DNA of 64,000 bases, taken from NCBI RefSeq assembly GCF_000981585.1, contig NZ_LN831776.1, positions 5,129,187 through 5,193,186 on the forward strand. The letters are read 5' to 3'. Origin of the DNA: Paenibacillus riograndensis SBR5. GTDB lineage: Bacteria > Bacillota > Bacilli > Paenibacillales > Paenibacillaceae. The position numbers and the translations under genes are program-made. The notes beneath the pieces are model-generated. The model did no database searches. It was given only the letters and a program-made list of their open reading frames with translations, and was not told the origin of the DNA. Shown piece after piece: positions 1 through 64,000 of the stretch. The number at the start of each line of letters is the position of its first letter. Within the stretch, counting starts at the first letter, position 1.

Positions 1-151
1 CCAACAGACAGAATTCACTCTGATTCATTCCGGCTGGGATGAAGCAAAGGTCACTGAATTTGGACAACCCCATTCGGTTATCCGCGGCATCATGAACGGG
101 GGCTGGGAAAAAATCGTCAATCAAAGCCTTGTTAGCTATATAGAGGCTTAA
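1..151 (+). CDS. SRPBCC/AHSA1-family protein, C-terminal end only
   Basis: Only the last 49 residues lie in the window, in the frame beginning at base 2 and stopping with TAA at 149-151. The tail contains GWDEAKV and GIMNGGWEKIVNQSL, which resembles the final helix of AHSA1-type SRPBCC proteins, a hydrophobic-cavity fold often found beside ArsR regulators. The next gene begins 3 bases after the stop and is such a regulator, which supports the call. The substrate is unknown and most of the protein is outside the window. Confidence 0.6.
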   Translation, partial: QQTEFTLIHSGWDEAKVTEFGQPHSVIRGIMNGGWEKIVNQSLVSYIEA

Positions 152-154
152 GCA

Positions 155-487
155 GTGTCTGCCCCAGCCCTCAAGCATGATGTGTTTCAGGCGATTGCCG
201 ATCCTACCCGCCGCACTGTATTACAGCTGCTCGCCCGCAACGATATGCCCATTGTGGCCATCTCGGAGAACTTCGCGCTTTCGCGGACCGCTATTAACAA
301 ACATCTGCATATCTTGTCTGATGCAGGTCTTGTCAGCTCACGGCGGGTAGGCAGGGAGACAAGGTACAGGCTTCAACCAGAGCGGCTTATTGAGCTAAAA
401 GACTGGCTTGCATTTTTTGAAACATATTGGGACGACAGATTGTCACTGCTGAAGGAATTTGTGGAGAGCGCCCCTGATCCGCAATAA
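155..487 (+). CDS. ArsR-family winged-helix transcriptional regulator
   Basis: A 110-residue protein starting at GTG, with a GAGG-type ribosome site inside the end of the preceding gene. It opens with the typical DVFQAIADPTRRTVLQLL segment, then a helix-turn-helix around residues 30-60 (FALSRTAINKHLHILSDAGL) and the wing VGRETRYRL. No metal-binding cysteines are visible, so it belongs with the SdpR-like, non-metal ArsR proteins that sit next to SRPBCC genes and usually repress their own operon. Here the regulator follows the SRPBCC gene; the reverse order is more common. The ligand cannot be predicted. Confidence 0.85.
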   Translation: MSAPALKHDVFQAIADPTRRTVLQLLARNDMPIVAISENFALSRTAINKHLHILSDAGLVSSRRVGRETRYRLQPERLIELKDWLAFFETYWDDRLSLLKEFVESAPDPQ

Positions 488-561
488 AAGCGTAAAGCAA
501 GGTTAATTACAGGTGATTCCGTTCCAACAAGTCGACTAAAATGCTTATATTCGAACAAAAA

Positions 562-762
562 CGGCTGTGCGGTCCTCCACGGGACAGCGCAGCCGTCTTG
601 GTTCTAGCGTTACCTGGAGAACGACTCCCCATGAATCCTACGGCAACTTTTTAAGTGGAAAAAGGGACACTAATTTGCCGGAGTAACCTATCTTCGGGCA
701 GATGAAGTGGAAAAAGGGACACTAATTCAGCCCATTTCGCCATTGGACAAGAAATGTGGCCC
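562..762. repeat. Dispersed intergenic repeat, copy 1, left part
   Basis: The stretch 488-860 has no gene. From 562 it holds a GC-rich hairpin (562-595, arms around TCCAC), then two direct copies of AAGTGGAAAAAGGGACAC near 653 and 704. The same arrangement, with about one base in eight changed, recurs at 15252-15451. Similarity to that second copy stops after GTGGCCC at 762 and resumes at 2321, so copy 1 is split by the IS110-type insertion. The leading hairpin may also terminate transcription from the ArsR gene. Confidence 0.85.
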
Positions 763-860
763 TATTTATACGAAAATAACTTTGTCGCTTCACAGCTCGA
801 AAGTAAATTTTGCTTTAAAGATCCCCTATATCGGAACTTCATTTTTTTAAAAAGTGGGTA

Positions 861-2086
861 TCATGTAATAGGTGTCAGTTCCACTTGGTAGCCTAGCTTT
901 TGAAGTTTTTTAATCAGGTAATTTGCGGTCTGCTCTGGGGTGTTCAGATATTCCGTCCCCAGCTCGGTATAGGGGACTTTATCCCGAAGCATCACATACA
1001 TGATTCGGATCATCGCATGGGCTAAAGCGACGATGGCTTTCTGTTTTCCTGCCCGTTTCACGATCCGACTGTACATAGCGGAAAGCCGATTATTCTTGGA
1101 CTTGCTCGCTGCCCAAGCGCACTGGACGAGTACGGCTTTCAGACCTCGGTTCCCGCGTTGGTTCTTTTTACTTTTTTTTTACCGGCGCTCTCATGGTTGG
1201 CTGGACACACCCCGACCCAAGAGGCCAGATGAGCTTCACTTGGAAAAGGAGACACGTCGGTACCCAGTTCCGCCACGATGCTCGCCGCGGCATCCGTGCT
1301 CACGCCTGGAATGGTATCCAGCAGTTCAATTTCCTTCCTGTATGGTTGCACCAGTTCCTCAATTTCAGCTTCCAACGTCTGCATTTCACTCTCCAGATAC
1401 TGCAAATGATCCCAATGACGCCGGATCATCTTCCGGTGATGCAGACGTAGTCGGCCGTTCATCGCTTCGACCAGTGAAGGCACCTTCATCTTCAGCCGGG
1501 TATGCACCAGCTTGCGGACCTCATGCACCTCCAGCACTTCGCCATTCACAATCGAGTCCAGTAGCGCACGACCGGAAACGCCAAAAAGATCGGAGACATA
1601 CGTGGTCAGTTTAATGTTGGCATCTTGTAGAATTTTGTGAATCCGGTTCTTTTCTTGCGTCGCGTTTTGCTTAAGCTTGCGCAGATACCGGGTAAGGTCA
1701 CGCAAATCGCGGATGGGCTCGTCCGGGACAAAGCTTCCCTCAATCAAGCCGCAGCGGTGGAGCTTGGCGATCCACTCGGCATCCTTGACGTCGGTCTTCT
1801 TCCCGGGCATATTGCGGATGCGTTGCGGGTTGGCCAGCGTGATCGTACAGGTGCTTTCTAGAATGTTCCACACGGGTTTCCAAAAGACCCCTGTACTTTC
1901 CATGGCAATCTCGGTACATCCCTGCTGCTCCAGCCACTCCTGTAATCTCAAAAGCTCGCGGGTCGTGGTTCCAAACGTCTCGATCACGGACTTGGGTTTC
2001 TTCTCCAGGGGGCCACTCAGTAGACAAACCACCACCGTCTCCTGATGAATATCCAACCCGGCACAGCGTTCACGAATGGCATCCAT
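861..2086 (-). pseudogene. IS110-family DEDD transposase, frameshifted at a run of nine A
   Basis: The N-terminal frame runs from ATG at 2086 (GGAGGTAGGGAAT just upstream; an in-frame TTG at 2101 is less likely) to a stop near 1139; the C-terminal frame continues from there to 861. Together they give about 408 residues, a normal family length. Visible are the DEDD-type acidic positions (GLDIHQE, AMESTG, KTDVKDAEW) and the C-terminal transposase domain (LLDTIPGV, LASWVGVCP). The two frames join at A9 (1172-1180 on the plus strand): one more A would encode KKKS and restore a single frame. This may be an inactivating deletion, or a slippage site that still yields full-length protein. Confidence 0.85.
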
Positions 2087-2114
2087 ATTCCCTACCTCCA
2101 AGCTAAAAGTATGC

Positions 2115-2246
2115 GTGGATCATGCAACCTAAAGAGGTGAAATTTTATACACGTGCTCGTGGCAACACTCGGCGATCCTCGTCGTTGCAGTTGGTCAGAT
2201 TAGGTTACGGGATGTTTCACCAATATTGAATCGACCTCTGATCCAC
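2115..2246 (-). ncRNA. Candidate bridge RNA of the IS110 element
   Basis: In the 5' non-coding end of the element, GTGGATCA and TGATCCAC (2115-2122 and 2239-2246 in plus coordinates) are complementary and enclose about 116 bases. Inside, GAGGT pairs with ACCTC and a further GCAAC/GTTGC hairpin is present. IS110-group elements are known to express a structured RNA from this position that guides the recombinase to donor and target. The position and folding fit; guide loops matching the target were not established. Confidence 0.4.
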
Positions 2247-2388
2247 AGCACGATTTTACCAAATATATACTCTGACTTCACCTGATTTTCATGACCGACG
2301 GTGGCCGCCAGGCCATGGGTGATTAGGTATACTTTTTCCACTTCACTCTCAGGATTACTTAATTTTTGGAAAAATGAGTTCCCTTTTT

Positions 2389-2430
2389 CCAACTAGCACC
2401 TGCGAAGAAGGGTAAGCAGGTGCTAGTTGG
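2389..2430. repeat. Perfect 15-bp inverted repeat within repeat copy 1
   Basis: CCAACTAGCACCTGC and its exact reverse complement flank a 12-base loop. In the related copy near 15520-15562 the second arm has decayed by several changes. No T-run follows, so this is more likely a structural part of the repeat than a terminator. Confidence 0.8.
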
Positions 2431-2484
2431 AATTAGGATATTTAGACCGACTCCCCCTCAGAACTAGGCCTTCGCCGCCCCAAC

Positions 2485-2502
2485 AACGGTATTTCTGCCG
2501 TT
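2485..2502. repeat. AACGGYA-TTTC-TGCCGTT hairpin repeat
   Basis: A short palindrome found at least five times in intergenic DNA of this window (also 15601-15618, 29580-29597, 29631-29648 and, with a longer stem, 43942-43969). It behaves like a REP-type element. Confidence 0.7.
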
Positions 2503-2526
2503 GCTCATTACAAATTCGTCCAAAGG

Positions 2527-3007
2527 ATTTATTCTACAACTTTAAGCATCATTTTATCCACATGGAAGTAATCATAGCTTGCCCGAAGTCAGTTAGGGGA
2601 CACATTGCGGGCTGTATGATTATGGTGTAGGTCCTTCTGCGGACACAGTGAGCTCCCTTCACGTTCTATCCGCAGCCGTTACGGATAGGAGAGCCGTTAT
2701 GGATAGAAGATTTGGCTATTCCGCAGGGACGGACTGAGATGCCTTTATTTCTCCCTTTCCCCTTTATTCCAGGATCAATTGAACGATATAACGGCTCCTT
2801 GGTCCGTAACCGCTGAAAAAACAAGATTTTTGGCGAAATAAGGTCCCCTCAGTCCGCTGCAGTCCGCGGATGGAGCCCCATCCTCCTACATCCCATATAT
2901 CCTCTGAGGCTTCCAAGGTGTCCACACTTTTTTACACTGAATAATTTCCAATATAATTATATAAGGGGTAAGCTTCGCTTCCCCCAAAACAAATAAATTC
3001 TTTTCAG
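2527..3007. other. Gene-free stretch with interleaved inverted repeats
   Basis: No convincing gene. Two pairs of inverted repeats alternate: GAGCCGTTAT at 2691-2700 with ATAACGGCTC at 2788-2797, and CGGACTGAG at 2730-2738 with CTCAGTCCG at 2848-2856. A CTATCCG/CGGATAG hairpin sits near 2667-2689. The bases 2893-2960 resemble 15789-15842, the far edge of the second repeat copy. It may be decayed mobile or repeat DNA. Confidence 0.5.
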
Positions 3008-3035
3008 AAAAAGCCGGCCCAAGGGCCGGCTTTTT
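3008..3035 (-). terminator. Rho-independent terminator after the nth operon
   Basis: AAAAAGCCGGCCC and GGGCCGGCTTTTT form a 13-bp stem with a two-base loop-proper. It lies 43 bases beyond the stop of the last minus-strand gene and has T-runs in both directions. Confidence 0.9.
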
Positions 3036-3078
3036 CACATCACATATCGCTATCTCTATTGTCCACCAAGCTGACTAA

Positions 3079-3345
3079 TCAGGCAGTTTCCAGAACAGGC
3101 AGCAAAATTTCGAATACTTTGCCATGCTGAAGAATCGTCAGGCCACGGGATTTGTCTCTCATCACTACAACTTCAGGTTTTTGAGACATACGTTCCAGAT
3201 AGTGCTCAGGCACATCGCCGGAGTGGCTGATTGTGATGCCTTCCACTTCCTGCTCTTCATTTTCCTCCAGCGGACTTTCAACTACACGTTCAAAAATATC
3301 GGAAAAAGCTTCAAAATTATCGGTATATACAGAAATGCACTTCAT
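3079..3345 (-). CDS. Small conserved hypothetical acidic protein
   Basis: An 88-residue protein starting at ATG with GGATGGGATAGAG upstream. It opens with MKCISVYTDNFEAFSDIFERV, has an acidic middle (PLEENEEQEVEG) and a C-terminal beta-rich part (GLTILQHGKVFEILLP). No membrane segment or catalytic motif is visible. It follows nth by 44 bases on the same strand and precedes a strong terminator, so the two are probably one transcript. I do not recognise its function. Confidence 0.7.
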   Translation of the reverse strand: MKCISVYTDNFEAFSDIFERVVESPLEENEEQEVEGITISHSGDVPEHYLERMSQKPEVVVMRDKSRGLTILQHGKVFEILLPVLETA

Positions 3346-3389
3346 CTCTATCCCATCCTCTTCTTCATCTCTAACTCTTAATTAATTGT

Positions 3390-4061
3390 TCACGTATGAC
3401 TCTTAGCTTTCCTGATTACAGCAGTTTTCATACGTTTCTTGCCTTCCCGGCAGACATCCAGCAGCGGGCATACCTGACATTTGGGATTCTGGGCTTTGCA
3501 GTGATAACGTCCGAAAAAGATCAGCCGGTGGTGCGTGAGTGTCCACTCGTCACGCGGCACCGCCTTCATCAGCTTCTTTTCCACTTCCAGCACAGAATCC
3601 TTCCAGCCCGCAAGGGCCAGCCTTTTGGCTACACGCTCGACATGGGTATCCACTGCAATAGCCGGAACTCCAAAAGCGTTGGAAACTACCACATTGGCGG
3701 TCTTTCGCCCGACACCCGGCAGGGTTACCAGCAAGTCGTGGGCCTGCGGCACCTCGCCGCCATACTGCTCTATCAAGATGGAGCACAGACTTTGAATATG
3801 CTTCGCCTTATTGCGGTATAATCCGATACGCCGGATGTCACTCTCCAGTTCCTCGATGGGTACAGATATGTAATCGAGCGGAGTTTTGTACTTTTGAAAC
3901 AGGTCCTCGGTGACTTTGTTCACTGTTGCGTCCGTACACTGGGCTGAGAGCAGCACAGCGATTGTCAATTCAAAAGCGTTGCTGTGGTTCAGCTCACAAT
4001 GCGCATCAGGAAATAGATCACCGATGGTATCCAGGATGTGGCGGACCTCTGCAGCTTTCAT
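3390..4061 (-). CDS. nth: Endonuclease III (DNA glycosylase/AP lyase)
   Basis: A 223-residue base-excision-repair enzyme that removes oxidised pyrimidines and nicks the abasic site. The helix-hairpin-helix LPGVGRKTANVV carries the catalytic lysine, VDTHVERVAKRL supplies the catalytic aspartate, and the C-terminus has the four-cysteine iron-sulphur loop (CKAQNPKCQVCPLLDVC). ATG start with GGAGGGGACACT upstream. In B. subtilis nth follows dnaD directly; here about 16 kb, including leu and pro genes, separates them. Confidence 0.97.
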   Translation of the reverse strand: MKAAEVRHILDTIGDLFPDAHCELNHSNAFELTIAVLLSAQCTDATVNKVTEDLFQKYKTPLDYISVPIEELESDIRRIGLYRNKAKHIQSLCSILIEQYGGEVPQAHDLLVTLPGVGRKTANVVVSNAFGVPAIAVDTHVERVAKRLALAGWKDSVLEVEKKLMKAVPRDEWTLTHHRLIFFGRYHCKAQNPKCQVCPLLDVCREGKKRMKTAVIRKAKSHT

Positions 4062-4129
4062 AGTGTCCCCTCCACGGATTGTTACCCCGCCAGCAGCAGC
4101 GGGTGCAACTTCTCGATTGTAAATATTTC

Positions 4130-4172
4130 AAAAAAAACGTCTTGAAGCAGGACAAACGCCTGAATCAAGACG
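4130..4172 (-). terminator. Terminator of the SLH-protein gene
   Basis: Read on the minus strand, CGTCTTGA and TCAAGACG form the stem, followed by eight T. It lies 28 bases after the stop of the SLH gene. Confidence 0.8.
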
Positions 4173-4200
4173 GTGTTTCACGCGGAAAATCACCAAGCTC

Positions 4201-6954
4201 TTATTGTTTCGCAATCTCAACAAGAATATTATTATTAAAATACATTATAATATTATCATTATCTTTGAGAGATTGCACGGGTAAAGTCGTGTCGCCTTGA
4301 TGAATATATACATTCGGACCCGGAACAAAGCGGTAATTACTATCGGAAGCACTTGCGCGTTTTACCAGAATCTCATTTGTTCCACTCTCGTAACGCCAGA
4401 ATACACGGTTCTGCTGGCTGAGTACACGGATAATTGTCGACCCGTCCGAATCCTTGCGTACTTCCACACGGTCAGCTGTGGTTAGTGAACCCAGTGATGT
4501 GGTTGTAGACCCGTCACGGATAATTTTGACCCCGCCAGCCGCTGAGAACGTCTGTGCACCGCCTTTGTAATCCTTCAAGGTAAACGTTCCGGCAGCCGCA
4601 TCCACTGCGGTCAGCTGGCCTGAGTTAAGTTTTACCGCCTGAAGAGAGAGCGGCGAACTTCCATTAAAGGTGATATTTACAAAATCCCCCACCTTCAAAT
4701 CCCCGATCTTGATGCTTTTTCCGCTTTCATCTGTCATAGGCAGTGTGTAAGTATTCAGTACGGTGGTTCCCCCCGTCCATTTCACTCCCAGCTTATTTGC
4801 TGTTGCATCCAGAGTAGCAATCTCCAATTGCATGGATGAGTTTACACGGAGAACCGATACCCCGCTCTGATTATCCGCAAGAACCGCAGTGACTGCACTG
4901 TCAAGTGCTACATCTGTAATGACCGAAGAAGTACGGCCGAAGATTTCCACGGACTGCGGATAAGGCAATGTAACCTGCTGTGCATTGGCAAGCTTCAGTG
5001 TGATCGTTCTGTTCGCCACATTCACAGCGGTCAAAGTGCCGTCATATTTGGTGCTTGTTTCCACAGATAATGCGCGCTGGCCTGCAGCTACTACATCCAC
5101 TTTGCGGCCTTCCGCAAGTCTGTAACCCATATTAGCCAGAGAAGTGGTCGTAGCTCCATCATAAGCAAGTTTCGTATTCGCATCGATCTTTACCAATTGT
5201 GCTTTGCCGCTGCTGTCTGTAACAGTCAGAAGCTGGGTTTTTGCACTGTAATCGACCACAGTTGCACCGGTGAACTGGCTGATCTGCCGGCTCAAAACTT
5301 CAATTTTGGTCACCTGGTCACTGCTGTTCAAGGTGAGCTGTACATTGTCTCCGGCCGTTGCATCAGCGACCAGATCTCCGATACCCGGTGAGGCAACGCC
5401 GGGAATGATGACGGCTGGCGATGTGCCAAGCAGATTCACTTCACGTGTACCATCAGCCTTTTTGTAGACAATCGTTGAGTTTGTCAGTTCAGTAATCGCT
5501 CCCTGGACAGTACGTTCCACACCGGATGTTACTTCCACTGTCCGGATCAGATTATCTTTGACTGTATACTTGACGGCAGCCCCCGCCTTCAGATCAGCCG
5601 GCAGCAGCACTGCATTTTGTGAACTGAACAGGGTCGTGCCATCCTCCCATTTGAAGGTTTCAGTTGCACCCTCTGCTGTTTTGAACGTAATACTCTTTGC
5701 TGCATTATCTACACTTTGAATGGTTCCATTTGCCGTTTTATTGACAATTCCCGAGGTCACCTGTACTTTCACGATCTTGCCCGTACCGCTGAACGTTTCC
5801 CGAAGCAGCGCAATCTTGCTGGCAGCTGTAATCGAGGAGGCGGAAATGGCAGCACCGTTCACATCCACAAAGGCGGTGCTTCCATCATAGCTGTACTGGT
5901 CGTATCCGGTTGGAGAATCCAGCCAGATCGTTCCTGGAGTAACTTTGGCAAATACACCTTCAATAGTTTGTACCTGCTGGACCGGATCTGTCACTTCTAC
6001 ATAAGCGGCATTATAGGTAGCTCCAATGACAGTCACTTTGGTATATGGCTTAAGATCGCTAAAATTAATTCTGGTATCAACCGTACTGGTAAAATAGGCG
6101 GTGCTGTAGGTTACATTGAATACAGATGTGCTGCCATTGTTGAACAGCGTCAATTTTCCGTCCTGCATTGCGCTGATGGTCCCTTTGACAGTGTTGTCAT
6201 AATCCAGCGTGTTGTGTGCTTCTGCCCGGCTGAAGAAGGTGGCCAATTGCGCCCGGGTTACAGCACCCTGCGGATCAAAGCGGTTGCCGTCCAGCCCGTT
6301 GGCCAGCCCCAGACCTACTGCGGCATTAATATACCCCCGTTTGTTGGCGGCAACCTTCGCATCATCTGCGAACCCGGTAGGTTTGCCCGATACAGCAGCG
6401 GCTTCCGTAGTTTTGCCGAGTGCCCGGATCAGGAGCTCTGCTACCCATTCACGGCTGGCTTTACGTTCTCCCCAGGAGGTTTTGAGGTTATCAGGCGCCA
6501 TTTCTGCCGCTTTGTCCAGCAACCCCTGCTGGAAAGCAAGCACCACATAAGGCTTATAATAGTTGGTTACTTTGAAATCCGTTGGAAAAACTACATCGGA
6601 ATCGCTTTGGACATTGCCCTGCAGCTTCATGAAACGCAGCGCCATCAGCACTGCTTCCTGCTGGGTAACGGAATCCCCGGGACGGAATAGACCGTTATTA
6701 CCTACAACAATCCCTTGAGAAGCGAGCTTATAGATATGTTTTTCGGCCCAGAAGCCATTTTTTACATCGGTAAAAATTCCTGCTGCGGCTGTTGGAGCAG
6801 AACCATTATTTGCTCCAGAGGTTGCTGCCGGTGCAGCAGGTGCAGCAAAAGCCGCACCTGCTCCGCCGAGCACCATCGTGCCGGCCAGAATTGCGGCTGC
6901 CGCTTTGCTGGAGTAAGTATGAATTGAACGTTTTGACCTTTTTTGCCCGGACAA
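4201..6954 (-). CDS. Secreted S-layer-homology (SLH) domain protein with beta-repeat stalk
   Basis: About 917 residues from TTG at 6954, chosen because GAGAGGGG sits eight bases upstream; an in-frame TTG at 6981 has no good site. A signal peptide (AAAAILAGTMVLGGAGAAFA) is followed by three SLH repeats near residues 60-245 (FTDVKNGFWAEKHIYKLA, then YYKPYVVLAFQQGLL, then RGYINAAVGLGLANG), which bind pyruvylated wall polysaccharide. The remaining 650 or so residues are about seven degenerate beta-strand repeats of the type GTITAVN-TITLK. No enzyme domain is visible, so a structural or surface-display role is inferred. Confidence 0.88.
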   Translation of the reverse strand: MSGQKRSKRSIHTYSSKAAAAILAGTMVLGGAGAAFAAPAAPAATSGANNGSAPTAAAGIFTDVKNGFWAEKHIYKLASQGIVVGNNGLFRPGDSVTQQEAVLMALRFMKLQGNVQSDSDVVFPTDFKVTNYYKPYVVLAFQQGLLDKAAEMAPDNLKTSWGERKASREWVAELLIRALGKTTEAAAVSGKPTGFADDAKVAANKRGYINAAVGLGLANGLDGNRFDPQGAVTRAQLATFFSRAEAHNTLDYDNTVKGTISAMQDGKLTLFNNGSTSVFNVTYSTAYFTSTVDTRINFSDLKPYTKVTVIGATYNAAYVEVTDPVQQVQTIEGVFAKVTPGTIWLDSPTGYDQYSYDGSTAFVDVNGAAISASSITAASKIALLRETFSGTGKIVKVQVTSGIVNKTANGTIQSVDNAAKSITFKTAEGATETFKWEDGTTLFSSQNAVLLPADLKAGAAVKYTVKDNLIRTVEVTSGVERTVQGAITELTNSTIVYKKADGTREVNLLGTSPAVIIPGVASPGIGDLVADATAGDNVQLTLNSSDQVTKIEVLSRQISQFTGATVVDYSAKTQLLTVTDSSGKAQLVKIDANTKLAYDGATTTSLANMGYRLAEGRKVDVVAAGQRALSVETSTKYDGTLTAVNVANRTITLKLANAQQVTLPYPQSVEIFGRTSSVITDVALDSAVTAVLADNQSGVSVLRVNSSMQLEIATLDATANKLGVKWTGGTTVLNTYTLPMTDESGKSIKIGDLKVGDFVNITFNGSSPLSLQAVKLNSGQLTAVDAAAGTFTLKDYKGGAQTFSAAGGVKIIRDGSTTTSLGSLTTADRVEVRKDSDGSTIIRVLSQQNRVFWRYESGTNEILVKRASASDSNYRFVPGPNVYIHQGDTTLPVQSLKDNDNIIMYFNNNILVEIAKQ

Positions 6955-7071
6955 TAGGTTATTCCCCTCTCTATGGATCAATTTAAAAGACTGCTATATA
7001 TAGTGAACTTAAGATCTTTACATAAGGGACTTCGTCGGGACTACGGGGAATGTTTGGACTTCCGGCCGCTG

Positions 7072-7127
7072 TTGTCTGCAGATTTCTTGATTGTATACCG
7101 CTGTTCGCGGTGGAAATCCGCAGACAA
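7072..7127. repeat. Long hairpin with nested stem in the SLH/GerMN gap
   Basis: TTGTCTGCAGATTTC and GAAATCCGCAGACAA pair over 15 bp with one mismatch; the 26-base loop contains a second hairpin (ACCGC-TGTTC-GCGGT). No T-run follows. The remaining sequence in 6955-7257 shows only AT-rich promoter-like bases before the SLH gene. Confidence 0.6.
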
Positions 7128-7257
7128 AGGCGGACGCATTCGCTCCTCCAGTTCCAAACTTCCCCTCCACCCTTTTCCCTTTTGTTAGTTTTCAAATTCG
7201 CTTTATATAGTAATTTAAGTACTTTCGCCAGTCAGCAAGCCTATTCCTGCATTTTCC

Positions 7258-7923
7258 TTACAAACCGCTGTTCTCTCTGGTAAGCGGATGTTCCAGGTCC
7301 ACATGGCCCATGAGACTTTCCACCTGCTCACCGTCCACTAGAACCTCAACGCTCTTCACTTCTTCGAATTGAAAGAGGGTTTGGGCCAGCGCGCTGATGG
7401 CAAAAGCTTCGCCGCCTGCCCCAAGCTGTGCCTCATCCGGCTTATGGATATCCATAATAATCTGCCCGTCAGTGAATTTAAGCGATTTAAGCTCAATTTT
7501 TCCCCATAAAGGCACTTGATCAGGATTGCTGCTGCTCTGCAGTGATTTATATGCCTCACTGTATTTCTCCACAGCATCTGCATAGCTTATATCTGTCTTG
7601 GCAGAAACCAGCTCCATTTGCTGAGGATCCGTATAGTACACAGAAATGCTTTGGCTCTTTTTGGCTGGTGCTGTCGGCTGCTCTGTAGCTGCAGGGGAGG
7701 CAGTAGGTTCTGCTGTCGGTTGAGCGGATGCAGATGGGGATACCGTTGCAGTAGCGGTAGCCGTAGCTTCCTCTCCTCCTTCATTGCTGCCTGCGCCATT
7801 GACAACCGTTGTGGAATCTTGCCCTTGTTCATTGGCTGGAGCTGCTGTAGGTTTATCTCCGCAGCCGGATATCACAAGCAGAAGCAAAGCTGCAATACCT
7901 GCATATGTCAATTTCTTGTTCAT
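7258..7923 (-). CDS. Lipoprotein with GerMN domain
   Basis: About 221 residues from ATG at 7923, with GGGGG nine bases upstream (two TTG codons just before it are in frame but less well placed). The signal peptide ends in a lipobox, LLLVISGCG, so the mature protein should be a membrane-anchored lipoprotein. A low-complexity Thr/Ala/Pro linker (about residues 30-90) leads to a GerMN-type domain (SISVYYTDPQQMELV through AISALAQTLFQF), known from GerM, needed in sporulation and germination and thought to act at peptidoglycan. The wall-amidase genes lie immediately upstream. Confidence 0.85.
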   Translation of the reverse strand: MNKKLTYAGIAALLLLVISGCGDKPTAAPANEQGQDSTTVVNGAGSNEGGEEATATATATVSPSASAQPTAEPTASPAATEQPTAPAKKSQSISVYYTDPQQMELVSAKTDISYADAVEKYSEAYKSLQSSSNPDQVPLWGKIELKSLKFTDGQIIMDIHKPDEAQLGAGGEAFAISALAQTLFQFEEVKSVEVLVDGEQVESLMGHVDLEHPLTRENSGL

Positions 7924-8031
7924 CAACAATTACCCCCTCTGGATGAATATGGGCAGACAGGGCCGCAAAGCCTTTTTGACCTGCTGAGGCCGAAGCTGAC
8001 TTTGCGGCCCTGCTGTGCCGCTTGGCTGCTG

Positions 8032-9471
8032 CTATAATTTGAGATATTCCTTAATGCCGGCGACCATGCCAGCGGCTACCTTGTTCTGCAGATCTTCTGA
8101 GAATAACAGGGCTTCGTCTCCCTTATTGCTCAGATAGCCGACCTCCAGCAACACGGCAGGCATAGTAGTCTCCCGAATCACATGAAAGTTACCATAACGA
8201 ACTCCCCTGTCGCTTAACCCGGTAGCTTGGACCAGATACTTATGCATTACATTCGCCAGAGCCTTGCTCTCCGCCCGCTGATAATAGGTTTCCGAGCCGC
8301 TGGCCGCAGATGATGACCCACTGTTCGCATGAACGGATATAAACAGGTCGGCTTTGAGATTATTGGCCATTCCTGCCCGTTCCTTCAGTTCCAGGAAAGT
8401 ATCATCGCTGCGTGTAAGCACGACGTCAACCTTGTTTTCCTGCTTCAGCAGTGCAGCCGCCTTAAGGACAACGGCCAGATTGAAGTTTTTCTCGTATTTG
8501 CCTGTAACCCCGACTGCCCCGGAATCCTTGGCGCCATGCCCCGCATCCAGCACCACAAGCTTACGTCCGTTGTTGCCGGGTAAGGTGGCTGGGTCGTCAG
8601 TGCTTGCCGCGTTCAAATCCACGACGACAAGCTTGGAGACATCTCCCGATACATTAACACTATAATTCTTGGCATTATTCAAATCAATCACAAACCGAAC
8701 GGTGTACGGATTAGTGCTGTAAAGCGAATAGCGCACTCCTGAAACATCCGGATAATCTGTTACGGCAAGCGAGCCGTTCAGATCCGGACTCAGCACCTGC
8801 CCCGTTCCGAATACATCTGAGAACGTGGCATTCGGAAGATCAATGACAATGCGGTCCGGCCCGGTTACTTTGGATACCACTGGCTGCGAATTCCCATCCA
8901 TTGCAATGGTCAGCCGGTTTTCACTAAAGCTGATGCCATTGACCATGGTTAGATTTGCCGTTGTATCCACCGGAGGCACGGCCACGCTTGTCCCGCCGTC
9001 TCCGGAACTTTCTCCCGTATTGCTGGTGCTGTCGGGAATTTCCGGGGTAATAAGATTTACAACCTTGGTTGTATTGTCCCAGGTAACCTTCAGGCCAAAC
9101 TGTTCACCGATAAACCGGATCGGTACTAACGTCGTGTCGCTCCTAAGCAGCGGCGCTGTCGTCAGTACTACGGTCTTGTCATCGACGGAAGCCGCAGTCT
9201 GATCGACAATCAGCTTGATGGTCTTGCCTTGCTGTTCAATTGTAACCGTCTTGCTCTTCTGATCCCAATTCACCTGGTAACCCAGGTTCTCGGCAATCAT
9301 TCTTAGCGGCACCATAATGGAGTTGTTCACATTTTCAACTGGAACGTCAAGTCCTGCCGTCAGCTCCTTGCCATCGAGAAAAATCTTGTTGCTCCCGCCA
9401 GCGGCATGTCCTTGCCCCGGCAGAACAACTACAAAGAGCAGCAGCAACAGCATAAAAGCAAATTTCTTCAT
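8032..9471 (-). CDS. N-acetylmuramoyl-L-alanine amidase (stalk, AMIN and Amidase_3 domains)
   Basis: A 479-residue secreted hydrolase that cuts the amide bond between MurNAc and the stem peptide. After the signal peptide (LLLLLFVVVLPGQGHA) come a copper-amine-oxidase-N-like stalk domain (residues 30-140: VPLRMIAENLGYQVNW, VPIRFIGEQFGLKV), an AMIN domain (175-285), which binds wall, and Amidase_3 (305-479) with zinc ligands in LDAGHG, YEKNFNL and ISVHAN and the catalytic LLEVGYLSN. GAGGTGAAGA precedes the ATG. It is a paralogue of the gene 163 bases upstream and has its own promoter at 9552-9577. Confidence 0.95.
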   Translation of the reverse strand: MKKFAFMLLLLLFVVVLPGQGHAAGGSNKIFLDGKELTAGLDVPVENVNNSIMVPLRMIAENLGYQVNWDQKSKTVTIEQQGKTIKLIVDQTAASVDDKTVVLTTAPLLRSDTTLVPIRFIGEQFGLKVTWDNTTKVVNLITPEIPDSTSNTGESSGDGGTSVAVPPVDTTANLTMVNGISFSENRLTIAMDGNSQPVVSKVTGPDRIVIDLPNATFSDVFGTGQVLSPDLNGSLAVTDYPDVSGVRYSLYSTNPYTVRFVIDLNNAKNYSVNVSGDVSKLVVVDLNAASTDDPATLPGNNGRKLVVLDAGHGAKDSGAVGVTGKYEKNFNLAVVLKAAALLKQENKVDVVLTRSDDTFLELKERAGMANNLKADLFISVHANSGSSSAASGSETYYQRAESKALANVMHKYLVQATGLSDRGVRYGNFHVIRETTMPAVLLEVGYLSNKGDEALLFSEDLQNKVAAGMVAGIKEYLKL

Positions 9472-9551
9472 TCTTCACCTCAAGAATCTAGTATTCCGCC
9501 CAAAAAAAGCGTTCATGATGCCAGTTTGCCTGACAGCCTTCGACAATGATT

Positions 9552-9577
9552 AGACGCCGGGTTTCCTTAAAAGTTGC
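9552..9577 (-). promoter_or_regulatory. ECF-type promoter of the first amidase gene
   Basis: On the minus strand GCAAC (followed by TTTT) and CGTCT (followed by AA) are separated by exactly 16 bases, about 80 bases before the start codon. The same elements and spacing precede the neighbouring amidase (11251-11276) and, in weaker form, the sigma factor gene at 52 kb. Confidence 0.7.
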
Positions 9578-9633
9578 GAATATATACCATATCCAAACCT
9601 ATTTCCTCTCTTGCATCATCCGGTAGAGTCCCG

Positions 9634-11205
9634 TTACAAGCCGAGATATTCCATAATTCCGGCAACAATTTCCCGGGCCAGGCTGTCCTGAAGCTGTTCA
9701 CTGTACATAGCCGATTCATTTCCCGGATTAGTAAGGTAACCGACCTCCAGAAGCACTGCCGGCATGCTGCTTTCTCTCGTGACGTGCAGACTTTTGCTTC
9801 TTATCCCGTTGTCCTTGAACCCTGTCGCCGCAACCAGGTGTTTGTGCATAATCTGGGCAAGCGGCAGGCTTTCCGCCCGTGAATAATAAGTCTCGCTCCC
9901 ATTAACTTTATTCCTGTTCGGGTAATCTGCAGGCAACGAGTTGCCATGGACGGATATAAACAGATTGGCCTTTGCCCTTTCCGCAATATCCACACGCTCC
10001 TGCAGTCCACGCGTAACATCCTCTGTGCGGGTGAATATTACGTCAACCAGTCCTGCCTGCATCAGCAGCGCGCCTGCCTTTTGAATCACAGCGAGGTTGA
10101 AGTTTTTTTCGAGCTTTCCTGTAAGACTGACGGCTCCGGATTGAGTGCCGCCATGACCGGCGTCAAGTACGACTACCGGCTTGCCGCTGAGCCCTGTCCC
10201 CCCTGTGGGAGGTGTTCCGCTGCTTACAGCATTCAAGTCAACGGTTACCAGTCCTGTACTATCATCCTTACTCACCTGGTAAGGCTGGCTGCCAACGGTC
10301 TGGATTACAAATCTGGCGGTGGGCGGACTCACACTGAAGAGCGCGTAACGCACTTCGGTCACCAGCGGATATCCGCTGACATCGAGCTTGCCCTGAGGGC
10401 TTCCGCTGGTGGAAACTCCCGGAAAGCTGCCCGCAAAATCGGGGGCAAAGACAGCGCCCGGAAAATCAATGACAATCCGGTCGGGGCTGCCCATTTGGGT
10501 CACATTTGGCTTAGCTGCCCCTGCCACAGAGATGATCAGCCGGTTCTCGCTGAACACCGCACCCATGACCTGCGGCGAACCGGCAGCCGTACCCGCGCTG
10601 CCAGGAATCGGCGTAGGAGTAGGTTCTGTCACTCCCGTTACAATATCTCCATCTGTCCCTTGGCTGTCTGCCGGAACAGAGGTTGGCCCCGGCACAGCTG
10701 TCGGGTCCGGTGCAGCAGAAGGCTGGGGACTGCTTGGAGCTGCTGTGCTGCCGGCGGCCCCTCCGCTCAGGTAGACGGTCTTGTCACTGTTGTCCCAGCC
10801 CACCTTCAGCCCGAACTGCTCACTGACAAAACGGATAGGCACCAATACCGTTCCGCCCGTCTGCTTCGGTGCCGCATTCAGTGCCAGTGTAACTCCATCG
10901 GCATCGGCCGTTTTGCTGCCCACAGCCAGTTGTACACTTTTGCCGTCCTGCTGGACCGTTACTTTGCGGGACTTCTGCTCCCAGAGCACCTCAAATCCCA
11001 AATTCTCAACAACTACCCGGATGGGAATCATAACGCTTCCATTTACATTCTCTAATGTGATTCCCTTGGGGATTTCCAGCTCCCTGTTGTCCATAACAAT
11101 TCTGCCCGCGCTGTTCCCGGCAGCTGCGGCTTCATGGCCGGCGAATGATAGCAGTAGCAGTGGCAGCAGCAATAGAAATAGCACTCGTTGTCCGGCTCTT
11201 CTCAT
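9634..11205 (-). CDS. N-acetylmuramoyl-L-alanine amidase, tandem paralogue
   Basis: About 523 residues from ATG at 11205 (GGAGAGGAAAGG upstream; a TTG at 11226 lies before that site). Domain order matches its neighbour: signal peptide (LLLLPLLLLSFAGHEAAA), stalk domain (VPIRVVVENLGFEV, VPIRFVSEQFGLKV), AMIN domain and Amidase_3 with LDAGHG, LEKNFNLAV, ISVHGNS and LLEVGYLTN. It differs by a longer Pro/Ser/Thr linker around residues 150-205. The tandem pair points to duplication; the promoter at 11251-11276 suggests control by an envelope-stress sigma factor. Confidence 0.95.
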   Translation of the reverse strand: MRRAGQRVLFLLLLPLLLLSFAGHEAAAAGNSAGRIVMDNRELEIPKGITLENVNGSVMIPIRVVVENLGFEVLWEQKSRKVTVQQDGKSVQLAVGSKTADADGVTLALNAAPKQTGGTVLVPIRFVSEQFGLKVGWDNSDKTVYLSGGAAGSTAAPSSPQPSAAPDPTAVPGPTSVPADSQGTDGDIVTGVTEPTPTPIPGSAGTAAGSPQVMGAVFSENRLIISVAGAAKPNVTQMGSPDRIVIDFPGAVFAPDFAGSFPGVSTSGSPQGKLDVSGYPLVTEVRYALFSVSPPTARFVIQTVGSQPYQVSKDDSTGLVTVDLNAVSSGTPPTGGTGLSGKPVVVLDAGHGGTQSGAVSLTGKLEKNFNLAVIQKAGALLMQAGLVDVIFTRTEDVTRGLQERVDIAERAKANLFISVHGNSLPADYPNRNKVNGSETYYSRAESLPLAQIMHKHLVAATGFKDNGIRSKSLHVTRESSMPAVLLEVGYLTNPGNESAMYSEQLQDSLAREIVAGIMEYLGL

Positions 11206-11250
11206 CCTTTCCTCTCCTTCTGGCAAATGTTAGATGCTTCGATAAGATTA

Positions 11251-11276
11251 AGACGACTGAAATCTCCAAAAGTTGC
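11251..11276 (-). promoter_or_regulatory. ECF-type promoter of the second amidase gene
   Basis: GCAAC (then TTTT) and CGTCT (then TAA) are 16 bases apart on the minus strand, about 45 bases before the ATG at 11205. This is the clearest of the three similar sites in the window. Confidence 0.75.
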
Positions 11277-11310
11277 CTTCTCGGGCAATGAATATATCGA
11301 TTATAGCAAA

Positions 11311-11347
11311 AAAACTTCTATTTCCGACACCCGGAAATAGAAGTTTT
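11311..11347 (-). terminator. Terminator after leuCD
   Basis: AAAACTTCTATTTCC and GGAAATAGAAGTTTT form a perfect 15-bp stem around a seven-base loop, 35 bases beyond the leuD stop. It separates leuCD from the amidase promoter. Confidence 0.9.
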
Positions 11348-11382
11348 GTGTAAATCTTGTAAAGTTTTTATGTTGACTTTTC

Positions 11383-11985
11383 TTATGCAAACAGCTTGGC
11401 AGCGTGGCGTTCCTCATAGGCGGCGATTTCGTCCGCATGCTGAAGCGTCAGACCGATATCATCCAGCCCCTGCAGCAGGAACTGGCGGCGGTGCTCATCC
11501 AGCTCAAAGGTAATACTGAGTCCATGATCATCGCTGAGCAGGTTATTTTCCAGATCCACTGTCAATTTGTAGCCATCGTGCTCTGCTGTACGCTTGAACA
11601 GCTCATCTACCTGGGATTCCGACAGTTTAATCGGCAAAATCCCGTTTTTGAAGCAGTTATTGTAGAAAATATCGGCATACGAAGGGGCAATGACAACCCG
11701 GAAGCCGTAATCCATAATGGCCCAAGGCGCGTGCTCACGTGAGGAGCCACAGCCGAAATTGGCCCGCGAGATCAGAATCGAAGCCCCTTTGTAGCGGGGT
11801 TTGTTCATTTCAAACGCAGCATTGTCATTTCCGGCTTCGTCAAAACGCCATTCGTAGAACAAAAATTGTCCAAAGCCCGTGCGTTCAATCCGTTTCAAAA
11901 ATTGCTTAGGGATAATAGCGTCCGTATCTACGTTTACCCGGTCTACCGGGGCAACGATTCCGGTTAATTTTTTGAATGCTTCCAT
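11383..11985 (-). CDS. leuD: 3-isopropylmalate dehydratase small subunit
   Basis: A 200-residue subunit of the leucine-pathway isomerase that converts 2- to 3-isopropylmalate. Start set at ATG 11985 because AGGAGGAACTAATC lies directly before it; the open frame extends eight codons further without a better site. Family signatures include [16 protein letters not shown] near the N-terminus and the swivel-domain loop [15 protein letters not shown]. It lies 27 bases after leuC and ends before a strong terminator, forming a two-gene unit. leuA and leuB are not in the window. Confidence 0.96.
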
Positions 11986-12012
11986 GATTAGTTCCTCCTG
12001 CTCTCTCAAGTT

Positions 12013-13437
12013 CTATGCGTTGACGGCTTCCGCCTTGTAGTTCCAGTCGCGGACATCGGTAAAATGGCCTTTGATCGCAGCCGCAGCCGCCATGGCAGGA
12101 GATACGAGATGCGTGCGTCCGCCGCGTCCCTGACGTCCTTCAAAGTTCCGGTTCGAGGTGGATGCGCAGCGCTGTCCAGGCTGCAGGACATCCGGGTTCA
12201 TGGCCAGGCACATGCTGCAGCCCGCTTCGCGCCATTCAAACCCCGCTTCTGTAAATACTTTGTCAAGCCCTTCCTTCTCGGCCTGCATCTTCACGCGTCC
12301 CGATCCCGGTACCACAATGGCTGTAACCTTATCCGACACCTTATGGCCCTTGGCTACTTCAGCCGCAGCGCGGAGATCTTCAATGCGTCCATTCGTGCAG
12401 GAGCCGATGAAGACATAGTCAATACCGATTTCGGAAATCGGCGTTCCCGGTACCAGGTCCATATACTCAAGCGCTTTTTCAGCCGCTTTGCGTTCGTTCT
12501 CCGTCGTGAAATCCGCCGGGTTCGGCACAGTGGAGGTAATATTCGTACCCATACCCGGGCTGGTTCCCCAGGTTACCTGCGGAATCAATGTTTCCACATC
12601 AAATTCAACAACGGTATCATACTGGGCACCTTCGTCGCTGACAAGCTCCTTCCAGGTTTCAACCGCAGCTTCATAGGCTGCGCCCTGAGGCACATACTGG
12701 CGTCCGCGCAGATAGTTGAAGGTGGTCTCATCCGGAGCGATCAGCCCCGCTCTTGCCCCGCCTTCAATCGACATGTTGCAGACCGTCATGCGTTCTTCCA
12801 TCGACAGCTCACGGATAGCTTCCCCGGTATATTCAATAACATAACCTGTTGCAAAATCAGTGCCGTACTTGGCGATGACACCAAGAATCATATCCTTGGC
12901 GGTTACGCCGGGATTGCGTTTGCCCGTGAAACGGACTTCCATCGTTTTGGCCTTGGACTGCTGCAGACACTGGGTCGCCAGCACATGCTCAACCTCACTG
13001 GTGCCGATCCCGAATGCCAGCGCACCGAATGCGCCATGTGTAGATGTATGGCTGTCGCCGCAGACGATGGTTTTGCCGGGATGAGTCAAACCGATTTCCG
13101 GACCCATAACATGGACTACGCCTTGGTCAATATCGTTCAGGTCGAACAATTTTACGCCAAAATCGCGGCAGTTCTGCGACAATGTATCAATCTGCTGCTT
13201 GGAGATAGGATCGGTAATATTGTAACGGTCCTTGGTGGGAACGTTATGATCCATAGTCGCAAAAGTAAGACCCGGACGGCGCACCTTGCGGCCGCTGAGG
13301 CGAAGCCCTTCAAAAGCCTGCGGGGATGTAACCTCATGCACCAGGTGCAAATCGATGTAAATGATGCTTGGCTTGCCTTCCTCCTGATGGATTACGTGAT
13401 TGTCCCAAATCTTTTCAAACATTGTCTTGTTGCCCAT
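12013..13437 (-). CDS. leuC: 3-isopropylmalate dehydratase large subunit
   Basis: A 474-residue aconitase-family enzyme with a 4Fe-4S cluster, bound by the cysteine in FIGSCTNGR and the pair in [28 protein letters not shown] and the C-terminal [11 protein letters not shown] are further family marks. GAGGTGAAGAC precedes the ATG. A hairpin (13462-13498) and a 19-bp motif at 13554-13572, shared with the promoter of the nearby LysR gene, lie upstream, so control by that regulator is inferred. Confidence 0.97.
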
Positions 13438-13553
13438 GTCTTCACCTCATAAAGTAGAATCGTTCATTGGAAGAGAAAGTGGAGTCTCTCTTGAATGATC
13501 TAAATATAACATCGCGGTGTTTATAATTCCAAGATATGATTTCTATAAAAGTC

Positions 13554-13572
13554 ATAGGTTTGGCCTATAAGC
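13554..13572. promoter_or_regulatory. Probable LysR-type operator upstream of leuC
   Basis: ATAGGTT-N5-TATAAGC. The core ATAGG-N5-CCTAT is palindromic, as LysR-type sites are. The same 14 fixed bases with the same spacing recur at 14209-14227 in front of the LysR gene. It sits 117 bases before the leuC start and 100 before the plus-strand gene at 13673. Confidence 0.6.
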
Positions 13573-13672
13573 ATCAGACCTGCCTTCATTTTTTATTAAA
13601 AATGGTCCAAGCAATCTATCATTCTCCCTCATAAGCTGTACCAACTAACATGAGAGGACAGGTGAATCACAA

Positions 13673-14131
13673 ATGGGCATTCAGTTTTTAGATATGCGGA
13701 TTTCCCAGGACAGCGCTGCGGATCAGCCGGGAGTTTCATTATCTTCCTCTTCATTCCCTTATATTTTTGGCGATATCGGGCTGCAGACAGGTGGTATTGC
13801 CCCCGGCAATGCAAGCTTGGTGCGGGTGACACTTAACGCCTATGCCCGCCTGACTATGGCTATCTCGTCCAACCCTGCGATTGTTCCTGATGTCACTTTT
13901 ACCATCTTCCGAAATTCAGCCCAGATCTTTACTACTGTCTATCAAAAGCCTGCATCTCAGGCGATGACGGAGCTGACGTATGAGATGGCCGGTATTACGG
14001 CCGTTGATTTCCCTCCCGCTGCCGATGTGCTCGCAGGCCAAATCCGCTATATCATTAGCGTAACTACAAATTATGGCGTCACTTTGGGAGCCAGAAGCTT
14101 CTCTGGTATTGCAGTTGCAGGCAATGGATAA
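13673..14131 (+). CDS. Hypothetical 152-residue beta-rich protein
   Basis: ATG start with AGGTGA eight bases upstream. The sequence is rich in Ser, Thr, Ala and alternating hydrophobic residues (VRVTLNAYARLTMAI, VTFTIFRNSAQIFTTVY, RYIISVTTNYGVTLG), suggesting a beta-sandwich. It lacks a signal peptide and cysteines. The composition recalls exosporium or spore-surface proteins, but that is only an impression. It lies between leuC and the LysR gene, reading toward LysR, and may share control with leuCD. No family recognised. Confidence 0.65.
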   Translation: MGIQFLDMRISQDSAADQPGVSLSSSSFPYIFGDIGLQTGGIAPGNASLVRVTLNAYARLTMAISSNPAIVPDVTFTIFRNSAQIFTTVYQKPASQAMTELTYEMAGITAVDFPPAADVLAGQIRYIISVTTNYGVTLGARSFSGIAVAGNG

Positions 14132-14208
14132 CCTTTGGCTTGAGCATCGGCTGTCGTATTTCTGGCTCATCCTGCTCGGCAATACCACCTATACTAATAA
14201 CAGTATTT

Positions 14209-14227
14209 ATAGGTTATACTTATAAGC
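14209..14227. promoter_or_regulatory. Probable autoregulatory LysR operator
   Basis: ATAGGTT-ATACT-TATAAGC, matching the leuC upstream site at 13554-13572 in all 14 conserved positions. It lies 32 bases before the LysR start, a placement consistent with self-repression. Confidence 0.6.
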
Positions 14228-14258
14228 GACAAACTATTTCAAGGTGAGGAATCTGTTT

Positions 14259-15170
14259 ATGGAACTCAGACAGTTGCAATATGTCCTGCAAATTGCGGCA
14301 GAGCGGAATTTTTCCCGGGCAGCGGACAAACTGCATATCGCCCAGCCTTCACTCAGCCAGCAGCTTTCAAAACTGGAAAAAGAGCTGGGTGTCCTCCTGT
14401 TCCAGCGCAACACCAGCTCAGTAGAACTTACGCACGCCGGGGAGAAGTTTGTGGAGCAGGCCCAGACGATTATTGATGCCGTGGAGCTGCTGCGCCAGGA
14501 GATGTCGGATATTTCCCAGCTGCGGACAGGACGTGTGGTTGTAGGAAGCATGCCCATCACCGGTGCCCATCTGCTGCCGCATGTACTTCCCGTATTCAAA
14601 AGTAAATACGCCGAGGTTGAAATTACCCTGCTGGAGGACTCCTCCATGAACCTGGAAAAGCTCACCGCCAGCGGCCAAACCGACCTGAGCCTGCTTTCTC
14701 TGCCGCTGGAGATCCCTACACTTGCTTACGAGGTGCTGGGAGAAGAGCGGATTGACCTCGCCGTCCCTCCAGAGCATCCCCTCGCTTCGCGAAGCGCCTC
14801 AGAGATCCGCACTGCCTTGGAGGAATTAAGGGATGAACCGTTTATTGTGCTTAAAGAAGGCCAGGGCTTCCGTAAAATGACCGTGGAATTATGCCGTGCA
14901 GCCGGTTTTGAGCCGCGTATTGTCTTTGAGAGCAATAATATGGAGACAGTTCAATCGCTCGTTGCTACCGGAATGGGTGTGACGCTGGTTCCCCATTTTA
15001 TCGCCCGGGCGCCGCGCAGTGAATTTGTTCCTGTATACCTGCCGCTGGCCGATCCGGTGCCCAGCCGAACACTGGTTGTGGCCTACCGGCGGGGCCGCTA
15101 TTTATCCCACGCAGCGGAGGCTTTTATGGAAACGTTCAGAACGACGGTCAAAGGTCTTTCCGTGGAGTAG
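14259..15170 (+). CDS. LysR-family transcriptional regulator
   Basis: 303 residues from ATG at 14259, nine bases after AAGGTGAGG (a GTG at 14244 is inside that site). Residues 1-60 form the LysR winged helix (LQYVLQIAAERNFSRAADKL, AQPSLSQQLSKLEKELG), followed by the periplasmic-binding-like effector domain (VVVGSMPITGAHLLPHVLP, GMGVTLVPHF). Proximity and the shared 19-bp motif suggest it controls leuCD and itself. The effector could be a leucine-pathway intermediate, which is inference only. Confidence 0.92.
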   Translation: MELRQLQYVLQIAAERNFSRAADKLHIAQPSLSQQLSKLEKELGVLLFQRNTSSVELTHAGEKFVEQAQTIIDAVELLRQEMSDISQLRTGRVVVGSMPITGAHLLPHVLPVFKSKYAEVEITLLEDSSMNLEKLTASGQTDLSLLSLPLEIPTLAYEVLGEERIDLAVPPEHPLASRSASEIRTALEELRDEPFIVLKEGQGFRKMTVELCRAAGFEPRIVFESNNMETVQSLVATGMGVTLVPHFIARAPRSEFVPVYLPLADPVPSRTLVVAYRRGRYLSHAAEAFMETFRTTVKGLSVE

Positions 15171-15251
15171 CATACGATTTAACGGATTGAGTCCGAAACA
15201 GCCCGGCAAGGCGTGTGTTTTCGCAAAAAAAAGCTTCTCTACAAGTAGAAG

Positions 15252-15643
15252 GGGCTGTGCCGTCCTCCACAGGACAGTGCAGCGGTCTTGATTCTAGCGT
15301 TGCCTGGAGAACGACTCCCCATGAACCCATGGCAACGCTTTAAGTGGAAAAAGGTTAACTAATTTGCCGGAGTACCCTGTCCTTGGGCAGATGAAGTGGA
15401 AAAAGGGACACTAATTCCGCTAATTCCGCCATTAGACAAGAAAAGTGGCCCAATTAGATTTACTTTTTCCACTTCACTCTCAGGATTTCTTGATTTCCGG
15501 AAAAATAAGGTCCCTTTTTCCAACTAGCACCTGCGAAGAAACCGGTAAGCAAGTGTGAGTTGGAATTAGGATATTTGACCTCGGCCTTCGGCGCTCCAAC
15601 AACGGTATTTCTGCCGTTGTTCGCTATAAATTCGTCCAAAGGT
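15252..15643. repeat. Dispersed intergenic repeat, copy 2 (uninterrupted)
   Basis: Contains the same ordered parts as 562-762 plus 2321-2526: leading hairpin, two GTGGAAAAAGG motifs, the inverted CCCTTTTTCC motif, the decayed CCAACTAGCACC palindrome and an AACGGTA hairpin. No insertion is present at the point (15451) where copy 1 is split. No protein can be supported here. 15171-15987 is otherwise gene-free; 15644-15841 shows only AT-rich sequence and a short block resembling 2893-2960. Confidence 0.85.
15601..15618. repeat. AACGGYA-TTTC-TGCCGTT hairpin repeat
   Basis: Same 18 bases as at 2485-2502; part of the larger dispersed repeat. Confidence 0.7.
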
Positions 15644-15841
15644 ATTTGGAGGTTATGAGATCCGCATTTGTTGTACAACGTACAAGATGTTCATCCATTC
15701 GGTCTGCTTAAGACACACTTTGTTGTATTCCGTGCAAGATTTTCGAGGGTTAACACTACAGAGAACACAGGCTTCTTCTTTACACTGCTAAACTTCCAGG
15801 CTGTCCACATTTTTGGTATTGAATAATTTCCTGTTATAAGT

Positions 15842-15882
15842 AAAGCCCTTCCGGCTCACCTATGTGGCTGGAAGGGCTTTTT
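15842..15882. terminator. Bidirectional-looking terminator
   Basis: AAAGCCCTTCC and GGAAGGGCTTT form an 11-bp stem with a 17-base loop, then TTTTT on the plus strand. It lies 106 bases beyond the stop of the minus-strand small gene and may serve both directions. Confidence 0.75.
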
Positions 15883-15987
15883 AAATAAATGAAGCTTTAC
15901 ATAGCGAGCACCATAACGGTTCTTACTATCTCTCATTGAAACGGAACGCCTCTTGCCGAGAGCTCCGCAGCCGTTTCGGCCTGCTGC

Positions 15988-16185
15988 TTATTTACGCAGA
16001 TTATGCTGTGTGATCAGGCGGTTCTGATCATCGGACAACCGGGCTGTGCTCTCGTCGACCAGACCTTTTGTGCGTGAATCCACGGTGTTCTCCTCAACAA
16101 ATTCCCGCATCGCCTTGTTTTGAACCTCGGCTGCTTCTATGGAATTTCGCTTCTGTTCCTGCTGGACGTTGTTGTTCTTACCCAA
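15988..16185 (-). CDS. Small hydrophilic hypothetical protein
   Basis: 65 residues starting at TTG, nine bases after AGGAGGTGG. The sequence is highly charged with many Asn and Gln (MGKNNNVQQEQKRNSIEAAE) and no cysteine or hydrophobic segment. The strong ribosome site and a terminator downstream support expression. The composition is like small spore-associated proteins of bacilli, though no named family is recognised. Confidence 0.55.
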   Translation of the reverse strand: MGKNNNVQQEQKRNSIEAAEVQNKAMREFVEENTVDSRTKGLVDESTARLSDDQNRLITQHNLRK

Positions 16186-16294
16186 GTCTATCCACCTCCT
16201 GGTAACAGATTATAAGTATTTTACCCCATCCCCCATAGGATAAACATCAGATTCACGTCTGCGCTCCTGGAAAAAATATTACCGCCGGGACTCT

Positions 16295-16323
16295 TTGCAA
16301 ACCTGACTTCTCCATGGTATTCT
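16295..16323 (+). promoter_or_regulatory. Promoter of the proBA T-box transcript
   Basis: TTGCAA and TATTCT with a 17-base spacer, close to the vegetative consensus, placed directly before the T-box leader. Confidence 0.75.
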
Positions 16324-16336
16324 AAATGTCAAACAG

Positions 16337-16579
16337 TGAAACGTGTTGACGGGACCAGTACGAATAGACGATTATCCGCGCTCAGAGAGTGAATTCCGGC
16401 AGGCTGGAAGAATTCACCGCGGTTGTCCGTTCAGAATTCCTATCCCCGAGCGGCCTGCCCCGGCAGGACGGAAACTCCCGTTATGAGAATGAAGTCGGAT
16501 GAACCCTCATCAATGAAGGTGGTACCGCGGAAGTTAACAAGCTTTCGTCCTTTGCTAAGTCTAAGGATGGGGGCTTTTT
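16337..16579 (+). promoter_or_regulatory. Proline T-box riboswitch of proBA
   Basis: The leader has the diagnostic T-box AAGGTGGTACCGCGG at 16516-16530, an AGAGAGTGAATTCC stem-I start near 16384, and a terminator at 16539-16579 whose 14-bp stem (with G-U pairs) is followed by T5. In the stem-I region CCT, a proline codon followed by A, lies at 16439-16441 after GAATT, the position expected for the specifier. Uncharged tRNA-Pro would therefore favour antitermination and proBA expression. Confidence 0.93.
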
Positions 16580-16622
16580 GTCATTTCCAGCGTGAAATAT
16601 TGTAAAATCAAGAAGGAAGTGA

Positions 16623-17732
16623 ATGACATTGACGACAAGAATCGTGGTCAAAATCGGCAGCAGCTCGCTTACCGGACCTGAAGGCGGGCTGAACCGTAAA
16701 GCGGTTGCTTTCTTTGCCGCTGAAATCGCCGGGCTGCAGAAGGACGGCTGTGAAGTGCTGCTGGTTACCTCCGGAGCTGTAGCTGCCGGATTCCGGGCCA
16801 TCGGATATCCCGCACGCCCCAAGCTGCTGCATGAGAAGCAGGCGGCGGCAGCGGTGGGCCAGGTGATGCTGATGCAGGCCTATCAGGAGGCTTTTGCGGA
16901 ATATGGCATTCCTACCGCGCAGATCCTGCTGACAAGGACCGACTTTTGCAGCCGCCGGGCCATGAATAATGCTGTAATGACGGTAGAAGAGCTGCTCCGG
17001 CAGGGAGCTGTGCCCATATTCAACGAAAATGATACCGTTTCGGTAGATGAGCTGAAATTCGGTGATAACGACACCTTGTCCGCGCTGGTGGCCAATCTCC
17101 TGAAAGCTTCCCATCTTCTCGTTCTGACGGATATGGACGGCTTGTACAGCGGAGATCCGCGCAAGCATCCGGGAGCCACGCGGTATGAGCGTGTTGAGGA
17201 GATTACCCCGGAGATTTATGCCATTGCCGGGGGAGCAGGCTCCAGTGTAGGCACTGGCGGCATGCGCTCCAAGATCGATGCGGCCAAAATCGCCACACGC
17301 GGCGGAGTCCCCGTCTTTGTAGGCAGAGCAACCGAACCCGGCGATTTGCAGCTGGCAGCGGCAGGCACCGGCAAAGGTACCTATTTTGACACCACGCTCT
17401 CTTCCCTGCCGGTTAAGAAACAGTGGCTTGGCTTCATGTCCACCCCGCTGGGCTCCCTGTATGTAGATGAAGGTGCAGTAGAAGCGCTGCTCCATGGCGG
17501 GCACAGCCTGCTGCCGGTTGGGGTTAAGCGGATCGAAGGCAGCTTTCATTCCGGTGATGTGGTAGAGGTCCTTGGTCCGGACGCCAGGCTGCTCGGGCGG
17601 GGAATTGTGAATTACGACGACTCCCAGCTGCGCACGATCCAGGGGCTGCCCAGCAATCAGATTGTGCCGAAGCTGGGCGAGGTTCACCGGCTGGAGGTCA
17701 TCCACCGTGATGAATGGATTACGTTGCGCTAA
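16623..17732 (+). CDS. proB: Glutamate 5-kinase
   Basis: A 369-residue enzyme for the first step of proline synthesis. The amino-acid-kinase domain (residues 1-260) shows VVKIGSSSLT, FNENDTVSVDELKFGDND and GTGGMRSKIDAA; a C-terminal PUA domain follows (LGSLYVDEGAVEALLHGG). ATG with AAGGAAGTGA upstream. Controlled by the proline T-box directly before it and followed after 22 bases by proA. Confidence 0.97.
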   Translation: MTLTTRIVVKIGSSSLTGPEGGLNRKAVAFFAAEIAGLQKDGCEVLLVTSGAVAAGFRAIGYPARPKLLHEKQAAAAVGQVMLMQAYQEAFAEYGIPTAQILLTRTDFCSRRAMNNAVMTVEELLRQGAVPIFNENDTVSVDELKFGDNDTLSALVANLLKASHLLVLTDMDGLYSGDPRKHPGATRYERVEEITPEIYAIAGGAGSSVGTGGMRSKIDAAKIATRGGVPVFVGRATEPGDLQLAAAGTGKGTYFDTTLSSLPVKKQWLGFMSTPLGSLYVDEGAVEALLHGGHSLLPVGVKRIEGSFHSGDVVEVLGPDARLLGRGIVNYDDSQLRTIQGLPSNQIVPKLGEVHRLEVIHRDEWITLR

Positions 17733-17754
17733 CAAATCTTTTAGGAGGGTTAAT

Positions 17755-19002
17755 ATGAGTGAGGTTGTTAACAAGGCAGCATTAGCTAAAGAAACTGCAG
17801 GTGTGCTGGCCAGCCTGAGCACTGCAGACAAAAATGAGGCCTTGCGGATCATGGCAGAAGCCCTGATCCGTGAAGCCCCAGCCATTATCGCCGCCAATGC
17901 TGAAGATTTGGAGCGTGGACGGCTGGGCGGCACTCCTGAATCGATGCTGGACCGTCTGGCACTGGATGTCAGCCGGATCACAGGCATCGCAGAAGGGCTT
18001 CAGCAAATAGCCGGGCTTCCGGATCCTATTGGCGACCGCCTGGAAACCTTCGAACGTCCAAACGGGCTGTATATCGAAAAGATCCGCGTTCCGCTGGGTG
18101 TCATCGGCATTATCTATGAGGCGCGGCCCAACGTAACCGTAGATGCCGCCGGCTTATGTCTGAAAACCGGAAATGCCGTTGTCCTGCGCGGCGGCTCCTC
18201 CGCTTTGTCATCCAACCGCAAAATTATCGAAGTGCTGCACCGGGCACTTGACGAAACGGCTATTCCAAGCCAGGCGCTGCAGCTGATCGAAGATCCGAAC
18301 CGCTCCTCCGTGGATGAAATGCTGAAGCTGAATGGACTGCTTGATGTCATAATCCCACGCGGCGGGAGCGCGCTGATCCAGAACGTCGTACTCAACGCCA
18401 CAGTACCCGTCATCGAAACGGGAGCAGGCATATGCCATACCTACCTTGATGCCGGCGCTGACCCGGAAATGGCATTATCCATCAGCTTGAACGCCAAGGC
18501 CCAGCGCCCTTCTGTCTGCAACTCCATGGAAACGCTGCTGGTCCACAGGGACTATGCTGCGGAGCATCTTCTTCCTTTAGCAGAAGCCTTCCGCAAGATC
18601 CCTGTGGAATTGCGGGGCTGCCCGGAGACCACAGCTCTGATTCCATGGGCATTGCCTGCGGCCAGAGAAGATTTTGCCACCGAATACAATGACTATATTC
18701 TTAACATCAAAATTGTCGGTGGCCTGGACGAGGCGTTGCAGCACATTGCCGAATTCAGCACCAAGCATTCCGAATGTATTGTAACCAGGGATGTCGGAAA
18801 CGCCGAGCGTTTCCTGCAGGAAGTGGATGCCGCCGCTGTCTACCATAACGCCTCAACGCGTTTCACCGACGGTTTTGAGTTCGGATTCGGGGCAGAGATC
18901 GGCATCAGCACCCAGAAGCTGCATGCCCGCGGCCCTATGGGACTGCCGGCGCTGACATCATCCAAATACAAAATTCACGGCTCTGGACAAATCCGGGGAT
19001 AA
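17755..19002 (+). CDS. proA: Gamma-glutamyl phosphate reductase
   Basis: 415 residues from ATG at 17755, chosen for AGGAGGGTTAAT just upstream; the open frame extends into proB. It reduces glutamyl-5-phosphate with NADPH to the semialdehyde. Family marks: IIYEARPNVTVDAAGLC, ALRGG-type nucleotide loop (VVLRGGSSALSSNR), the active-site cysteine in KAQRPSVCNSMET, and the C-terminal HARGPMGLPALTS. Encoded in one unit with proB and closed by a terminator. Confidence 0.97.
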   Translation: MSEVVNKAALAKETAGVLASLSTADKNEALRIMAEALIREAPAIIAANAEDLERGRLGGTPESMLDRLALDVSRITGIAEGLQQIAGLPDPIGDRLETFERPNGLYIEKIRVPLGVIGIIYEARPNVTVDAAGLCLKTGNAVVLRGGSSALSSNRKIIEVLHRALDETAIPSQALQLIEDPNRSSVDEMLKLNGLLDVIIPRGGSALIQNVVLNATVPVIETGAGICHTYLDAGADPEMALSISLNAKAQRPSVCNSMETLLVHRDYAAEHLLPLAEAFRKIPVELRGCPETTALIPWALPAAREDFATEYNDYILNIKIVGGLDEALQHIAEFSTKHSECIVTRDVGNAERFLQEVDAAAVYHNASTRFTDGFEFGFGAEIGISTQKLHARGPMGLPALTSSKYKIHGSGQIRG

Positions 19003-19015
19003 GCAATAATTACTG

Positions 19016-19061
19016 TGAAGCCTATATAGATTGAACTTGAAATCTGAATAGGCTTCATTTT
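19016..19061 (+). terminator. Terminator of proBA
   Basis: TGAAGCCTAT and ATAGGCTTCA pair around an inner AGATT/AATCT stem, followed by TTTT. Confidence 0.85.
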
Positions 19062-19119
19062 GGGTAATGATTCAAGTTCAAATTATATCGCTCACAAACT
19101 TTTAGGGGGACAAATAGCC

Positions 19120-19986
19120 ATGTGTCAGCAGCCTGCAATTCCATTACTTAATCACCAGATTGTTTTTTACGGGGCGGGTTCGATGGCGGAAGCGATTGTG
19201 CGCGGGATGATTGCCCGCAATGTCGTGGAGTCCGGCAATATCGTGATGCTGAACCGCAGCAGCAGTGAACGCCTGAGCGAGCTGCGCAGCCGGTACGGGG
19301 TCCTTGGCAGCAACGACCCTGAACAAAAAAATGAATATCTCCGCACAGCCCCGGTCATCGTGCTTGCCATGAAACCCAAGGATGCTGCCGAGGCTCTCCG
19401 CAGCCTGGGCCCCCTGCTCTCCCCGGATCAGCTGGTGATTTCCATGATCGCCGGGATGACCATCCGTACGATGCAGGGCTTGCTCGGCAAGTCCCAGCCG
19501 GTAGTCCGCACCATGCCTAATACATCCAGTTCCATTGGGCTGGGGGCAACCGGCATCGCATACTCCAAAGAGGTGGACGAGCAGAGCCGCCGGACGGCGC
19601 TCAATATCTTCGAGGCTGTCGGATTAACCTCGGTCATTGATGAAGAGCGTATGGAGACCCTGACGGGGATTTCGGGCAGTGGTCCAGCGTACATTTATTA
19701 CATGATGGAAGCGATGATCGCCGCTGGAATCCGTGGAGGCCTGCCGGCTGAACAGAGCAGAGAGCTTACGGTTCAGACTGTCCTTGGCGCGGCCCGAATG
19801 GTGCAGCAGACCGGTGAAGAACCAGCCGCCCTGCGCAAAAAAGTGACCTCGCCGAACGGCTCCACCCAAGCAGCTCTTGAAGTGCTTGAGAAGGGTGATT
19901 TCTTCGAGACGGTAATTTCCGCTGTGAACCGCTGTGCCGAACGCTCCCGTGAAATGGGTCTGGCCCTTGAAAAAGAGCTCTCATAA
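19120..19986 (+). CDS. proC: Pyrroline-5-carboxylate reductase
   Basis: 288 residues from ATG at 19120, ten bases after AGGGGG; the open frame continues upstream to 19060 without a site. It makes the last step to proline. The Rossmann loop reads VFYGAGSMAEAIVRGM, with VLAMKPKD and the conserved C-terminal domain TGISGSGPAYIYYMMEAM and VTSPNGSTQAALEVL. It is separated from proBA by a terminator, so it probably has its own promoter outside T-box control. Confidence 0.96.
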   Translation: MCQQPAIPLLNHQIVFYGAGSMAEAIVRGMIARNVVESGNIVMLNRSSSERLSELRSRYGVLGSNDPEQKNEYLRTAPVIVLAMKPKDAAEALRSLGPLLSPDQLVISMIAGMTIRTMQGLLGKSQPVVRTMPNTSSSIGLGATGIAYSKEVDEQSRRTALNIFEAVGLTSVIDEERMETLTGISGSGPAYIYYMMEAMIAAGIRGGLPAEQSRELTVQTVLGAARMVQQTGEEPAALRKKVTSPNGSTQAALEVLEKGDFFETVISAVNRCAERSREMGLALEKELS

Positions 19987-20033
19987 ACGATGGATCATGT
20001 AAAACCATAAGCGAATCTATAAATCTCAAATCG

Positions 20034-20086
20034 AAAACACCCGTACTTCCAGGCTGAGACAGCCAGGTAAAGTACGGGTGTTTTTT
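20034..20086. terminator. Bidirectional terminator between proC and dnaD
   Basis: AACACCCGTACTT and AAGTACGGGTGTT form the stem, with T6 on the plus strand. The two genes converge on it. Confidence 0.85.
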
Positions 20087-20139
20087 ATTAAATATTAGAC
20101 TAATTCGCTGTGCGCTATAATGTCTTTCCGGGAATCCTT

Positions 20140-20895
20140 TTATCTTCCGCCACCGCGGAACTTCTGGGTATAGGTTTTGACATCCTGGGCATTTTTTACC
20201 CGGTTGCGGGCCCACTCCAGGAGGATGCGGTCAATATAGCGGAAATGAATCTTTCCGGCGAATACGGACTCTTTTAGAGCCAGCAGAATCAATTCTTCCG
20301 GGTAATTGTCCTGGTCTACCCAGCCGGAGATGGTTTCACATTCCATCGGGGACAGCGGACGTCCGAATTCCTTCTCAAAAATGGTGAACAGACTGCGGTT
20401 CTCTTCAGCGTCCTTGCCCGCTGCAGAAGTGAACGCTCTGCCGTATCCGCCATCCGGAGCAGGAGCTCCGGCATGCAGGCTTGGCACAGTGCCAGCAGGC
20501 TTGCTGCTGCCCTGGGCCGGGTCCTGAGCAGCTCCTGCCAAAAATGCGCCAAGCTTGCCGTACAATCCGGAGAAATTATAGCGTTCATAGTGGATATCTC
20601 TCAGCTCATCGATGTCTTCATCAATGCTGATGAAGCCTTCCTTCATAAGCTTCTGCAGTTCTCCTGCTATTGCTGCAATACTCCGCCCCGTCACCGTCTG
20701 CAGTTCCTCCAGGGAAGGAAACTCCATTCCCTCCACTTGGCGGAAAGAGAGCAGATGAATCAGCAGCATCGCTTCACTGCCGGTCAAGTTCAGCTTCCGG
20801 TAATACTTCAAGAGCGCGTAAGGAATGACGGCCATCCCGTTCTGGAGGCCAAAAGACACGCCTTCGCCCCAGGCATTCCATGCTTTGCCGTCCAT
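20140..20895 (-). CDS. dnaD: DnaD-family primosomal protein
   Basis: 251 residues from ATG at 20895 (AAAGGGGGCTGCGC upstream; the frame extends into asnS). The N-terminal winged helix (about 15-125: VIPYALLKYYRKLNLTGSEA, GFISIDEDIDE) and the C-terminal DnaD domain (175-245: FEKEFGRPLSPMECETISGW) are separated by a Gly/Ala/Pro linker. DnaD acts with DnaB and DnaI to load the replicative helicase. Located 20 bases after asnS, as in B. subtilis. Confidence 0.94.
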   Translation of the reverse strand: MDGKAWNAWGEGVSFGLQNGMAVIPYALLKYYRKLNLTGSEAMLLIHLLSFRQVEGMEFPSLEELQTVTGRSIAAIAGELQKLMKEGFISIDEDIDELRDIHYERYNFSGLYGKLGAFLAGAAQDPAQGSSKPAGTVPSLHAGAPAPDGGYGRAFTSAAGKDAEENRSLFTIFEKEFGRPLSPMECETISGWVDQDNYPEELILLALKESVFAGKIHFRYIDRILLEWARNRVKNAQDVKTYTQKFRGGGR

Positions 20896-20915
20896 GCGCA
20901 GCCCCCTTTGCCAGC

Positions 20916-22211
20916 CTATGGGTACAGACGGTACAACGTACGAGGGAACGGAATCGTTTCCCGCACATGGTCCAAACCGCAAATCCAGGCCACCGTCCGT
21001 TCAAGTCCAAGACCGAAACCGGAGTGCGGCACAGAACCATATGTGCGCAGATCCATGTACCATTTGTAGGCATCCATTGAAAGATTATGTTCCTTGAAGC
21101 GCTCTTCGAGCAATGCCGGATCGTCGATACGCTGGGATCCGCCAATGATCTCCCCATAGCCTTCAGGAGCAATCATATCCGCGCAGAGCACAACCTCAGG
21201 GCGTTCAGGATGCGGCTTCATATAGAATGCCTTGAACGAGGCCGGATAATGCGTAATGAAAACCGGTTTGTCATTGGCTTCTGCAATCGCCGTTTCATGC
21301 GGTGCCCCGAAGTCTTCACCCCAGGCAATCTCATATCCTTTTTCATTCAGGAACTTGATCGCATCATCATAGGTGATCCGCGGGAACGGCGCTTTGATAT
21401 TCTCCAGCTTCGAGATATCGCGGCCAACCGCTTCCAGCTCTGCACGGCAGTTCTTCAGCACGGACTGCACTACAAAGCTGATGAATTCCTCCTGCACACG
21501 CAAGCTTTCTTCATGGTCGGTGAAGGCCATTTCCGGCTCAATCATCCAGAACTCGATCAAATGACGGCGGGTTTTGGACTTCTCGGCACGGAAGGTCGGA
21601 CCGAAGGAATAGACACGGCCGAGCGCCATAGCCGCAGCTTCCATGTACAGCTGTCCGCTTTGCGTCAGATAGGCATCTTCTTCAAAATACTTGGTGTGAA
21701 ACAGATTGGTAGTTCCTTCTGCCGAAGTTGGCGTCAGGATTGGCGGATCTACTTTTGTAAACCCGTTCTCGTTGAAAAATTGCTGGACCGCGCGGATGAT
21801 CTCCGCACGAATCACGAGCACTGCCCGCTGCTTCGCGGAACGAAGCCAGAGATGACGGTGATCCATCAGGAAATCCACGCCATGCTCCTTCGGGGTGATC
21901 GGATAATTCTCTGTAAGATGCAATACTTCGATACCCGTTACAGTCATTTCATAACCGGATTGACTGCGCGGCTCCTCGCGGATGATTCCGGTCACGTACA
22001 GCGAGCTTTCCTGGGTAAGGCTTTTGGCATCATCCCATACTTGCTCCGGTACTTCCGATTTCACCACGACGCCCTGGATATAGCCTGTACCATCCCGGAG
22101 CTGCAGGAACTGAATTTTACCGCTGGAACGCTTGTTATTGACCCAACATCCAATCACAACAGCCTCTCCAACATGCTCATTCACGTTCTTGATTACACTC
22201 TTGTTAGCCAT
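20916..22211 (-). CDS. asnS: Asparaginyl-tRNA synthetase
   Basis: 431 residues, the usual length, from ATG at 22211 with GAGGAGAGATC upstream. The N-terminal OB-fold anticodon domain ([19 protein letters not shown]) is followed by the class-II catalytic core: motif 2 ([19 protein letters not shown]) and motif 3 ([18 protein letters not shown]). Aspartyl enzymes have different motif-2 surroundings. It sits between ackA and dnaD in a minus-strand run; the aspB gene that precedes asnS in B. subtilis is absent here. Confidence 0.96.
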
Positions 22212-22233
22212 GCCTACTGATCTCTCCTCTGAT

Positions 22234-23442
22234 TTAGCCGTTAATTCCTTGCACAATGCGATACGTATCGCGTGCAATGACAAGCTCTTCGTTTGTCGGA
22301 ACCACGAGCACCTGCACCTTGGACTCTACCGTAGAGATACGGCGCGGATCACCGGAGCGGACCTTATTGGCTTCAGCATCCAGTTCAATTCCAAGGAACG
22401 TAAGGTTATTCAGCACTTTGGCACGCAGCACGGCGGCATTCTCGCCAACACCGGCAGTAAATACGATTACATCTACCCCGTTCATCGCTGCAGCGTAAGA
22501 ACCGATATACTTCCGCAGACGGTACTCATACATATCAAAAGCAAGCGTAGAGTTAGGCTCGCCTTTTTCCGCACCATCAATAATATCACGCATGTCGCTG
22601 CTGACGCCAGAAATAGCCAAAAGGCCGCTGTGCTTGTTCAGCATCGAATTGACTTCACCCACGGACAGCTCTTCCTTGTTCATTACATAAGGAACGATAG
22701 CCGGGTCCAGGTCACCGCTGCGGGTACCCATCATCAGACCTTCAAGCGGTGTCATCCCCATTGAAGTATCGATAGACTGGCCGCCGTCAACGGCAGTCAC
22801 GCTCGCACCGTTACCGATGTGGCAAGTAATGATCTTGAGGTCTTCCAACGGACGCTCCAGATAATCGGCAGCAGCTTTGCTGACGAAATCATGGGATGTG
22901 CCGTGTGCGCCATAGCGGCGGACCTTGTATTTGTTGTACAGCACTCTAGGAATGGCATACATATAAGCCTTCTCAGGCATCGTCTGATGGAATGCAGTAT
23001 CAAAAACAACAACCTGCGGCACGCCGGGCATGTTCACTTCAGTTGCTGAAATCCCCATTACTGCAGCCGGATTGTGCAGCGGTGCAAGGTCAAACAGCTG
23101 GCGGATTTTGGTCTTGGCATCGGCATCAACCAGTGCGGAAGCCTTGAAGAATTCGCCCCCGTGAACTACGCGGTGACCCACAGCATTGATCTCGTCGATC
23201 GAAGAGATTACGCCGTGTTCCTTGTCGGTCAGACAGGCAAGCACTTTGCGGATCGCTGTATTGTGTTCAAGAATTTCGCTGACTTCGGTAACTTCCTGTT
23301 TGCCGGTCGGCTTATGGTTCAGAATGGAGGAATCCATCCCGATGCGCTCTACCAGACCTTTGGCAAGCACGGATTCATCAGTCATATTGTAAAGCTGGTA
23401 TTTCAAAGAAGAACTGCCTGAGTTAATAACTAGAATATTCAT
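22234..23442 (-). CDS. ackA: Acetate kinase
   Basis: 402 residues. Interconverts acetate plus ATP with acetyl phosphate. Signatures: [14 protein letters not shown] at the N-terminus, [29 protein letters not shown] and [12 protein letters not shown]. Its ATG overlaps the stop of the preceding dehydrogenase gene by four bases (ATGA), so the two are translationally coupled. That partner is unusual: ackA is more often single or next to pta. A butyrate kinase would lack the close [11 protein letters not shown] motif. Confidence 0.95.
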
Positions 23443-24311
23443 ATACGGTCACCATCCTTGTCATACTTGAAGAAGCCTTCGCCTGATTTCATGCCCAGTT
23501 GTCCCGCGCGCACCATTTTCTTAAGAATCGTGGAAGGACGGTATTTCAGCTCACCGTACTCACGGAACATATTTTCCAGGGCGGCAAGAACGGAATCCAG
23601 ACCAAAACGGTCAGCCATTTCAAGCGGCCCATGCTGGAACTGGTAGCCGATGCGCATAGCATCGTCGATATCTTCAGGAGAAGCCACACCCTCTTGCAGG
23701 ACATGCATAGCTTCGTTAATGAACAGGCAAATGAGGCGTGAAGATACAAACCCAGGGGATTCGTAAATCATTACGCCTTTTTTCTCAACAATTTCATCAA
23801 CAAAGGCTTTGGTATCTTCAAAAGTGCTGTCGGAAGTTTTCAGTCCGCGCACAATCTCAACGAGATCCACCTTCGCTACCGGATGTATGAAATGCATGCC
23901 GATGACGCGTTCCGGGTACATTGTAGAACTGGCAAGCTCAGTCAAGCTGAGTGTAGACGTGTTGCTGGCCAGAATAATGTGGCTCGGACACACCTGATCG
24001 AGCTGATTGAATACCTTTTGCTTCGCTTCCAGGTCTTCGGTGATGGTCTCAATCACCATATCACAAGAGCTGAGTTCTGCGAAATGTGTCACTTTTTGAA
24101 TGCGGCTGAGAATAAGCTTCTTTTCGGCTTGGGTAATTGCCCACTTCTCCAGCTGCTTGTCGAGACTTGTCTCGATCATTGCATAAGAATAGTCCAGTCT
24201 TTCAGCGGTTTTCTCCACCAGCATTACATCCAGGCCCTTGGCTGCCAGCATTTCAGCAATCCCTTGACCCATTGTGCCACCACCGATGACACCAATTTTC
24301 TTAAAATTCAT
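23439..24311 (-). CDS. hbd: 3-hydroxyacyl-CoA (3-hydroxybutyryl-CoA) dehydrogenase
   Basis: A 290-residue NAD(P)-dependent enzyme of short-chain fatty acid metabolism. The Rossmann loop is GVIGGGTMGQGIAEMLA; SNTSTLSLTELAS holds the catalytic serine, and MHFIHPVAKVDLVEIVRG the catalytic histidine; the C-terminal helical domain includes PGFVSSRLICLFINEA. No thiolase or crotonase gene is nearby. Coupling to ackA by a four-base overlap suggests a joint role in acyl or acetyl overflow, which is inference. Confidence 0.9.
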   Translation of the reverse strand: MNFKKIGVIGGGTMGQGIAEMLAAKGLDVMLVEKTAERLDYSYAMIETSLDKQLEKWAITQAEKKLILSRIQKVTHFAELSSCDMVIETITEDLEAKQKVFNQLDQVCPSHIILASNTSTLSLTELASSTMYPERVIGMHFIHPVAKVDLVEIVRGLKTSDSTFEDTKAFVDEIVEKKGVMIYESPGFVSSRLICLFINEAMHVLQEGVASPEDIDDAMRIGYQFQHGPLEMADRFGLDSVLAALENMFREYGELKYRPSTILKKMVRAGQLGMKSGEGFFKYDKDGDRI

Positions 24312-24420
24312 CTAAAAGTCTCCATCCTTTCAGGTATCTATACTTTTGTATTGTACCTTGTCTGTCGTAAAAAATAAGTAGCCCGACATATAATAATATC
24401 TTAGCATGTCTGAAAAGTAA

Positions 24421-24453
24421 AAAAAAATAACCGGCATAAAGAATTATGCCGGT
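24421..24453 (-). terminator. Terminator overlapping the FtsH-like gene stop codon
   Basis: ACCGGCATAA and TTATGCCGGT form the stem; the TAA stop of the protease gene (24444-24446) is inside it, and seven T follow on the minus strand. Confidence 0.9.
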
Positions 24454-25946
24454 AAAAGGACACTGTCACGAAATTGACAACGAAATTGCTCTCCGGAGAG
24501 AACTTCTTCTTTCATTAAAATGTCAAGAGAGTAATCAAATACATTCCGCTGCTTGCCGAGCAGCTCATGCGTACGTACCATTAACTCGTCCAGAATTTTA
24601 CTGTTTTCCTTCATTAATTCTTCTGTGGTAACCATTTGCAGATTCGCGATGCCCAGAGAGGTTAGCCCTGACTTCATCATCGTCTCCACAATATTGAGCG
24701 CCTGGTCAAAGTCCCCTCGTGATCCTGTGCTTCGGCCGCCGTAATACATTTCTTCCGCCACAGCGCCGCCCAGGGCAATCATAATCTGATTTTCCAGGTA
24801 ATCCTTAGTGTACAGATACTGTTCGGTCTGCGGATTATGCCGCACGTAGCCTAGCGCTTGTCCACGGGGTGTAAGCGTAACTTGGCTAACGCTTCCCGGA
24901 CGCAGCAGCTCGGCCATAATGGCATGTCCCAGCTCATGGATAGCTACCCGCTTCTTCTCTTCGTGGTTGGTTTCCCGGTCCGTCTTCTCGCCCATCATGA
25001 CCTTGTCGATTGCGAGCGAGAGATGGCGCTGCTCCACTTGGGTCAGGTTCTCGCGCATCATGTAGATCGCCGCTTCGTTCATCACGCTCTCAAGCTGGGC
25101 GCCAGAGAAGCCATAAGCCTCTTCCGCGATCTTATCCAGGTCGACCTCTTCATGCAGCGGCTTGTTCTGGGCATGCAGATCGAGGATGGACCGGCGGCCC
25201 TTCTTGTCCGGCATGTCTACCTGGATATGACGGTCAAAGCGGCCGGGGCGCAGCAGCGCCGAATCCAGCATCTCCTTGCGGTTCGTTGCCGCAACCAGCA
25301 GGATGCGCGGCGTATCATTGTTGTAAATCCCGTCCATCTCCGTCAGCAGCTGATTGAGCGTCTGGTCATATTCACGCTGCTGTCCGCCTTCGCGTTTGCC
25401 GCCGATGACGTCAATTTCATCGATAAAAATAATCGCGCTTTGTTTATTTTCCTTGAGGGCACGCGCACGCGCATCTTTGAACAGATCGCGGACACGTCCG
25501 GCGCCGACACCCACATACATCTCAACGAACTCGCTGCCTGATGCGGCTACGAATACGGAGTTGGTATAATGGGCTGCCGCTTTGGCCATCAGGGTCTTCC
25601 CGGTTCCCGGAGGGCCTGTAAGCAGAATCCCCTTCAGCGGGCGGATGCCGAACTTGCTGATTTCTTCGTGGCGGATCAGGAAATCCAGCGCTTCGCGCAG
25701 CTCCTGCTTGGCATTGTCCTGTCCTCCGATTTCTTCAAAGGTCAGCTTCGACGGGCCGTTCTTTTTACGTTTTTTGTCTCCTCCGGCATTGACGGTCAGC
25801 CCCCCGCGCAGATGGGCAATGAGCAGAAGTGCGCCAACCATGCCTGCGGCGATGATCACGGGGAAAATATTAATCCCGACAAAAGCCATAAATATCACCA
25901 GCACAGGAACAAATCCGATTAATACCTCTTTCCAGAACTTAGGCAT
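24444..25946 (-). CDS. FtsH-like membrane AAA+ metalloprotease
   Basis: 500 residues from ATG at 25946 (GGGAG upstream), overlapping the previous gene by eight bases. Two hydrophobic segments (about 8-28 and 30-48) anchor it, without the extracytoplasmic domain that classical FtsH has between its helices. The AAA module shows GPPGTGKT, IFIDEIDVIG and the arginine finger in RPGRFDRHI; the M41 protease has HELGH (HEAGH in most FtsH) and the third zinc ligand in SRGDFDQA. It is probably a second FtsH-type protease, not the housekeeping enzyme. Confidence 0.88.
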   Translation of the reverse strand: MPKFWKEVLIGFVPVLVIFMAFVGINIFPVIIAAGMVGALLLIAHLRGGLTVNAGGDKKRKKNGPSKLTFEEIGGQDNAKQELREALDFLIRHEEISKFGIRPLKGILLTGPPGTGKTLMAKAAAHYTNSVFVAASGSEFVEMYVGVGAGRVRDLFKDARARALKENKQSAIIFIDEIDVIGGKREGGQQREYDQTLNQLLTEMDGIYNNDTPRILLVAATNRKEMLDSALLRPGRFDRHIQVDMPDKKGRRSILDLHAQNKPLHEEVDLDKIAEEAYGFSGAQLESVMNEAAIYMMRENLTQVEQRHLSLAIDKVMMGEKTDRETNHEEKKRVAIHELGHAIMAELLRPGSVSQVTLTPRGQALGYVRHNPQTEQYLYTKDYLENQIMIALGGAVAEEMYYGGRSTGSRGDFDQALNIVETMMKSGLTSLGIANLQMVTTEELMKENSKILDELMVRTHELLGKQRNVFDYSLDILMKEEVLSGEQFRCQFRDSVLLPA

Positions 25947-26481
25947 TATTCCACACTCCCATCGTTGCCGCAGCACGTGGCAAAATCATAAATTTGCTTT
26001 TCTTACCGTCGCTCAGGCTCACATATACGTTATTGTCATCAATTTCAGTTGCTGCAGTTACACTGCTGTATTTGGAATTCTGGGCTTTCAGTTCATCCAG
26101 CTTCGCAGGAATTAATGTATATTTACGGCTCTCCATGGCTTCAGCAACCGAGAACATCGCCTGGTCCCAATATTCATCCAGCAGTTCGCTGGAATGCTGC
26201 TCCACATCCAGTTTCAATGTACGGCCGTCAATCGCCGATCTGCCTTCAGTATTTACATACTGCACCAGCTCGCGCAATTTAGTGCCCGGCTGCAAATCAA
26301 GTTTCAAAGTGACCTCATTGCGTTTAATAGAGATATGGGAGTCATTCACTCCCTCATAAGCAGAGACAATTTTTTGCAGCGGCTCCTGCACCACGAACTC
26401 CCGGTAGGAATACCAGCCGCCAAACAAAAGCGCAGCCGACAGCAGAGACGTTAGCAGTACTGGCATAAGACGTAGTTTCAA
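25939..26481 (-). CDS. Membrane-anchored partner of the FtsH-like protease, unknown function
   Basis: About 180 residues from TTG at 26481, seven bases after AGAGGAGG. One N-terminal membrane helix (LMPVLLTSLLSAALLFGGWY) leads into a predicted extracytoplasmic mixed alpha/beta domain (HISIKRNEVTLKLDLQPGTKLREL, YVSLSDGKKSKFMILP). No family recognised. Since the protease start lies inside its end, the two are made together; it may supply the outside domain that the short FtsH lacks, or act as an adaptor or regulator. Confidence 0.75.
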   Translation of the reverse strand: MKLRLMPVLLTSLLSAALLFGGWYSYREFVVQEPLQKIVSAYEGVNDSHISIKRNEVTLKLDLQPGTKLRELVQYVNTEGRSAIDGRTLKLDVEQHSSELLDEYWDQAMFSVAEAMESRKYTLIPAKLDELKAQNSKYSSVTAATEIDDNNVYVSLSDGKKSKFMILPRAAATMGVWNNA

Positions 26482-26914
26482 GAAACGTCCTCCTCTCAAT
26501 GATAAGAAAAATGTGAAAAAATATAATAAATTTTATTAAATAGCGTGCCTAATGCTCTTCCGAGACTAGCATGCTCTTAAGCATGCCGTAGTACAAATAG
26601 TAGTATATCACAGGTGTATATACGAATTCGAAGAAAAGTGTGAATATATTTAAAATTTTCAGTACTAATTTTTGGGCAAAATGACAGCCCGTTTCCCCTT
26701 ATATCGACAGCAACGACCGCAACGATTAGCGCTGCGGCCGTTTTGGCGATGCTTAAGATATTCCCATCTTTATCACCAGATGCTGCTGGTTCTGCCTCAA
26801 AGATATATACCCGCAGATATATTCGACTCTCTACTGAATACGCTAATTTCCTAAATGTTAAAAAAGCAGGCAGACAAATACTTGTCCACCCGCTCAATAT
26901 GGGTCGTGCGCTTA
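26482..26914. other. Gene-free stretch
   Basis: No supported gene. Contents: AT-rich promoter-like DNA before the 26481 gene, a perfect GCATGCT-CTTA-AGCATGC hairpin at 26569-26586, and a probable terminator for tseB at 26862-26903 (imperfect stem around TTGTC/GACAA, then T6 on the minus strand). The frame at 26577-26897 looks non-coding. Confidence 0.5.
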
Positions 26915-27433
26915 TTATTTTTTCGGCAGGCTGTAGCCGTCCCCAATCGCATTTCCGTCCGCAAAACGGTAAAACTTGTAATAATAGCGTCCCTCCAGCT
27001 TATAAAACAGCTGCCACACATATTCTCCGTTGTACACACCCGGCAGCAGGCGCTTAATGGTGCTCCCTGGTAAGTCTGAGGCAATGATGGAACGGATCTT
27101 CTGCTCCGACATGCCTTTGGCCACTTCTTCAGCGTATACACCATTGTCTCCCCCTGCAGGCTTGCCGTCCCGTGTAAAGCGGACCCAGACCATCAGCTCC
27201 GTCCCGGCTGCGTTACGGCCTGTCATTACCCAGTAAATCGAATTTTCATCCCAGACGGACTTCTGGGCCCGGGTCACCTCTGTCAGTCCTGCTCTGGCTT
27301 CAGCAATCTCTGTGGCTGCGCTGCGTTCGCTCCACTGGTCTTTCATCACATAAGCATAGAACTGGCTTAGTCCGAACAGAAGGAGAAGAACCAGGAGTAT
27401 CCCCAGCAGAAGCCATTTTCTTCTTTTCTTCAA
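26915..27433 (-). CDS. tseB: TseB-like (YpmB, DUF5590) cell-wall elongation regulator
   Basis: 172 residues with one N-terminal membrane helix (WLLLGILLVLLLLFGLSQFY) and an outside domain of two related halves (ARAGLTEVTRAQKSVWDENS and the later EEVAKGMSEQKI). The pattern and place match B. subtilis YpmB/TseB, a partner of PBP2A in lateral wall growth, near asnS and dinG. Here aspB is missing and the protease pair, hbd and ackA lie between it and asnS. Confidence 0.85.
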   Translation of the reverse strand: MKKRRKWLLLGILLVLLLLFGLSQFYAYVMKDQWSERSAATEIAEARAGLTEVTRAQKSVWDENSIYWVMTGRNAAGTELMVWVRFTRDGKPAGGDNGVYAEEVAKGMSEQKIRSIIASDLPGSTIKRLLPGVYNGEYVWQLFYKLEGRYYYKFYRFADGNAIGDGYSLPKK

Positions 27434-27478
27434 AGTACAGCTCCCTTTCTTTCAAAATGCCTCACCGATCATGTTCAT

Positions 27479-28780
27479 TTACCGCTTCAGCAGGCCCTCA
27501 AAGGTCTCCTGCGCCTTGCGGCGGATTTGTTCCTCATCCAGCGTCAGGCACTGCCCATGCTTCACAACCTGCTTGCCGTCCACCCAGACATGCGCAACAT
27601 CCTTGGCGCTTGCCGAGTAAACGGCATGGGACAAGAGATCCGTATGCGGCAGGAAATGCGGCTGGTCGATATCCAGGGCAATGAAATCCGCCTTCATTCC
27701 CGGAGCAAGCCGTCCGACTCCTTCCAGAAAAATCGACTGTGCGCCGTATTCAGTCGCCATCAGCAGCGCTTCCTGTGCCGGAACCGCCGTCGGGTCACCG
27801 CTCACGCCTTTGTGGATCAAGGCGGCAAGGCGCATCTCCTCAAACATGTCGAGATTATTATTGCTCGCCGCGCCATCGGTGCCAAGCGATACCGTGACTC
27901 CTGCACGCAGCAGCTCAGGAACCCGGGCTACTCCGCTCGCCAGCTTCAGATTACTGCCCGGGTTATGGGATACCCCTACATGGTAACGGGCCAGAATCTC
28001 AATCTCTTCATCGTTCAAATGAACACCATGAGCGACCAGGGACGGGCGGGTGAACATTCCCAGCTTCTCCAGATGCGCCACCGGACGCAAACCGTAATCG
28101 GCCGCATTCTGCTCGACTTCCCGCCGGGTTTCCGACATGTGGGTATGCATAGGCAGGTCCAGATCATGGGCGGCTTGCACAAACTTCACAAAAAACTCCG
28201 GCGGACAGGTGTACGGGGCATGCGGTGAAATCATCGTTGTGATTCTTCCGTCCGCTTTTCCGTGCCAGTTCCGCGCAAAAGCAACCGCTTCCGCCAGCTT
28301 ATGGTTCTGCACGTCCTCCGGACAGAGCCCGATCACCCCGCGCATCAGCACGGCACGGATGCCTGATTGCTCGGTAACCTCGGCCACACGGTCCATGTGG
28401 TCATACATATCCAGGAAGGTGGTTGTGCCGCCTTTCAGCATTTCCAGCACAGACAAGGCGGTGCCCCAATAGACATCGTCTCCGGTGAATTTTTCTTCCA
28501 TAGGCCACATTTTTTCCTGCAGCCAATTCTGCAGCACCATATCATCCCCGTAGCCGCGCAGCAGGGACATCGCCGTATGGCCATGGGTATTGACCAGACC
28601 CGGCATGAACAGCAGACGGCTGCCGTCAATGGTCTGAGTACCTTCTTCTATGACAGGCTTGACTTCTCCTATGTATGTGATGAGATCCTTTTCTATAGTC
28701 ATATAACCGCTAAGGACAGGCTGCGCCGTTCCCGGCACCAGGAAACGCCCATTTACAATTACAGTTTTATTGCTGCTCAT
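27479..28780 (-). CDS. mtaD: Amidohydrolase, probable methylthioadenosine/S-adenosylhomocysteine deaminase
   Basis: 433 residues from ATG at 28780 with GAGGCGGAAG upstream; the start lies inside the end of rex, a 14-base overlap. Metal-dependent hydrolase motifs: GLVNTHGHTAMSLLRGYGDD, the ISPHAPYTC histidine, HTHMSETRREVE, and LGTDGAASNNNLDMF. This is the ATZ/TRZ-type subgroup deaminating MTA and SAH, but relatives act on other amino-purines or pyrimidines, so substrate is uncertain. Coupling to rex is unexpected and may tie it to redox control. Confidence 0.85.
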   Translation of the reverse strand: MSSNKTVIVNGRFLVPGTAQPVLSGYMTIEKDLITYIGEVKPVIEEGTQTIDGSRLLFMPGLVNTHGHTAMSLLRGYGDDMVLQNWLQEKMWPMEEKFTGDDVYWGTALSVLEMLKGGTTTFLDMYDHMDRVAEVTEQSGIRAVLMRGVIGLCPEDVQNHKLAEAVAFARNWHGKADGRITTMISPHAPYTCPPEFFVKFVQAAHDLDLPMHTHMSETRREVEQNAADYGLRPVAHLEKLGMFTRPSLVAHGVHLNDEEIEILARYHVGVSHNPGSNLKLASGVARVPELLRAGVTVSLGTDGAASNNNLDMFEEMRLAALIHKGVSGDPTAVPAQEALLMATEYGAQSIFLEGVGRLAPGMKADFIALDIDQPHFLPHTDLLSHAVYSASAKDVAHVWVDGKQVVKHGQCLTLDEEQIRRKAQETFEGLLKR

Positions 28781-29420
28781 CTTCCGCCTCGTCCTTTCCA
28801 TCATGCAAATAATAAGCCAAGCTCTGCAAATCAGTAGTAAAATCAGCGGCATGAATCCGGATGTTGGCAGGCGTTTTCAAAATCACCGGTGCAAAATTGA
28901 GGATTGCCTCGATGCCTGAATCCACCAGGATATCTGCAACGTTCTGCGCTTCGCTGTCCGGTACAGTGATAATGCCGATGCGGATGCCCTGCTCGCGGAT
29001 TGTGCTCCCCAGCTCTTCCATAGGCTGAACCGTCAGCGAGTTGATTTTCTGCCCGATCTTGGGGGGATAGGAATCAAAGACCGCGGTGATTTTCATCGTG
29101 TCCTTCAAATAGGCATTGTAATTGGATAAAGCGTGTCCAAGATTACCTGCACCCACGAGTGCCACATTGATCTGCTGGTCAAGCTTCAGGATATGGCGGA
29201 TTTTCTCAATCAGATACGATACATCGTAACCGATGCCTTTTCTGCCGAAATCGCCGAAATAGGCCAAATCCTTGCGGATTTGCGCCGGATTCAGATCCAG
29301 CTTCTGTCCCAGCTCCTGCGAAGACACGGTGGAGATTTCACGCTTCTGGAGATCGTTCAGGAAACGCAGGTACACAGGCAGCCTGCGCACCACGGCCTCT
29401 GATATTTTATCCGATTTCAT
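28767..29420 (-). CDS. rex: Redox-sensing transcriptional repressor Rex
   Basis: 217 residues: an N-terminal winged helix (AVVRRLPVYLRFLNDLQKRE, SSQELGQKLDLNPAQIRKDL, FGDFGRKGIGYDV) and a Rossmann domain binding NADH/NAD (VALVGAGNLGHAL, ITVPDSEAQ). It represses fermentative and respiratory genes until NADH rises. AGGAGGAGAAAAT precedes the ATG. No textbook TTGTGAA-N4-TTCACAA site was found near its own start. In B. subtilis rex is elsewhere. Confidence 0.95.
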   Translation of the reverse strand: MKSDKISEAVVRRLPVYLRFLNDLQKREISTVSSQELGQKLDLNPAQIRKDLAYFGDFGRKGIGYDVSYLIEKIRHILKLDQQINVALVGAGNLGHALSNYNAYLKDTMKITAVFDSYPPKIGQKINSLTVQPMEELGSTIREQGIRIGIITVPDSEAQNVADILVDSGIEAILNFAPVILKTPANIRIHAADFTTDLQSLAYYLHDGKDEAEDEQQ

Positions 29421-29483
29421 ATTTTCTCCTCCTAAAAGTATTGTTAGCGTAACCTTAAATTTAAAGAGCTGCAGCTAATTAGT

Positions 29484-29531
29484 AATCATTCCCGGCGCCC
29501 CTTCAAAACAGAAGGCGCCTAAGGAATGATT
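29484..29531. repeat. Long imperfect inverted repeat between rex and dinG
   Basis: AATCATTCC and GGAATGATT enclose GGCGCC and GAAGG arms, giving a roughly 20-bp stem around AAAACA. There is no T-run. The 317-base gap 29421-29737 also holds the rex promoter region and the tandem hairpin repeat at 29580-29663. Confidence 0.6.
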
Positions 29532-29579
29532 CTCTGTACAACATCCATGAACAAACTAGCCAGCCTGCGGTGCTCTTAC

Positions 29580-29663
29580 AACGGCATTTCTGCCGTTATT
29601 TCTGGACTAGCCGACCTTCAACGCTCCAACAACGGCATTTCTGCCGTTATTTCTGGACTAGCC
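29580..29663. repeat. Tandem pair of AACGGCA hairpin repeats
   Basis: Two copies, 51 bases apart (29580-29597 and 29631-29648), of AACGGCATTTCTGCCGTT, each followed by ATTTCTGGACTAGCC. The same 18-base hairpin is found at 2485, 15601 and, lengthened, at 43942. Confidence 0.75.
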
Positions 29664-29737
29664 CCTGCGGCGCACACCTTCTCCGCAACAGAAAAAATCA
29701 TAATTTCTAAATAATTAAATTTGAACGTATAGTGGAA

Positions 29738-32599
29738 TCAGGACACACTGCCGTCTTCAAGCCATTCGGCGATACGCGGGACCATCTGATCGGTGAGCAT
29801 ATGCTCCATTTTGGGTCCAGGGAGTGAGTACAGGAAGTACTTTCCATAATAAGATTCGATAACCCTGGTATCATATACAATAACAATTCCCCGGTCCTGT
29901 GCAGTGCGAACCAGTCTGCCGAAGCCCTGCTTGAACCGGATGACCGCCTGGGGAACCGACAGCTTCATAAACGGGTTCTTTTTCTGCGCCTGCAGCAGCT
30001 CAGCCTTCGCCTCAGCAAGCGGATGGTTAGGCGGTTGAAACGGCAGCCTGACAATAGCCAGACAGGTCAGCGCCTCACCGGGAATATCTACCCCTTCCCA
30101 GAAACTGCTTGTCCCGAGCAGCACGGAGGCGGCACTGTCCTGAAAACGCCGGATCAGCTTGCTGCGGCTTCCGCCCTCTACACCCTGACCCAGAACAGCG
30201 ATGTCCTGGGAGGCAAGCGCCTCCTTCAGAGGATCATAGACCTGGCGCAGCATTTTATAAGATGTGAACAGCACCAGCATCCGGCCCTGGGTCGCCACTG
30301 CAGCCTCCGCCAGCGAATGCACCAGCTTATCGACAAACCGGGCATCGCCCACACTGCCTTTGACACTGGGAAAATCGCGCGGAATAACGAGAAGCGCCTG
30401 TTCGCGATACTTAAACGGCGACGGCAGCAGCGCTGTCATCAGACGCCCCTGTTCTGCGGACTCGCCCAGGCCGAGATTGTCTATCATGAACTGAAAGGAT
30501 TTATCCACGGACAATGTGGCCGAGGTCAGGACAATGCTTTTCTTTTTATCGAAAAACAGATCCTTGAGCTGGGCACTGACATCCACCGGAACAGCATACA
30601 GCTGCAGCGATTTCCCGCGGTAATTCCCGCTGCCCTCCATCCAGTAGACAATATTCTCGTCGTTCAGGTTCATAAAAAACCGTACCTGCTCGCGGATCGA
30701 AGCCAAATCCTTGAAAAGCCCGCCGATATCCGTCACCAGACTGTCCGAGGACGACTGGCTCTCCGATTCGCGCATTTCGCTGAGCATCTTGTCGCCCCTG
30801 CGGATAATTTCGCTCAGGCTCAGGTTCAGGGTGTTCTCCAGTGCGGTGATTTCTTCCCAGCCCTTGGGCTGAGCACCCGGCAGAAGACGCGTAACCAGCT
30901 GTCCCGCTTCTCCTGCTGCGGCATCGCTGCGCTCAGGCAGCAAGGCAAACAGCTTGTCGCTAAGCGCATCCCAAGATTCCCTAACCGTAAGCAGATCCGG
31001 GTAGATTCTGTCGATCACCCCGCTCCATTCAGCCGCCTGTTCGTTGCCTGAAGACTGCAGGGTCTGGCGCAGAACGGGCAGCTGTCCGCTTTTGCTGTCC
31101 TTATAGAGGCGTGTAAGCGTATGGGCTACCGTGAAGTATTTCATCTGCATGCCCAGATGCTTGCCGGCAATATCCTCCAGATGATGGGCTTCATCAATAA
31201 CAAGGTGCTCATACGCCGGAAGCAGCTGATGACCGGCCTTGACGTCTGCGAACAGCTTGGAGTGATTGGTTACTACAACATCAGCTATTCCGGCTTCGTG
31301 CTTGGCCCGGTGGTAATAGCATTTGCGGAACCAGGGGCAGGAACGTCCGAGACAAGAATCCGTGTCGCTGGCCACGGTCTCCCAGAAATCACCGCCGCGG
31401 CCGTTCAGATTCAGCTCCTCGTCATCTCCTGACTGGGTCTGTGTCAGCCACACAATCATTTGCGCTGCAGTAAGCGCTTCTTCCCGGGGACTCGCGAAGT
31501 CCTTTTTATTTATTTTATGTTCAAACTTGCGCAGACACAAATAGTGTCCTCTGCCCTTGAAGACCGCAGCCTTAAACGGGAATGGCACAACATTCGTCAA
31601 AAGCGGGATGTCGCGCTCACGCAGCTGGTCCTGAAGGTTGATGGTATGCGTACTCACCATGACCTTCTGTCCCGAGCGCACACTGTGGTAGATGGCCGGA
31701 AGCAGATAGCCCAGCGATTTGCCCGTGCCCGTTCCCGCCTCGATTAAGAGATGCTTGTCACTTTCCAGTGCCGTTATCACCTCATGGATCATAATTTCCT
31801 GGGCTTCACGGCTTTCGTATTGGGGCAAGGTCTCCTTAAGCCGCAGGGTCACCTCTTCCATATATTCCTCAAAGGTAATATTCTGCGCAGGATTGCCGGT
31901 TCCTTCCTCTCTGGGAGGCATCAGCTCCGTCCAGTCTCCTACAGCCAGCGCCAGCTGGCGGTAAAAGTTCAGCTCACCCTCAGGCTGGAAGGTCTCCATT
32001 TCCCGCTCATGCAGCAGCCCGTCAAAATACCAGGCGAGATCGCTGTCCTCGTCCGCAAACAATTCATTCAGGCGCTGGATGGTCAGCAGGGGCAGGCTGT
32101 ACAGCTCCTCCAGGCATTTCAGCAGCACCAGTGCAGTTGCAAGGGCATCACTGTCCGCCTGGTGCGGACGCTCATGCGTGAGGCCGAAATGGGCGCTTAC
32201 AGCGCCGAGCTGATAGGTGGTCAGTGACGGAAAGCATATCTTGAGAAAATCAATCGTATCCAGAATCCGGCCCTGGAACGGCAAATAACCGCACCGGTCA
32301 AGCGCATTCTGCAGAAAATGAAAGTCAAAAGCCACATTGTGGCCGACCAGCACAACATCGTCGAGCAGCGGAACCAGCTCCATCATCATCTCATCCAGTT
32401 CAGGGGCGTCCTGCACATCACTGTCCGTGATTCCGGTCAATCCCGTAATAAAGGGGGGAATCGGCGTTCCGGGCTTGACGTAGGAACCATACACCCTGGA
32501 GATGGACCGGTCTTCTTCTATAATGGCAAGGCCAACCTGGATGATCTCACCCACGGATTGGGTTCCTGTGGTTTCAAAATCAAGCACGGCAAATTTCAT
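29738..32599 (-). CDS. dinG: DinG-family helicase with N-terminal 3'-5' exonuclease
   Basis: 953 residues. Residues 1-170 are a DnaQ-type exonuclease (DFETTG, GHNVAFDFHFL, HQADSDALAT). The helicase part has Walker A (EAGTGTGKSLGYLLPA), a DEAH box (VIDEAHHLEDIA), an iron-sulphur cysteine set (CLRKF, then CLGRSCPWFRKC) and motif VI (QGFGRLVRTAQDRG). This is the Firmicute fusion form, near panD as in B. subtilis. The ribosome site (AAAGGA) is about 13 bases from the ATG, a weak arrangement. Confidence 0.95.
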   Translation of the reverse strand: MKFAVLDFETTGTQSVGEIIQVGLAIIEEDRSISRVYGSYVKPGTPIPPFITGLTGITDSDVQDAPELDEMMMELVPLLDDVVLVGHNVAFDFHFLQNALDRCGYLPFQGRILDTIDFLKICFPSLTTYQLGAVSAHFGLTHERPHQADSDALATALVLLKCLEELYSLPLLTIQRLNELFADEDSDLAWYFDGLLHEREMETFQPEGELNFYRQLALAVGDWTELMPPREEGTGNPAQNITFEEYMEEVTLRLKETLPQYESREAQEIMIHEVITALESDKHLLIEAGTGTGKSLGYLLPAIYHSVRSGQKVMVSTHTINLQDQLRERDIPLLTNVVPFPFKAAVFKGRGHYLCLRKFEHKINKKDFASPREEALTAAQMIVWLTQTQSGDDEELNLNGRGGDFWETVASDTDSCLGRSCPWFRKCYYHRAKHEAGIADVVVTNHSKLFADVKAGHQLLPAYEHLVIDEAHHLEDIAGKHLGMQMKYFTVAHTLTRLYKDSKSGQLPVLRQTLQSSGNEQAAEWSGVIDRIYPDLLTVRESWDALSDKLFALLPERSDAAAGEAGQLVTRLLPGAQPKGWEEITALENTLNLSLSEIIRRGDKMLSEMRESESQSSSDSLVTDIGGLFKDLASIREQVRFFMNLNDENIVYWMEGSGNYRGKSLQLYAVPVDVSAQLKDLFFDKKKSIVLTSATLSVDKSFQFMIDNLGLGESAEQGRLMTALLPSPFKYREQALLVIPRDFPSVKGSVGDARFVDKLVHSLAEAAVATQGRMLVLFTSYKMLRQVYDPLKEALASQDIAVLGQGVEGGSRSKLIRRFQDSAASVLLGTSSFWEGVDIPGEALTCLAIVRLPFQPPNHPLAEAKAELLQAQKKNPFMKLSVPQAVIRFKQGFGRLVRTAQDRGIVIVYDTRVIESYYGKYFLYSLPGPKMEHMLTDQMVPRIAEWLEDGSVS

Positions 32600-32654
32600 T
32601 ATAAGTTCTAAATCCTTTCACTTGAGACTCCTTATCAGCATAACAGAAGTTACG

Positions 32655-32699
32655 AAAAAAGGCGATGCACACCCCTTGGCAAGCGGGATGCATCGCTTT
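32655..32699 (-). terminator. Terminator after the TPR gene
   Basis: On the minus strand GCGATGCA and TGCATCGC form the stem and six T follow. It lies between the TPR gene and dinG, so dinG likely has its own promoter. Confidence 0.85.
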
Positions 32700-32712
32700 A
32701 ATGGATGAAGAA

Positions 32713-33354
32713 TTATAAAAGCGAAACCAGCTGATGTCCAAATTGAAGCTTCCCGCCTCTCCTGCGGCAGACCTCCAAATTCACACTCGGTTCGGGAAGC
32801 AGGGGATCATGCTGCAAAGAGAGGCTAAATAGCTCCTGGGCTTCAGGGTAGCGCTCCTGGGAGGCCCGGATACAGCCCAGCGCATTGTAGATCATGGCCT
32901 TCAGCTTCCTCTCGCGGATCAGGGCCAGCATGTGATGCAGATGCCCCCAGGAGACGTCCAGCTCCCCTTCCTGCAGATAGGCCATGGCTAAATACAGATG
33001 TGCTGCCAGACTGTCGGGATAACGGGTGATGACTTGCTTGAATTGCTCGATGCATTTGCGGTACATCAGCAGCTTGTAGTAGCCCTGGCCGCGGACAAAG
33101 GAATCCATGGCCAGCTCGGGTGCCTCAATCTGTGGCATTTCTTCCTCGGAAGGTGGCGAAAAATCCGCATTTTGGCGGAACTCACTCAGCTTCTCGGCAA
33201 AGACCAGCCACTCGTCCATCACTTCATCGCTTAGCCTGTGCAGCATGTTGTACTTGCATAAAAGATCATTCCGGCGGGCGCCCTCCGCAGTTGGAAAGTC
33301 TTCGGCGATTTCCTGAAGCATCTTGTTCATCTCAGCAAATAAATGTTGAAACAC
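32713..33354 (-). CDS. Tetratricopeptide-like hypothetical protein
   Basis: 213 residues. A helical N-terminal part (LFAEMNKMLQEIAEDFPTAEG) precedes three TPR-like helix pairs from about residue 85: GQGYYKLLMYRKCIEQFKQV, LAAHLYLAMAYLQEGELDVS and IYNALGCIRASQERYPEAQE. Such repeats mediate protein contacts; a partner cannot be named. It lies between panD and dinG, where B. subtilis has no such gene, and has its own terminator. A second, unrelated TPR gene is at 41.4 kb. Confidence 0.75.
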   Translation of the reverse strand: MFQHLFAEMNKMLQEIAEDFPTAEGARRNDLLCKYNMLHRLSDEVMDEWLVFAEKLSEFRQNADFSPPSEEEMPQIEAPELAMDSFVRGQGYYKLLMYRKCIEQFKQVITRYPDSLAAHLYLAMAYLQEGELDVSWGHLHHMLALIRERKLKAMIYNALGCIRASQERYPEAQELFSLSLQHDPLLPEPSVNLEVCRRRGGKLQFGHQLVSLL

Positions 33355-33462
33355 GGGACACCCCCACCCTTACTGAAAATGAAATCAGCTTAAGCTTGCC
33401 TGCCTTCATTTTTCACAAGTACGGGTCTCTTCATCCCTGCCATTCATTGCATGGCTTAAGCT

Positions 33463-33846
33463 TCAGGCAATCGTGGCATGCAGCTCATGATCCGCCAGCT
33501 TGACCGGTTTGTTGTCAGCGTCCACGAATACAACCGTCGGCTTATGAGCAGCCAGCTCCTCGGAGGACAATATGGCATAGGAGATGATAATTACTGTATC
33601 CCCGGGCTGAACCAGCCGGGCTGCAGCGCCGTTCAGACAGATAACGCCGCTGCCGCGCGGTCCGGGAATGACATAGGTTTCCAGGCGGGAACCGTTGTTA
33701 TTGTCGACAATCTGCACTTTTTCATTTTCCAGCAGGTCAGCGGCTTCCATCAGGTTCTCGTCAATGGTAATGCTGCCCACGTAATTCAGGTTGGCTTCCG
33801 TTACGGTGGCGCGGTGGATTTTGGATTTCATCATATGTCTAAACAA
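33463..33846 (-). CDS. panD: Aspartate 1-decarboxylase proenzyme
   Basis: 127 residues when started at TTG 33846, nine bases after AAGGAGG, giving [20 protein letters not shown], which aligns end to end with B. subtilis PanD; ATG codons at 33834 and 33831 lack a site. It makes beta-alanine and cleaves itself between Gly and Ser in NYVGSITID to form the pyruvoyl group. The start is inside panC (eight-base overlap). A stem at 33374-33415 may end the operon. Confidence 0.95.
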
Positions 33847-34729
33847 GGGCATGTACCTCCTTGGGGATAAAAACATTATTGTCGATCAGCCGGGTCCGGC
33901 CAAACTTCACAGCCAGCGCCATAATCACTTCTCCCTCTGCATCACTTAACAGAGACCCGCCAGCCAGCGTTTCCAGGCCCGGAAAAGAGAGAATTTCCAC
34001 GTAATCGATGACCGCGAGCGGTGAGGACGAAATAACGGTTTCCAGCAGCTTGCGCGCTTCTTCCACCGTTCTGACAGTCCCTTCTTCAATCGCCTTGCGG
34101 GTTTCGCGGAGTGAACGGGACAGCACCAGCGCTTGGGTACGCTCTTCACCGCTCAGATACACATTCCGCGAGCTTAATGCCAGTCCATCCTCTTCCCGGA
34201 TAATCGGACAAGCGATAATTTCCACATTCATGTTAAGATCGGACACCATCCGCCGCAAAACGGCTACCTGCTGCGCATCCTTCAGTCCGAAGAAAGCATA
34301 ATCCGGCTGAACCATATTGAACAGCTTGCTGACAACCGTAGTCACGCCGTCAAAATGGCCGGGGCGGGAAGCTCCGCACAGCTGTGTGGTCAGCGAGCTT
34401 ACGCTAACTTTGGTGCGAATGGGCTCAGGGTACATCTCTTCAACGCCGGGAATAAAAACGATATCTGCCCCTTCCCGCTCTGCCAGCTCCAGATCCCGGC
34501 GCTCGTCGCGCGGATAGGAAGAGAAATCCTCGTTCGGCCCGAATTGCAGCGGATTGACAAAAATGCTCATCACCACTGTGTTGGCTATTTCTCCCGCTTT
34601 GCGGATCAGGCTGGCATGCCCTTCATGAAGATAACCCATGGTCGGCACAAAACCAATCGGGGTGTGTCCCCCCATCCGCATATAATCCAGCGCTTCGCGC
34701 AATTCCAGAACCGTTCTGACTACCCTCAT
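33839..34729 (-). CDS. panC: Pantothenate synthetase
   Basis: 296 residues from ATG at 34729 (AGGAGAGGAATAAG upstream), one base after the panB stop. It joins pantoate and beta-alanine using ATP. Nucleotidyltransferase marks: [18 protein letters not shown] (HxGH), [34 protein letters not shown] and [11 protein letters not shown]. Middle gene of panBCD. Confidence 0.97.
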
Positions 34730-34730
34730 C

Positions 34731-35597
34731 TTATTCCTCTCCTTTTCCGGCCGCGCCGTATAACGAATCCAGCACATGCTCATCTGCATTAAAAACATGA
34801 CTCTCCGCCGGGAAGGAACGGTCCTTCACTTCCTGGACATAGCTGCTGATTCCCTCACGGATTAGAGTGCCCACATCAGCGTAGGTTTTGACAAACCGTT
34901 TCTCCCGGTATGGGGAGGCATAACGCAGCAAATCATGGAAGACCAGCACCTGGCCATCGCAGAAACGGCCTGCACCAATCCCGATGGTCGGGATGCTGAC
35001 AGCCTTGGAGATCGCCTCTGCCACTTCTTCGGTCACCAGTTCCAGCACAATTCCGAACACACCGGCAGCTTCAAGTGCCTTCGCTTCATCCATCAGCCGC
35101 TGCGCATCCTTGGCGTCTTTGCCTTGTATGCGGTAGCCGCCGATCATATTAACGGACTGCGGGGTGAGGCCGATATGGCCAAGGACAGGAACCCCGGCAG
35201 ACACAACGGCAGACACCGTGCTGCAAATTTCCAGTCCGCCTTCCATTTTGACGGCATGTGCCCGTCCTTCCTGCATCAGCCTGCGCACGCTGCGCAGAGT
35301 TTCGTCAATACCTCCGTGGTACGTCATAAACGGCATGTCGGCCACGATAAACGTATTCCGGGCTCCACGGGTGACTGAGCGGGTGTGATAGACCATATCT
35401 TCTATGGTTACCGGCAGGGTGGTATCATAGCCAAGCACCACATTCCCCAGCGAATCACCGACCAGAATCAGGTCAATCCCCGCTTCCTCAGCCAGCAGCG
35501 CCGAAGGATAATCATAAGCCGTCAGCATGCTCAGCGGCACGCCGTCCGCTTTCATTTTTTTCATTTTCACAATATTCAGTGCTTGTTTGTCAGCCAT
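34731..35597 (-). CDS. panB: 3-methyl-2-oxobutanoate hydroxymethyltransferase
   Basis: 288 residues from ATG at 35597 with AAGGGG upstream; an earlier in-frame start at 35645 lies within the leader terminator region. It transfers a one-carbon unit to ketoisovalerate to give ketopantoate. Signatures: MLTAYDYPSALLAEEAGID, VGDSLGNVVLGYDTTLPVT and GGYRIQGKD. First gene of panBCD, preceded by a leader with an intrinsic terminator. Confidence 0.97.
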   Translation of the reverse strand: MADKQALNIVKMKKMKADGVPLSMLTAYDYPSALLAEEAGIDLILVGDSLGNVVLGYDTTLPVTIEDMVYHTRSVTRGARNTFIVADMPFMTYHGGIDETLRSVRRLMQEGRAHAVKMEGGLEICSTVSAVVSAGVPVLGHIGLTPQSVNMIGGYRIQGKDAKDAQRLMDEAKALEAAGVFGIVLELVTEEVAEAISKAVSIPTIGIGAGRFCDGQVLVFHDLLRYASPYREKRFVKTYADVGTLIREGISSYVQEVKDRSFPAESHVFNADEHVLDSLYGAAGKGEE

Positions 35598-35862
35598 AGG
35601 CTCTATTCCCCTTTTCGCAGTTATTACGCGTAAACGCGCAAACAAAAAAACCTTTTAGCATAGTCCGCTAAAAAGGTCCGAAGGGCAAAAAAGAGTCACT
35701 CGCGATCGTCCCTTCTGTCTCGGTCCTTACGGCTCAGAGCAGAATCCAACGTAACCGTGAAATACAGTTAAGAAGGTGAATCCAAAAGCAAATTCCCTGA
35801 TATAAAAGGTTTCTTGCCGAGTACAGCTCGATTCCGATGCCGTCTCTGCCCTTATTATAACA
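35598..35862 (-). promoter_or_regulatory. panBCD leader with terminator: candidate riboswitch or attenuator
   Basis: An extended -10 (TG-N-TATAAT, hexamer at 35854-35859) begins a leader of about 250 bases. It ends with an intrinsic terminator at 35644-35677 (ACCTTTTTAGC / GCTAAAAGGT, then seven T on the minus strand), 47 bases before the panB start. Upstream GAAGGG/CCCTTC and GGACC segments could compete with it. Pan RNA motifs are known before panB, panC and panD in Firmicutes; I could not confirm that consensus here. A T-box is not evident. Confidence 0.65.
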
Positions 35863-35883
35863 AAATCTGCAAGTATGTACACT

Positions 35884-35917
35884 AAAAAAGATGACAAGGA
35901 ATGGAACCTTGCCATCT
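35884..35917 (-). terminator. Terminator of the dapB-birA run
   Basis: GATGGCAAGG and CCTTGTCATC on the minus strand form the stem, with T6 after it. It begins at the birA stop codon and separates birA from the pan leader. Confidence 0.9.
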
Positions 35918-36714
35918 CAGATCATCTCTATTTCTCCAGAGAGTACACTGACGACGCTCCCCGTGCCGTCCTTAAGCAGCAGACCTCCATTATCGTCCAG
36001 TCCCACAGCGGTCCCCTCACAGCGTCCCTGCGGGGTATTAAAGCCCACTTGGCGCCCGAGTGTAACTGACATAGACTCCCACAGTTCACGGATCGGCGCA
36101 AATCCCTGTTCCCTGTATACCAGATATAAGTACTCCAGTTCGGTCAGGACAGCCGCTGTAAGCGCTGAACGGTCAACAGGAATGCCGCCGCCTTCGATCA
36201 GCAGCGAGGTGCCGATGCCCTGCAAATCCGGCGGGTAATCTTCTTCCGTCAGATTGGCTGCAATCCCAATACCGGCGATTGCATAATGAAGCCTGCCTTC
36301 ACGCAGGGAGGATTCCAGCAGGATGCCGCATATTTTGCGCCCGCCCGCCAGCAGGTCATTCGGCCACTTAATCCCTGCCTGGACACCCGTGACCTCCCGG
36401 ATGGCTAAGCAGACGGCAACCCCGGCCAGCAGGGTAAGCTGCGGAGTTAATGACAAGGGAAGCTCCGGGCGCAGCACCACGCTCATCCAGATGCCTTTGC
36501 CGCGCGGAGAATGCCATTTCCGGCCCATCCGCCCCCTTCCGCCGGTCTGTTCTTCCGCCCGGACGGTGGTGCCTTGGGGAGCGCCGCTTTCCGCAAGCTT
36601 TTTAGCCTCTTCCTGCGTGGACACCACGGTTTCCAGCAGCTGCACACGGTCCAGCCAGCCGGGTACAAAAGTATCCCGCCCCCCCGCCAGCCGGAGCCTC
36701 TCATTACGATTCAT
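35917..36714 (-). CDS. birA: Biotin protein ligase lacking the DNA-binding domain
   Basis: 265 residues from ATG at 36714 (AAAAAGGATGGATC upstream), overlapping the end of cca by 11 bases. The ligase core is complete: ETVVSTQEEAKK, the biotinyl-AMP loop GGRGRMGRKWHSPRGKG, KWPNDLLAGGRKICGILLE and the small C-terminal domain (GRCEGTAVGLDDNGGLLL). B. subtilis BirA has an extra N-terminal helix-turn-helix of about 60 residues, absent here, so this protein should biotinylate carboxylases but not repress biotin genes. Confidence 0.93.
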   Translation of the reverse strand: MNRNERLRLAGGRDTFVPGWLDRVQLLETVVSTQEEAKKLAESGAPQGTTVRAEEQTGGRGRMGRKWHSPRGKGIWMSVVLRPELPLSLTPQLTLLAGVAVCLAIREVTGVQAGIKWPNDLLAGGRKICGILLESSLREGRLHYAIAGIGIAANLTEEDYPPDLQGIGTSLLIEGGGIPVDRSALTAAVLTELEYLYLVYREQGFAPIRELWESMSVTLGRQVGFNTPQGRCEGTAVGLDDNGGLLLKDGTGSVVSVLSGEIEMI

Positions 36715-38179
36715 TACGATCCATCCTTTTTGCTTCCTGCAGCAATGATTGATTGTCATTGGGAATGTCACCCGCAGCGGCAGCCAGCAGCAGCTGCTGC
36801 AGCCGCTCGCCCAGCCACGGACCCGGACGCTTATTCAGCGCCCCGGCCAGCTCATTCCCCGTCACGGCGAGCTCCGCGAGTGTGTGCAGCGGCATCTCCG
36901 CGGTCCAGGACCGCAGGAGGGCTGGGGTGGGCCGCTGCGCGGCAGGGGCGCATGCATCCGGCGCGTTATGCCGCTGCGCGGCGGGGGCGCCTGTCTCCGG
37001 CGCGTTATGCCGCTGCGCGGCGGGGGCGCCTGTCTCCGGCGCGTTATGCCGCTGCGCGGCAGGAGCGCCTGTATCCGGCGCCCCCAGTGCAGGCGCAGGC
37101 GGCTGTGCAACGCCTGCCGCGCAAGGCGCGGCGGCCTGCGGCAGCGCCGCAAGCAGCGTCAGCCACCCTTCGGCGGCTGACTGGCCGCAGGCCAGCACGG
37201 CGGCAATCCACCGCCGCCGCAGGGCCTCTGTGCCGCCAGGGGAACCCGGCGGCACCTCCGCAAGCGCCGCGTCCCACGCTTCGCGGACGCGCAGCACCCC
37301 GGCGACAGCGCTGCACGTCGCCCCCGGAAAGGTCCATGCCCGCAGCAGCTCGCCGGCCTCCGAGGCCGTCTGCTTCAGGGCATGCAGCAGGAGCGCCCAC
37401 CGCAGGTGGGCGTCCTGCAGGTCTCCGATCCCGGCCGTCAGGGCGGCGGCTGCCGCCATGTCGCTGCCGGTCCAGGGGAACGGCGCCTTGCCGCGCGGCA
37501 GCAGCCCGCTGCGCGCCACGAGACCGAGGCCGCGCTGCGGGTGCGGGCCGAGGACAATGCGTTCAAGCTCCGCGCGAACGCGTTCTACGGCAATATGCGC
37601 CAGCTTGTCCCGCTGGCGCAGGAGCCCCCGCCAAGTATTCTTGGCGATGCTGAAATCAAGAACGGAGGCGAAGCGAACGCACCGCAGCATGCGCAGCGCA
37701 TCCTCCCCGAACCGGGCCTCGGCATCGCCCACACAGCGGATCAACCGGCGCTCCGAGTCCTCTTGTCCGCCGTAGGGATCAACGACAACCCCATCCAATC
37801 CGCGGCACATCGCATTGATCGTGAAATCACGGCGGCGCAGATCCTCCTTCACATCACTTACAAACAAAACTTGCTCCGGACGGCGGTGGTCTGCATAACC
37901 GCTCTCCGTCCGGTACGTCGTCACTTCAAAGCTCCAGCCATCCTGTAGAACTGTGATAGTGCCATGCGCAAGTCCGGTTGGGACGCAGCGCGGAAAAATA
38001 GCCATGACCTCTTCAGGCCACGCCGAAGTCGTCAGGTCCATATCATGCACCGGCCGGCCCAGCAGCTCATCACGGACGCAGCCTCCGACAAAATAAGCCT
38101 CATATCCCTGCTCCAAGAGACCCGCTAATACCAGGTTACCCGCTGCAACCATTCCGGAAGGGGCCATTGTCCAGTCCAT
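36704..38179 (-). CDS. cca: CCA-adding enzyme (tRNA nucleotidyltransferase) with repeat insertion
   Basis: 491 residues, against about 400 in B. subtilis. The class-II head and neck domains are intact: VGGCVRDELLGRPVHDMDLTT with the catalytic aspartates, RRDFTINAM, and DALRMLRCVRFAS. The tail carries a very GC-rich Ala/Pro-rich insertion at about residues 345-425, including four 13-residue repeats (about 366-416), before the conserved end (LHTLAELAVTGNELAG, GPWLGERLQQLL). Both tail halves remain in frame, so it should be functional. It overlaps birA. Confidence 0.94.
   Translation of the reverse strand: MDWTMAPSGMVAAGNLVLAGLLEQGYEAYFVGGCVRDELLGRPVHDMDLTTSAWPEEVMAIFPRCVPTGLAHGTITVLQDGWSFEVTTYRTESGYADHRRPEQVLFVSDVKEDLRRRDFTINAMCRGLDGVVVDPYGGQEDSERRLIRCVGDAEARFGEDALRMLRCVRFASVLDFSIAKNTWRGLLRQRDKLAHIAVERVRAELERIVLGPHPQRGLGLVARSGLLPRGKAPFPWTGSDMAAAAALTAGIGDLQDAHLRWALLLHALKQTASEAGELLRAWTFPGATCSAVAGVLRVREAWDAALAEVPPGSPGGTEALRRRWIAAVLACGQSAAEGWLTLLAALPQAAAPCAAGVAQPPAPALGAPDTGAPAAQRHNAPETGAPAAQRHNAPETGAPAAQRHNAPDACAPAAQRPTPALLRSWTAEMPLHTLAELAVTGNELAGALNKRPGPWLGERLQQLLLAAAAGDIPNDNQSLLQEAKRMDRNES
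36931..37082. repeat. 39-bp minisatellite inside cca
   Basis: Four units starting at 36931, 36970, 37009 and 37048, each beginning GCCGCTGCGCGGC and encoding, on the minus strand, variants of APETGAPAAQRHN. The two middle units are identical at protein level. As 39 is a multiple of three, changes in copy number keep the reading frame. Confidence 0.95.
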
Positions 38180-38193
38180 AGTTCAAGCACTCC

Positions 38194-39351
38194 CTACCTC
38201 TGGATTGTATCCAGACCATGCACCTTGCTTCCAAGCACCCGGTAATAGATATCTTCATATTGGTTGGTGATCACATCTCTGCTGAAATCATTACAGGAAC
38301 GTATCAGACACGCTGCTCTGAACTGCTCCTCCATCAGGGGATCAGACAACAGCTTTACAGCATACTTCGCCATGGTAGCCGTATCCCCGATCGGGGCCAG
38401 AAACCCGGTTTTGCCATGCTGGATCAGTTCCGGAATGCCTCCGGCCTCAGAGCCGATGGTCGGAACCCCGCATGCCATCGCTTCCAGCGCCACCAGACCA
38501 AAGCTTTCCTTCTCCGACGGCAGCAGCAGTAGATCCGCCAGGGAAATCACCTGGGCGATCTCATCCTGCTTGCCGAGGAAACGAACCTTGTCTTCCAGCC
38601 CCATTTCACAGATCTTTGCCTGGATTTTGGGCAGTTCCGGCCCTTCCCCCACCAGCAGCAGCCGTGAAGGAAGCTCCTGGCTCACTTTTGCAAAAATATC
38701 GACCACATCCGATACCCGCTTAACCGGCCGGAAGTTGCTGATATGCATTAGAATTTTCTCATGCGGCTCCGCGAAGTCCCCGCGCAGATCAGTCACATCC
38801 CGGGGATAATACACACGTTTGTCGACAAAATTATAGGTCAGGTCAATTTCCCGGGTGATATCCAGCACCTTGCGGGTCTCTTTGATGAGATCCTGCGAAA
38901 CCGCTGTCACCGCATCGCTCTCGTTGATACCGAGCCGGATCAGGTCCTTCAGCGACTCATCCTGTCCAAGAACCGTAATGTCGGTCCCGTGCAGAGTAGT
39001 TACTACCTTGATATCATTGCCCAGCATCTGTTTGGCGAGATAAGCGCATACTGCATGCGGCACCGCATAATGGACATGGAACAGGTCCAGTCCCACCATT
39101 TTGGCTACTTGAGCCATTTTGGTCGCGAGTGCCAGATCATAAGGCGGGTAACGGAAAACGTAATAATCGTTGACCTCAACCTCATGATAAAAAATATTCT
39201 TCTGAAACGTTCCCAACCGGAACGGGATACTATGTGTAATAAAATGGACTTCATGGCCCTTCTCGGCCAGAAGCTTGCCCAGTTCCGTCGCCACAACACC
39301 CGAGCCGCCAAGAGACGGATAACAGGTGATGCCTATTTTCAAACGGTCCAT
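38194..39351 (-). CDS. bshA: N-acetyl-alpha-D-glucosaminyl L-malate synthase
   Basis: 385 residues, a GT4 glycosyltransferase making GlcNAc-malate in the first step of bacillithiol synthesis. Signatures: ITCYPSLGGSGVVATELGK, FHVHYAVPHAVCAYLAKQ, TTLHGTDITVLG and the nucleotide-binding EKESFGLVALEAMACGVPTI. It lies with bshB1 and between cca and mgsA exactly as in B. subtilis, which distinguishes it from other GT4 enzymes. AAGGGGACGGAG precedes the ATG. Confidence 0.96.
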   Translation of the reverse strand: MDRLKIGITCYPSLGGSGVVATELGKLLAEKGHEVHFITHSIPFRLGTFQKNIFYHEVEVNDYYVFRYPPYDLALATKMAQVAKMVGLDLFHVHYAVPHAVCAYLAKQMLGNDIKVVTTLHGTDITVLGQDESLKDLIRLGINESDAVTAVSQDLIKETRKVLDITREIDLTYNFVDKRVYYPRDVTDLRGDFAEPHEKILMHISNFRPVKRVSDVVDIFAKVSQELPSRLLLVGEGPELPKIQAKICEMGLEDKVRFLGKQDEIAQVISLADLLLLPSEKESFGLVALEAMACGVPTIGSEAGGIPELIQHGKTGFLAPIGDTATMAKYAVKLLSDPLMEEQFRAACLIRSCNDFSRDVITNQYEDIYYRVLGSKVHGLDTIQR

Positions 39352-39441
39352 TGCTCCGTCCCCTTTATAAGACTTAAGTTCATTACTTAGTGTAATGATA
39401 TGAATATATTATAGTGGTTCATAACCATTTAATAAAGATTA

Positions 39442-40152
39442 TCAGGATTGATTAAGCGGTGTAGTGAACAGATCAACGGTGTGAGGCACTTTGCTAGCGA
39501 AGCCCTCAGCGTAAGGAATAAGCCGCCGCTGTCCAAGCAGCATATCTCTGGAGCGGACACGTTCGATATATCCTTTATTTAAAGGAGTGGACACTACGTC
39601 CTCTCCCGGACTTTTCTCAAATTGTGAGCGGTAGCAGGACAACGCCTGCTCTTTAAGGCTGTATTGCCCGGTCACATCAACAATAAGGTCAGTACGCCCC
39701 AAATCATTAATGAAATAAAAATACAGCTGTGGCGCAGGGACAGCAGGCTTGTCCGGCATATATTTGCGCAGCTTGGCATTAAAAACCGCTTCTTCCACCA
39801 GCTTGCTGCAGGCGATATGATCCGGATGCCGGTCTTCCCAATAAGGGGCAAATACGATATCCGGAGCAAACCGGCGGATCTCCAGCGTCACTGCCGCCAG
39901 ATGTTCCTCTGTCATATATAGTCCCCGGTCCGGCAATCCCAGATTCGTACGAACGGATGCACCAAGCAGATCGGCAGCCTGTTGGGCTTCCATTCTACGG
40001 CGCTCCACAGTTCCGTTCGAGGACATTTCCGCCGCCGTCAAATCACACAAGCCTACCTTGAATCCTGCAGCCGTATGTTTGGCAATCGTTCCGGCCATGC
40101 CGATTTCGGCATCGTCAGCATGCGCACCGAATACAAGAATGTCCAGCTTCAT
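39442..40152 (-). CDS. bshB1: GlcNAc-malate deacetylase
   Basis: 236 residues, a zinc-dependent LmbE-type deacetylase giving glucosaminyl-malate for bacillithiol. The metal motif is [11 protein letters not shown], with [10 protein letters not shown] supplying the third ligand. Its ATG overlaps the mgsA stop (ATGA), showing translational coupling. BshC, the cysteine-adding enzyme, is not in the window. Confidence 0.95.
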
Positions 40153-40571
40153 TCATCCACACCCGGCTTATACTTATGTACAAGCTCACGCCAGGCGAAG
40201 TCGCCGCGGTCGATGGCTTTGACCAGAATCTCAGCTGTGGCAATATTGGTTGCCACCGGGATACCATATACGTCACAAAGACGAAGCAATGCTGTAATAT
40301 CCGGTTCATGAGGCTGTGCCATAAGCGGGTCGCGCAGAAAAATAATCAGGTCCAGCTCGTCCATCGCCACCATAGAACCGATCTGCTGATCGCCGCCAAG
40401 CGGCCCGGACATATAGCGGTGGATAGAGAGCTTTGTCACTTCCATAATGCGTTGACCCGTAGTTCCCGTTGAATACAGCTGATGCCCGACAAATACATGC
40501 TCATAGGCAGTTACAAAATTAACCATTTCATCTTTTTTCCGGTCATGCGCGATAAATGCGATTTTCAACAT
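40149..40571 (-). CDS. mgsA: Methylglyoxal synthase
   Basis: 140 residues. Converts dihydroxyacetone phosphate to methylglyoxal. Conserved: [41 protein letters not shown] with the catalytic aspartate, and [14 protein letters not shown]. Start ATG with GGGGGAATACACC upstream. Lies 15 bases after dapB; bacillithiol, made by the next genes, helps detoxify methylglyoxal. Confidence 0.97.
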
Positions 40572-40586
40572 GGTGTATTCCCCCGT

Positions 40587-41390
40587 CTATTCAATAAAAT
40601 GCTCAAAACCATAAATTAATCCGGTGTAGCCCATTACCTTCTGGACTCCCATTTTGACACCTGGCATATAGCCTGCCCGCTCATAGGAATCATGACGGAT
40701 TTTGAGGGATTGCCCATACCCGCCAAAAACCACTTCTTCCTGGGCAAAAACACCCGGAAGCCGGACGCTGTGAATGCGGAACCCGTTATAATAGCCTCCG
40801 CGCGCACCCTCAATCACTTCCTCTTCCTTCGGATTGCCCTGCCGCAGCTCCTGCCTTACCTCTGAAATCATCTCTGCCGTTTTAATTGCCGTACCTGAGG
40901 GAGCATCCAGCTTCTGGTCCCCATGGTATTCGATAATTTCCAGATGCGGAAAATATTTCGCCGCCTGAGCCGCAAATTTCATCATGAGAATGGCTCCGAT
41001 CGAGAAGTTGGGGGCAATGAGCCCTCCGATCCCCCGTTCCCGGCATTGCTTGTCCAACTCAGTAATCTGTTCCGGAGAGAACCCGGTAGTACCGATTACC
41101 GGACGGACTCCATATTTTATGGCAAGTAGTGTATTAGGATAGGCCGACTGCGGGGTGGTGAAATCCACAAGAACCTCTCCGCCGCTCTCTGCCAGGGCAG
41201 TTTCCAAATCAGATACAACCACAATGCCGCTCTCTTCCAATCCAACCAGACGGCCGGCATCGCTGCCGCTTGACGATCGGTCTACAGCAGCAGCCAGCTC
41301 CAGTTCTTCATCCTGCAGTACCAGCTTCACAACTTCTTTGCCCATTCTGCCTCCCGCACCGGAGACGATAACTCTGATCTTGGCCTTCAC
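40587..41390 (-). CDS. dapB: 4-hydroxy-tetrahydrodipicolinate reductase
   Basis: 267 residues starting at GTG, seven bases after AGGAGG. It reduces the lysine and dipicolinate precursor with NAD(P)H. Motifs: VIVSGAGGRMGKEVVKL, VDFTTPQSAYPN, GTTGFSPEQ, and EYHGDQKLDAPSGTA, where the catalytic His is followed by Gly-Asp rather than the common HHxxKxD form (HGDQKLD is normal in this lineage). First gene of the dapB-mgsA-bsh-cca-birA run. Confidence 0.95.
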   Translation of the reverse strand: MKAKIRVIVSGAGGRMGKEVVKLVLQDEELELAAAVDRSSSGSDAGRLVGLEESGIVVVSDLETALAESGGEVLVDFTTPQSAYPNTLLAIKYGVRPVIGTTGFSPEQITELDKQCRERGIGGLIAPNFSIGAILMMKFAAQAAKYFPHLEIIEYHGDQKLDAPSGTAIKTAEMISEVRQELRQGNPKEEEVIEGARGGYYNGFRIHSVRLPGVFAQEEVVFGGYGQSLKIRHDSYERAGYMPGVKMGVQKVMGYTGLIYGFEHFIE

Positions 41391-41422
41391 CCTTATTCCT
41401 CCTCGCTTTCACTGGTTCCAAA

Positions 41423-41944
41423 TTACTGAATATATTTTTGCAACGATTTCTGAAGGTCCTTCATAAGCTGCCGCAGCCCGTTATCATCAGGATGCAGCGA
41501 CATCACTTCTTTTAGCGCGGCTATTGCCTGCACATGCTCATTCATCCGGCTGTGTGCAATGGCAAGCCAAACATAGGCATCCCCGTACAAGGGGTCAAGA
41601 GCTATTGCTTCTTTCAATAAGGTAACCGGATGATACGGGTTATGGGTCTCCGTCACTTCATCCTCCAGGAGCTTTTTGGCCTCCTGCACGAACTGCAGCG
41701 CCTGCAAATGCTGCAGGTGGAGCCGATACTCCGGTTTCTCTCCGTCCAGCTTCACTGCCGCCCGGACATGCTCCAGCGCTTTGACCAGCATACCGCTTCG
41801 GGCATACGTTATAGAGCAGCGGTACCTTACTTCGGCATCGTCCGGACTGGCCGCAATTGCTTTTTCGAACAATGTGATCGCTTCGGCGAAGTCACTGCGG
41901 AGTATGGAGCGGTATGCCGCTTTGATATAGTCGTTATGATCCAT
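41423..41944 (-). CDS. Tetratricopeptide repeat protein
   Basis: 173 residues made of about four TPR units: SDFAEAITLFEKAIAASPDD, AEVRYRCSITYARSGMLVKA, HPVTLLKEAIALDPLYGDAY and VWLAIAHSRMNEHVQAIAAL. No signal peptide, so a cytosolic scaffold is inferred. It precedes dapB by 32 bases on the same strand and may be co-transcribed; B. subtilis has no equivalent in this place. Confidence 0.85.
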   Translation of the reverse strand: MDHNDYIKAAYRSILRSDFAEAITLFEKAIAASPDDAEVRYRCSITYARSGMLVKALEHVRAAVKLDGEKPEYRLHLQHLQALQFVQEAKKLLEDEVTETHNPYHPVTLLKEAIALDPLYGDAYVWLAIAHSRMNEHVQAIAALKEVMSLHPDDNGLRQLMKDLQKSLQKYIQ

Positions 41945-42003
41945 TTGCCCACCATCCTCACGGCTAAATCCCGTTCGTTTGGTACAGCATATGTTATAGA
42001 TAC

Positions 42004-42333
42004 CTAATCGGTGTTTTTAGGAGTCCATCGACCGGCATCGCGGGTATTGAACTTATGCATCACTTTATTGTGAGCCTCAGTTAGATCAATGCCCAGTGAA
42101 TTAGCAAAGCAAACTGTAATAAACAAAATATCTCCCAGTTCAAGCTCAATTGAATTTTCTGCTTCATCCACTTTTTTGGGCTTTTCGCCAAACTGATGGT
42201 TAACTTCCCGGGCAAGCTCGCCTACCTCCTCCGACATCCGGGCCAGCATGGAAAGCGGGCTGAAGTAACCTTCTTTAAATTGTGAGATATAAGCATCAAC
42301 TTCACGCTGTATGTCACCAAGACTTTTATCCAT
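42004..42333 (-). CDS. MazG-like nucleotide pyrophosphohydrolase (YpjD type)
   Basis: 109 residues. The MazG fold is seen in MLARMSEEVGELAREVNHQFG and IELELGDILFITVCFANSLG, which hold the EExxE and ExxD magnesium ligands. It should hydrolyse nucleoside triphosphates, perhaps damaged ones. Position beside dapB matches ypjD of B. subtilis. The GGGGGG ribosome site is rather far (about 14 bases) from the ATG. Confidence 0.9.
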   Translation of the reverse strand: MDKSLGDIQREVDAYISQFKEGYFSPLSMLARMSEEVGELAREVNHQFGEKPKKVDEAENSIELELGDILFITVCFANSLGIDLTEAHNKVMHKFNTRDAGRWTPKNTD

Positions 42334-42538
42334 AATTTGTTTCTCAGCCCCCCTGTATGATCTTGCCTTCTGTTTGCCCCTATGTTATCGTAAAGACGTT
42401 TTGAAGACAAATCTTTTTTAGAATATAAGGAATTCTCCAGGTCCCGGGCAAACCGGCAAATGCAATAATCTGACAAAAGCAACCTATAAAAAGGGATACT
42501 AATACACTATGCCCTAAACGGGCCAGGCGAGGGATTAC

Positions 42539-43414
42539 ATGAATTCATCTTCCAAAGTAGCTTCCACTATTGTCAAAACGGCAGCACCGATCATGCTGGG
42601 AGCCGCCGTATATGCTTTTGGCCTGCTCTATTTCATCATACCTAACCAGTTGATGGAAGGCGGCGTAACCGGGATAACCATCCTGCTTAACTATGCTTTC
42701 AATATCCCTATCTTTTTGACCACTTTGCTTCTCAACCTCCCGCTCTTTTTACTGGGCTGGAAAGTACTGGGCGGACGGCAAATCGCCTACACCGGTGTCG
42801 GGATCGGCGCATTGTCCCTTTTTCTCTGGCTGTTCGAGCGGATGATCGATGCCGGCTGGATCGTAACCTTCAGCACCGAGCATGATTTTATTCTCGCTTC
42901 ATTATATGCAGGGGTTACGCTCGGTTTGGGACTGGGCATCGTGTTCCGTTTCGGAGGCACTACAGGCGGTGTAGATATTGTAGCCCGAATTCTCGGCCGC
43001 AAGTTCGGTTGGAGCATGGGGCAGATTATTCTGGCCGTCGACGTTATCATTATAGGCGCTTCACTGCTCTATATTCCCCGTGAAAAGATCCTTTACACTC
43101 TGGTGGCCGTCTTTATTTCTTCCCGTGTCATCGATTTCATTCAAGAGGGCGCCTATGCCGCCAAAGCCTTTACGATTATCAGTGACGACGCCCCGCAGAT
43201 CGCCGATCTTATTACAGCAGAAATGGACCGGGGCGTAACTCTGATTCCAGCCATCGGCGCTTACTCCAAGCAAGCCAAGTATATGGTATACTGCGTAGTC
43301 TCCAGGCAGGAAATCCGCCGGCTGAGCCAGTTGGTCAAGTCGGTAGATGCCAAAGCGTTCGTCATCATCAGTGACGTTCACGATGTCCACGGCGAGGGCT
43401 TCCGGCAGACTTGA
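42539..43414 (+). CDS. YitT-family membrane protein (YpjC type)
   Basis: 291 residues on the plus strand, ATG after GGCGAGGGATTAC. Five or six membrane helices occupy residues 10-195 (IMLGAAVYAFGLLYFIIP, FGGTTGGVDIVARIL, LYTLVAVFISSRVIDFIQ) and a cytosolic DUF2179 domain follows (AFTIISDDAPQIADLI, VTLIPAIGAYS). Function is unknown in the family; transport is suggested. A terminator follows immediately. Confidence 0.88.
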   Translation: MNSSSKVASTIVKTAAPIMLGAAVYAFGLLYFIIPNQLMEGGVTGITILLNYAFNIPIFLTTLLLNLPLFLLGWKVLGGRQIAYTGVGIGALSLFLWLFERMIDAGWIVTFSTEHDFILASLYAGVTLGLGLGIVFRFGGTTGGVDIVARILGRKFGWSMGQIILAVDVIIIGASLLYIPREKILYTLVAVFISSRVIDFIQEGAYAAKAFTIISDDAPQIADLITAEMDRGVTLIPAIGAYSKQAKYMVYCVVSRQEIRRLSQLVKSVDAKAFVIISDVHDVHGEGFRQT

Positions 43415-43446
43415 CCATTGATAGGCGTAGGCATACAGCAAAAAAA

Positions 43447-43500
43447 AAGACTGCCTTACCTTGCAGAATCTCTGCTGGTATGACAGTCTTCTTTGTTTTT
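43447..43500 (+). terminator. Terminator of the YitT gene
   Basis: AAGACTG and CAGTCTT enclose inner TACC/GGTA and GCAGA/TCTGC stems; CTTTGTTTTT follows. Confidence 0.8.
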
Positions 43501-43589
43501 GGTTTTGGTGTACTCTCTTTGATACCCGTCCTATCCTGGCACCGTTATTTCGGTAATCCTGCCGTTGCACGCTGTCCCAAACCAACTTT

Positions 43590-43870
43590 ACCTTTGATTT
43601 TGCCGTGGACAGGTCATTCGGTGAAATGAGAGGTATTTCTACCTTTGATTTCGCCGTGAACGGGTCATTCGGCCAAATGAGAGGTAGTTTTACCTTTGAT
43701 TTCATCGTGGACGGGGCATTCGGCCAAATGAGAGGTATTTTTACCTTTGATTCCGCCGTGAACGGGACATTCGGTGAAATGAGAGGTAGTTTTACCTTTG
43801 ATTTCACCGTGGATAGGTCATTCGGTGAAATGAGAGGTATTTCTACCTTTGATTTCGCCGTGAACGTACT
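43590..43870. repeat. 51-bp tandem repeat array with 102-bp higher order
   Basis: Units start at 43590, 43641, 43692, 43743, 43794 and 43845 (the last partial), with no length change. Each begins ACCTTTGATT and ends ATGAGAGGTA. Odd units carry GTGGA and end GGTATTT, even units carry GTGAAC and end GGTAGTTT, so the true period is 102. Open frames run through on both strands as 51 is a multiple of three, but neither has a ribosome site or protein-like composition. The gap 43415-44055 contains no supported gene. Confidence 0.93.
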
Positions 43871-43941
43871 TTTCAGCCATATGAGGTGCAGTGCAGATGC
43901 GTTTCAGCTGTTGTTCTAAGCTGCTTCGCCGAATTCCGGCT

Positions 43942-43969
43942 GGAATAACGGCAGTTTTGCCGTTATTCC
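43942..43969. repeat. Extended AACGGCA hairpin repeat
   Basis: GGAATAACGGCA and TGCCGTTATTCC pair over 12 bp around GTTT. Same core as the hairpins at 2485, 15601, 29580 and 29631. It may also stop convergent transcription. Confidence 0.7.
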
Positions 43970-44055
43970 ACTTGGGCCGGGCTGCGCCTTATAAGACGGA
44001 CCGGGCTGCGCCTGACAAGACAGGCCCCTTCCGTTCATCGCCCCTTACATCAGCT

Positions 44056-44967
44056 CTATACCGGCTTCCAATCCTCATTCTCACCACGGTACTTGCGGAA
44101 CGCAGCGTAGGCCAATGCGGCAATGATGAATCCTCCGGCCAGCAGGCCCCAGGCTCCATATCCCTGCTGGGCCAGCGGGAGGGTCAAGGCCGGCTCCTCC
44201 CGTTCTTTGCCGAACATCACCCGGGCCGCATCCTGCCCGTAGGAGACAATTTCCAGGAGACGGGCGCGGCTCACCGGCTGTGAGGATGCTGGGACTCCTG
44301 CTGCATAGGACAGCCAGGAATCAAAGGCATTGACCGTTTCCGGCGGCAGGGAAATGATAACCGCAGGCCGGATGTTGTCGTACCGGCTCTGCAGACGTTC
44401 CAGCGTGTTCTGCCAGCCTTTGAGATCATTTGCGGCAGCATTCTGCTCCATATCGTTCAGATCCTCACGGATCAGCTTGTAATATTGCAGCCACATTGGC
44501 TGGCGCGGATGGCTGAGACTGTTGGCCGCAAGCCGGAGCTTGGCGGCGGCAGCTTCCCATTGCTCCGGATGAATCTGCGCAGCGGCCAGCGTTGCCTTCA
44601 AGTCAATAATGACATCAGACATCGCATTTATTCCTTCCACAGAAGTCAGGCCTTCAAATGAAGTGGAGAGAAAAATCTGTGCAACTTTCTCACTCTCCTG
44701 CCTCGCCTTCATCACGTCACCCTCTAGCACATAACCATACAGTGCCTCAGCCGCTTCATCCAGCCGCTGGGCAGCATTTCTGCTGGTAAGCGCCGGTGCA
44801 AGACTGGTTGCGGAACTGGGTGCGGAACCACCAGCCCGGACAGTGACTTCACCGCCTGCCCCTTGCACAGCCGCCTTGGCATCCGCTTGACCTACACCTG
44901 CATTCATGCCGGCCAGCAGCCAGCACAACATCAATCCTGTCAGCACAACATATCTCCTGCGCGGCAT
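44056..44967 (-). CDS. ypjB: YpjB-like sporulation protein
   Basis: 303 residues, ATG after AGGAGGGATGTCTC. A signal segment (YVVLTGLMLCWLLAGM) is followed by a mostly helical outside domain (QRLDEAAEALYGYVLEGDVM, RLQSRYDNIRPAVIISLPPE) and a C-terminal membrane helix (GLLAGGFIIAALAYAAFRKY), so the protein is anchored at both ends. Family and place (next to ypjA and qcrC) match the sporulation-linked YpjB of bacilli; the molecular role is not known. Confidence 0.85.
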   Translation of the reverse strand: MPRRRYVVLTGLMLCWLLAGMNAGVGQADAKAAVQGAGGEVTVRAGGSAPSSATSLAPALTSRNAAQRLDEAAEALYGYVLEGDVMKARQESEKVAQIFLSTSFEGLTSVEGINAMSDVIIDLKATLAAAQIHPEQWEAAAAKLRLAANSLSHPRQPMWLQYYKLIREDLNDMEQNAAANDLKGWQNTLERLQSRYDNIRPAVIISLPPETVNAFDSWLSYAAGVPASSQPVSRARLLEIVSYGQDAARVMFGKEREEPALTLPLAQQGYGAWGLLAGGFIIAALAYAAFRKYRGENEDWKPV

Positions 44968-45023
44968 GAGACATCCCTCCTACCTTAAATGTATGGCAGG
45001 AGGACAAGAGTTAGAACAGCCTG

Positions 45024-45180
45024 TCAGTGCTCCAACAGAACTGTCGGTCCTGTCAGCCTATTGGTGTTCGAGGCAGGATTACCATGCTCTTAATGTCCCA
45101 ACAGGCCACCAAGCCCTTCAACGCTCCAACAGGCTTACCGTGCCTTTCAGTGTTCTAACAGGACTACCAAGCCTGTCAGC
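45024..45180. repeat. Degenerate 28-29-bp direct repeats
   Basis: About five diverged units built on CTCCAACAG-N10-CC(T/C)GT, for example at 45027, 45097, 45123 and 45151, running into the 3' end of ypjA. Units differ at many positions, unlike CRISPR repeats. Confidence 0.5.
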
Positions 45181-45832
45181 GTCGTCCCACAGCGGGCCTG
45201 TCCAGCGGCTCAGTCCTTCTGGACCTTCCCCCGAACAGCCAAGCTGCTGCAGTGCTAAAGAAGGTTAAGCCAATGGTGAAATATTGGACTTCGTTCACAT
45301 TGTCCTCCAGCACATCCGGCAGCCAGGGATAAACCCCCTTCGAGTAATCCACCATGTCATTGGCAAATGCCCAGAACAATGCCAGGGGAAGCATTCTGCG
45401 GAAGGAGAAAAACCGCGCGTAGATCAGTGCCTCAACCGCCATTCCGGTGTGGGAAACCACCAGCATCCAGTCCTTCCAGCTCACTGTATCTCCCTGGTAT
45501 CCGCCGGCAAAAATGATGCTGACCGCCCAAATGCCGTATTTCACGGATGTAACCACCGCCAGCGCCTCAATCAGCTCGCGCACGAGTGTTCCTTTGATCC
45601 CTTTTGGAGGATAGAGCAGCAGCAGCAAGGCAAGCGTAAAAAACAGGCTCGCAGTCGGGCTGTCCGGAACAAAGGGAAGCAGCCATACGGGATAATTACC
45701 CGCTGTAAATTCCAGTTGATTGCCATACCATATGTACCCGTAAATCGTCCCGAGGAAATTCACAATAAAGAGCAGCCACATGACTCCCCGGTGCCTAAAC
45801 AGTCTCTCAAACCAGTGAACCGGCATATACAA
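45176..45832 (-). CDS. ypjA: YpjA-like membrane protein (DUF1405)
   Basis: 218 residues from TTG, seven bases after GGGAGG; an ATG two codons later is possible. Five or six membrane helices (VMWLLFIVNFLGTIYGYIWY, SLFFTLALLLLLYP, MLPLALFWAFANDMVDYS, YFTIGLTFFSTAAAWLFGG). Gene order ypjA-ypjB after qcrC is conserved in bacilli; function unknown. The C-terminus (RSRRTEPLDRPAVGRR) is encoded by the degenerate repeat edge. Confidence 0.85.
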   Translation of the reverse strand: MYMPVHWFERLFRHRGVMWLLFIVNFLGTIYGYIWYGNQLEFTAGNYPVWLLPFVPDSPTASLFFTLALLLLLYPPKGIKGTLVRELIEALAVVTSVKYGIWAVSIIFAGGYQGDTVSWKDWMLVVSHTGMAVEALIYARFFSFRRMLPLALFWAFANDMVDYSKGVYPWLPDVLEDNVNEVQYFTIGLTFFSTAAAWLFGGRSRRTEPLDRPAVGRR

Positions 45833-45874
45833 TCTTTAACCTCCCGAATGTGGCAGCTTCTTAGGATTACATAC

Positions 45875-45903
45875 AAAAACCCGACCGCAGGTACGATCAG
45901 GTT
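45875..45903 (-). terminator. Terminator of qcrABC
   Basis: AACCTGATCG and CGGTCGGGTT form a ten-pair stem on the minus strand (two G-U pairs), then T5. It starts 18 bases after the qcrC stop. Confidence 0.8.
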
Positions 45904-45920
45904 GGTGCGTTATTATTATT

Positions 45921-46793
45921 TTACTGTTCGCTTTTTTGTTTGGCAAGCCAGGCCGCCAGACTGTCAATATCCTGCTCGCTAAGCCCCGCTGCTATAGCAG
46001 TATCGTGCATCGGGGGCATCTGGCCCTGGCCATTTTTGATGATCGCGAGGATTGCTTCCTTATCATGGGTGTCGCCCACACCGCGCAGAGACGGCCCTCC
46101 GGCACCTTTCATATCCACCGCATGGCAAGTTACGCAGGTGGCTTGCTTGAACAGCCCCATTGCCGGATCATCCTTGTCCACAATAGCAATTTTTTTGGCC
46201 TGCACCGCACTGGTGGTCGGCAAGCCCTTGGCCTTGTTCTCAGCCGCTTTTTCCTCACGCTGCACATCTTCAGGTATCTGGCCGGTTTCGGCCATTTCAT
46301 GCTTGTATTCCGTCCAGGCCGTGTTGGTCAGATAGACGATTGCGATCAGGGACAGGAACATCAGCGAGGAAGCAATCGGACGGCGGTAGAAGCGGCGCTC
46401 CCGGCCCGTGTCGAGAAAAGGAGCCAGCAGCAGCGAGCCAAAAGCTACACCGGTCACGCCAAGTGTTCCCAGCACGATATAATCGCCGGATGCATAAGGC
46501 AGCTTCAAATACTGGTACAGAAACAGGAAATACCAGTCGGGAATCGGAATGACCGTGGCGTTGGCATTTGCAGGGAACCCCAGCGGGGCAGGTTCAGAAA
46601 TCGTCAGAACGAGTATGCCCACCAGCACGACTACCCCCACCATCCATTCCTTTAGCAGAAAGTTAGGGATAAATGCTTCCGATTTTCCGGGATAGGCTGT
46701 GTAATCCGGCGGCGTAATGAAGCCGCTGCCCCTGCGCACCCGTGAATCCCCCACATATACAATCTTTTCCTTGGAGTTGTCTCCGTGAGCCAT
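45921..46793 (-). CDS. qcrC: Menaquinol:cytochrome c reductase, cytochrome b/c subunit
   Basis: 290 residues. The N-terminal half corresponds to subunit IV of the b6f type, with three membrane helices (LLKEWMVGVVVLVGILVLTI, YIVLGTLGVTGVAFGSLLLA, SSLMFLSLIAIVYLTNTAW) and the quinol-site PDWYFLFLYQYL (a PEWY variant). The C-terminal half is a cytochrome c domain with haem motif CVTCHA and the distal methionine in GQMPPM. This fusion is typical of Firmicutes. Last gene of qcrABC. Confidence 0.96.
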   Translation of the reverse strand: MAHGDNSKEKIVYVGDSRVRRGSGFITPPDYTAYPGKSEAFIPNFLLKEWMVGVVVLVGILVLTISEPAPLGFPANANATVIPIPDWYFLFLYQYLKLPYASGDYIVLGTLGVTGVAFGSLLLAPFLDTGRERRFYRRPIASSLMFLSLIAIVYLTNTAWTEYKHEMAETGQIPEDVQREEKAAENKAKGLPTTSAVQAKKIAIVDKDDPAMGLFKQATCVTCHAVDMKGAGGPSLRGVGDTHDKEAILAIIKNGQGQMPPMHDTAIAAGLSEQDIDSLAAWLAKQKSEQ

Positions 46794-46823
46794 TGCATTT
46801 CCTCCTTTAGCTGTGGCCGGAAC

Positions 46824-47495
46824 TCAGAGCGGGCCAGAAATCCCCTGTCTGCGGATCATAATAAAGTGTCCGACGAGCAGAATAAGCAGGACCGCCGGGA
46901 GAAAGAATACATGGAGTGCAAAAAAACGGGTCAGCGTTTCCGCTCCGACAATCGTGCCGCCCTGCATCAGCTCCTTCAGCACCGGCCCCATGACCGGTAC
47001 GGAATTTGCAATCTCAAGGGTTACCTTGGTGGCAAAATAGGCTTTATTGTCCCAAGGCAGCAGATAACCGGTGAGGCCAAGGCCCAGCATGACGAAAAAA
47101 ATCAGCATGCCCACTACCCAGTTCATCTCACGCGGAGCTTTATACGATCCGGTAAAGAATACCCGCATGGTATGCAGGAACATCATGACAATGACGAGGC
47201 TCGCTCCCCAGTGATGCATGCCGCGGACAATTTGCCCGAAAGCAACCTTGGTCTGCAGATATTCCACACTGGCATAAGCGTTGATAATATCCGGGACATA
47301 ATACATCGTGAGGAACATGCCGGATAAGATTTGAATGACGGTAATAAAAAAAGTAAGGCCGCCGAAGCAATACACAAATGCCGAAAAGTGATGGGCCGGA
47401 TTGACATGTTCAGGAACTTCATGGTCGGCGACATCTCTCCAGATCGGCGTAATATCCAGACGTTCATCAATCCAGTTGTAGACATTTTTAAACAT
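46824..47495 (-). CDS. qcrB: Menaquinol:cytochrome c reductase, cytochrome b subunit
   Basis: 223 residues with four membrane helices. Haem b histidines occur in VRGMHHWGASLVIVMMFLHTMRVF-type helix 2/3 positions and in RFFALHVFFLPAVLLILLVGH; the N-terminal cysteine (FVYCFGGLTFF) suggests covalent haem ci as in b6. It lies five bases after qcrA and 30 before qcrC. Confidence 0.96.
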   Translation of the reverse strand: MFKNVYNWIDERLDITPIWRDVADHEVPEHVNPAHHFSAFVYCFGGLTFFITVIQILSGMFLTMYYVPDIINAYASVEYLQTKVAFGQIVRGMHHWGASLVIVMMFLHTMRVFFTGSYKAPREMNWVVGMLIFFVMLGLGLTGYLLPWDNKAYFATKVTLEIANSVPVMGPVLKELMQGGTIVGAETLTRFFALHVFFLPAVLLILLVGHFIMIRRQGISGPL

Positions 47496-47500
47496 CAGAT

Positions 47501-48055
47501 CTACGCCTCCTTTTTAACCTCTGTATTGGGGACGATCTCACCCAGATAGACCCAGTCTCCATCAATTTTGGTTTTGTACTGGTCCAGGGGCTTGGGGGCT
47601 ACAGCCAGATTTTTGCCGATCTTCGTATACCTGGCTCCATGGCATGGGCAGTGATATTCATCCGGATACGCCTTGTCATTGTTCCAGCCCACCGTACAGC
47701 CCAGATGCTTGCAGATTGGTGAAAGCGCATAAATTTCTCCGTTCTCGTCTTTGCGGATCCACGCCGTCAGCGTAGCTGTACTGGCATACCACCCGTCCTG
47801 TTGGGGAAGTTCGAAGGTGAACTCTTGCGGGACATCGGTTATCTTGGCAGTCTCGGCTACCTTGATGAATTCCCCCGCACCTTTCTTATGTAATACCGGG
47901 TCCACCGCGAAACGGATCATGGGCAGAATCGCACCTGCTCCCATAAATGCCGTTGCCCCTCCCAGTGTATACGTTAAAAACTGCCGCCTGGACATCTCTT
48001 TCCGGCTGGGAGGTCCTTGTGGAATTGACTCGTGCTCGTTATTATGGCTGCTCAT
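47501..48055 (-). CDS. qcrA: Rieske iron-sulphur subunit of menaquinol:cytochrome c reductase
   Basis: 184 residues. A twin-arginine signal (MSRRQFLTYTLGGATAFMGA) also serves as the membrane anchor. The 2Fe-2S cluster is held by CKHLGCTVGW and CPCHGARY, each with Cys-x-His. ATG follows AAGGGGG. First gene of the operon, with a strong promoter about 110 bases upstream. Confidence 0.97.
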   Translation of the reverse strand: MSSHNNEHESIPQGPPSRKEMSRRQFLTYTLGGATAFMGAGAILPMIRFAVDPVLHKKGAGEFIKVAETAKITDVPQEFTFELPQQDGWYASTATLTAWIRKDENGEIYALSPICKHLGCTVGWNNDKAYPDEYHCPCHGARYTKIGKNLAVAPKPLDQYKTKIDGDWVYLGEIVPNTEVKKEA

Positions 48056-48138
48056 ACGGTGTGTAACCCCCTTTTCACTTTTGAGAAGGCACCTGCAGTG
48101 TAAAACTAATGCAATTTTCTGTAAATAATCCGTTTACA

Positions 48139-48200
48139 ATGATAATTATCACATGTCACAAGTTCAATCTAATCATAGCTTAGCCTCCAAAACCCGTCAA
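48139..48200 (-). promoter_or_regulatory. qcrABC promoter with downstream palindrome
   Basis: On the minus strand TTGACG (48195-48200) and TATGAT (48172-48177) are 17 bases apart. Just after the expected start lies TGTGACATGTGA, a repeated TGTGA, running into a perfect 12-bp palindrome TGATAATTATCA (48140-48151). Such elements could serve a Fur-, Rex-/Fnr- or ResD-type regulator; B. subtilis qcr is known to depend on ResD. Confidence 0.7.
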
Positions 48201-48279
48201 GAATATTGTCTAAATTGTGACGACCCCATTTTTAATTTTCTTTATAAATTGTTGATTTTTTGTCACATTTAGACCTGTT

Positions 48280-48699
48280 TCATTTGTTCCATAACGCCTC
48301 GATTTCATCTCTGATGCAGCTTCTCACCGGCTTGTGCTGAAAAGCCTCAACGTCAGGCAGGGAGAGAACTAAATCGCTTTCAATAATCCCGCTCCCGGCC
48401 AGAGAGAGGTCCGCTGACAGCACAATCACATACTGGAAACCGCTGGATTTGACTTTTCGGCAAACCTCATTTATAAAAGCTGCGCTTTCGGCCCCATTGT
48501 ACTGTAAAGCCGGGTAGGTCACGATACGGCCCTGATATGGTTTTTCCACGAGATCCAAAAAGTCACGCAATCTCTCCAATGCCTCCGCGGCTTCAGGCGG
48601 ACTCTCCATGCCGCTAAGTCCTGTATACGGGAGCAGGCAGGTATCATAGTACTTCCGGTTCTCCAGCCAGCTCTCGGCCGTAAAATCACTGAATTTCAT
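48280..48699 (-). CDS. ypiF: YpiF-like protein (DUF2487)
   Basis: 139 residues from ATG at 48699, eight bases after AAGGA; three codons upstream another ATG directly abuts that site. A compact alpha/beta protein (MKFSDFTAESWLENRKYYDTC, IVTYPALQYN, FQYVIVLSADLSL). It stands next to qcrA as in B. subtilis. Function not known; no membrane segment. Confidence 0.82.
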   Translation of the reverse strand: MKFSDFTAESWLENRKYYDTCLLPYTGLSGMESPPEAAEALERLRDFLDLVEKPYQGRIVTYPALQYNGAESAAFINEVCRKVKSSGFQYVIVLSADLSLAGSGIIESDLVLSLPDVEAFQHKPVRSCIRDEIEALWNK

Positions 48700-48750
48700 C
48701 ACACTCATCCTTTTTTATGATATAAGTTCCTTATGAGATTTCATTGTAAC

Positions 48751-48778
48751 AAAAAAAGAAATGCGCCAGGCGCATTTC
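48751..48778 (-). terminator. Terminator of the IDEAL-domain gene
   Basis: GAAATGCGCC and GGCGCATTTC pair with almost no loop, then seven T on the minus strand. Confidence 0.9.
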
Positions 48779-48789
48779 CCGTATTATTC

Positions 48790-48969
48790 TTAGGCCAGAC
48801 TTTTCAATTCCTCCGTCAGATTGCGGAACGCCGTCTTATCTCCGGCAGCCAGCGCCGTGTCGATCTCCCGGTACAAGATGTCGGTACGACGCTTTCGCAG
48901 CGCTTCATCCCACACCATTTCTGCCGCAAGTCCTAGCATCACTTCATAGGTAGCCTTCATTTTGTCCAT
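48790..48969 (-). CDS. Short IDEAL-domain-like protein
   Basis: 59 residues from ATG at 48969 with GGAGG eight bases upstream (a GTG nine bases earlier is inside the site). The segment RRTDILYREIDTALAAGDKTAFRNLTEEL resembles the IDEAL motif found at the end of YpiB and in ComK-related small proteins. B. subtilis has the much longer ypiB at this locus, so this may be the reduced equivalent, carrying only the C-terminal motif. Confidence 0.7.
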   Translation of the reverse strand: MDKMKATYEVMLGLAAEMVWDEALRKRRTDILYREIDTALAAGDKTAFRNLTEELKSLA

Positions 48970-48987
48970 TCGATACACCTCCGCTGT

Positions 48988-49494
48988 TTAGATCCTTCCA
49001 TATTCACTTGCTTTAAGTACATAGCTCTCGCATGTGCGGGCCATCCTCTGAAGATCCTGCTCCGTTAATTCACGAATCACTCTGGCAGGTGAACCGAGTG
49101 ATAGGGTATAGGGCGGAATGATTTTGTTTTCGGTTACAATAGAACCGGCTCCTATTAAAGCATATTCACCAATCTCCGCACCGTTCAATACAATTGCACC
49201 CATTCCGATTAATGTACCTTTGCCTATCCTGCAGCCATGGATGATTGCAGAATGGCCGACCGATATGTCATCCCCCAATACCAGCGGCAGTCCTTCTGCC
49301 ACATGCCCCACGGTACCATCCTGGATATTGCAGCGGTCGCCGATTATTACCGGAGCTAAATCCCCCCGGAGGACGGCGTTGAACCAGACACTGGACTGTC
49401 GTCCAATTCTTACGTCACCTACCAGCTTCGCACCCTCCGCCACGTATACAGACTCGTCAAGCTGCGGTATGTAGTTCCCATAACCAATCCGCAT
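48988..49494 (-). CDS. Gamma-carbonic-anhydrase-like hexapeptide protein
   Basis: 168 residues of left-handed beta helix (VGDVRIGRQSSVWFNAVLRG, GKGTLIGMGAIVLNGAEIGE, GAGSIVTENKIIPP). Metal histidines are in DGTVGHV and VGHSAIIHGC. The family includes YrdA, PaaY and true carbonic anhydrases; activity cannot be told from sequence. A C-terminal helix (DLQRMARTCESYVLKASEY) is typical. It follows the next upstream gene by 15 bases and is likely co-transcribed. Confidence 0.9.
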   Translation of the reverse strand: MRIGYGNYIPQLDESVYVAEGAKLVGDVRIGRQSSVWFNAVLRGDLAPVIIGDRCNIQDGTVGHVAEGLPLVLGDDISVGHSAIIHGCRIGKGTLIGMGAIVLNGAEIGEYALIGAGSIVTENKIIPPYTLSLGSPARVIRELTEQDLQRMARTCESYVLKASEYGRI

Positions 49495-49509
49495 TTTTCT
49501 CCCCCCTGC

Positions 49510-50598
49510 CTATTGCAGCTGCTTCGGCACAGCCGCCTCCAGCCCCCACGGCGTCATCATAACCACCGGCCCATCCGGTGTTTCGCCGAGGCGGAGCATT
49601 CCCAGATGAAGCATCATCCGGATGATGCGCTGTTCCAGAATCGATGCGGCATCATCGTAATAAAACGGCTTGACCAGCCAGCCCAGACTCTCTACAAGTG
49701 AGGCTACGGCAACCCATTTCCCCGCACTTACACTTATCCAGTATACGAGGGACGGCAGATTTGGTATAGCGCCTTTATACAGTTTTAACCAAAAGGAGTA
49801 TAACTGTATCAGCTTTTCGGTTTTCCCCTGTTCGAGCAGCGTTTCTCCGGCCAAAGTCAGCTTCAAACGGTAGCCTGCCTCGGTAGTCCAGCGGCGGTGG
49901 CGGGCGTAATCCACGATCAGAGCCAGTCTGGGCGGGTAATGCTCACAGGCTCTTCCATAGCCGAATCTCCAGCCGCCTTTACCGAGAAGGGGTTCAGGAA
50001 TTTGGATCGCGTTCATGACCCCTTGCTGATACCTTTTGTGCAGCGCACCTTCCTGGTTCAGCTCCGGCTCATTCTCTTGGATATAGCGGAGAAAGAGCAG
50101 CAGGTCACCCGCTAGCATCTCGCCTTCACTCCGGTAAATCGCAGGCTCTCCGACGGGAGGGATTTGTTCCCTCAGATAATCGCCCATCCGTTCGCGGAAG
50201 CGGGTTTTCAGATCCTGCGGAACCCGGAACAAATATCTGCTCTGCTGAGAAGCGCCGCTAAAGAGCCAACCGCTGTTTTTGAACCTTGCCACCATCTCCC
50301 GGTACCCCCCGCTTTTGCCGGGAGCTGTATCGAAGGAAGCCTGCCTCGCCGCAGCCAGCAAATCCTCAAGACTGAACTGGCTGCGTTCGTCGAACAACAG
50401 CGTATTGAGAAACCGCAGGTCTTCAGGAGCGCATTCCCGGATATGGGATTCCATAAACTGGCGGCTCCCCAGTGTGATCAATATACTCTGAATCAAATCA
50501 TGTTTGGAATTCCGTTTGCAATCACACTGGTAGCGTCCCGCAATGGCGGTAAGCTGACTAATGTCTGCAAAGTTAAGCATATCCGCCAGATTCATCAT
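49510..50598 (-). CDS. Hypothetical protein, possibly helicase-associated-domain-like
   Basis: 362 residues, ATG six bases after GAGG. The N-terminal 45 residues (FADISQLTAIAGRYQCDCKR, HDLIQSILITLG) form a small helical SAP-like region; the rest alternates helices with winged-helix-like strands (RRWTTEAGYRLKLTLAGETLL, DGPVVMMTPWGLEAAV). The tail recalls domains associated with XPB-like helicases but no helicase motif is present. It precedes the carbonic-anhydrase-like gene. Function not recognised. Confidence 0.7.
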   Translation of the reverse strand: MMNLADMLNFADISQLTAIAGRYQCDCKRNSKHDLIQSILITLGSRQFMESHIRECAPEDLRFLNTLLFDERSQFSLEDLLAAARQASFDTAPGKSGGYREMVARFKNSGWLFSGASQQSRYLFRVPQDLKTRFRERMGDYLREQIPPVGEPAIYRSEGEMLAGDLLLFLRYIQENEPELNQEGALHKRYQQGVMNAIQIPEPLLGKGGWRFGYGRACEHYPPRLALIVDYARHRRWTTEAGYRLKLTLAGETLLEQGKTEKLIQLYSFWLKLYKGAIPNLPSLVYWISVSAGKWVAVASLVESLGWLVKPFYYDDAASILEQRIIRMMLHLGMLRLGETPDGPVVMMTPWGLEAAVPKQLQ

Positions 50599-50660
50599 TT
50601 ATCGCCTCACCGTTTTACTACCATTATGGGAAATACTGCCCTTTTTATTCCTTATGGCTC

Positions 50661-50687
50661 AAAAAAAATAACCCGAAGGGTCGGGTT
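50661..50687 (-). terminator. Terminator overlapping the phosphatase stop codon
   Basis: AACCCGA and TCGGGTT with an AGGG loop, then eight T on the minus strand. The TAA stop at 50686-50688 begins the stem. Confidence 0.9.
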
Positions 50688-51273
50688 AATGCTGTTGTTG
50701 CAGAATATGGCGTGTACAATTGTACAGCAGCGGATTCCATTCCTTCTCTTTCTTTTCCAGTATTGTAAGCGAGAGATTGCCGAGACGCTCTGAGTATTTA
50801 TCCTTATATAAGGCGATGTAGAGCTGGGCCAGAAAGCCTCCATGCGAGATAACAAGTATGTTCTTATCGGGGTAAAGCGCTGCAATTTCCTCCATAAAAG
50901 CCAAGGCCCGCGCTTGAAGCTGCTCATCCGACTCCTGTCCAAGCGGCAGCAGATTCCAGTCTTTGCCCCATTTCTCTTCACGCTGTGCAGCAGTCATCCC
51001 CTCAACCTGCCCATAGGCCCGCTCACGGATGCGCTCATCCGGTTCAAGCAATGGAATACCCAGTTTGGCCGCGATAATTTTGCCTGTCTCTGCAGCACGG
51101 GAAAGACTGCTGGTGATACAGTAGTCCCAACGGTAAGTTTCCTGCAGAAGCCGATCCCCCAGCATTTCAGCCTGCCTCCGGCCTTCATCGTTGAGCGGAA
51201 TGTCGCTTTGTCCTTGTATCCTGCCTTCCGCATTCCAGTCCGTCAGCCCATGGCGGATTAAGCCAATCAGCAT
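50686..51273 (-). CDS. Histidine phosphatase family protein
   Basis: About 195 residues from ATG at 51273 (AAGG eight bases before; a GTG at 51282 is an alternative). The catalytic LIRHGLTDWNAEGRIQG is at the N-terminus, the second arginine in SSLSRAAETG, the acid in RIRERAYGQVEG and the second histidine in LVISHGGFL. Cofactor-independent phosphoglycerate mutase-like phosphatases of this kind act on varied phosphate esters; substrate unknown. Confidence 0.9.
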   Translation of the reverse strand: MLIGLIRHGLTDWNAEGRIQGQSDIPLNDEGRRQAEMLGDRLLQETYRWDYCITSSLSRAAETGKIIAAKLGIPLLEPDERIRERAYGQVEGMTAAQREEKWGKDWNLLPLGQESDEQLQARALAFMEEIAALYPDKNILVISHGGFLAQLYIALYKDKYSERLGNLSLTILEKKEKEWNPLLYNCTRHILQQQH

Positions 51274-51416
51274 CACAATCACCTTGCCCTTCCCTTATGT
51301 TTGCTTAATAATGTAACACGAATGAAAACAAATGTCTTCTTTTTGAAATGTTAATTAGGTTTGTCCTGTAAAATCACAACAAAAAACCCGCTTTACCTGG
51401 GAGTAAAGAGGGCTTC

Positions 51417-52010
51417 TTAATGTCTGCGGTAACGGTTCAACCGGTACAGCAAAAATATCGACAGGCCTACTCCGAGCATGGACAGCATCATCCAATATTG
51501 CGGATGGGTTGGACCCATGCTCACCACGAGCGGTTCAATGATCCCTCCGCCCGATTCAGAGTCAGGATACGAGGAGGACCAATCCAGAGACAAGCCGGCT
51601 ACACCGGTCTCCACAATCCCGCTCTGCGCCACAGTAGTATTGGCGGGTGTTTTGAACATTGTAAAATACAAAAAGCTGGATATAAAAACAGCCAGAAAAC
51701 AGGCAATCCAGAGACTGAGCCGGCGGCGGAAAGCAGCAGAATTCCCGGCAGATTTACCATCCCCCGGCATAAGCCAGGGACTTTCCAGATAAATCCGCTC
51801 CATCACCCGAAGATTCACAGCCTCCGCACGTTCTTCGCTGATTTCAATCTGTGTTTCCCGCATAAGCTCACTGCTCTCCTGCCATAACGCCCATTCAGCG
51901 GAACAGTAGGGACAATTCACAATATGCCTTTCAAGCAAAATCCGCCTAGGGTCCGTGGGGGGAGCGTCCCACAAAAGCGGAATGGAATCCTGCGCTTCCC
52001 TGCAATTCAT
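51417..52010 (-). CDS. Anti-sigma factor with zinc-finger and membrane anchor
   Basis: 197 residues. The N-terminal ZAS motif is MNCREAQ with HIVNCPYC (His-x3-Cys-x2-Cys), which holds the partner sigma factor in the cytosol. A membrane helix (LWIACFLAVFISSFLYFTMF) follows at about 105-125, an outside linker, and a second helix near the C-terminus (MMLSMLGVGLSIFLLYRL). Only five bases separate it from the sigma factor gene, the standard pairing. The signal is not predictable. Confidence 0.9.
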   Translation of the reverse strand: MNCREAQDSIPLLWDAPPTDPRRILLERHIVNCPYCSAEWALWQESSELMRETQIEISEERAEAVNLRVMERIYLESPWLMPGDGKSAGNSAAFRRRLSLWIACFLAVFISSFLYFTMFKTPANTTVAQSGIVETGVAGLSLDWSSSYPDSESGGGIIEPLVVSMGPTHPQYWMMLSMLGVGLSIFLLYRLNRYRRH

Positions 52011-52015
52011 AGGCC

Positions 52016-52609
52016 TTACACCCTCTCAGCCTGCTGATCTTCCTCTATTTCAGGCTCATAAAAATAGGACTCGAGTTGGAGCTTCACACTGCTCCTGGCA
52101 CGGAACAATAATGATTTCACGGAGCTGACACTCTGGTCCAGAATCTCTGCAATTTCCTGATAGTCCATTTGATCGTATTCCCGCAGTATCAGCGCGGAAC
52201 GCTGTTTCTCCGGCAGATTATTAATCGCTTCACGGACCAGGTTCATCCGCTCTTTGCGGAGCGCAGCCTGTTCTGGAGCCACCTCAATCGGGGCTACCGG
52301 CGTATACCCGCTTTCCTCAAGTGACACATTTCCGGCACGGTTCTTGCGCAGCTCGCTAAGCACTGTATTCCGGGCAATCGTATACAGCCATGTTGAGAAT
52401 GATGCATCTACTTCCCGGAAAGAATGCAGGCTCCGGAACGCCTTGTAAAAGGTCTCCGAGCATAAATCCTCCGCAAGAAGCTCCATGTGGGAATTCTTGA
52501 GCATATGGTAGACAAAAGCCAGTATTTTACGTTGGTAACGCCGCATTAATTCTGAATATATCTCTGTGTTACCTTGTTTGATTAGCTGGATCAACTGGGA
52601 ATCCGTCAT
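52016..52609 (-). CDS. ECF-type RNA polymerase sigma factor
   Basis: 197 residues from ATG at 52609 with GAGGAGGG upstream; the open frame extends 32 codons further without a site. Region 2 (YQRKILAFVYHMLKNSHMEL, DLCSETFYKAFRSLHSFR, FSTWLYTIARNTVLSELRK) and region 4 (INNLPEKQRSALILREYDQM, YQEIAEILDQSVSSVKSLLF) are complete. Its upstream GCAAC-16-GGTAT element suggests self-control, and matching promoters precede the two wall amidases at 8-11 kb. It is probably an envelope-stress regulator. Confidence 0.93.
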   Translation of the reverse strand: MTDSQLIQLIKQGNTEIYSELMRRYQRKILAFVYHMLKNSHMELLAEDLCSETFYKAFRSLHSFREVDASFSTWLYTIARNTVLSELRKNRAGNVSLEESGYTPVAPIEVAPEQAALRKERMNLVREAINNLPEKQRSALILREYDQMDYQEIAEILDQSVSSVKSLLFRARSSVKLQLESYFYEPEIEEDQQAERV

Positions 52610-52666
52610 GGTGAGTTCGGCCCTCCTCGCCCTAGCACGTGTAATCCCGTCCGGTCCATAATTCTT

Positions 52667-52692
52667 ATACCGGCCGGGGCGTAAAAAGTTGC
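52667..52692 (-). promoter_or_regulatory. Possible autoregulated promoter of the ECF sigma gene
   Basis: GCAAC (then TTTTT) and GGTAT (then AA) are 16 bases apart on the minus strand, about 55 bases before the ATG. The -35 matches the amidase promoters exactly; the -10 is GGTAT rather than CGTCT. Confidence 0.5.
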
Positions 52693-53192
52693 GGTTTTCC
52701 TGCAAATTTGCACAAATTTAAAGGCATTACTTCTATGTATATTCAGTTACCCGGCAAATAAGGCACTCTGTAAGTAAATACAGAAAGAAAAACGCAAGTC
52801 CATGGATGGATCGGCCATCCAAATACCGGTTCGCTTGATATATCTCTGGAAACTATAAACATACCTAGTCTAGTATAGCACATATTCTAACAGGATGACA
52901 TTAATAGACTCATTGCAGCGGAATGCGTCGGATTTTCAAGCGTGGGGTCGCGTGGGGTCGAATGATGGAACGCGGGGCATGGATTCGGAATTTTGCAATA
53001 TTTATTATATTCCTCCAGATGATGCTAAAAATAGGCAAAAAAAAGACCGCTTACATTATAAGCGGTTACAGTTCACAATTTCTTGGAACCGTGTAGTATT
53101 TGGATAGGAGTGGAGAGAAACCATACTGTACTTTTATTATATGTATCCGTTTACATCCTGTCAACACTTTTTTTAAAGATTAAATTCTGAAT
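52693..53192. other. Gene-free stretch with terminator
   Basis: No supported gene. It contains GCGTGGGGTC twice in tandem near 52943-52962, and a terminator for the minus strand at 53036-53066 (ACCGCTTA / TAAGCGGT, then T-run) that probably ends the TetR transcript. Confidence 0.55.
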
Positions 53193-53762
53193 TTAAGTTC
53201 CAAGTAATCCAAACAGGAGCAGACGGTTAAGCTCTGCCATTTTATCCTTGTAATTTTCAGTTTTGGCCCAGGATGATTGGAGCGGACCAATCGCACATAA
53301 TAATTCCAATATGGTATCCATAGAAACAGAAGCATCTATAACCCCTTCACTTTTCCCCTGCCCGATGAACTCCTGAATGATTTCGACTCTGATCCGGTTT
53401 GTATTTTCATTATAGAGACTTGATAACACTTGATCCTCTACTGCCCCCGGGGAACTGAGCAATTGATAATCCTGATCGGCACAAATCTCCAACGCCCGGA
53501 GCATTTTATCTTTGAATCCGATATTTTGGCCCAGGAGTTCCTTGGCCTTGCGGACGGAATTCTGCATCAGGACATTCGCACATTCCCTGACTACCCCTTC
53601 TTTGTTGCCGAAATAGTTATATAGTGACACAGAGGATACGCCGGATTCAGCAGCAATGTCTTTTATACTGACGTGGGTGAAGCCTTTTTCCTGGAAAAGC
53701 CTTAGGGCTGCTGCAACAATTGCATCCTTCTTCGTTTGTGTTCTTATTTCAAATTTGTTCAT
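53193..53762 (-). CDS. TetR/AcrR-family transcriptional regulator
   Basis: 189 residues. The N-terminal helix-turn-helix reads AIVAAALRLFQEKGFTHVSIKDIAAESGVSSVSLYNYFGNKEG. The helical ligand domain (about 60-189) is variable and gives no clue to the effector. It is divergent from the PanE-like gene, with an inverted repeat in the gap overlapping that gene's promoter, so it most likely represses it. Confidence 0.93.
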   Translation of the reverse strand: MNKFEIRTQTKKDAIVAAALRLFQEKGFTHVSIKDIAAESGVSSVSLYNYFGNKEGVVRECANVLMQNSVRKAKELLGQNIGFKDKMLRALEICADQDYQLLSSPGAVEDQVLSSLYNENTNRIRVEIIQEFIGQGKSEGVIDASVSMDTILELLCAIGPLQSSWAKTENYKDKMAELNRLLLFGLLGT

Positions 53763-53855
53763 ACCGCTTTACCCACATCCCGCATTTGTTGATTAAGCTT
53801 ACTATAACATGAATTCTGAAATTTTGAAATATTAGCACCTTGATTTAAAAACCTA

Positions 53856-53884
53856 TTGACAGACGGTTTGTGTCAGGACTAGAA
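53856..53884 (+). promoter_or_regulatory. Promoter and TetR operator of the PanE-like gene
   Basis: TTGACA at 53856-53861 and TAGAAT at 53880-53885 are 18 bases apart. TGACA-N9-TGTCA (53857-53875), an inverted repeat, overlaps the -35 and spacer, the usual place for a TetR-type repressor. It lies about 95 bases before both divergent starts. Confidence 0.6.
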
Positions 53885-53969
53885 TCGAGTTGTGATAATT
53901 TTTAAATATATGACTCAATATTTAAAAACTTTATACAAAATATGCAATAGGATACGGAGGAACGATTCA

Positions 53970-54911
53970 ATGAAAATATTGGTGTACGGGGCCGGGGTGT
54001 TGGGAAGCTACTTAGCCCATGTGCTGGTGCGTGGAGGCAACAACGTGACCATGCTGGCCAGGGGTGCGCGGCTGGATGAATTGCAAAAGCACGGAAACGT
54101 GATCCGGCATTATTTCCAGTTCCGCACTACGGCTGACAAGGTGAATGTGATCAGTGAACTGCAGCCGGAGGATATTTACGACCTTGTTTTTGTCGTGATG
54201 AAATATCCGGATTTCCACTCAGTACTGCCTGCACTTGCAGCGAACCACAGCAGTCGGGTGGTACTCGTAGGGAATAATGCCAACCCCACAGAGATGAGAG
54301 ACTATTTGCAGGCCAACAGTCCGGTTCAAAAGCAGGTTGCCTTTGGATTCCAAGTGAGTGCCGGATGGAGGGAGCCCGGCCGGATGTTCACCGTGCGCGG
54401 ACCTCAGGTACAAATGACCATCGGCGGTCTAGGTGAAGATTTGCCTTGGCGGACGGTGATTGACCAGGCTTTTGTGAACACCAAATATAAATTGGTCTAT
54501 CACCAGAACATGGATGAATGGCTGAAAAGTCACTTTATGATGATCCTGCCTTTGAATTTCATTGCGCCTGCCCATAACGGTGATTTGCGGAAGGCTGCAA
54601 AAGACAATAAGCTGCTTCATCAGGTCATTGCTGCTGTAGATGAGGGCCATCAAGTCTTGGAGAAGCTCGGATATACGGTTACGCCTGCAAGTCAACTGAA
54701 ATTAGCCCGGAAGCAAAGGAAAATGTTCTATATCATGCTGAAGATAATGCTGTCCACCCCTGTCGGCAAAATTCTCCTGGGCGATAAAGCGGTGTCCGCT
54801 GACGAGATGTCTGCATTATATCAAGCCTTTATTGATTTAAAGAGCAGAGCAGGCATTCCGACACCCAATTGGGATACACTTGGAATTCATTCGCCGCTTC
54901 TCCAGAGTTAA
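53970..54911 (+). CDS. Ketopantoate reductase (PanE/ApbA)-family protein
   Basis: 313 residues from ATG at 53970 (GGAGGAACGATTC upstream; the frame opens at 53892 in AT-rich DNA). N-terminal Rossmann loop KILVYGAGVLGSYLAHVL with LARGARLDEL, then FVVMKYPDF and a helical C-terminal domain with EWLKSHFMMILPLNFIAPAH. It lacks the tight match (K-x3-N-x2-N) of true PanE in the central helix, so it may reduce another 2-oxo acid. Divergent from and probably repressed by the TetR protein. Confidence 0.75.
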   Translation: MKILVYGAGVLGSYLAHVLVRGGNNVTMLARGARLDELQKHGNVIRHYFQFRTTADKVNVISELQPEDIYDLVFVVMKYPDFHSVLPALAANHSSRVVLVGNNANPTEMRDYLQANSPVQKQVAFGFQVSAGWREPGRMFTVRGPQVQMTIGGLGEDLPWRTVIDQAFVNTKYKLVYHQNMDEWLKSHFMMILPLNFIAPAHNGDLRKAAKDNKLLHQVIAAVDEGHQVLEKLGYTVTPASQLKLARKQRKMFYIMLKIMLSTPVGKILLGDKAVSADEMSALYQAFIDLKSRAGIPTPNWDTLGIHSPLLQS

Positions 54912-54924
54912 AGCCTTCCGCTGC

Positions 54925-54999
54925 AAAAAATCCCCTTCAAGCTCACTTCTCCGCTCCTGTTAGCCATGGGCTTTGGAGCGTAGTTGCTTAAAGGGGATA
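54925..54999 (-). terminator. Terminator of the trp-hisC-tyrA run
   Basis: ATCCCCTT and AAGGGGAT, with an inner CGCTCC/GGAGCG stem, enclose about 53 bases; six T follow on the minus strand. It lies 11 bases after the tyrA stop and also faces the convergent PanE-like gene. Confidence 0.75.
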
Positions 55000-55009
55000 T
55001 TATCCAAGC

Positions 55010-56104
55010 TTACACGTACACTGTATAATCGTGGTGCTGCAGCAGAATTTTTGCCCGTTCCATATCGTTCTCCTGGCGGAAGGACAGGCGCATTATGCCC
55101 GGCACATCCTCGCGGCTTTCGATAATCTGCACATTGCTGAGGTTGATGCCCTGATCGCCCAGCTCTGTGGCAATCCGTCCGATAATCCCCGGATGATCGG
55201 GGACATCGATATGCAGATCGAACAGCGGAGTAATCATCCCCTTGCGCCGCTCCGGCAGCTGGCTGCGGAAGCCGCCCGCTTCAAGAAACGCTTCCTCAAT
55301 CCCCTCCCCGTCCGCATTCTCCAGCAATTGCACGAATGAGGAAACCTCATCATTCCAATCCTTCAGCAGACGAAGCATGACCGGGCGGTTGTTGAGAAGA
55401 ATATCTCTCCAGATGATCGGGTCGCTGGATGCGATCCGTGTGATGTCACGGAAGCCCCCGGCCGCCAAGGTGCTGTACAGGGAGTCCGTGTCGTCATACG
55501 CCCGGATCTGATTCACCAGCGCAACCGCAATGATATGGGGCAAATGGCTGATGGCTCCGACAATCTCATCGTGGCGCTCCGGATCAAGCCGGACAATCTG
55601 CGCTCTGGTATGTAAAAGCAAAGCCTCAAGCGTCTGATAAGCCTCCTCTGGCACTCCCGGAGGGGGTGTCAACACATAATAGGCGTTCTCGAACAGCAGC
55701 GAAGAAGCGGCCTCCACGCCGGAACGCTCCGACCCCGCCATGGGATGTCCACCGATAAAATGGACCCCGGGAAGGTCCAGCGACAGCGCACAGGCGGCAA
55801 TCGTCGCCTTGGTGCTGCCCACATCCGTGATAATACAGCCCGGCTTCAAGGGCAGCTTGCTAAGGCGCTGCAAATAATCCTCCAGCATGCCTACAGGCAC
55901 GCATAAAAAAATGAAATCGGCATCCAGTGCCGCTTCCTCAAGTGAAAGTGTGGCCTGATCGACCACACCTCTGCTGACATATTTTTGTGCCGATTCAGGA
56001 CGGTGGGCATGGCCTACAACGGTCAGGCCCTCCTTGCCTTTGAAGCAAAGGGCCAGAGAGCCTCCGATCAGACCGACACCGAAAATTGCTATTTTTGTCG
56101 TCAT
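55010..56104 (-). CDS. tyrA: Prephenate dehydrogenase with ACT domain
   Basis: 364 residues. NAD-binding loop IAIFGVGLIGGSLALCF; GGHPMAGSERSGVEAA holds the catalytic histidine region; a C-terminal ACT domain (HIDVPDHPGIIGRIATELGD) points to feedback by an aromatic amino acid. It makes 4-hydroxyphenylpyruvate for tyrosine. It lies 48 bases after hisC. aroE, which follows tyrA in B. subtilis, is not present downstream. Confidence 0.96.
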   Translation of the reverse strand: MTTKIAIFGVGLIGGSLALCFKGKEGLTVVGHAHRPESAQKYVSRGVVDQATLSLEEAALDADFIFLCVPVGMLEDYLQRLSKLPLKPGCIITDVGSTKATIAACALSLDLPGVHFIGGHPMAGSERSGVEAASSLLFENAYYVLTPPPGVPEEAYQTLEALLLHTRAQIVRLDPERHDEIVGAISHLPHIIAVALVNQIRAYDDTDSLYSTLAAGGFRDITRIASSDPIIWRDILLNNRPVMLRLLKDWNDEVSSFVQLLENADGEGIEEAFLEAGGFRSQLPERRKGMITPLFDLHIDVPDHPGIIGRIATELGDQGINLSNVQIIESREDVPGIMRLSFRQENDMERAKILLQHHDYTVYV

Positions 56105-56152
56105 GTTCTTTGAACTACCTGCCTTCTGTAGATTCGTCTTATATGCTGCCCG

Positions 56153-57250
56153 TTAGACTTGTACGCCCTGTTCCTGAAGCACCTGCTCCAGCGCAGCGAT
56201 AAAAGCCTTGTTCTGCTCCGCCGAACCGACGGTGACGCGAATATAGGTCGGGTACAGCTTATGCCCTGCTCTCACTATAATCCCGCGCCGCAGCAATGCA
56301 TCAAAAATATCGGCTGCCGGCCTCCGCACATCCACCATGATGAAATTGCCGTGCGCCGGGAAGAATGCAAGGTCCAGCCGCTTGAATTCAGCCTGAAGCT
56401 GGAGAATGCCCGCACTGTTCAGACGGCGGCACTCCTGTACGTATTCCTGGTCAGCAAGCGCAGCGAGTGCTCCGGCCTGTGCCAGACGCGAGGTATTAAA
56501 CGGTTCACGCACCTTGTTGATCAAGGAGATAATCTGCGGACTTGCCACCCCGTACCCGATGCGCAGAGCAGCCAAGCCGTAAATCTTGGAGAAGGTGCGC
56601 AGTACAACCAGGTTCGGATAGGATTCCAGCAGCTTGATTCCATTCGAGTACGAAAGATCCGTCACATATTCGCAATACGCTTCATCCAGGACAACCATCA
56701 CCCCGGACGGCACCGCATTCAGGAATGTAATTAGGGCTTCCTCGGGCACGATCGTCCCGGTAGGGTTATTGGGATTACAGATCCAGATGACCTTGGTCCG
56801 CTCTGTAACCCGGGCCAGCATCGCATCCAGATCATGCGTACCGTCCGCCAGAGGCACTTCGATGGAGACTGCTCCTTCGATATCGGCATTGCTTTTATAT
56901 ACGGAAAAGGTCTGGTCTGCCATAATCGTCTCGTCTCCCGGCAGGAAAAATGCCCGGGCGATCAAGGCGATAATCTCATCCGAGCCGCAGCCAAAGATGA
57001 TATTGCCGCTCTGCACTCCGAGATGACCGGCCAGCGCTGACGTCAATTCAGCAGCCGAACCGTCAGGGTACAGATACAGGTTGTCGAGCTCCGCCAGGAT
57101 GGCGGCTTTTGCACTTGGCGAAGACCCGTACGGGTTCTCGTTGGAGGCCAGCTTAATGACATCGTTTAAGCCCAGCTCCTTTTTCACTTCCTCAATAGGT
57201 TTCCCCGGCTTATATACAGGGAGGTTAACAATATTCGGTTTCGGGTTCAT
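56153..57250 (-). CDS. hisC: Histidinol-phosphate aminotransferase
   Basis: 365 residues, fold-type I PLP enzyme. NENPYGSSPSAKAAI at the N-terminus, NPNNPTGTIVP, VLDEAYCEYV and the PLP lysine in RTFSKIYGLAALRIGYG. In the bacilli this enzyme sits in the trp supraoperon because it also transaminates the aromatic keto acids. GAGGACCGTTC precedes the ATG. Located 58 bases after trpA. Confidence 0.96.
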   Translation of the reverse strand: MNPKPNIVNLPVYKPGKPIEEVKKELGLNDVIKLASNENPYGSSPSAKAAILAELDNLYLYPDGSAAELTSALAGHLGVQSGNIIFGCGSDEIIALIARAFFLPGDETIMADQTFSVYKSNADIEGAVSIEVPLADGTHDLDAMLARVTERTKVIWICNPNNPTGTIVPEEALITFLNAVPSGVMVVLDEAYCEYVTDLSYSNGIKLLESYPNLVVLRTFSKIYGLAALRIGYGVASPQIISLINKVREPFNTSRLAQAGALAALADQEYVQECRRLNSAGILQLQAEFKRLDLAFFPAHGNFIMVDVRRPAADIFDALLRRGIIVRAGHKLYPTYIRVTVGSAEQNKAFIAALEQVLQEQGVQV

Positions 57251-57308
57251 GAACGGTCCTCGCTCTCCATCAATATCTCCAGCTGTTTCAGGGCCTGCCA
57301 GCAGACTG

Positions 57309-58130
57309 TTATGGTCTTAATTGTGCCACAAATTCACGAATTTGCAACAGTCCTTCACTTCGGGTAGCAGGATTGTCCAGAAGCGGTATAACATCCTCGA
57401 CCTTGCGGACGATAGCGCTGCCTACCACTACACCGTCGCAGATACGGGCAAACCGCGCTACCTGCTCACCGGTCGAGATCCCAAAGCCCACCGCCACCGG
57501 AAGGTCCGTGGCCTGGCGGACAGAAGCAATGAAGTCATCCACTCCGGAATGAAAGGAAGAGCGTTCTCCTGTAACTCCAAGCGAAGATACGCAGTACACA
57601 AAACCGCTTGCCCCGGCGACAATCCGCGCAATCCGCTCGCTGGACGTAGGCGCTACAAGCGGAATCAGATTTACTCCTGCAGCACGGCTGCGCTGGCGCA
57701 TATCCTCTGACTCTTCCACCGGAAGATCAGGTATGATCAGTCCGCTGATCTCATGGGCATCCAGCAGGGAGAAAAAGTTGTCCAGCCCCATCTGCATGAC
57801 CGGATTGTAGTAGGTGAACAGAATAAAAGGCAGCTTGCTGCCCGCCTGCCGGGCCTTCAGCGCAGTTTCCATGCAGGTGCGCAGATTGATATTGCCGCGC
57901 AAGGCCCGGGAAGATGCGCGCTGAATTACAGGACCGTCCGCCAGCGGATCGGAATAAGGCACGCCCAGCTCCAGAATATCCGCCCCTGCCGCCTCCAGCT
58001 CGGCGATAATCTCAAGCGTAGTCTCCAGATCAGGATCGCCTACAGTCAGGAACGGAATCAGCGCTGTCCGGCCCTCCTCCTTCAGTCTGCGGAAGGCCAC
58101 ATCCATCCGGTTCGTCGTTTCGATTGTCAT
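57309..58130 (-). CDS. trpA: Tryptophan synthase alpha chain
   Basis: 273 residues from ATG at 58130, sharing one base with the trpB stop; a GTG at 58133 is an alternative. TIM barrel with FLTVGDPDLETT, LELGVPYSDPLADGPVIQRAS (catalytic acids), LIIPDLPVEES and GFVYCVSSLGVTGER. It releases indole from indole-glycerol phosphate for TrpB. Last trp gene of the operon. Confidence 0.97.
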   Translation of the reverse strand: MTIETTNRMDVAFRRLKEEGRTALIPFLTVGDPDLETTLEIIAELEAAGADILELGVPYSDPLADGPVIQRASSRALRGNINLRTCMETALKARQAGSKLPFILFTYYNPVMQMGLDNFFSLLDAHEISGLIIPDLPVEESEDMRQRSRAAGVNLIPLVAPTSSERIARIVAGASGFVYCVSSLGVTGERSSFHSGVDDFIASVRQATDLPVAVGFGISTGEQVARFARICDGVVVGSAIVRKVEDVIPLLDNPATRSEGLLQIREFVAQLRP

Positions 58131-59326
58131 CACTTACCCGCCCCTTCCGTGTAGGCCATAATCGACTCAACATCCTTGTCCCCGCGTCCCGACAAACAGA
58201 TCACCACGAGATCATCCTTGGTCAATGTCGGTCCAAGCTTCACAACATGCGCAAGGGCATGGGCGGATTCAAGCGCCGGAATAATCCCTTCGGTTACGCA
58301 GAGCAGCTTCAGGGCTTCCAGTGCTTCATCATCCGTAACGGGTACATACTGGGCACGGTGGACATCTTTGAGGTAGGAATGTTCAGGTCCTACTCCGGGA
58401 TAGTCCAGACCGGCGGATATGGAATGCGCCTCCTGTACTTGTCCATGCTCATCCTGCAGCAGATAGCTTAGCGAGCCCTGAAAGACTCCCCGGGTCCCTT
58501 TGCTCATCGTTGCCGCATGGAAGGGAGTCTCCACGCCTTTGCCGGCTGCTTCCACCCCGATCATCCCGACCTGCTTATCCTCCATGAACGGATAGAACAT
58601 GCCGATCGCATTGCTGCCGCCGCCCACTGCTGCGACCAGCAAATCCGGCAGCCTGCCTTCGGCTTCCAGAATCTGGCGCCGTGTCTCATCCCCGATAATC
58701 CGCTGGAAATTGCGGACCATCATCGGATACGGATGCGGGCCTACAGCAGAACCCAGCACGTAGAAGGTGTCTTCCACGTTGCTGACCCAGTATCTGAGCG
58801 CCTCATTCCCTGCGTCCTTCAGTGTCCGCGAACCGGAAGTCACCGGAATGACTTCAGCCCCCAACAGCTTCATGCGGAAGACGTTCAGCGCCTGGCGTCG
58901 TGTGTCTTCTTCGCCCATGAACACCTTACACTCCATTCCGAGCAGCGCTGCTACTGTAGCTGTGGCCACACCATGCTGGCCTGCTCCGGTTTCGGCGATG
59001 ACTTTGGTTTTGCCCATCATCTTGGCGAGTATGCCCTGGCCGATTGCATTGTTGATTTTGTGGGCGCCTGTATGGTTGAGATCTTCCCGTTTCAAGTATA
59101 TTTTAGCTTCTCCCAGATGCTTGCTGAGACGTTCCGCATAATAGAGCGGAGTCTCGCGTCCGGAATATTGCTTGAGCAGATAATCCACTTCCTTCTGAAA
59201 AGCCGGATCGGCGGAAAACCTGTTGTAGGCTTCCTCCAGCTCAATCAGCGCATTCATCAGCGTTTCAGGAACGAAGCGGCCTCCAAAAGAACCAAAACGC
59301 CCATTCTTGTCCGGTACTTGTATCAT
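58130..59326 (-). CDS. trpB: Tryptophan synthase beta chain
   Basis: 398 residues. PLP lysine in [16 protein letters not shown], phosphate loop [28 protein letters not shown], and the [12 protein letters not shown]-terminus. It condenses indole and serine. Its ATG overlaps the trpF stop by four bases (ATGA), which couples translation. Confidence 0.97.
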
Positions 59327-60003
59327 GATTGCTTCACCCTTTCCACAAAAGCCGTCATTTTGATAAGATCCTTAACCCCGCCGCTCTCTACTCCGCTTGA
59401 AACATCAACACCGTAGGGAGCATAGCCGTCCAGCAGTTCACGCACATTATCCGGATGCAATCCGCCGGCGACAAATAGTGGCAGGCCATATTCAGAAGCC
59501 GCCTGTTGATACGAAGGGATCTTCCCCCAGTCAAAGGTCTGCCCGGAGCCGCCGCTGCCGGCAGGGTCATAGGTATCCAGCAGCAGAGCATCAACAGCAC
59601 CGGCATATTGCTGAAGAGCATGCGGACCGTCCGCATCAGACTCGGCATTGCTTTTGGCTACCGAAAGAGCCTTCCATACCTGCACCTGGGGAAAAGCCGC
59701 CTTGACGGCCCGGCACAATTCCGCACTCTCCCGGCCATGCAGCTGAATGACCTTCAGCGGAACGGTGGAGAGCAGCGCTGCAAGCTCAGCAAGTGTAGGA
59801 TTCACAAACACTCCGGCAGCAAGCGGAGGGTTTCCGTTCTCCCATTCCGCAAGCCCGGCAATAAGCTCTGCCGCTTGTCCGGGACTCACCCTGCGGCGGC
59901 TCTCTGCAAACACAAACCCGATATAATCCACAGGTAATCGCTTCATAGATTTTAGCACTTCAACGTCCTGAAGTCCACAGATTTTTACCAGCGTCTCAGC
60001 CAC
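59323..60003 (-). CDS. trpF: Phosphoribosylanthranilate isomerase
   Basis: 226 residues from GTG at 60003, ten bases after AAGGAA and inside the end of trpC (eight-base overlap). Conserved [15 protein letters not shown] with the catalytic cysteine, [33 protein letters not shown] and the catalytic aspartate in LLLDTYDP. Performs the Amadori step of tryptophan synthesis. Confidence 0.95.
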
Positions 60004-60826
60004 GGGCGGCACGTTCCTTTCCTTCCGGCAGCGCACCAAGCAGCCCGTTCACTGCCTGTTCCACATCCGGCTGGCGCATCAGATATTCTCCGACCAGCAC
60101 GCCGCTGGCTCCGGTGGTTCTAAGATAATCAATATCCCGGGGTCCGGCTATTCCGCTCTCGCTGATCACGGGAACTGAGCCGGGAAGCAGCGCAGCAAGC
60201 TCAGCTGTGGTAGACAGTGCCGTCTCAAACGTGCGCAGATTACGGTTGTTAATCCCCAGCAGCACCCCCGGGTGCTCCAGTTTCCCGGTGGCCTGAACGG
60301 CCTCCAGCTCGCTCCGGTCATGAATCTCAATCAGGATATCGAGTCCCAGCGAGGCAGCTGTATCCGTGAACGAAATCAGCTGTTCAGGCGTCAGAATGGC
60401 GGCGATCAGCAGCACCGCGTCGGCACCCAGCAGCCGGGCTTCGTAGATCTGGCGTTCATCGATAATGAAATCCTTGCGCAGCAGCGGAAGATTTACCGCC
60501 TCCCTAACCTGCTGCAGATAAGCGCCGCTGCCCTGAAAATAATCTTTATCCGTAAGGACGGATAAACAATCCGCCCCTCCCGCTTCATACCCCTTGGCGA
60601 TAGACACCGGATCGAAATCCGCCCGGATCAGGCCTTTGGACGGAGAGGCCTTCTTTACTTCGGCAATCAGCCCCATGGATCTGTTCCGCGACTTCGTAAG
60701 CGCTGTTCGAAATCCCCTTGTAGGGGGCAAGGCGGCAATCTGACGTTTGGCCTCCTCCAAGGAGAACGTTGTGCTTAGGACTTCTACTTCTTTGATTTTG
60801 GTGGCAACAATCCGCTCAAGATACAT
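59996..60826 (-). CDS. trpC: Indole-3-glycerol phosphate synthase
   Basis: 276 residues from ATG at 60826, seven bases after GAAGGAG, overlapping trpD by 11 bases. Barrel motifs: LIAEVKKASPSKGLIR, CLSVLTDKDYFQGS, LLRKDFIIDERQIYEA, LGINNRNLRTFE and ISESGIAGPRDI. Separate from trpF, unlike the enterobacterial fusion. Confidence 0.97.
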   Translation of the reverse strand: MYLERIVATKIKEVEVLSTTFSLEEAKRQIAALPPTRGFRTALTKSRNRSMGLIAEVKKASPSKGLIRADFDPVSIAKGYEAGGADCLSVLTDKDYFQGSGAYLQQVREAVNLPLLRKDFIIDERQIYEARLLGADAVLLIAAILTPEQLISFTDTAASLGLDILIEIHDRSELEAVQATGKLEHPGVLLGINNRNLRTFETALSTTAELAALLPGSVPVISESGIAGPRDIDYLRTTGASGVLVGEYLMRQPDVEQAVNGLLGALPEGKERAARG

Positions 60827-61856
60827 AATCAAGCTCCTTCGTCATGGCTTTGAGCTGCTCCAGCTTCAGCAGCGCAGCGCCGGAATCTACTACAGCCTTT
60901 GCTTGTTCCACGCCCTCTTGCAAGGTATCCGCAAGTCCAGCCACATAAATGCAGGCGCCCGCATTGGCGAGGACAATATCACGGTAAGGATTCACATCTC
61001 CTTGCAGTACTCCGGTAATGATGGCCGCATTTACGGCCGCATCACCGCCGAGCACATTCTCCAGCGGATGTGTGCTTAGTCCCAATTCCTGAGGGGTGAT
61101 CTCATAAGTCGTTACCATACCGTTCTTCAGTTCAGACACCTGTGTGGGAGCGGAAATGCTGATCTCATCCAGGCCGTCCAGGCTGCTTACAATCATCGCA
61201 CGCTTGGAACCCAGCTCTTTCAGCACATGGGCTATAGTCTGTGTTTTGTCCCTGTCGTAGATTCCCATCAGCTGACGGTCCGCGCCTGCCGGGTTGGTCA
61301 GCGGTCCCAGCATATTGAATACGGTGCGGAACCCCAGCTCCTTGCGCGGCGCTGCAGCGTGCTTCATCGACGGATGGTAGATTTGCGCGAACAGAAAGCA
61401 GATGCCGATGCTGTCCAGGCACTGCCGGGCCTGTTCCGCATTCAGATGAATATTGACTCCAAGCGCCTCAAGCACGTCGGCACTGCCCGCTCTGCCGGAG
61501 GCGGAACGATTGCCGTGTTTGGCGACTCTGACGGAAGCTGCAGATGATATAATGGCCGAGGCTGTGGAAATATTGAACTTATGGATGCCCGAGCCGCCGG
61601 TCCCGCAGGTATCCAGCAGCTGGGACCGTTCCGTAGCCACATGTGTGCTGAACCCCCGCATCGCTTCCGCGAACCCGGTGATTTCTTCAACGGTTTCCCC
61701 CTTAATCCGGAGTGCCGTCAGCAGCGAGCCAATCTGCGCCGCTGAGGCCGACCCTTCCATAATTGACCCCATAATCTCCCGCGCCTGCAGCCGGCTGAGA
61801 TCCCGGCCCTCGATTATGCTGGCAATCCCTGATTGTATCCTTTGGTTTGCGTCCAT
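60816..61856 (-). CDS. trpD: Anthranilate phosphoribosyltransferase
   Basis: 346 residues from ATG at 61856 (AGGAGGAAACCAGG upstream); the frame extends 16 codons upstream without a site. Signatures: DTCGTGGSGIHKFNIST, VAKHGNRSASGRAGSADVLE, FAQIYHPSMKHAA and FNMLGPLTNPAG. It lies 75 bases after trpE. Confidence 0.97.
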   Translation of the reverse strand: MDANQRIQSGIASIIEGRDLSRLQAREIMGSIMEGSASAAQIGSLLTALRIKGETVEEITGFAEAMRGFSTHVATERSQLLDTCGTGGSGIHKFNISTASAIISSAASVRVAKHGNRSASGRAGSADVLEALGVNIHLNAEQARQCLDSIGICFLFAQIYHPSMKHAAAPRKELGFRTVFNMLGPLTNPAGADRQLMGIYDRDKTQTIAHVLKELGSKRAMIVSSLDGLDEISISAPTQVSELKNGMVTTYEITPQELGLSTHPLENVLGGDAAVNAAIITGVLQGDVNPYRDIVLANAGACIYVAGLADTLQEGVEQAKAVVDSGAALLKLEQLKAMTKELDYVS

Positions 61857-61931
61857 CCTGGTTTCCTCCTGTTCATTGTGCCATCTCAGGCTTCTGGAAT
61901 TCATATAGCGGTTCCGCTTGACCCGCCGGGA

Positions 61932-63485
61932 TCAAGGGGTATATTCATACATGTAATCCTGGTTGATTACCTGTTTTTCTTTAACTTCGGCCGGGAACAT
62001 GGCTTCTGCCATCCGGATCGCCTTCAGCATCGCTTTGGCCTTGTTGACGGTCTCCTCATATTCCTTCTCGGGAACCGAATCCCACACGATCCCTGCCCCA
62101 GCCTGCACATAAGCCCGGCCTTTGCGGAAAATGATGGTGCGGATTGTAATGCAGGAATCCATATTTCCGGAAAATCCGAGATAGCCGATGGCTCCGGCGT
62201 AAGCGCCTCTCGCTTCCCGTTCCAGTTCGGCGATGATTTCCATCGCCCGCAGCTTCGGCGCACCCGATACCGTTCCTGCCGGAAGACAGGAGAGGAAGGC
62301 ATCGAAGAAATCCTTGCCCTCGTCGAGTGTCCCTGACACATTCGAGACGATATGCATCACATGCGAGTACCTCTCGATTTCCATGAAGGAATCGCATTTT
62401 ACCGTACCGAATTTGGATACTCTGCCCAGGTCATTGCGGCCCAGATCCACCAGCATCAGATGCTCTGCCCGTTCCTTCTCGTCCTCCAGCAGTTCAGCGG
62501 CCAGCGCCCGGTCCTGCGCTTCGTTCTCACCACGGGGACGGGTCCCGGCGATGGGACGGGTCTCCACACGGCCTCCGTCCACCTTGACGAGCGCCTCGGG
62601 TGAAGTGCCGACGATGATTTCCTCATCCATTTTCAGATAATACATATAGGGTGAAGGATTCAGCGTCCGAAGCATCCGGTAGACATGCAGCGGAGATACT
62701 TCTGTTTCAATGTGCAGCCGCTGGGACAGCACCACCTGAAAAATATCCCCCGCCCGGATATATTCCTTCGCCTGTTCCACATTGCTGATGTACTGTTCCC
62801 TGGTAAGGTTCGAATGGATCTCGCCCAGTTCAATGTCCTGTGGAATGCTGCGCCGGTTGACGTTTTCCTTCGGTCCTTCCTTCTGAAGCTCTTCAGCCAT
62901 ATTCTCAAGCTTCCGGCTCAGTTCCTCATATCCGGCCCGGATATCGGAATCCGTATCCCCGTCCTTGATATGCAGGTTGCCCACCAGGAGAATCTGCTGT
63001 TTCACATGATCGAATACGATAATGCGGTCGCAGAACATGAAGCGGATATCATCCATATTCAAATCATCGACTGCGTGGGCGGAGAGCTTCTCATAATACT
63101 GCAGCAGATCATAGCCGAAGAATCCGATGGCCCCGCCTGTAAAAGGAGGCATCCCGTCCAGCTTGGGACTGCGGTATGAGCGGAGCAGTGCTTTCAGCTC
63201 CTCGACGGGTTTGCCGGACAGCCGTCTCTTCTCGCCGCCGACCTCTACATGGACTTCGCCTTTTTTGCCGGAGACCATCAGGAAGGGGTCACTGCCGATA
63301 AAAGAATAACGGGCCCATTGTATCCCGCCCTCTACACTCTCCAGCAAAAAGGCCCGGTCCTGCCCGGCAAACCGCTGGAATAACCGGATGGGTGTCTCCA
63401 TATCGGCGAGCAGCCGCGTAACTACAGGGATCAGATTATATTCCCGCGACAGCGACAGCACTTCTTCTACTCTTGGATTCGTCAC
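61932..63485 (-). CDS. trpE: Anthranilate synthase component I
   Basis: 517 residues starting at GTG after AAGGAGG. The feedback motif FLLESVEGG lies near residue 47; the chorismate-binding core has IETEVSPLHVYRMLRTLNPSPYMY-type sequence, ETRPIAGTRPRGE, LMLVDLGRNDLGRV and LPAGTVSGAPKLRAMEII. The glutamine amidotransferase (TrpG/PabA) is not in this operon, as in B. subtilis, where it is shared with folate synthesis. First gene after the leader. Confidence 0.97.
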   Translation of the reverse strand: MTNPRVEEVLSLSREYNLIPVVTRLLADMETPIRLFQRFAGQDRAFLLESVEGGIQWARYSFIGSDPFLMVSGKKGEVHVEVGGEKRRLSGKPVEELKALLRSYRSPKLDGMPPFTGGAIGFFGYDLLQYYEKLSAHAVDDLNMDDIRFMFCDRIIVFDHVKQQILLVGNLHIKDGDTDSDIRAGYEELSRKLENMAEELQKEGPKENVNRRSIPQDIELGEIHSNLTREQYISNVEQAKEYIRAGDIFQVVLSQRLHIETEVSPLHVYRMLRTLNPSPYMYYLKMDEEIIVGTSPEALVKVDGGRVETRPIAGTRPRGENEAQDRALAAELLEDEKERAEHLMLVDLGRNDLGRVSKFGTVKCDSFMEIERYSHVMHIVSNVSGTLDEGKDFFDAFLSCLPAGTVSGAPKLRAMEIIAELEREARGAYAGAIGYLGFSGNMDSCITIRTIIFRKGRAYVQAGAGIVWDSVPEKEYEETVNKAKAMLKAIRMAEAMFPAEVKEKQVINQDYMYEYTP

Positions 63486-63531
63486 TTGGGATGCCTCCTT
63501 AGGTTGTTGGTTTATATTGTCCGAAATACAG

Positions 63532-63557
63532 AAAAACCTCTACCGAAGTAGAGGTTT
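63532..63557 (-). terminator. trp operon leader terminator
   Basis: AAACCTCTAC-TTCG-GTAGAGGTTT on the minus strand, a perfect ten-pair stem with a stable tetraloop, then TTT. It lies 47 bases before the trpE start and is the likely attenuation point. Confidence 0.85.
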
Positions 63558-63720
63558 GTGTAAGTAAGTATATGAAAAAGCGCAAAGGAGCGGCATATCA
63601 CCATCGCAAAAGATGCACTTCTCCCATAGAAAAATCCGGCGATAGCGCAAATCAGCACTAAAGCGTACCTCAAAGAGAACTGCAAACCAAACGGTATGAT
63701 GCCTGGACTCAACTAAAATT

Positions 63721-63778
63721 CTGCACTCTGCTCAACTATACTCAACTCAGCTTAACTAAACTCTGCTTCACTCGGCTA
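63721..63778 (-). promoter_or_regulatory. TRAP-binding site: twelve NAG triplets at a 5-nt period
   Basis: Read on the minus strand from 63778: TAG, GAG, AAG, GAG, TAG, AAG, GAG, GAG, TAG, GAG, GAG and CAG, each separated by exactly two bases. TRAP (MtrB), an 11-subunit ring, binds RNA with (G/U)AG repeats spaced this way when tryptophan is abundant. Nine of the twelve are G/UAG. The array begins at the predicted transcript start and is about 160 bases upstream of the terminator. Confidence 0.85.
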
Positions 63779-63783
63779 ACTAC

Positions 63784-63813
63784 ACTATACATGATGGCTT
63801 TGGTCCATGGCAA
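63784..63813 (-). promoter_or_regulatory. trp operon promoter
   Basis: TTGCCA (63808-63813) and TATAGT (63784-63789) on the minus strand are 18 bases apart, in the 50 bases after the aroH stop. The region 63486-63831 otherwise holds the TRAP site, leader and terminator; the frame at 63512-63712 is not supported as a gene. Confidence 0.7.
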
Positions 63814-63831
63814 CCCCGCACAAGAAATTTG

Positions 63832-64000
63832 TTACTTCTGCTGTGAGAGATCCGGACGGAGCTTCCGGGCTTCATTCAAATAGACGTGGCGGATATCCCG
63901 CTGCGATTTATCGGTGTTGACCTGCACCATAAGCCGGATGCACTTCGGCAGGCCGCCTTTGACGGGAATCTCCACGGAGCACATCAGCGGCACCAGGTCC
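63832..64000 (-). CDS. aroH: Chorismate mutase AroH, C-terminal end only
   Basis: The last 55 residues are in the window, stopping with TAA at 63832-63834. The segment [39 protein letters not shown] matches the C-terminus of the small trimeric B. subtilis-type chorismate mutase, including the arginine and tyrosine of the active site (HVYL). Its place just before trpE is that of the B. subtilis aroF-aroB-aroH-trp supraoperon. Confidence 0.92.

Follow-up and report, generated by a model that had tools for sequence, protein, structure and literature searches.

The locus upstream of trpE in Paenibacillus riograndensis SBR5 carries a regular array of NAG triplets, and it raises the question of how such an array could control an operon whose predicted attenuator lies far downstream of it. 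The question was examined in a stretch of 64,000 nucleotides (the window) and in related loci, designated by L numbers. The leader is located on the minus strand and spans from the aroH stop codon (63834-63832) to the GTG start codon of trpE (63485). The trpE gene (61932-63485, minus strand), which encodes anthranilate synthase component I and was named by eye from its sequence and the gene order, is the first gene of trpEDCFBA. A sigma-A promoter was predicted at 63784-63813 (minus strand), consisting of a -35 box TTGCCA (63813-63808), an 18-nt spacer, and a -10 box TATAGT (63789-63784), with matches to the consensus at 10 of 12 positions. TTG and GTATAGTG of this promoter were retained across an alignment of 18 leaders; promoter-like and terminator-like matches were frequent in shuffled sequences too (means of 0.7 and 0.6 per region, respectively).

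The array sits between the predicted promoter and trpE of the trp operon (genes named by eye), at 63721-63778 of the minus strand. The initial annotation had described it as 12 minus-strand NAG triplets with exact 5-nt spacing, nine of them G/UAG, and our count confirmed this description: read from 63778, the triplets are TAG GAG AAG GAG TAG AAG GAG GAG TAG GAG GAG CAG, and nine of the 12 are G/TAG. Its further claim that the array lies beyond chance also held. The second-longest 5-nt NAG run on either strand of the window was 5. Across both strands of 100 simulated 64-kb windows (first-order Markov), no run exceeded 5, a length reached in 11 of them, and the longest run in 2000 simulated 120-nt strings generated from the dinucleotides of the array itself was 7. 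Two further TAGs, at 63787 and 63782, precede the run; they are probably outside the RNA, because the TAG at 63787 is part of the predicted -10 box TATAGT. As the predicted +1 lies near 63778-63776, the array does begin at about the predicted transcript start, as had been claimed, and the first triplet may be incomplete in the RNA. Downstream, three extra triplets (TAG GAG CAG at 63715, 63710, and 63705; 63703-63715, minus strand) follow the 12-run after an 8-nt step and were found in only some close relatives. The sequence AATTTTAG lies directly 3' of the array. A leader peptide, MGEVHLLRW (9 codons, ending with TGG TGA), is readable here; it was discarded as a candidate, as by eye it is not kept in close relatives.

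A search of the genome for mtrB, which had been proposed as a check of the TRAP assignment, gave one match with 135.8 bits (cut-off, 21.3), located 10.7 kb upstream of trpE. The cluster was read by eye from the open reading frames as spoIVA-hbs-mtrB-hepS-menG-...-hepT-ndk-cheR-aroC-aroB-aroH-trpE, an order from mtrB to trpE that resembles the one in B. subtilis. No folE was seen beside mtrB, and additional menaquinone-type genes were noticed by eye within the mtrB-trpE cluster. The latter are mqnA-, ubiX-, and ubiA-like genes (L002, 8701-11060, upstream of the window's end; by eye), which read like an insertion of menaquinone genes of the futalosine type. Within the host family, mtrB was found in 394 of 394 genomes searched, and it was found in 210 of 299 genomes drawn from the class, a sample that includes part of the same family. 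The MtrB protein of this genome has F32, E36, K37, D39, K56, and R58 intact, the residues given as RNA-binding in a section of PMC3184956. A motif search recovered MtrB from 67 of the 80 named loci, and all 67 copies kept the RNA-contacting residues; as the motif itself fixed F32, E36, and K37, this comparison could reveal variation only at D39, K56, and R58. For TrpP, no match was obtained in this genome, and Anti-TRAP gave no match in 60 genomes, in a search run without a positive control.

Subsequently, the array was compared among relatives, which were collected by way of the nearby aroC (the best 80 of 153: one Neobacillus, one Saccharibacillus, and the rest Paenibacillus). Two of these, L017 and L081, yielded no aroH-trpE leader, and the other 78 leaders together with that of this genome gave a set of 79. 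All 79 showed at least nine NAG in the 90 nt past a -10-like box, a loose criterion since the box was picked to maximise the NAG count. When chains of at least nine NAG with 4-6 nt steps were counted on both strands of the 80 named loci (1,652,265 bases), 60 chains were obtained, of which 57 fell in the trp-leader interval, two in trp leaders belonging to offset loci, and one elsewhere; the last, at 14652-14695 of L080, is the sole such chain outside trp leaders in these loci. The run of 12 was kept in L003, L004, L006, and L007; L008 and L009 showed runs of 11, and a 4- or 6-nt step was present inside the arrays of L010, L011, L012, and L019-L024. Such steps are compatible with a TRAP site, because these sites allow spacers of 2-3 nt. 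The chain count was 17 in this leader, including the two promoter TAGs, and ranged from 10 to 22 across L003-L026. In some relatives carrying mtrB the arrays were weaker, split, or broken, and arrays split into blocks yielded short or misplaced chains of down to five triplets. The initial annotation had named two findings that would refute it, absence of mtrB from the genome and loss of the 5-nt period in close relatives. The first did not occur and the second occurred only in part: an array with a period of about 5 nt was kept, and the exact 12-fold phasing was not conserved. The array is thus conserved and the perfect 12 is not, and the exact triplet number and phasing seen in one genome do not represent a constraint shared by the clade. 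No NAG chain of at least eight was detected near the 8 glutamine-amidotransferase matches, which should include pabA/trpG; the region in L108 had one weak chain of five only.

The B. halodurans trp leader with its 12-subunit TRAP resembles the present system in having more than 11 triplets and Lys15 in TRAP. The TRAP of this genome has Lys15, Glu71, and Ser72, as opposed to Asp71 and Thr72 of the 12-subunit protein as given in part of PMC3184956, where the TRAP of a Paenibacillus sp. is also suggested to be a possible 12-mer. A match between exactly 12 triplets and a 12-mer ring was considered and dropped, because the relatives differ and the TRAP residues are mixed. As far as sequence can show, the array is a TRAP site, and by itself it is another case of the known type of site. 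TRAP control of the trp leader, the central claim of the initial annotation, is well supported at the sequence level by the presence of mtrB and the retention of the array in relatives; the layout, in which the attenuator lies about 145-163 nt beyond the array, had been missed.

This predicted attenuator is a hairpin, AAACCTCTAC-TTCG-GTAGAGGTTT, followed by TTCTGTATTT (63534-63557, minus strand), and similar hairpins are present in relatives. The Shine-Dalgarno-like AAGGAGG of trpE follows at 63494-63500 of the same strand. Between the extra triplets and the region of the attenuator lies an intervening domain of 119 nt (63584-63702, minus strand), whose sequence was poorly conserved as judged from alignment and folds. 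The distance from array to attenuator is 145 nt when counted from the final triplet of the 17-member chain and 163 nt when counted from the end of the 12-run. Among the 75 Paenibacillus-type leaders in which a terminator was called, 74 had a gap of 116-338 nt, and some of these values are rough because split arrays give short or misplaced chains; the remaining leader, L069, had a gap of 69, for which the terminator pick is probably wrong. The terminator was uncalled in four of the 79 leaders (L005, L040, L078, and L082). For other members of the family, 10 of 13 loci were measurable and had gaps of 73-430 nt; L136, L137, and L146 had no array by our rule, with broken arrays visible, and L144 is apparently identical to L075 and does not count as a further case. 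Outside the family, 10 of 20 loci from the class were measurable, nine lacking a trpE start and L135 lacking an array by rule. The attenuator was 14-36 nt past the array in nine of these and 81 nt past it in L119, which looks like a mis-picked hairpin.

The B. subtilis trp leader shares with the present leader an array of (G/U)AG with 2-3 nt spacers, mtrB, the trpEDCFBA order, and an attenuator before trpE; there, an antiterminator competes with the attenuator. According to a section of PMC3913778, it has 11 triplets, a 5' stem-loop, and a length of 203 nt, of which the attenuator occupies +108 to +133. In contrast, the attenuator in P. riograndensis lies 145-163 nt beyond the array and has a long-range partner, and the leader does not show the compact B. 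subtilis-type layout, with the attenuator within a few tens of nucleotides of the array. A 5' stem-loop has no room here, because the array begins at about the predicted start of transcription. By eye, the short arrays of L136, L137, L147, and L148 seem to be preceded by a small inverted repeat rich in GC, which may be akin to the B. subtilis 5' stem-loop.

If the attenuator is so distant, how could it be coupled to the array? The array was found to be complementary to approximately 55 nt before the attenuator plus the attenuator 5' arm. The element next to the hairpin, GCGCTTTTTCATATACTTACTTAC (63560-63583, minus strand), complements the 3' half of the array, as indicated by folds, alignment, and the swap test described below. 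Consensus folds computed separately for this clade and for the P. amylolyticus-type clade both placed the 3' portion of the array in a helix with a pre-attenuator element. In the swap test, arrays and segments were exchanged between leaders, which makes it independent of folds. With the segment from -55 to +7 of the attenuator arm, native combinations in 37 leaders had a mean of -34.4 kcal/mol versus -29.0 kcal/mol for swapped ones. After removal of row and column means, native pairs were better by 5.3 kcal/mol, a value reached in 0 of 20000 permutations. Controls in the same 37 leaders gave p values of 0.96 for an upstream segment, 0.67 for a segment downstream of the terminator, and 0.09 for the reversed sequence. 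Subsets of less similar leaders were also used; 27 and 14 leaders gave 0 of 20000 each, and eight leaders gave p 0.0026, with p 0.045 for the reversed control in that subset. Independence at the level of clades was addressed through these thinned sets. With two leaders the swap test had no power.

When the array was divided, the strongest co-variation was observed between its 3' half and [-55,-15] (p 5e-5), and the 5' half co-varied with the arm-containing [-15,+7] (p 0.007); the crossed combinations gave p 0.59 and 0.77. The order of pairing is thus antiparallel, the 3' half going with [-55,-15] and the 5' half with [-15,+7]. No co-variation was seen when the 5' half was tested with the segment as a whole (p 0.30) or for the attenuator arm alone (p 0.74), the latter result being limited by the likeness of most arms. 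For divergent arms (the CTCCTGC, CCTTCATGC, and CATCTCTGC types), a matching stretch was often seen by eye in the array, which we take as a lead only in view of the result with the arm alone. Changes on both sides of the helix numbered three in this clade versus 2-6 with slid partners, and one in the P. amylolyticus-type clade versus 0-1, so neither clearly exceeded the slid partners. Against mononucleotide shuffles, the duplex energy of this leader was not significant (z 0.3), and values of about -3 SD were found in several of the P. amylolyticus-type leaders, among those listed; as a test for this clade the shuffles were set aside as uninformative. In the P. riograndensis leader itself, the pairing across the attenuator arm is weak. 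The array, mtrB, their conservation, and the co-varying complementarity are what was observed here, and the distant attenuator seems to be coupled to the array by long-range pairing. Separately, P. amylolyticus-type leaders have a strongly conserved, structured stretch directly 3' of the array (L041, approximately 12760-12860), in which hairpin pairs vary on both sides; it was not seen in the clade of the window.

The folding of the leader was then considered. When the RNA was folded to just past the 5' arm, arm-array pairing was 0.71 in this leader and 0.17-0.99 over the 37 leaders. For 26 of the 37 leaders, the 5-nt units of the array were also shuffled; the mean pairing in these 26 was 0.75 with the native order versus 0.49 after shuffling, and the native order was higher in 25 of them. 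Once complete, the hairpin of this leader wins at equilibrium with the array blocked or free (0.97 and 0.98), and the same holds for nearly all 37 leaders; a gain in hairpin probability of more than 0.2 on blocking was seen in only four of the 37 (L005, L032, L035, and L056). In the equilibrium fold of this leader, the long-range helix and the terminator coexist. Equilibrium folding thus failed as proof of a switch for this leader, and any switch would be kinetic, because the finished hairpin wins either way.

These results as a whole point to a TRAP-controlled attenuator of trpEDCFBA in which array and attenuator are far apart and linked by a long-range antiterminator, and we consider this reading probable. 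From them we infer binding of TRAP, a switch, and its direction. When tryptophan is scarce, TRAP would be off the array, and the free array would pair with the approximately 55 nt ending in the attenuator 5' arm; the arm would be occupied while its partner is transcribed, and the polymerase would read on. When tryptophan is plentiful, the TRAP ring would take the triplets as these emerge and block the long-range pairing, so that the hairpin at 63557-63534 would fold and transcription would end before trpE. The intervening domain of about 120 nt may give TRAP time to bind; the long spacer is suggested as a delay because pausing in the B. subtilis leader gives TRAP time to bind, as described in part of PMC12288461.

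Other readings were weighed against this one. TRAP bound to the array could stop the polymerase directly just downstream, leaving the distant hairpin as a minor or backup terminator. A section of PMC3913778 reports that B. subtilis TRAP terminates in vivo without the attenuator if an A+U-rich stretch follows its site; AATTTTAG occupies that place here, and at equilibrium the remote hairpin is formed in both states. However, a hairpin at a distance recurs genus-wide, and co-variation ties the array to the segment preceding this hairpin, which would be needless for a mere backup. Direct termination is judged unlikely. The complementarity might instead merely hide the array, as a shield that TRAP must invade, without opposing the terminator. 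The strongest co-variation, which links the 3' half of the array to the 40 nt upstream of the arm (p 5e-5), would fit a shield, as would the coexistence of helix and terminator in the equilibrium fold, but the 5' half shows co-variation with the segment that includes the arm (p 0.007), and arm pairing is higher with the native order in 25 of 26 leaders. We hold a pure shield to be quite improbable.

It is very improbable that TRAP acts chiefly on translation, by favouring an RNA fold in which the Shine-Dalgarno sequence of trpE is masked. One predicted fold does pair AAGGAGG with upstream sequence when the three extra triplets are blocked along with the array, and such a mechanism exists in B. 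subtilis according to part of PMC12288461; this fold was absent, however, when only the 12 triplets were blocked. That the array is a functionless low-complexity repeat is hardly conceivable: we found no evidence in its favour, and the array stands before trpE genus-wide, mtrB is present, and the simulated 64-kb maximum was 5.

The preferred reading, a remote attenuator opposed by the array itself, would constitute a new variant as judged from its sequence features, the distant attenuator combined with co-varying long-range complementarity; the complementarity is well supported and the mechanism unproven. Among the titles and abstract openings of the open-access papers listed, none dealt with the Paenibacillus trp leader or with a remote TRAP attenuator; this is weak evidence of absence, because comparative work on trp regulation exists in subscription journals. 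More tentatively, and with somewhat more doubt than belief, the TRAP leaders of Paenibacillaceae may form a distinct remote-attenuator class, in which a terminator 100-300 nt away would be controlled purely by RNA refolding, most of the array would serve as the antiterminator, and the large closed domain would function as a delay or as a second element of control. In B. subtilis, whether TRAP stops the polymerase directly or merely refolds the RNA is an open point, as stated in part of PMC3913778. Site and attenuator are close neighbours there, and a natural leader in which they are separated by over 100 nt would allow these two roles of TRAP to be distinguished.

T-box leaders resemble the present one in being long and in having an attenuator before an amino-acid operon. 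The T-box model (RF00230) gave no match in this leader, and a T-box in the trp leader was rejected for this reason; L041 and L043 gave only weak sub-threshold matches to other families. No relatives of trpE were found in viral contigs. Elsewhere in the genome, 25 T-box matches were obtained, five of them above the gathering score and none in the trp leader. A T-box-like leader is present at 16337-16555 of the window (plus strand; 77.1 bits, below the gathering score of 93), directly 5' of an open reading frame that looks by eye like proB (16623-17732) and is followed by a proA-like one.
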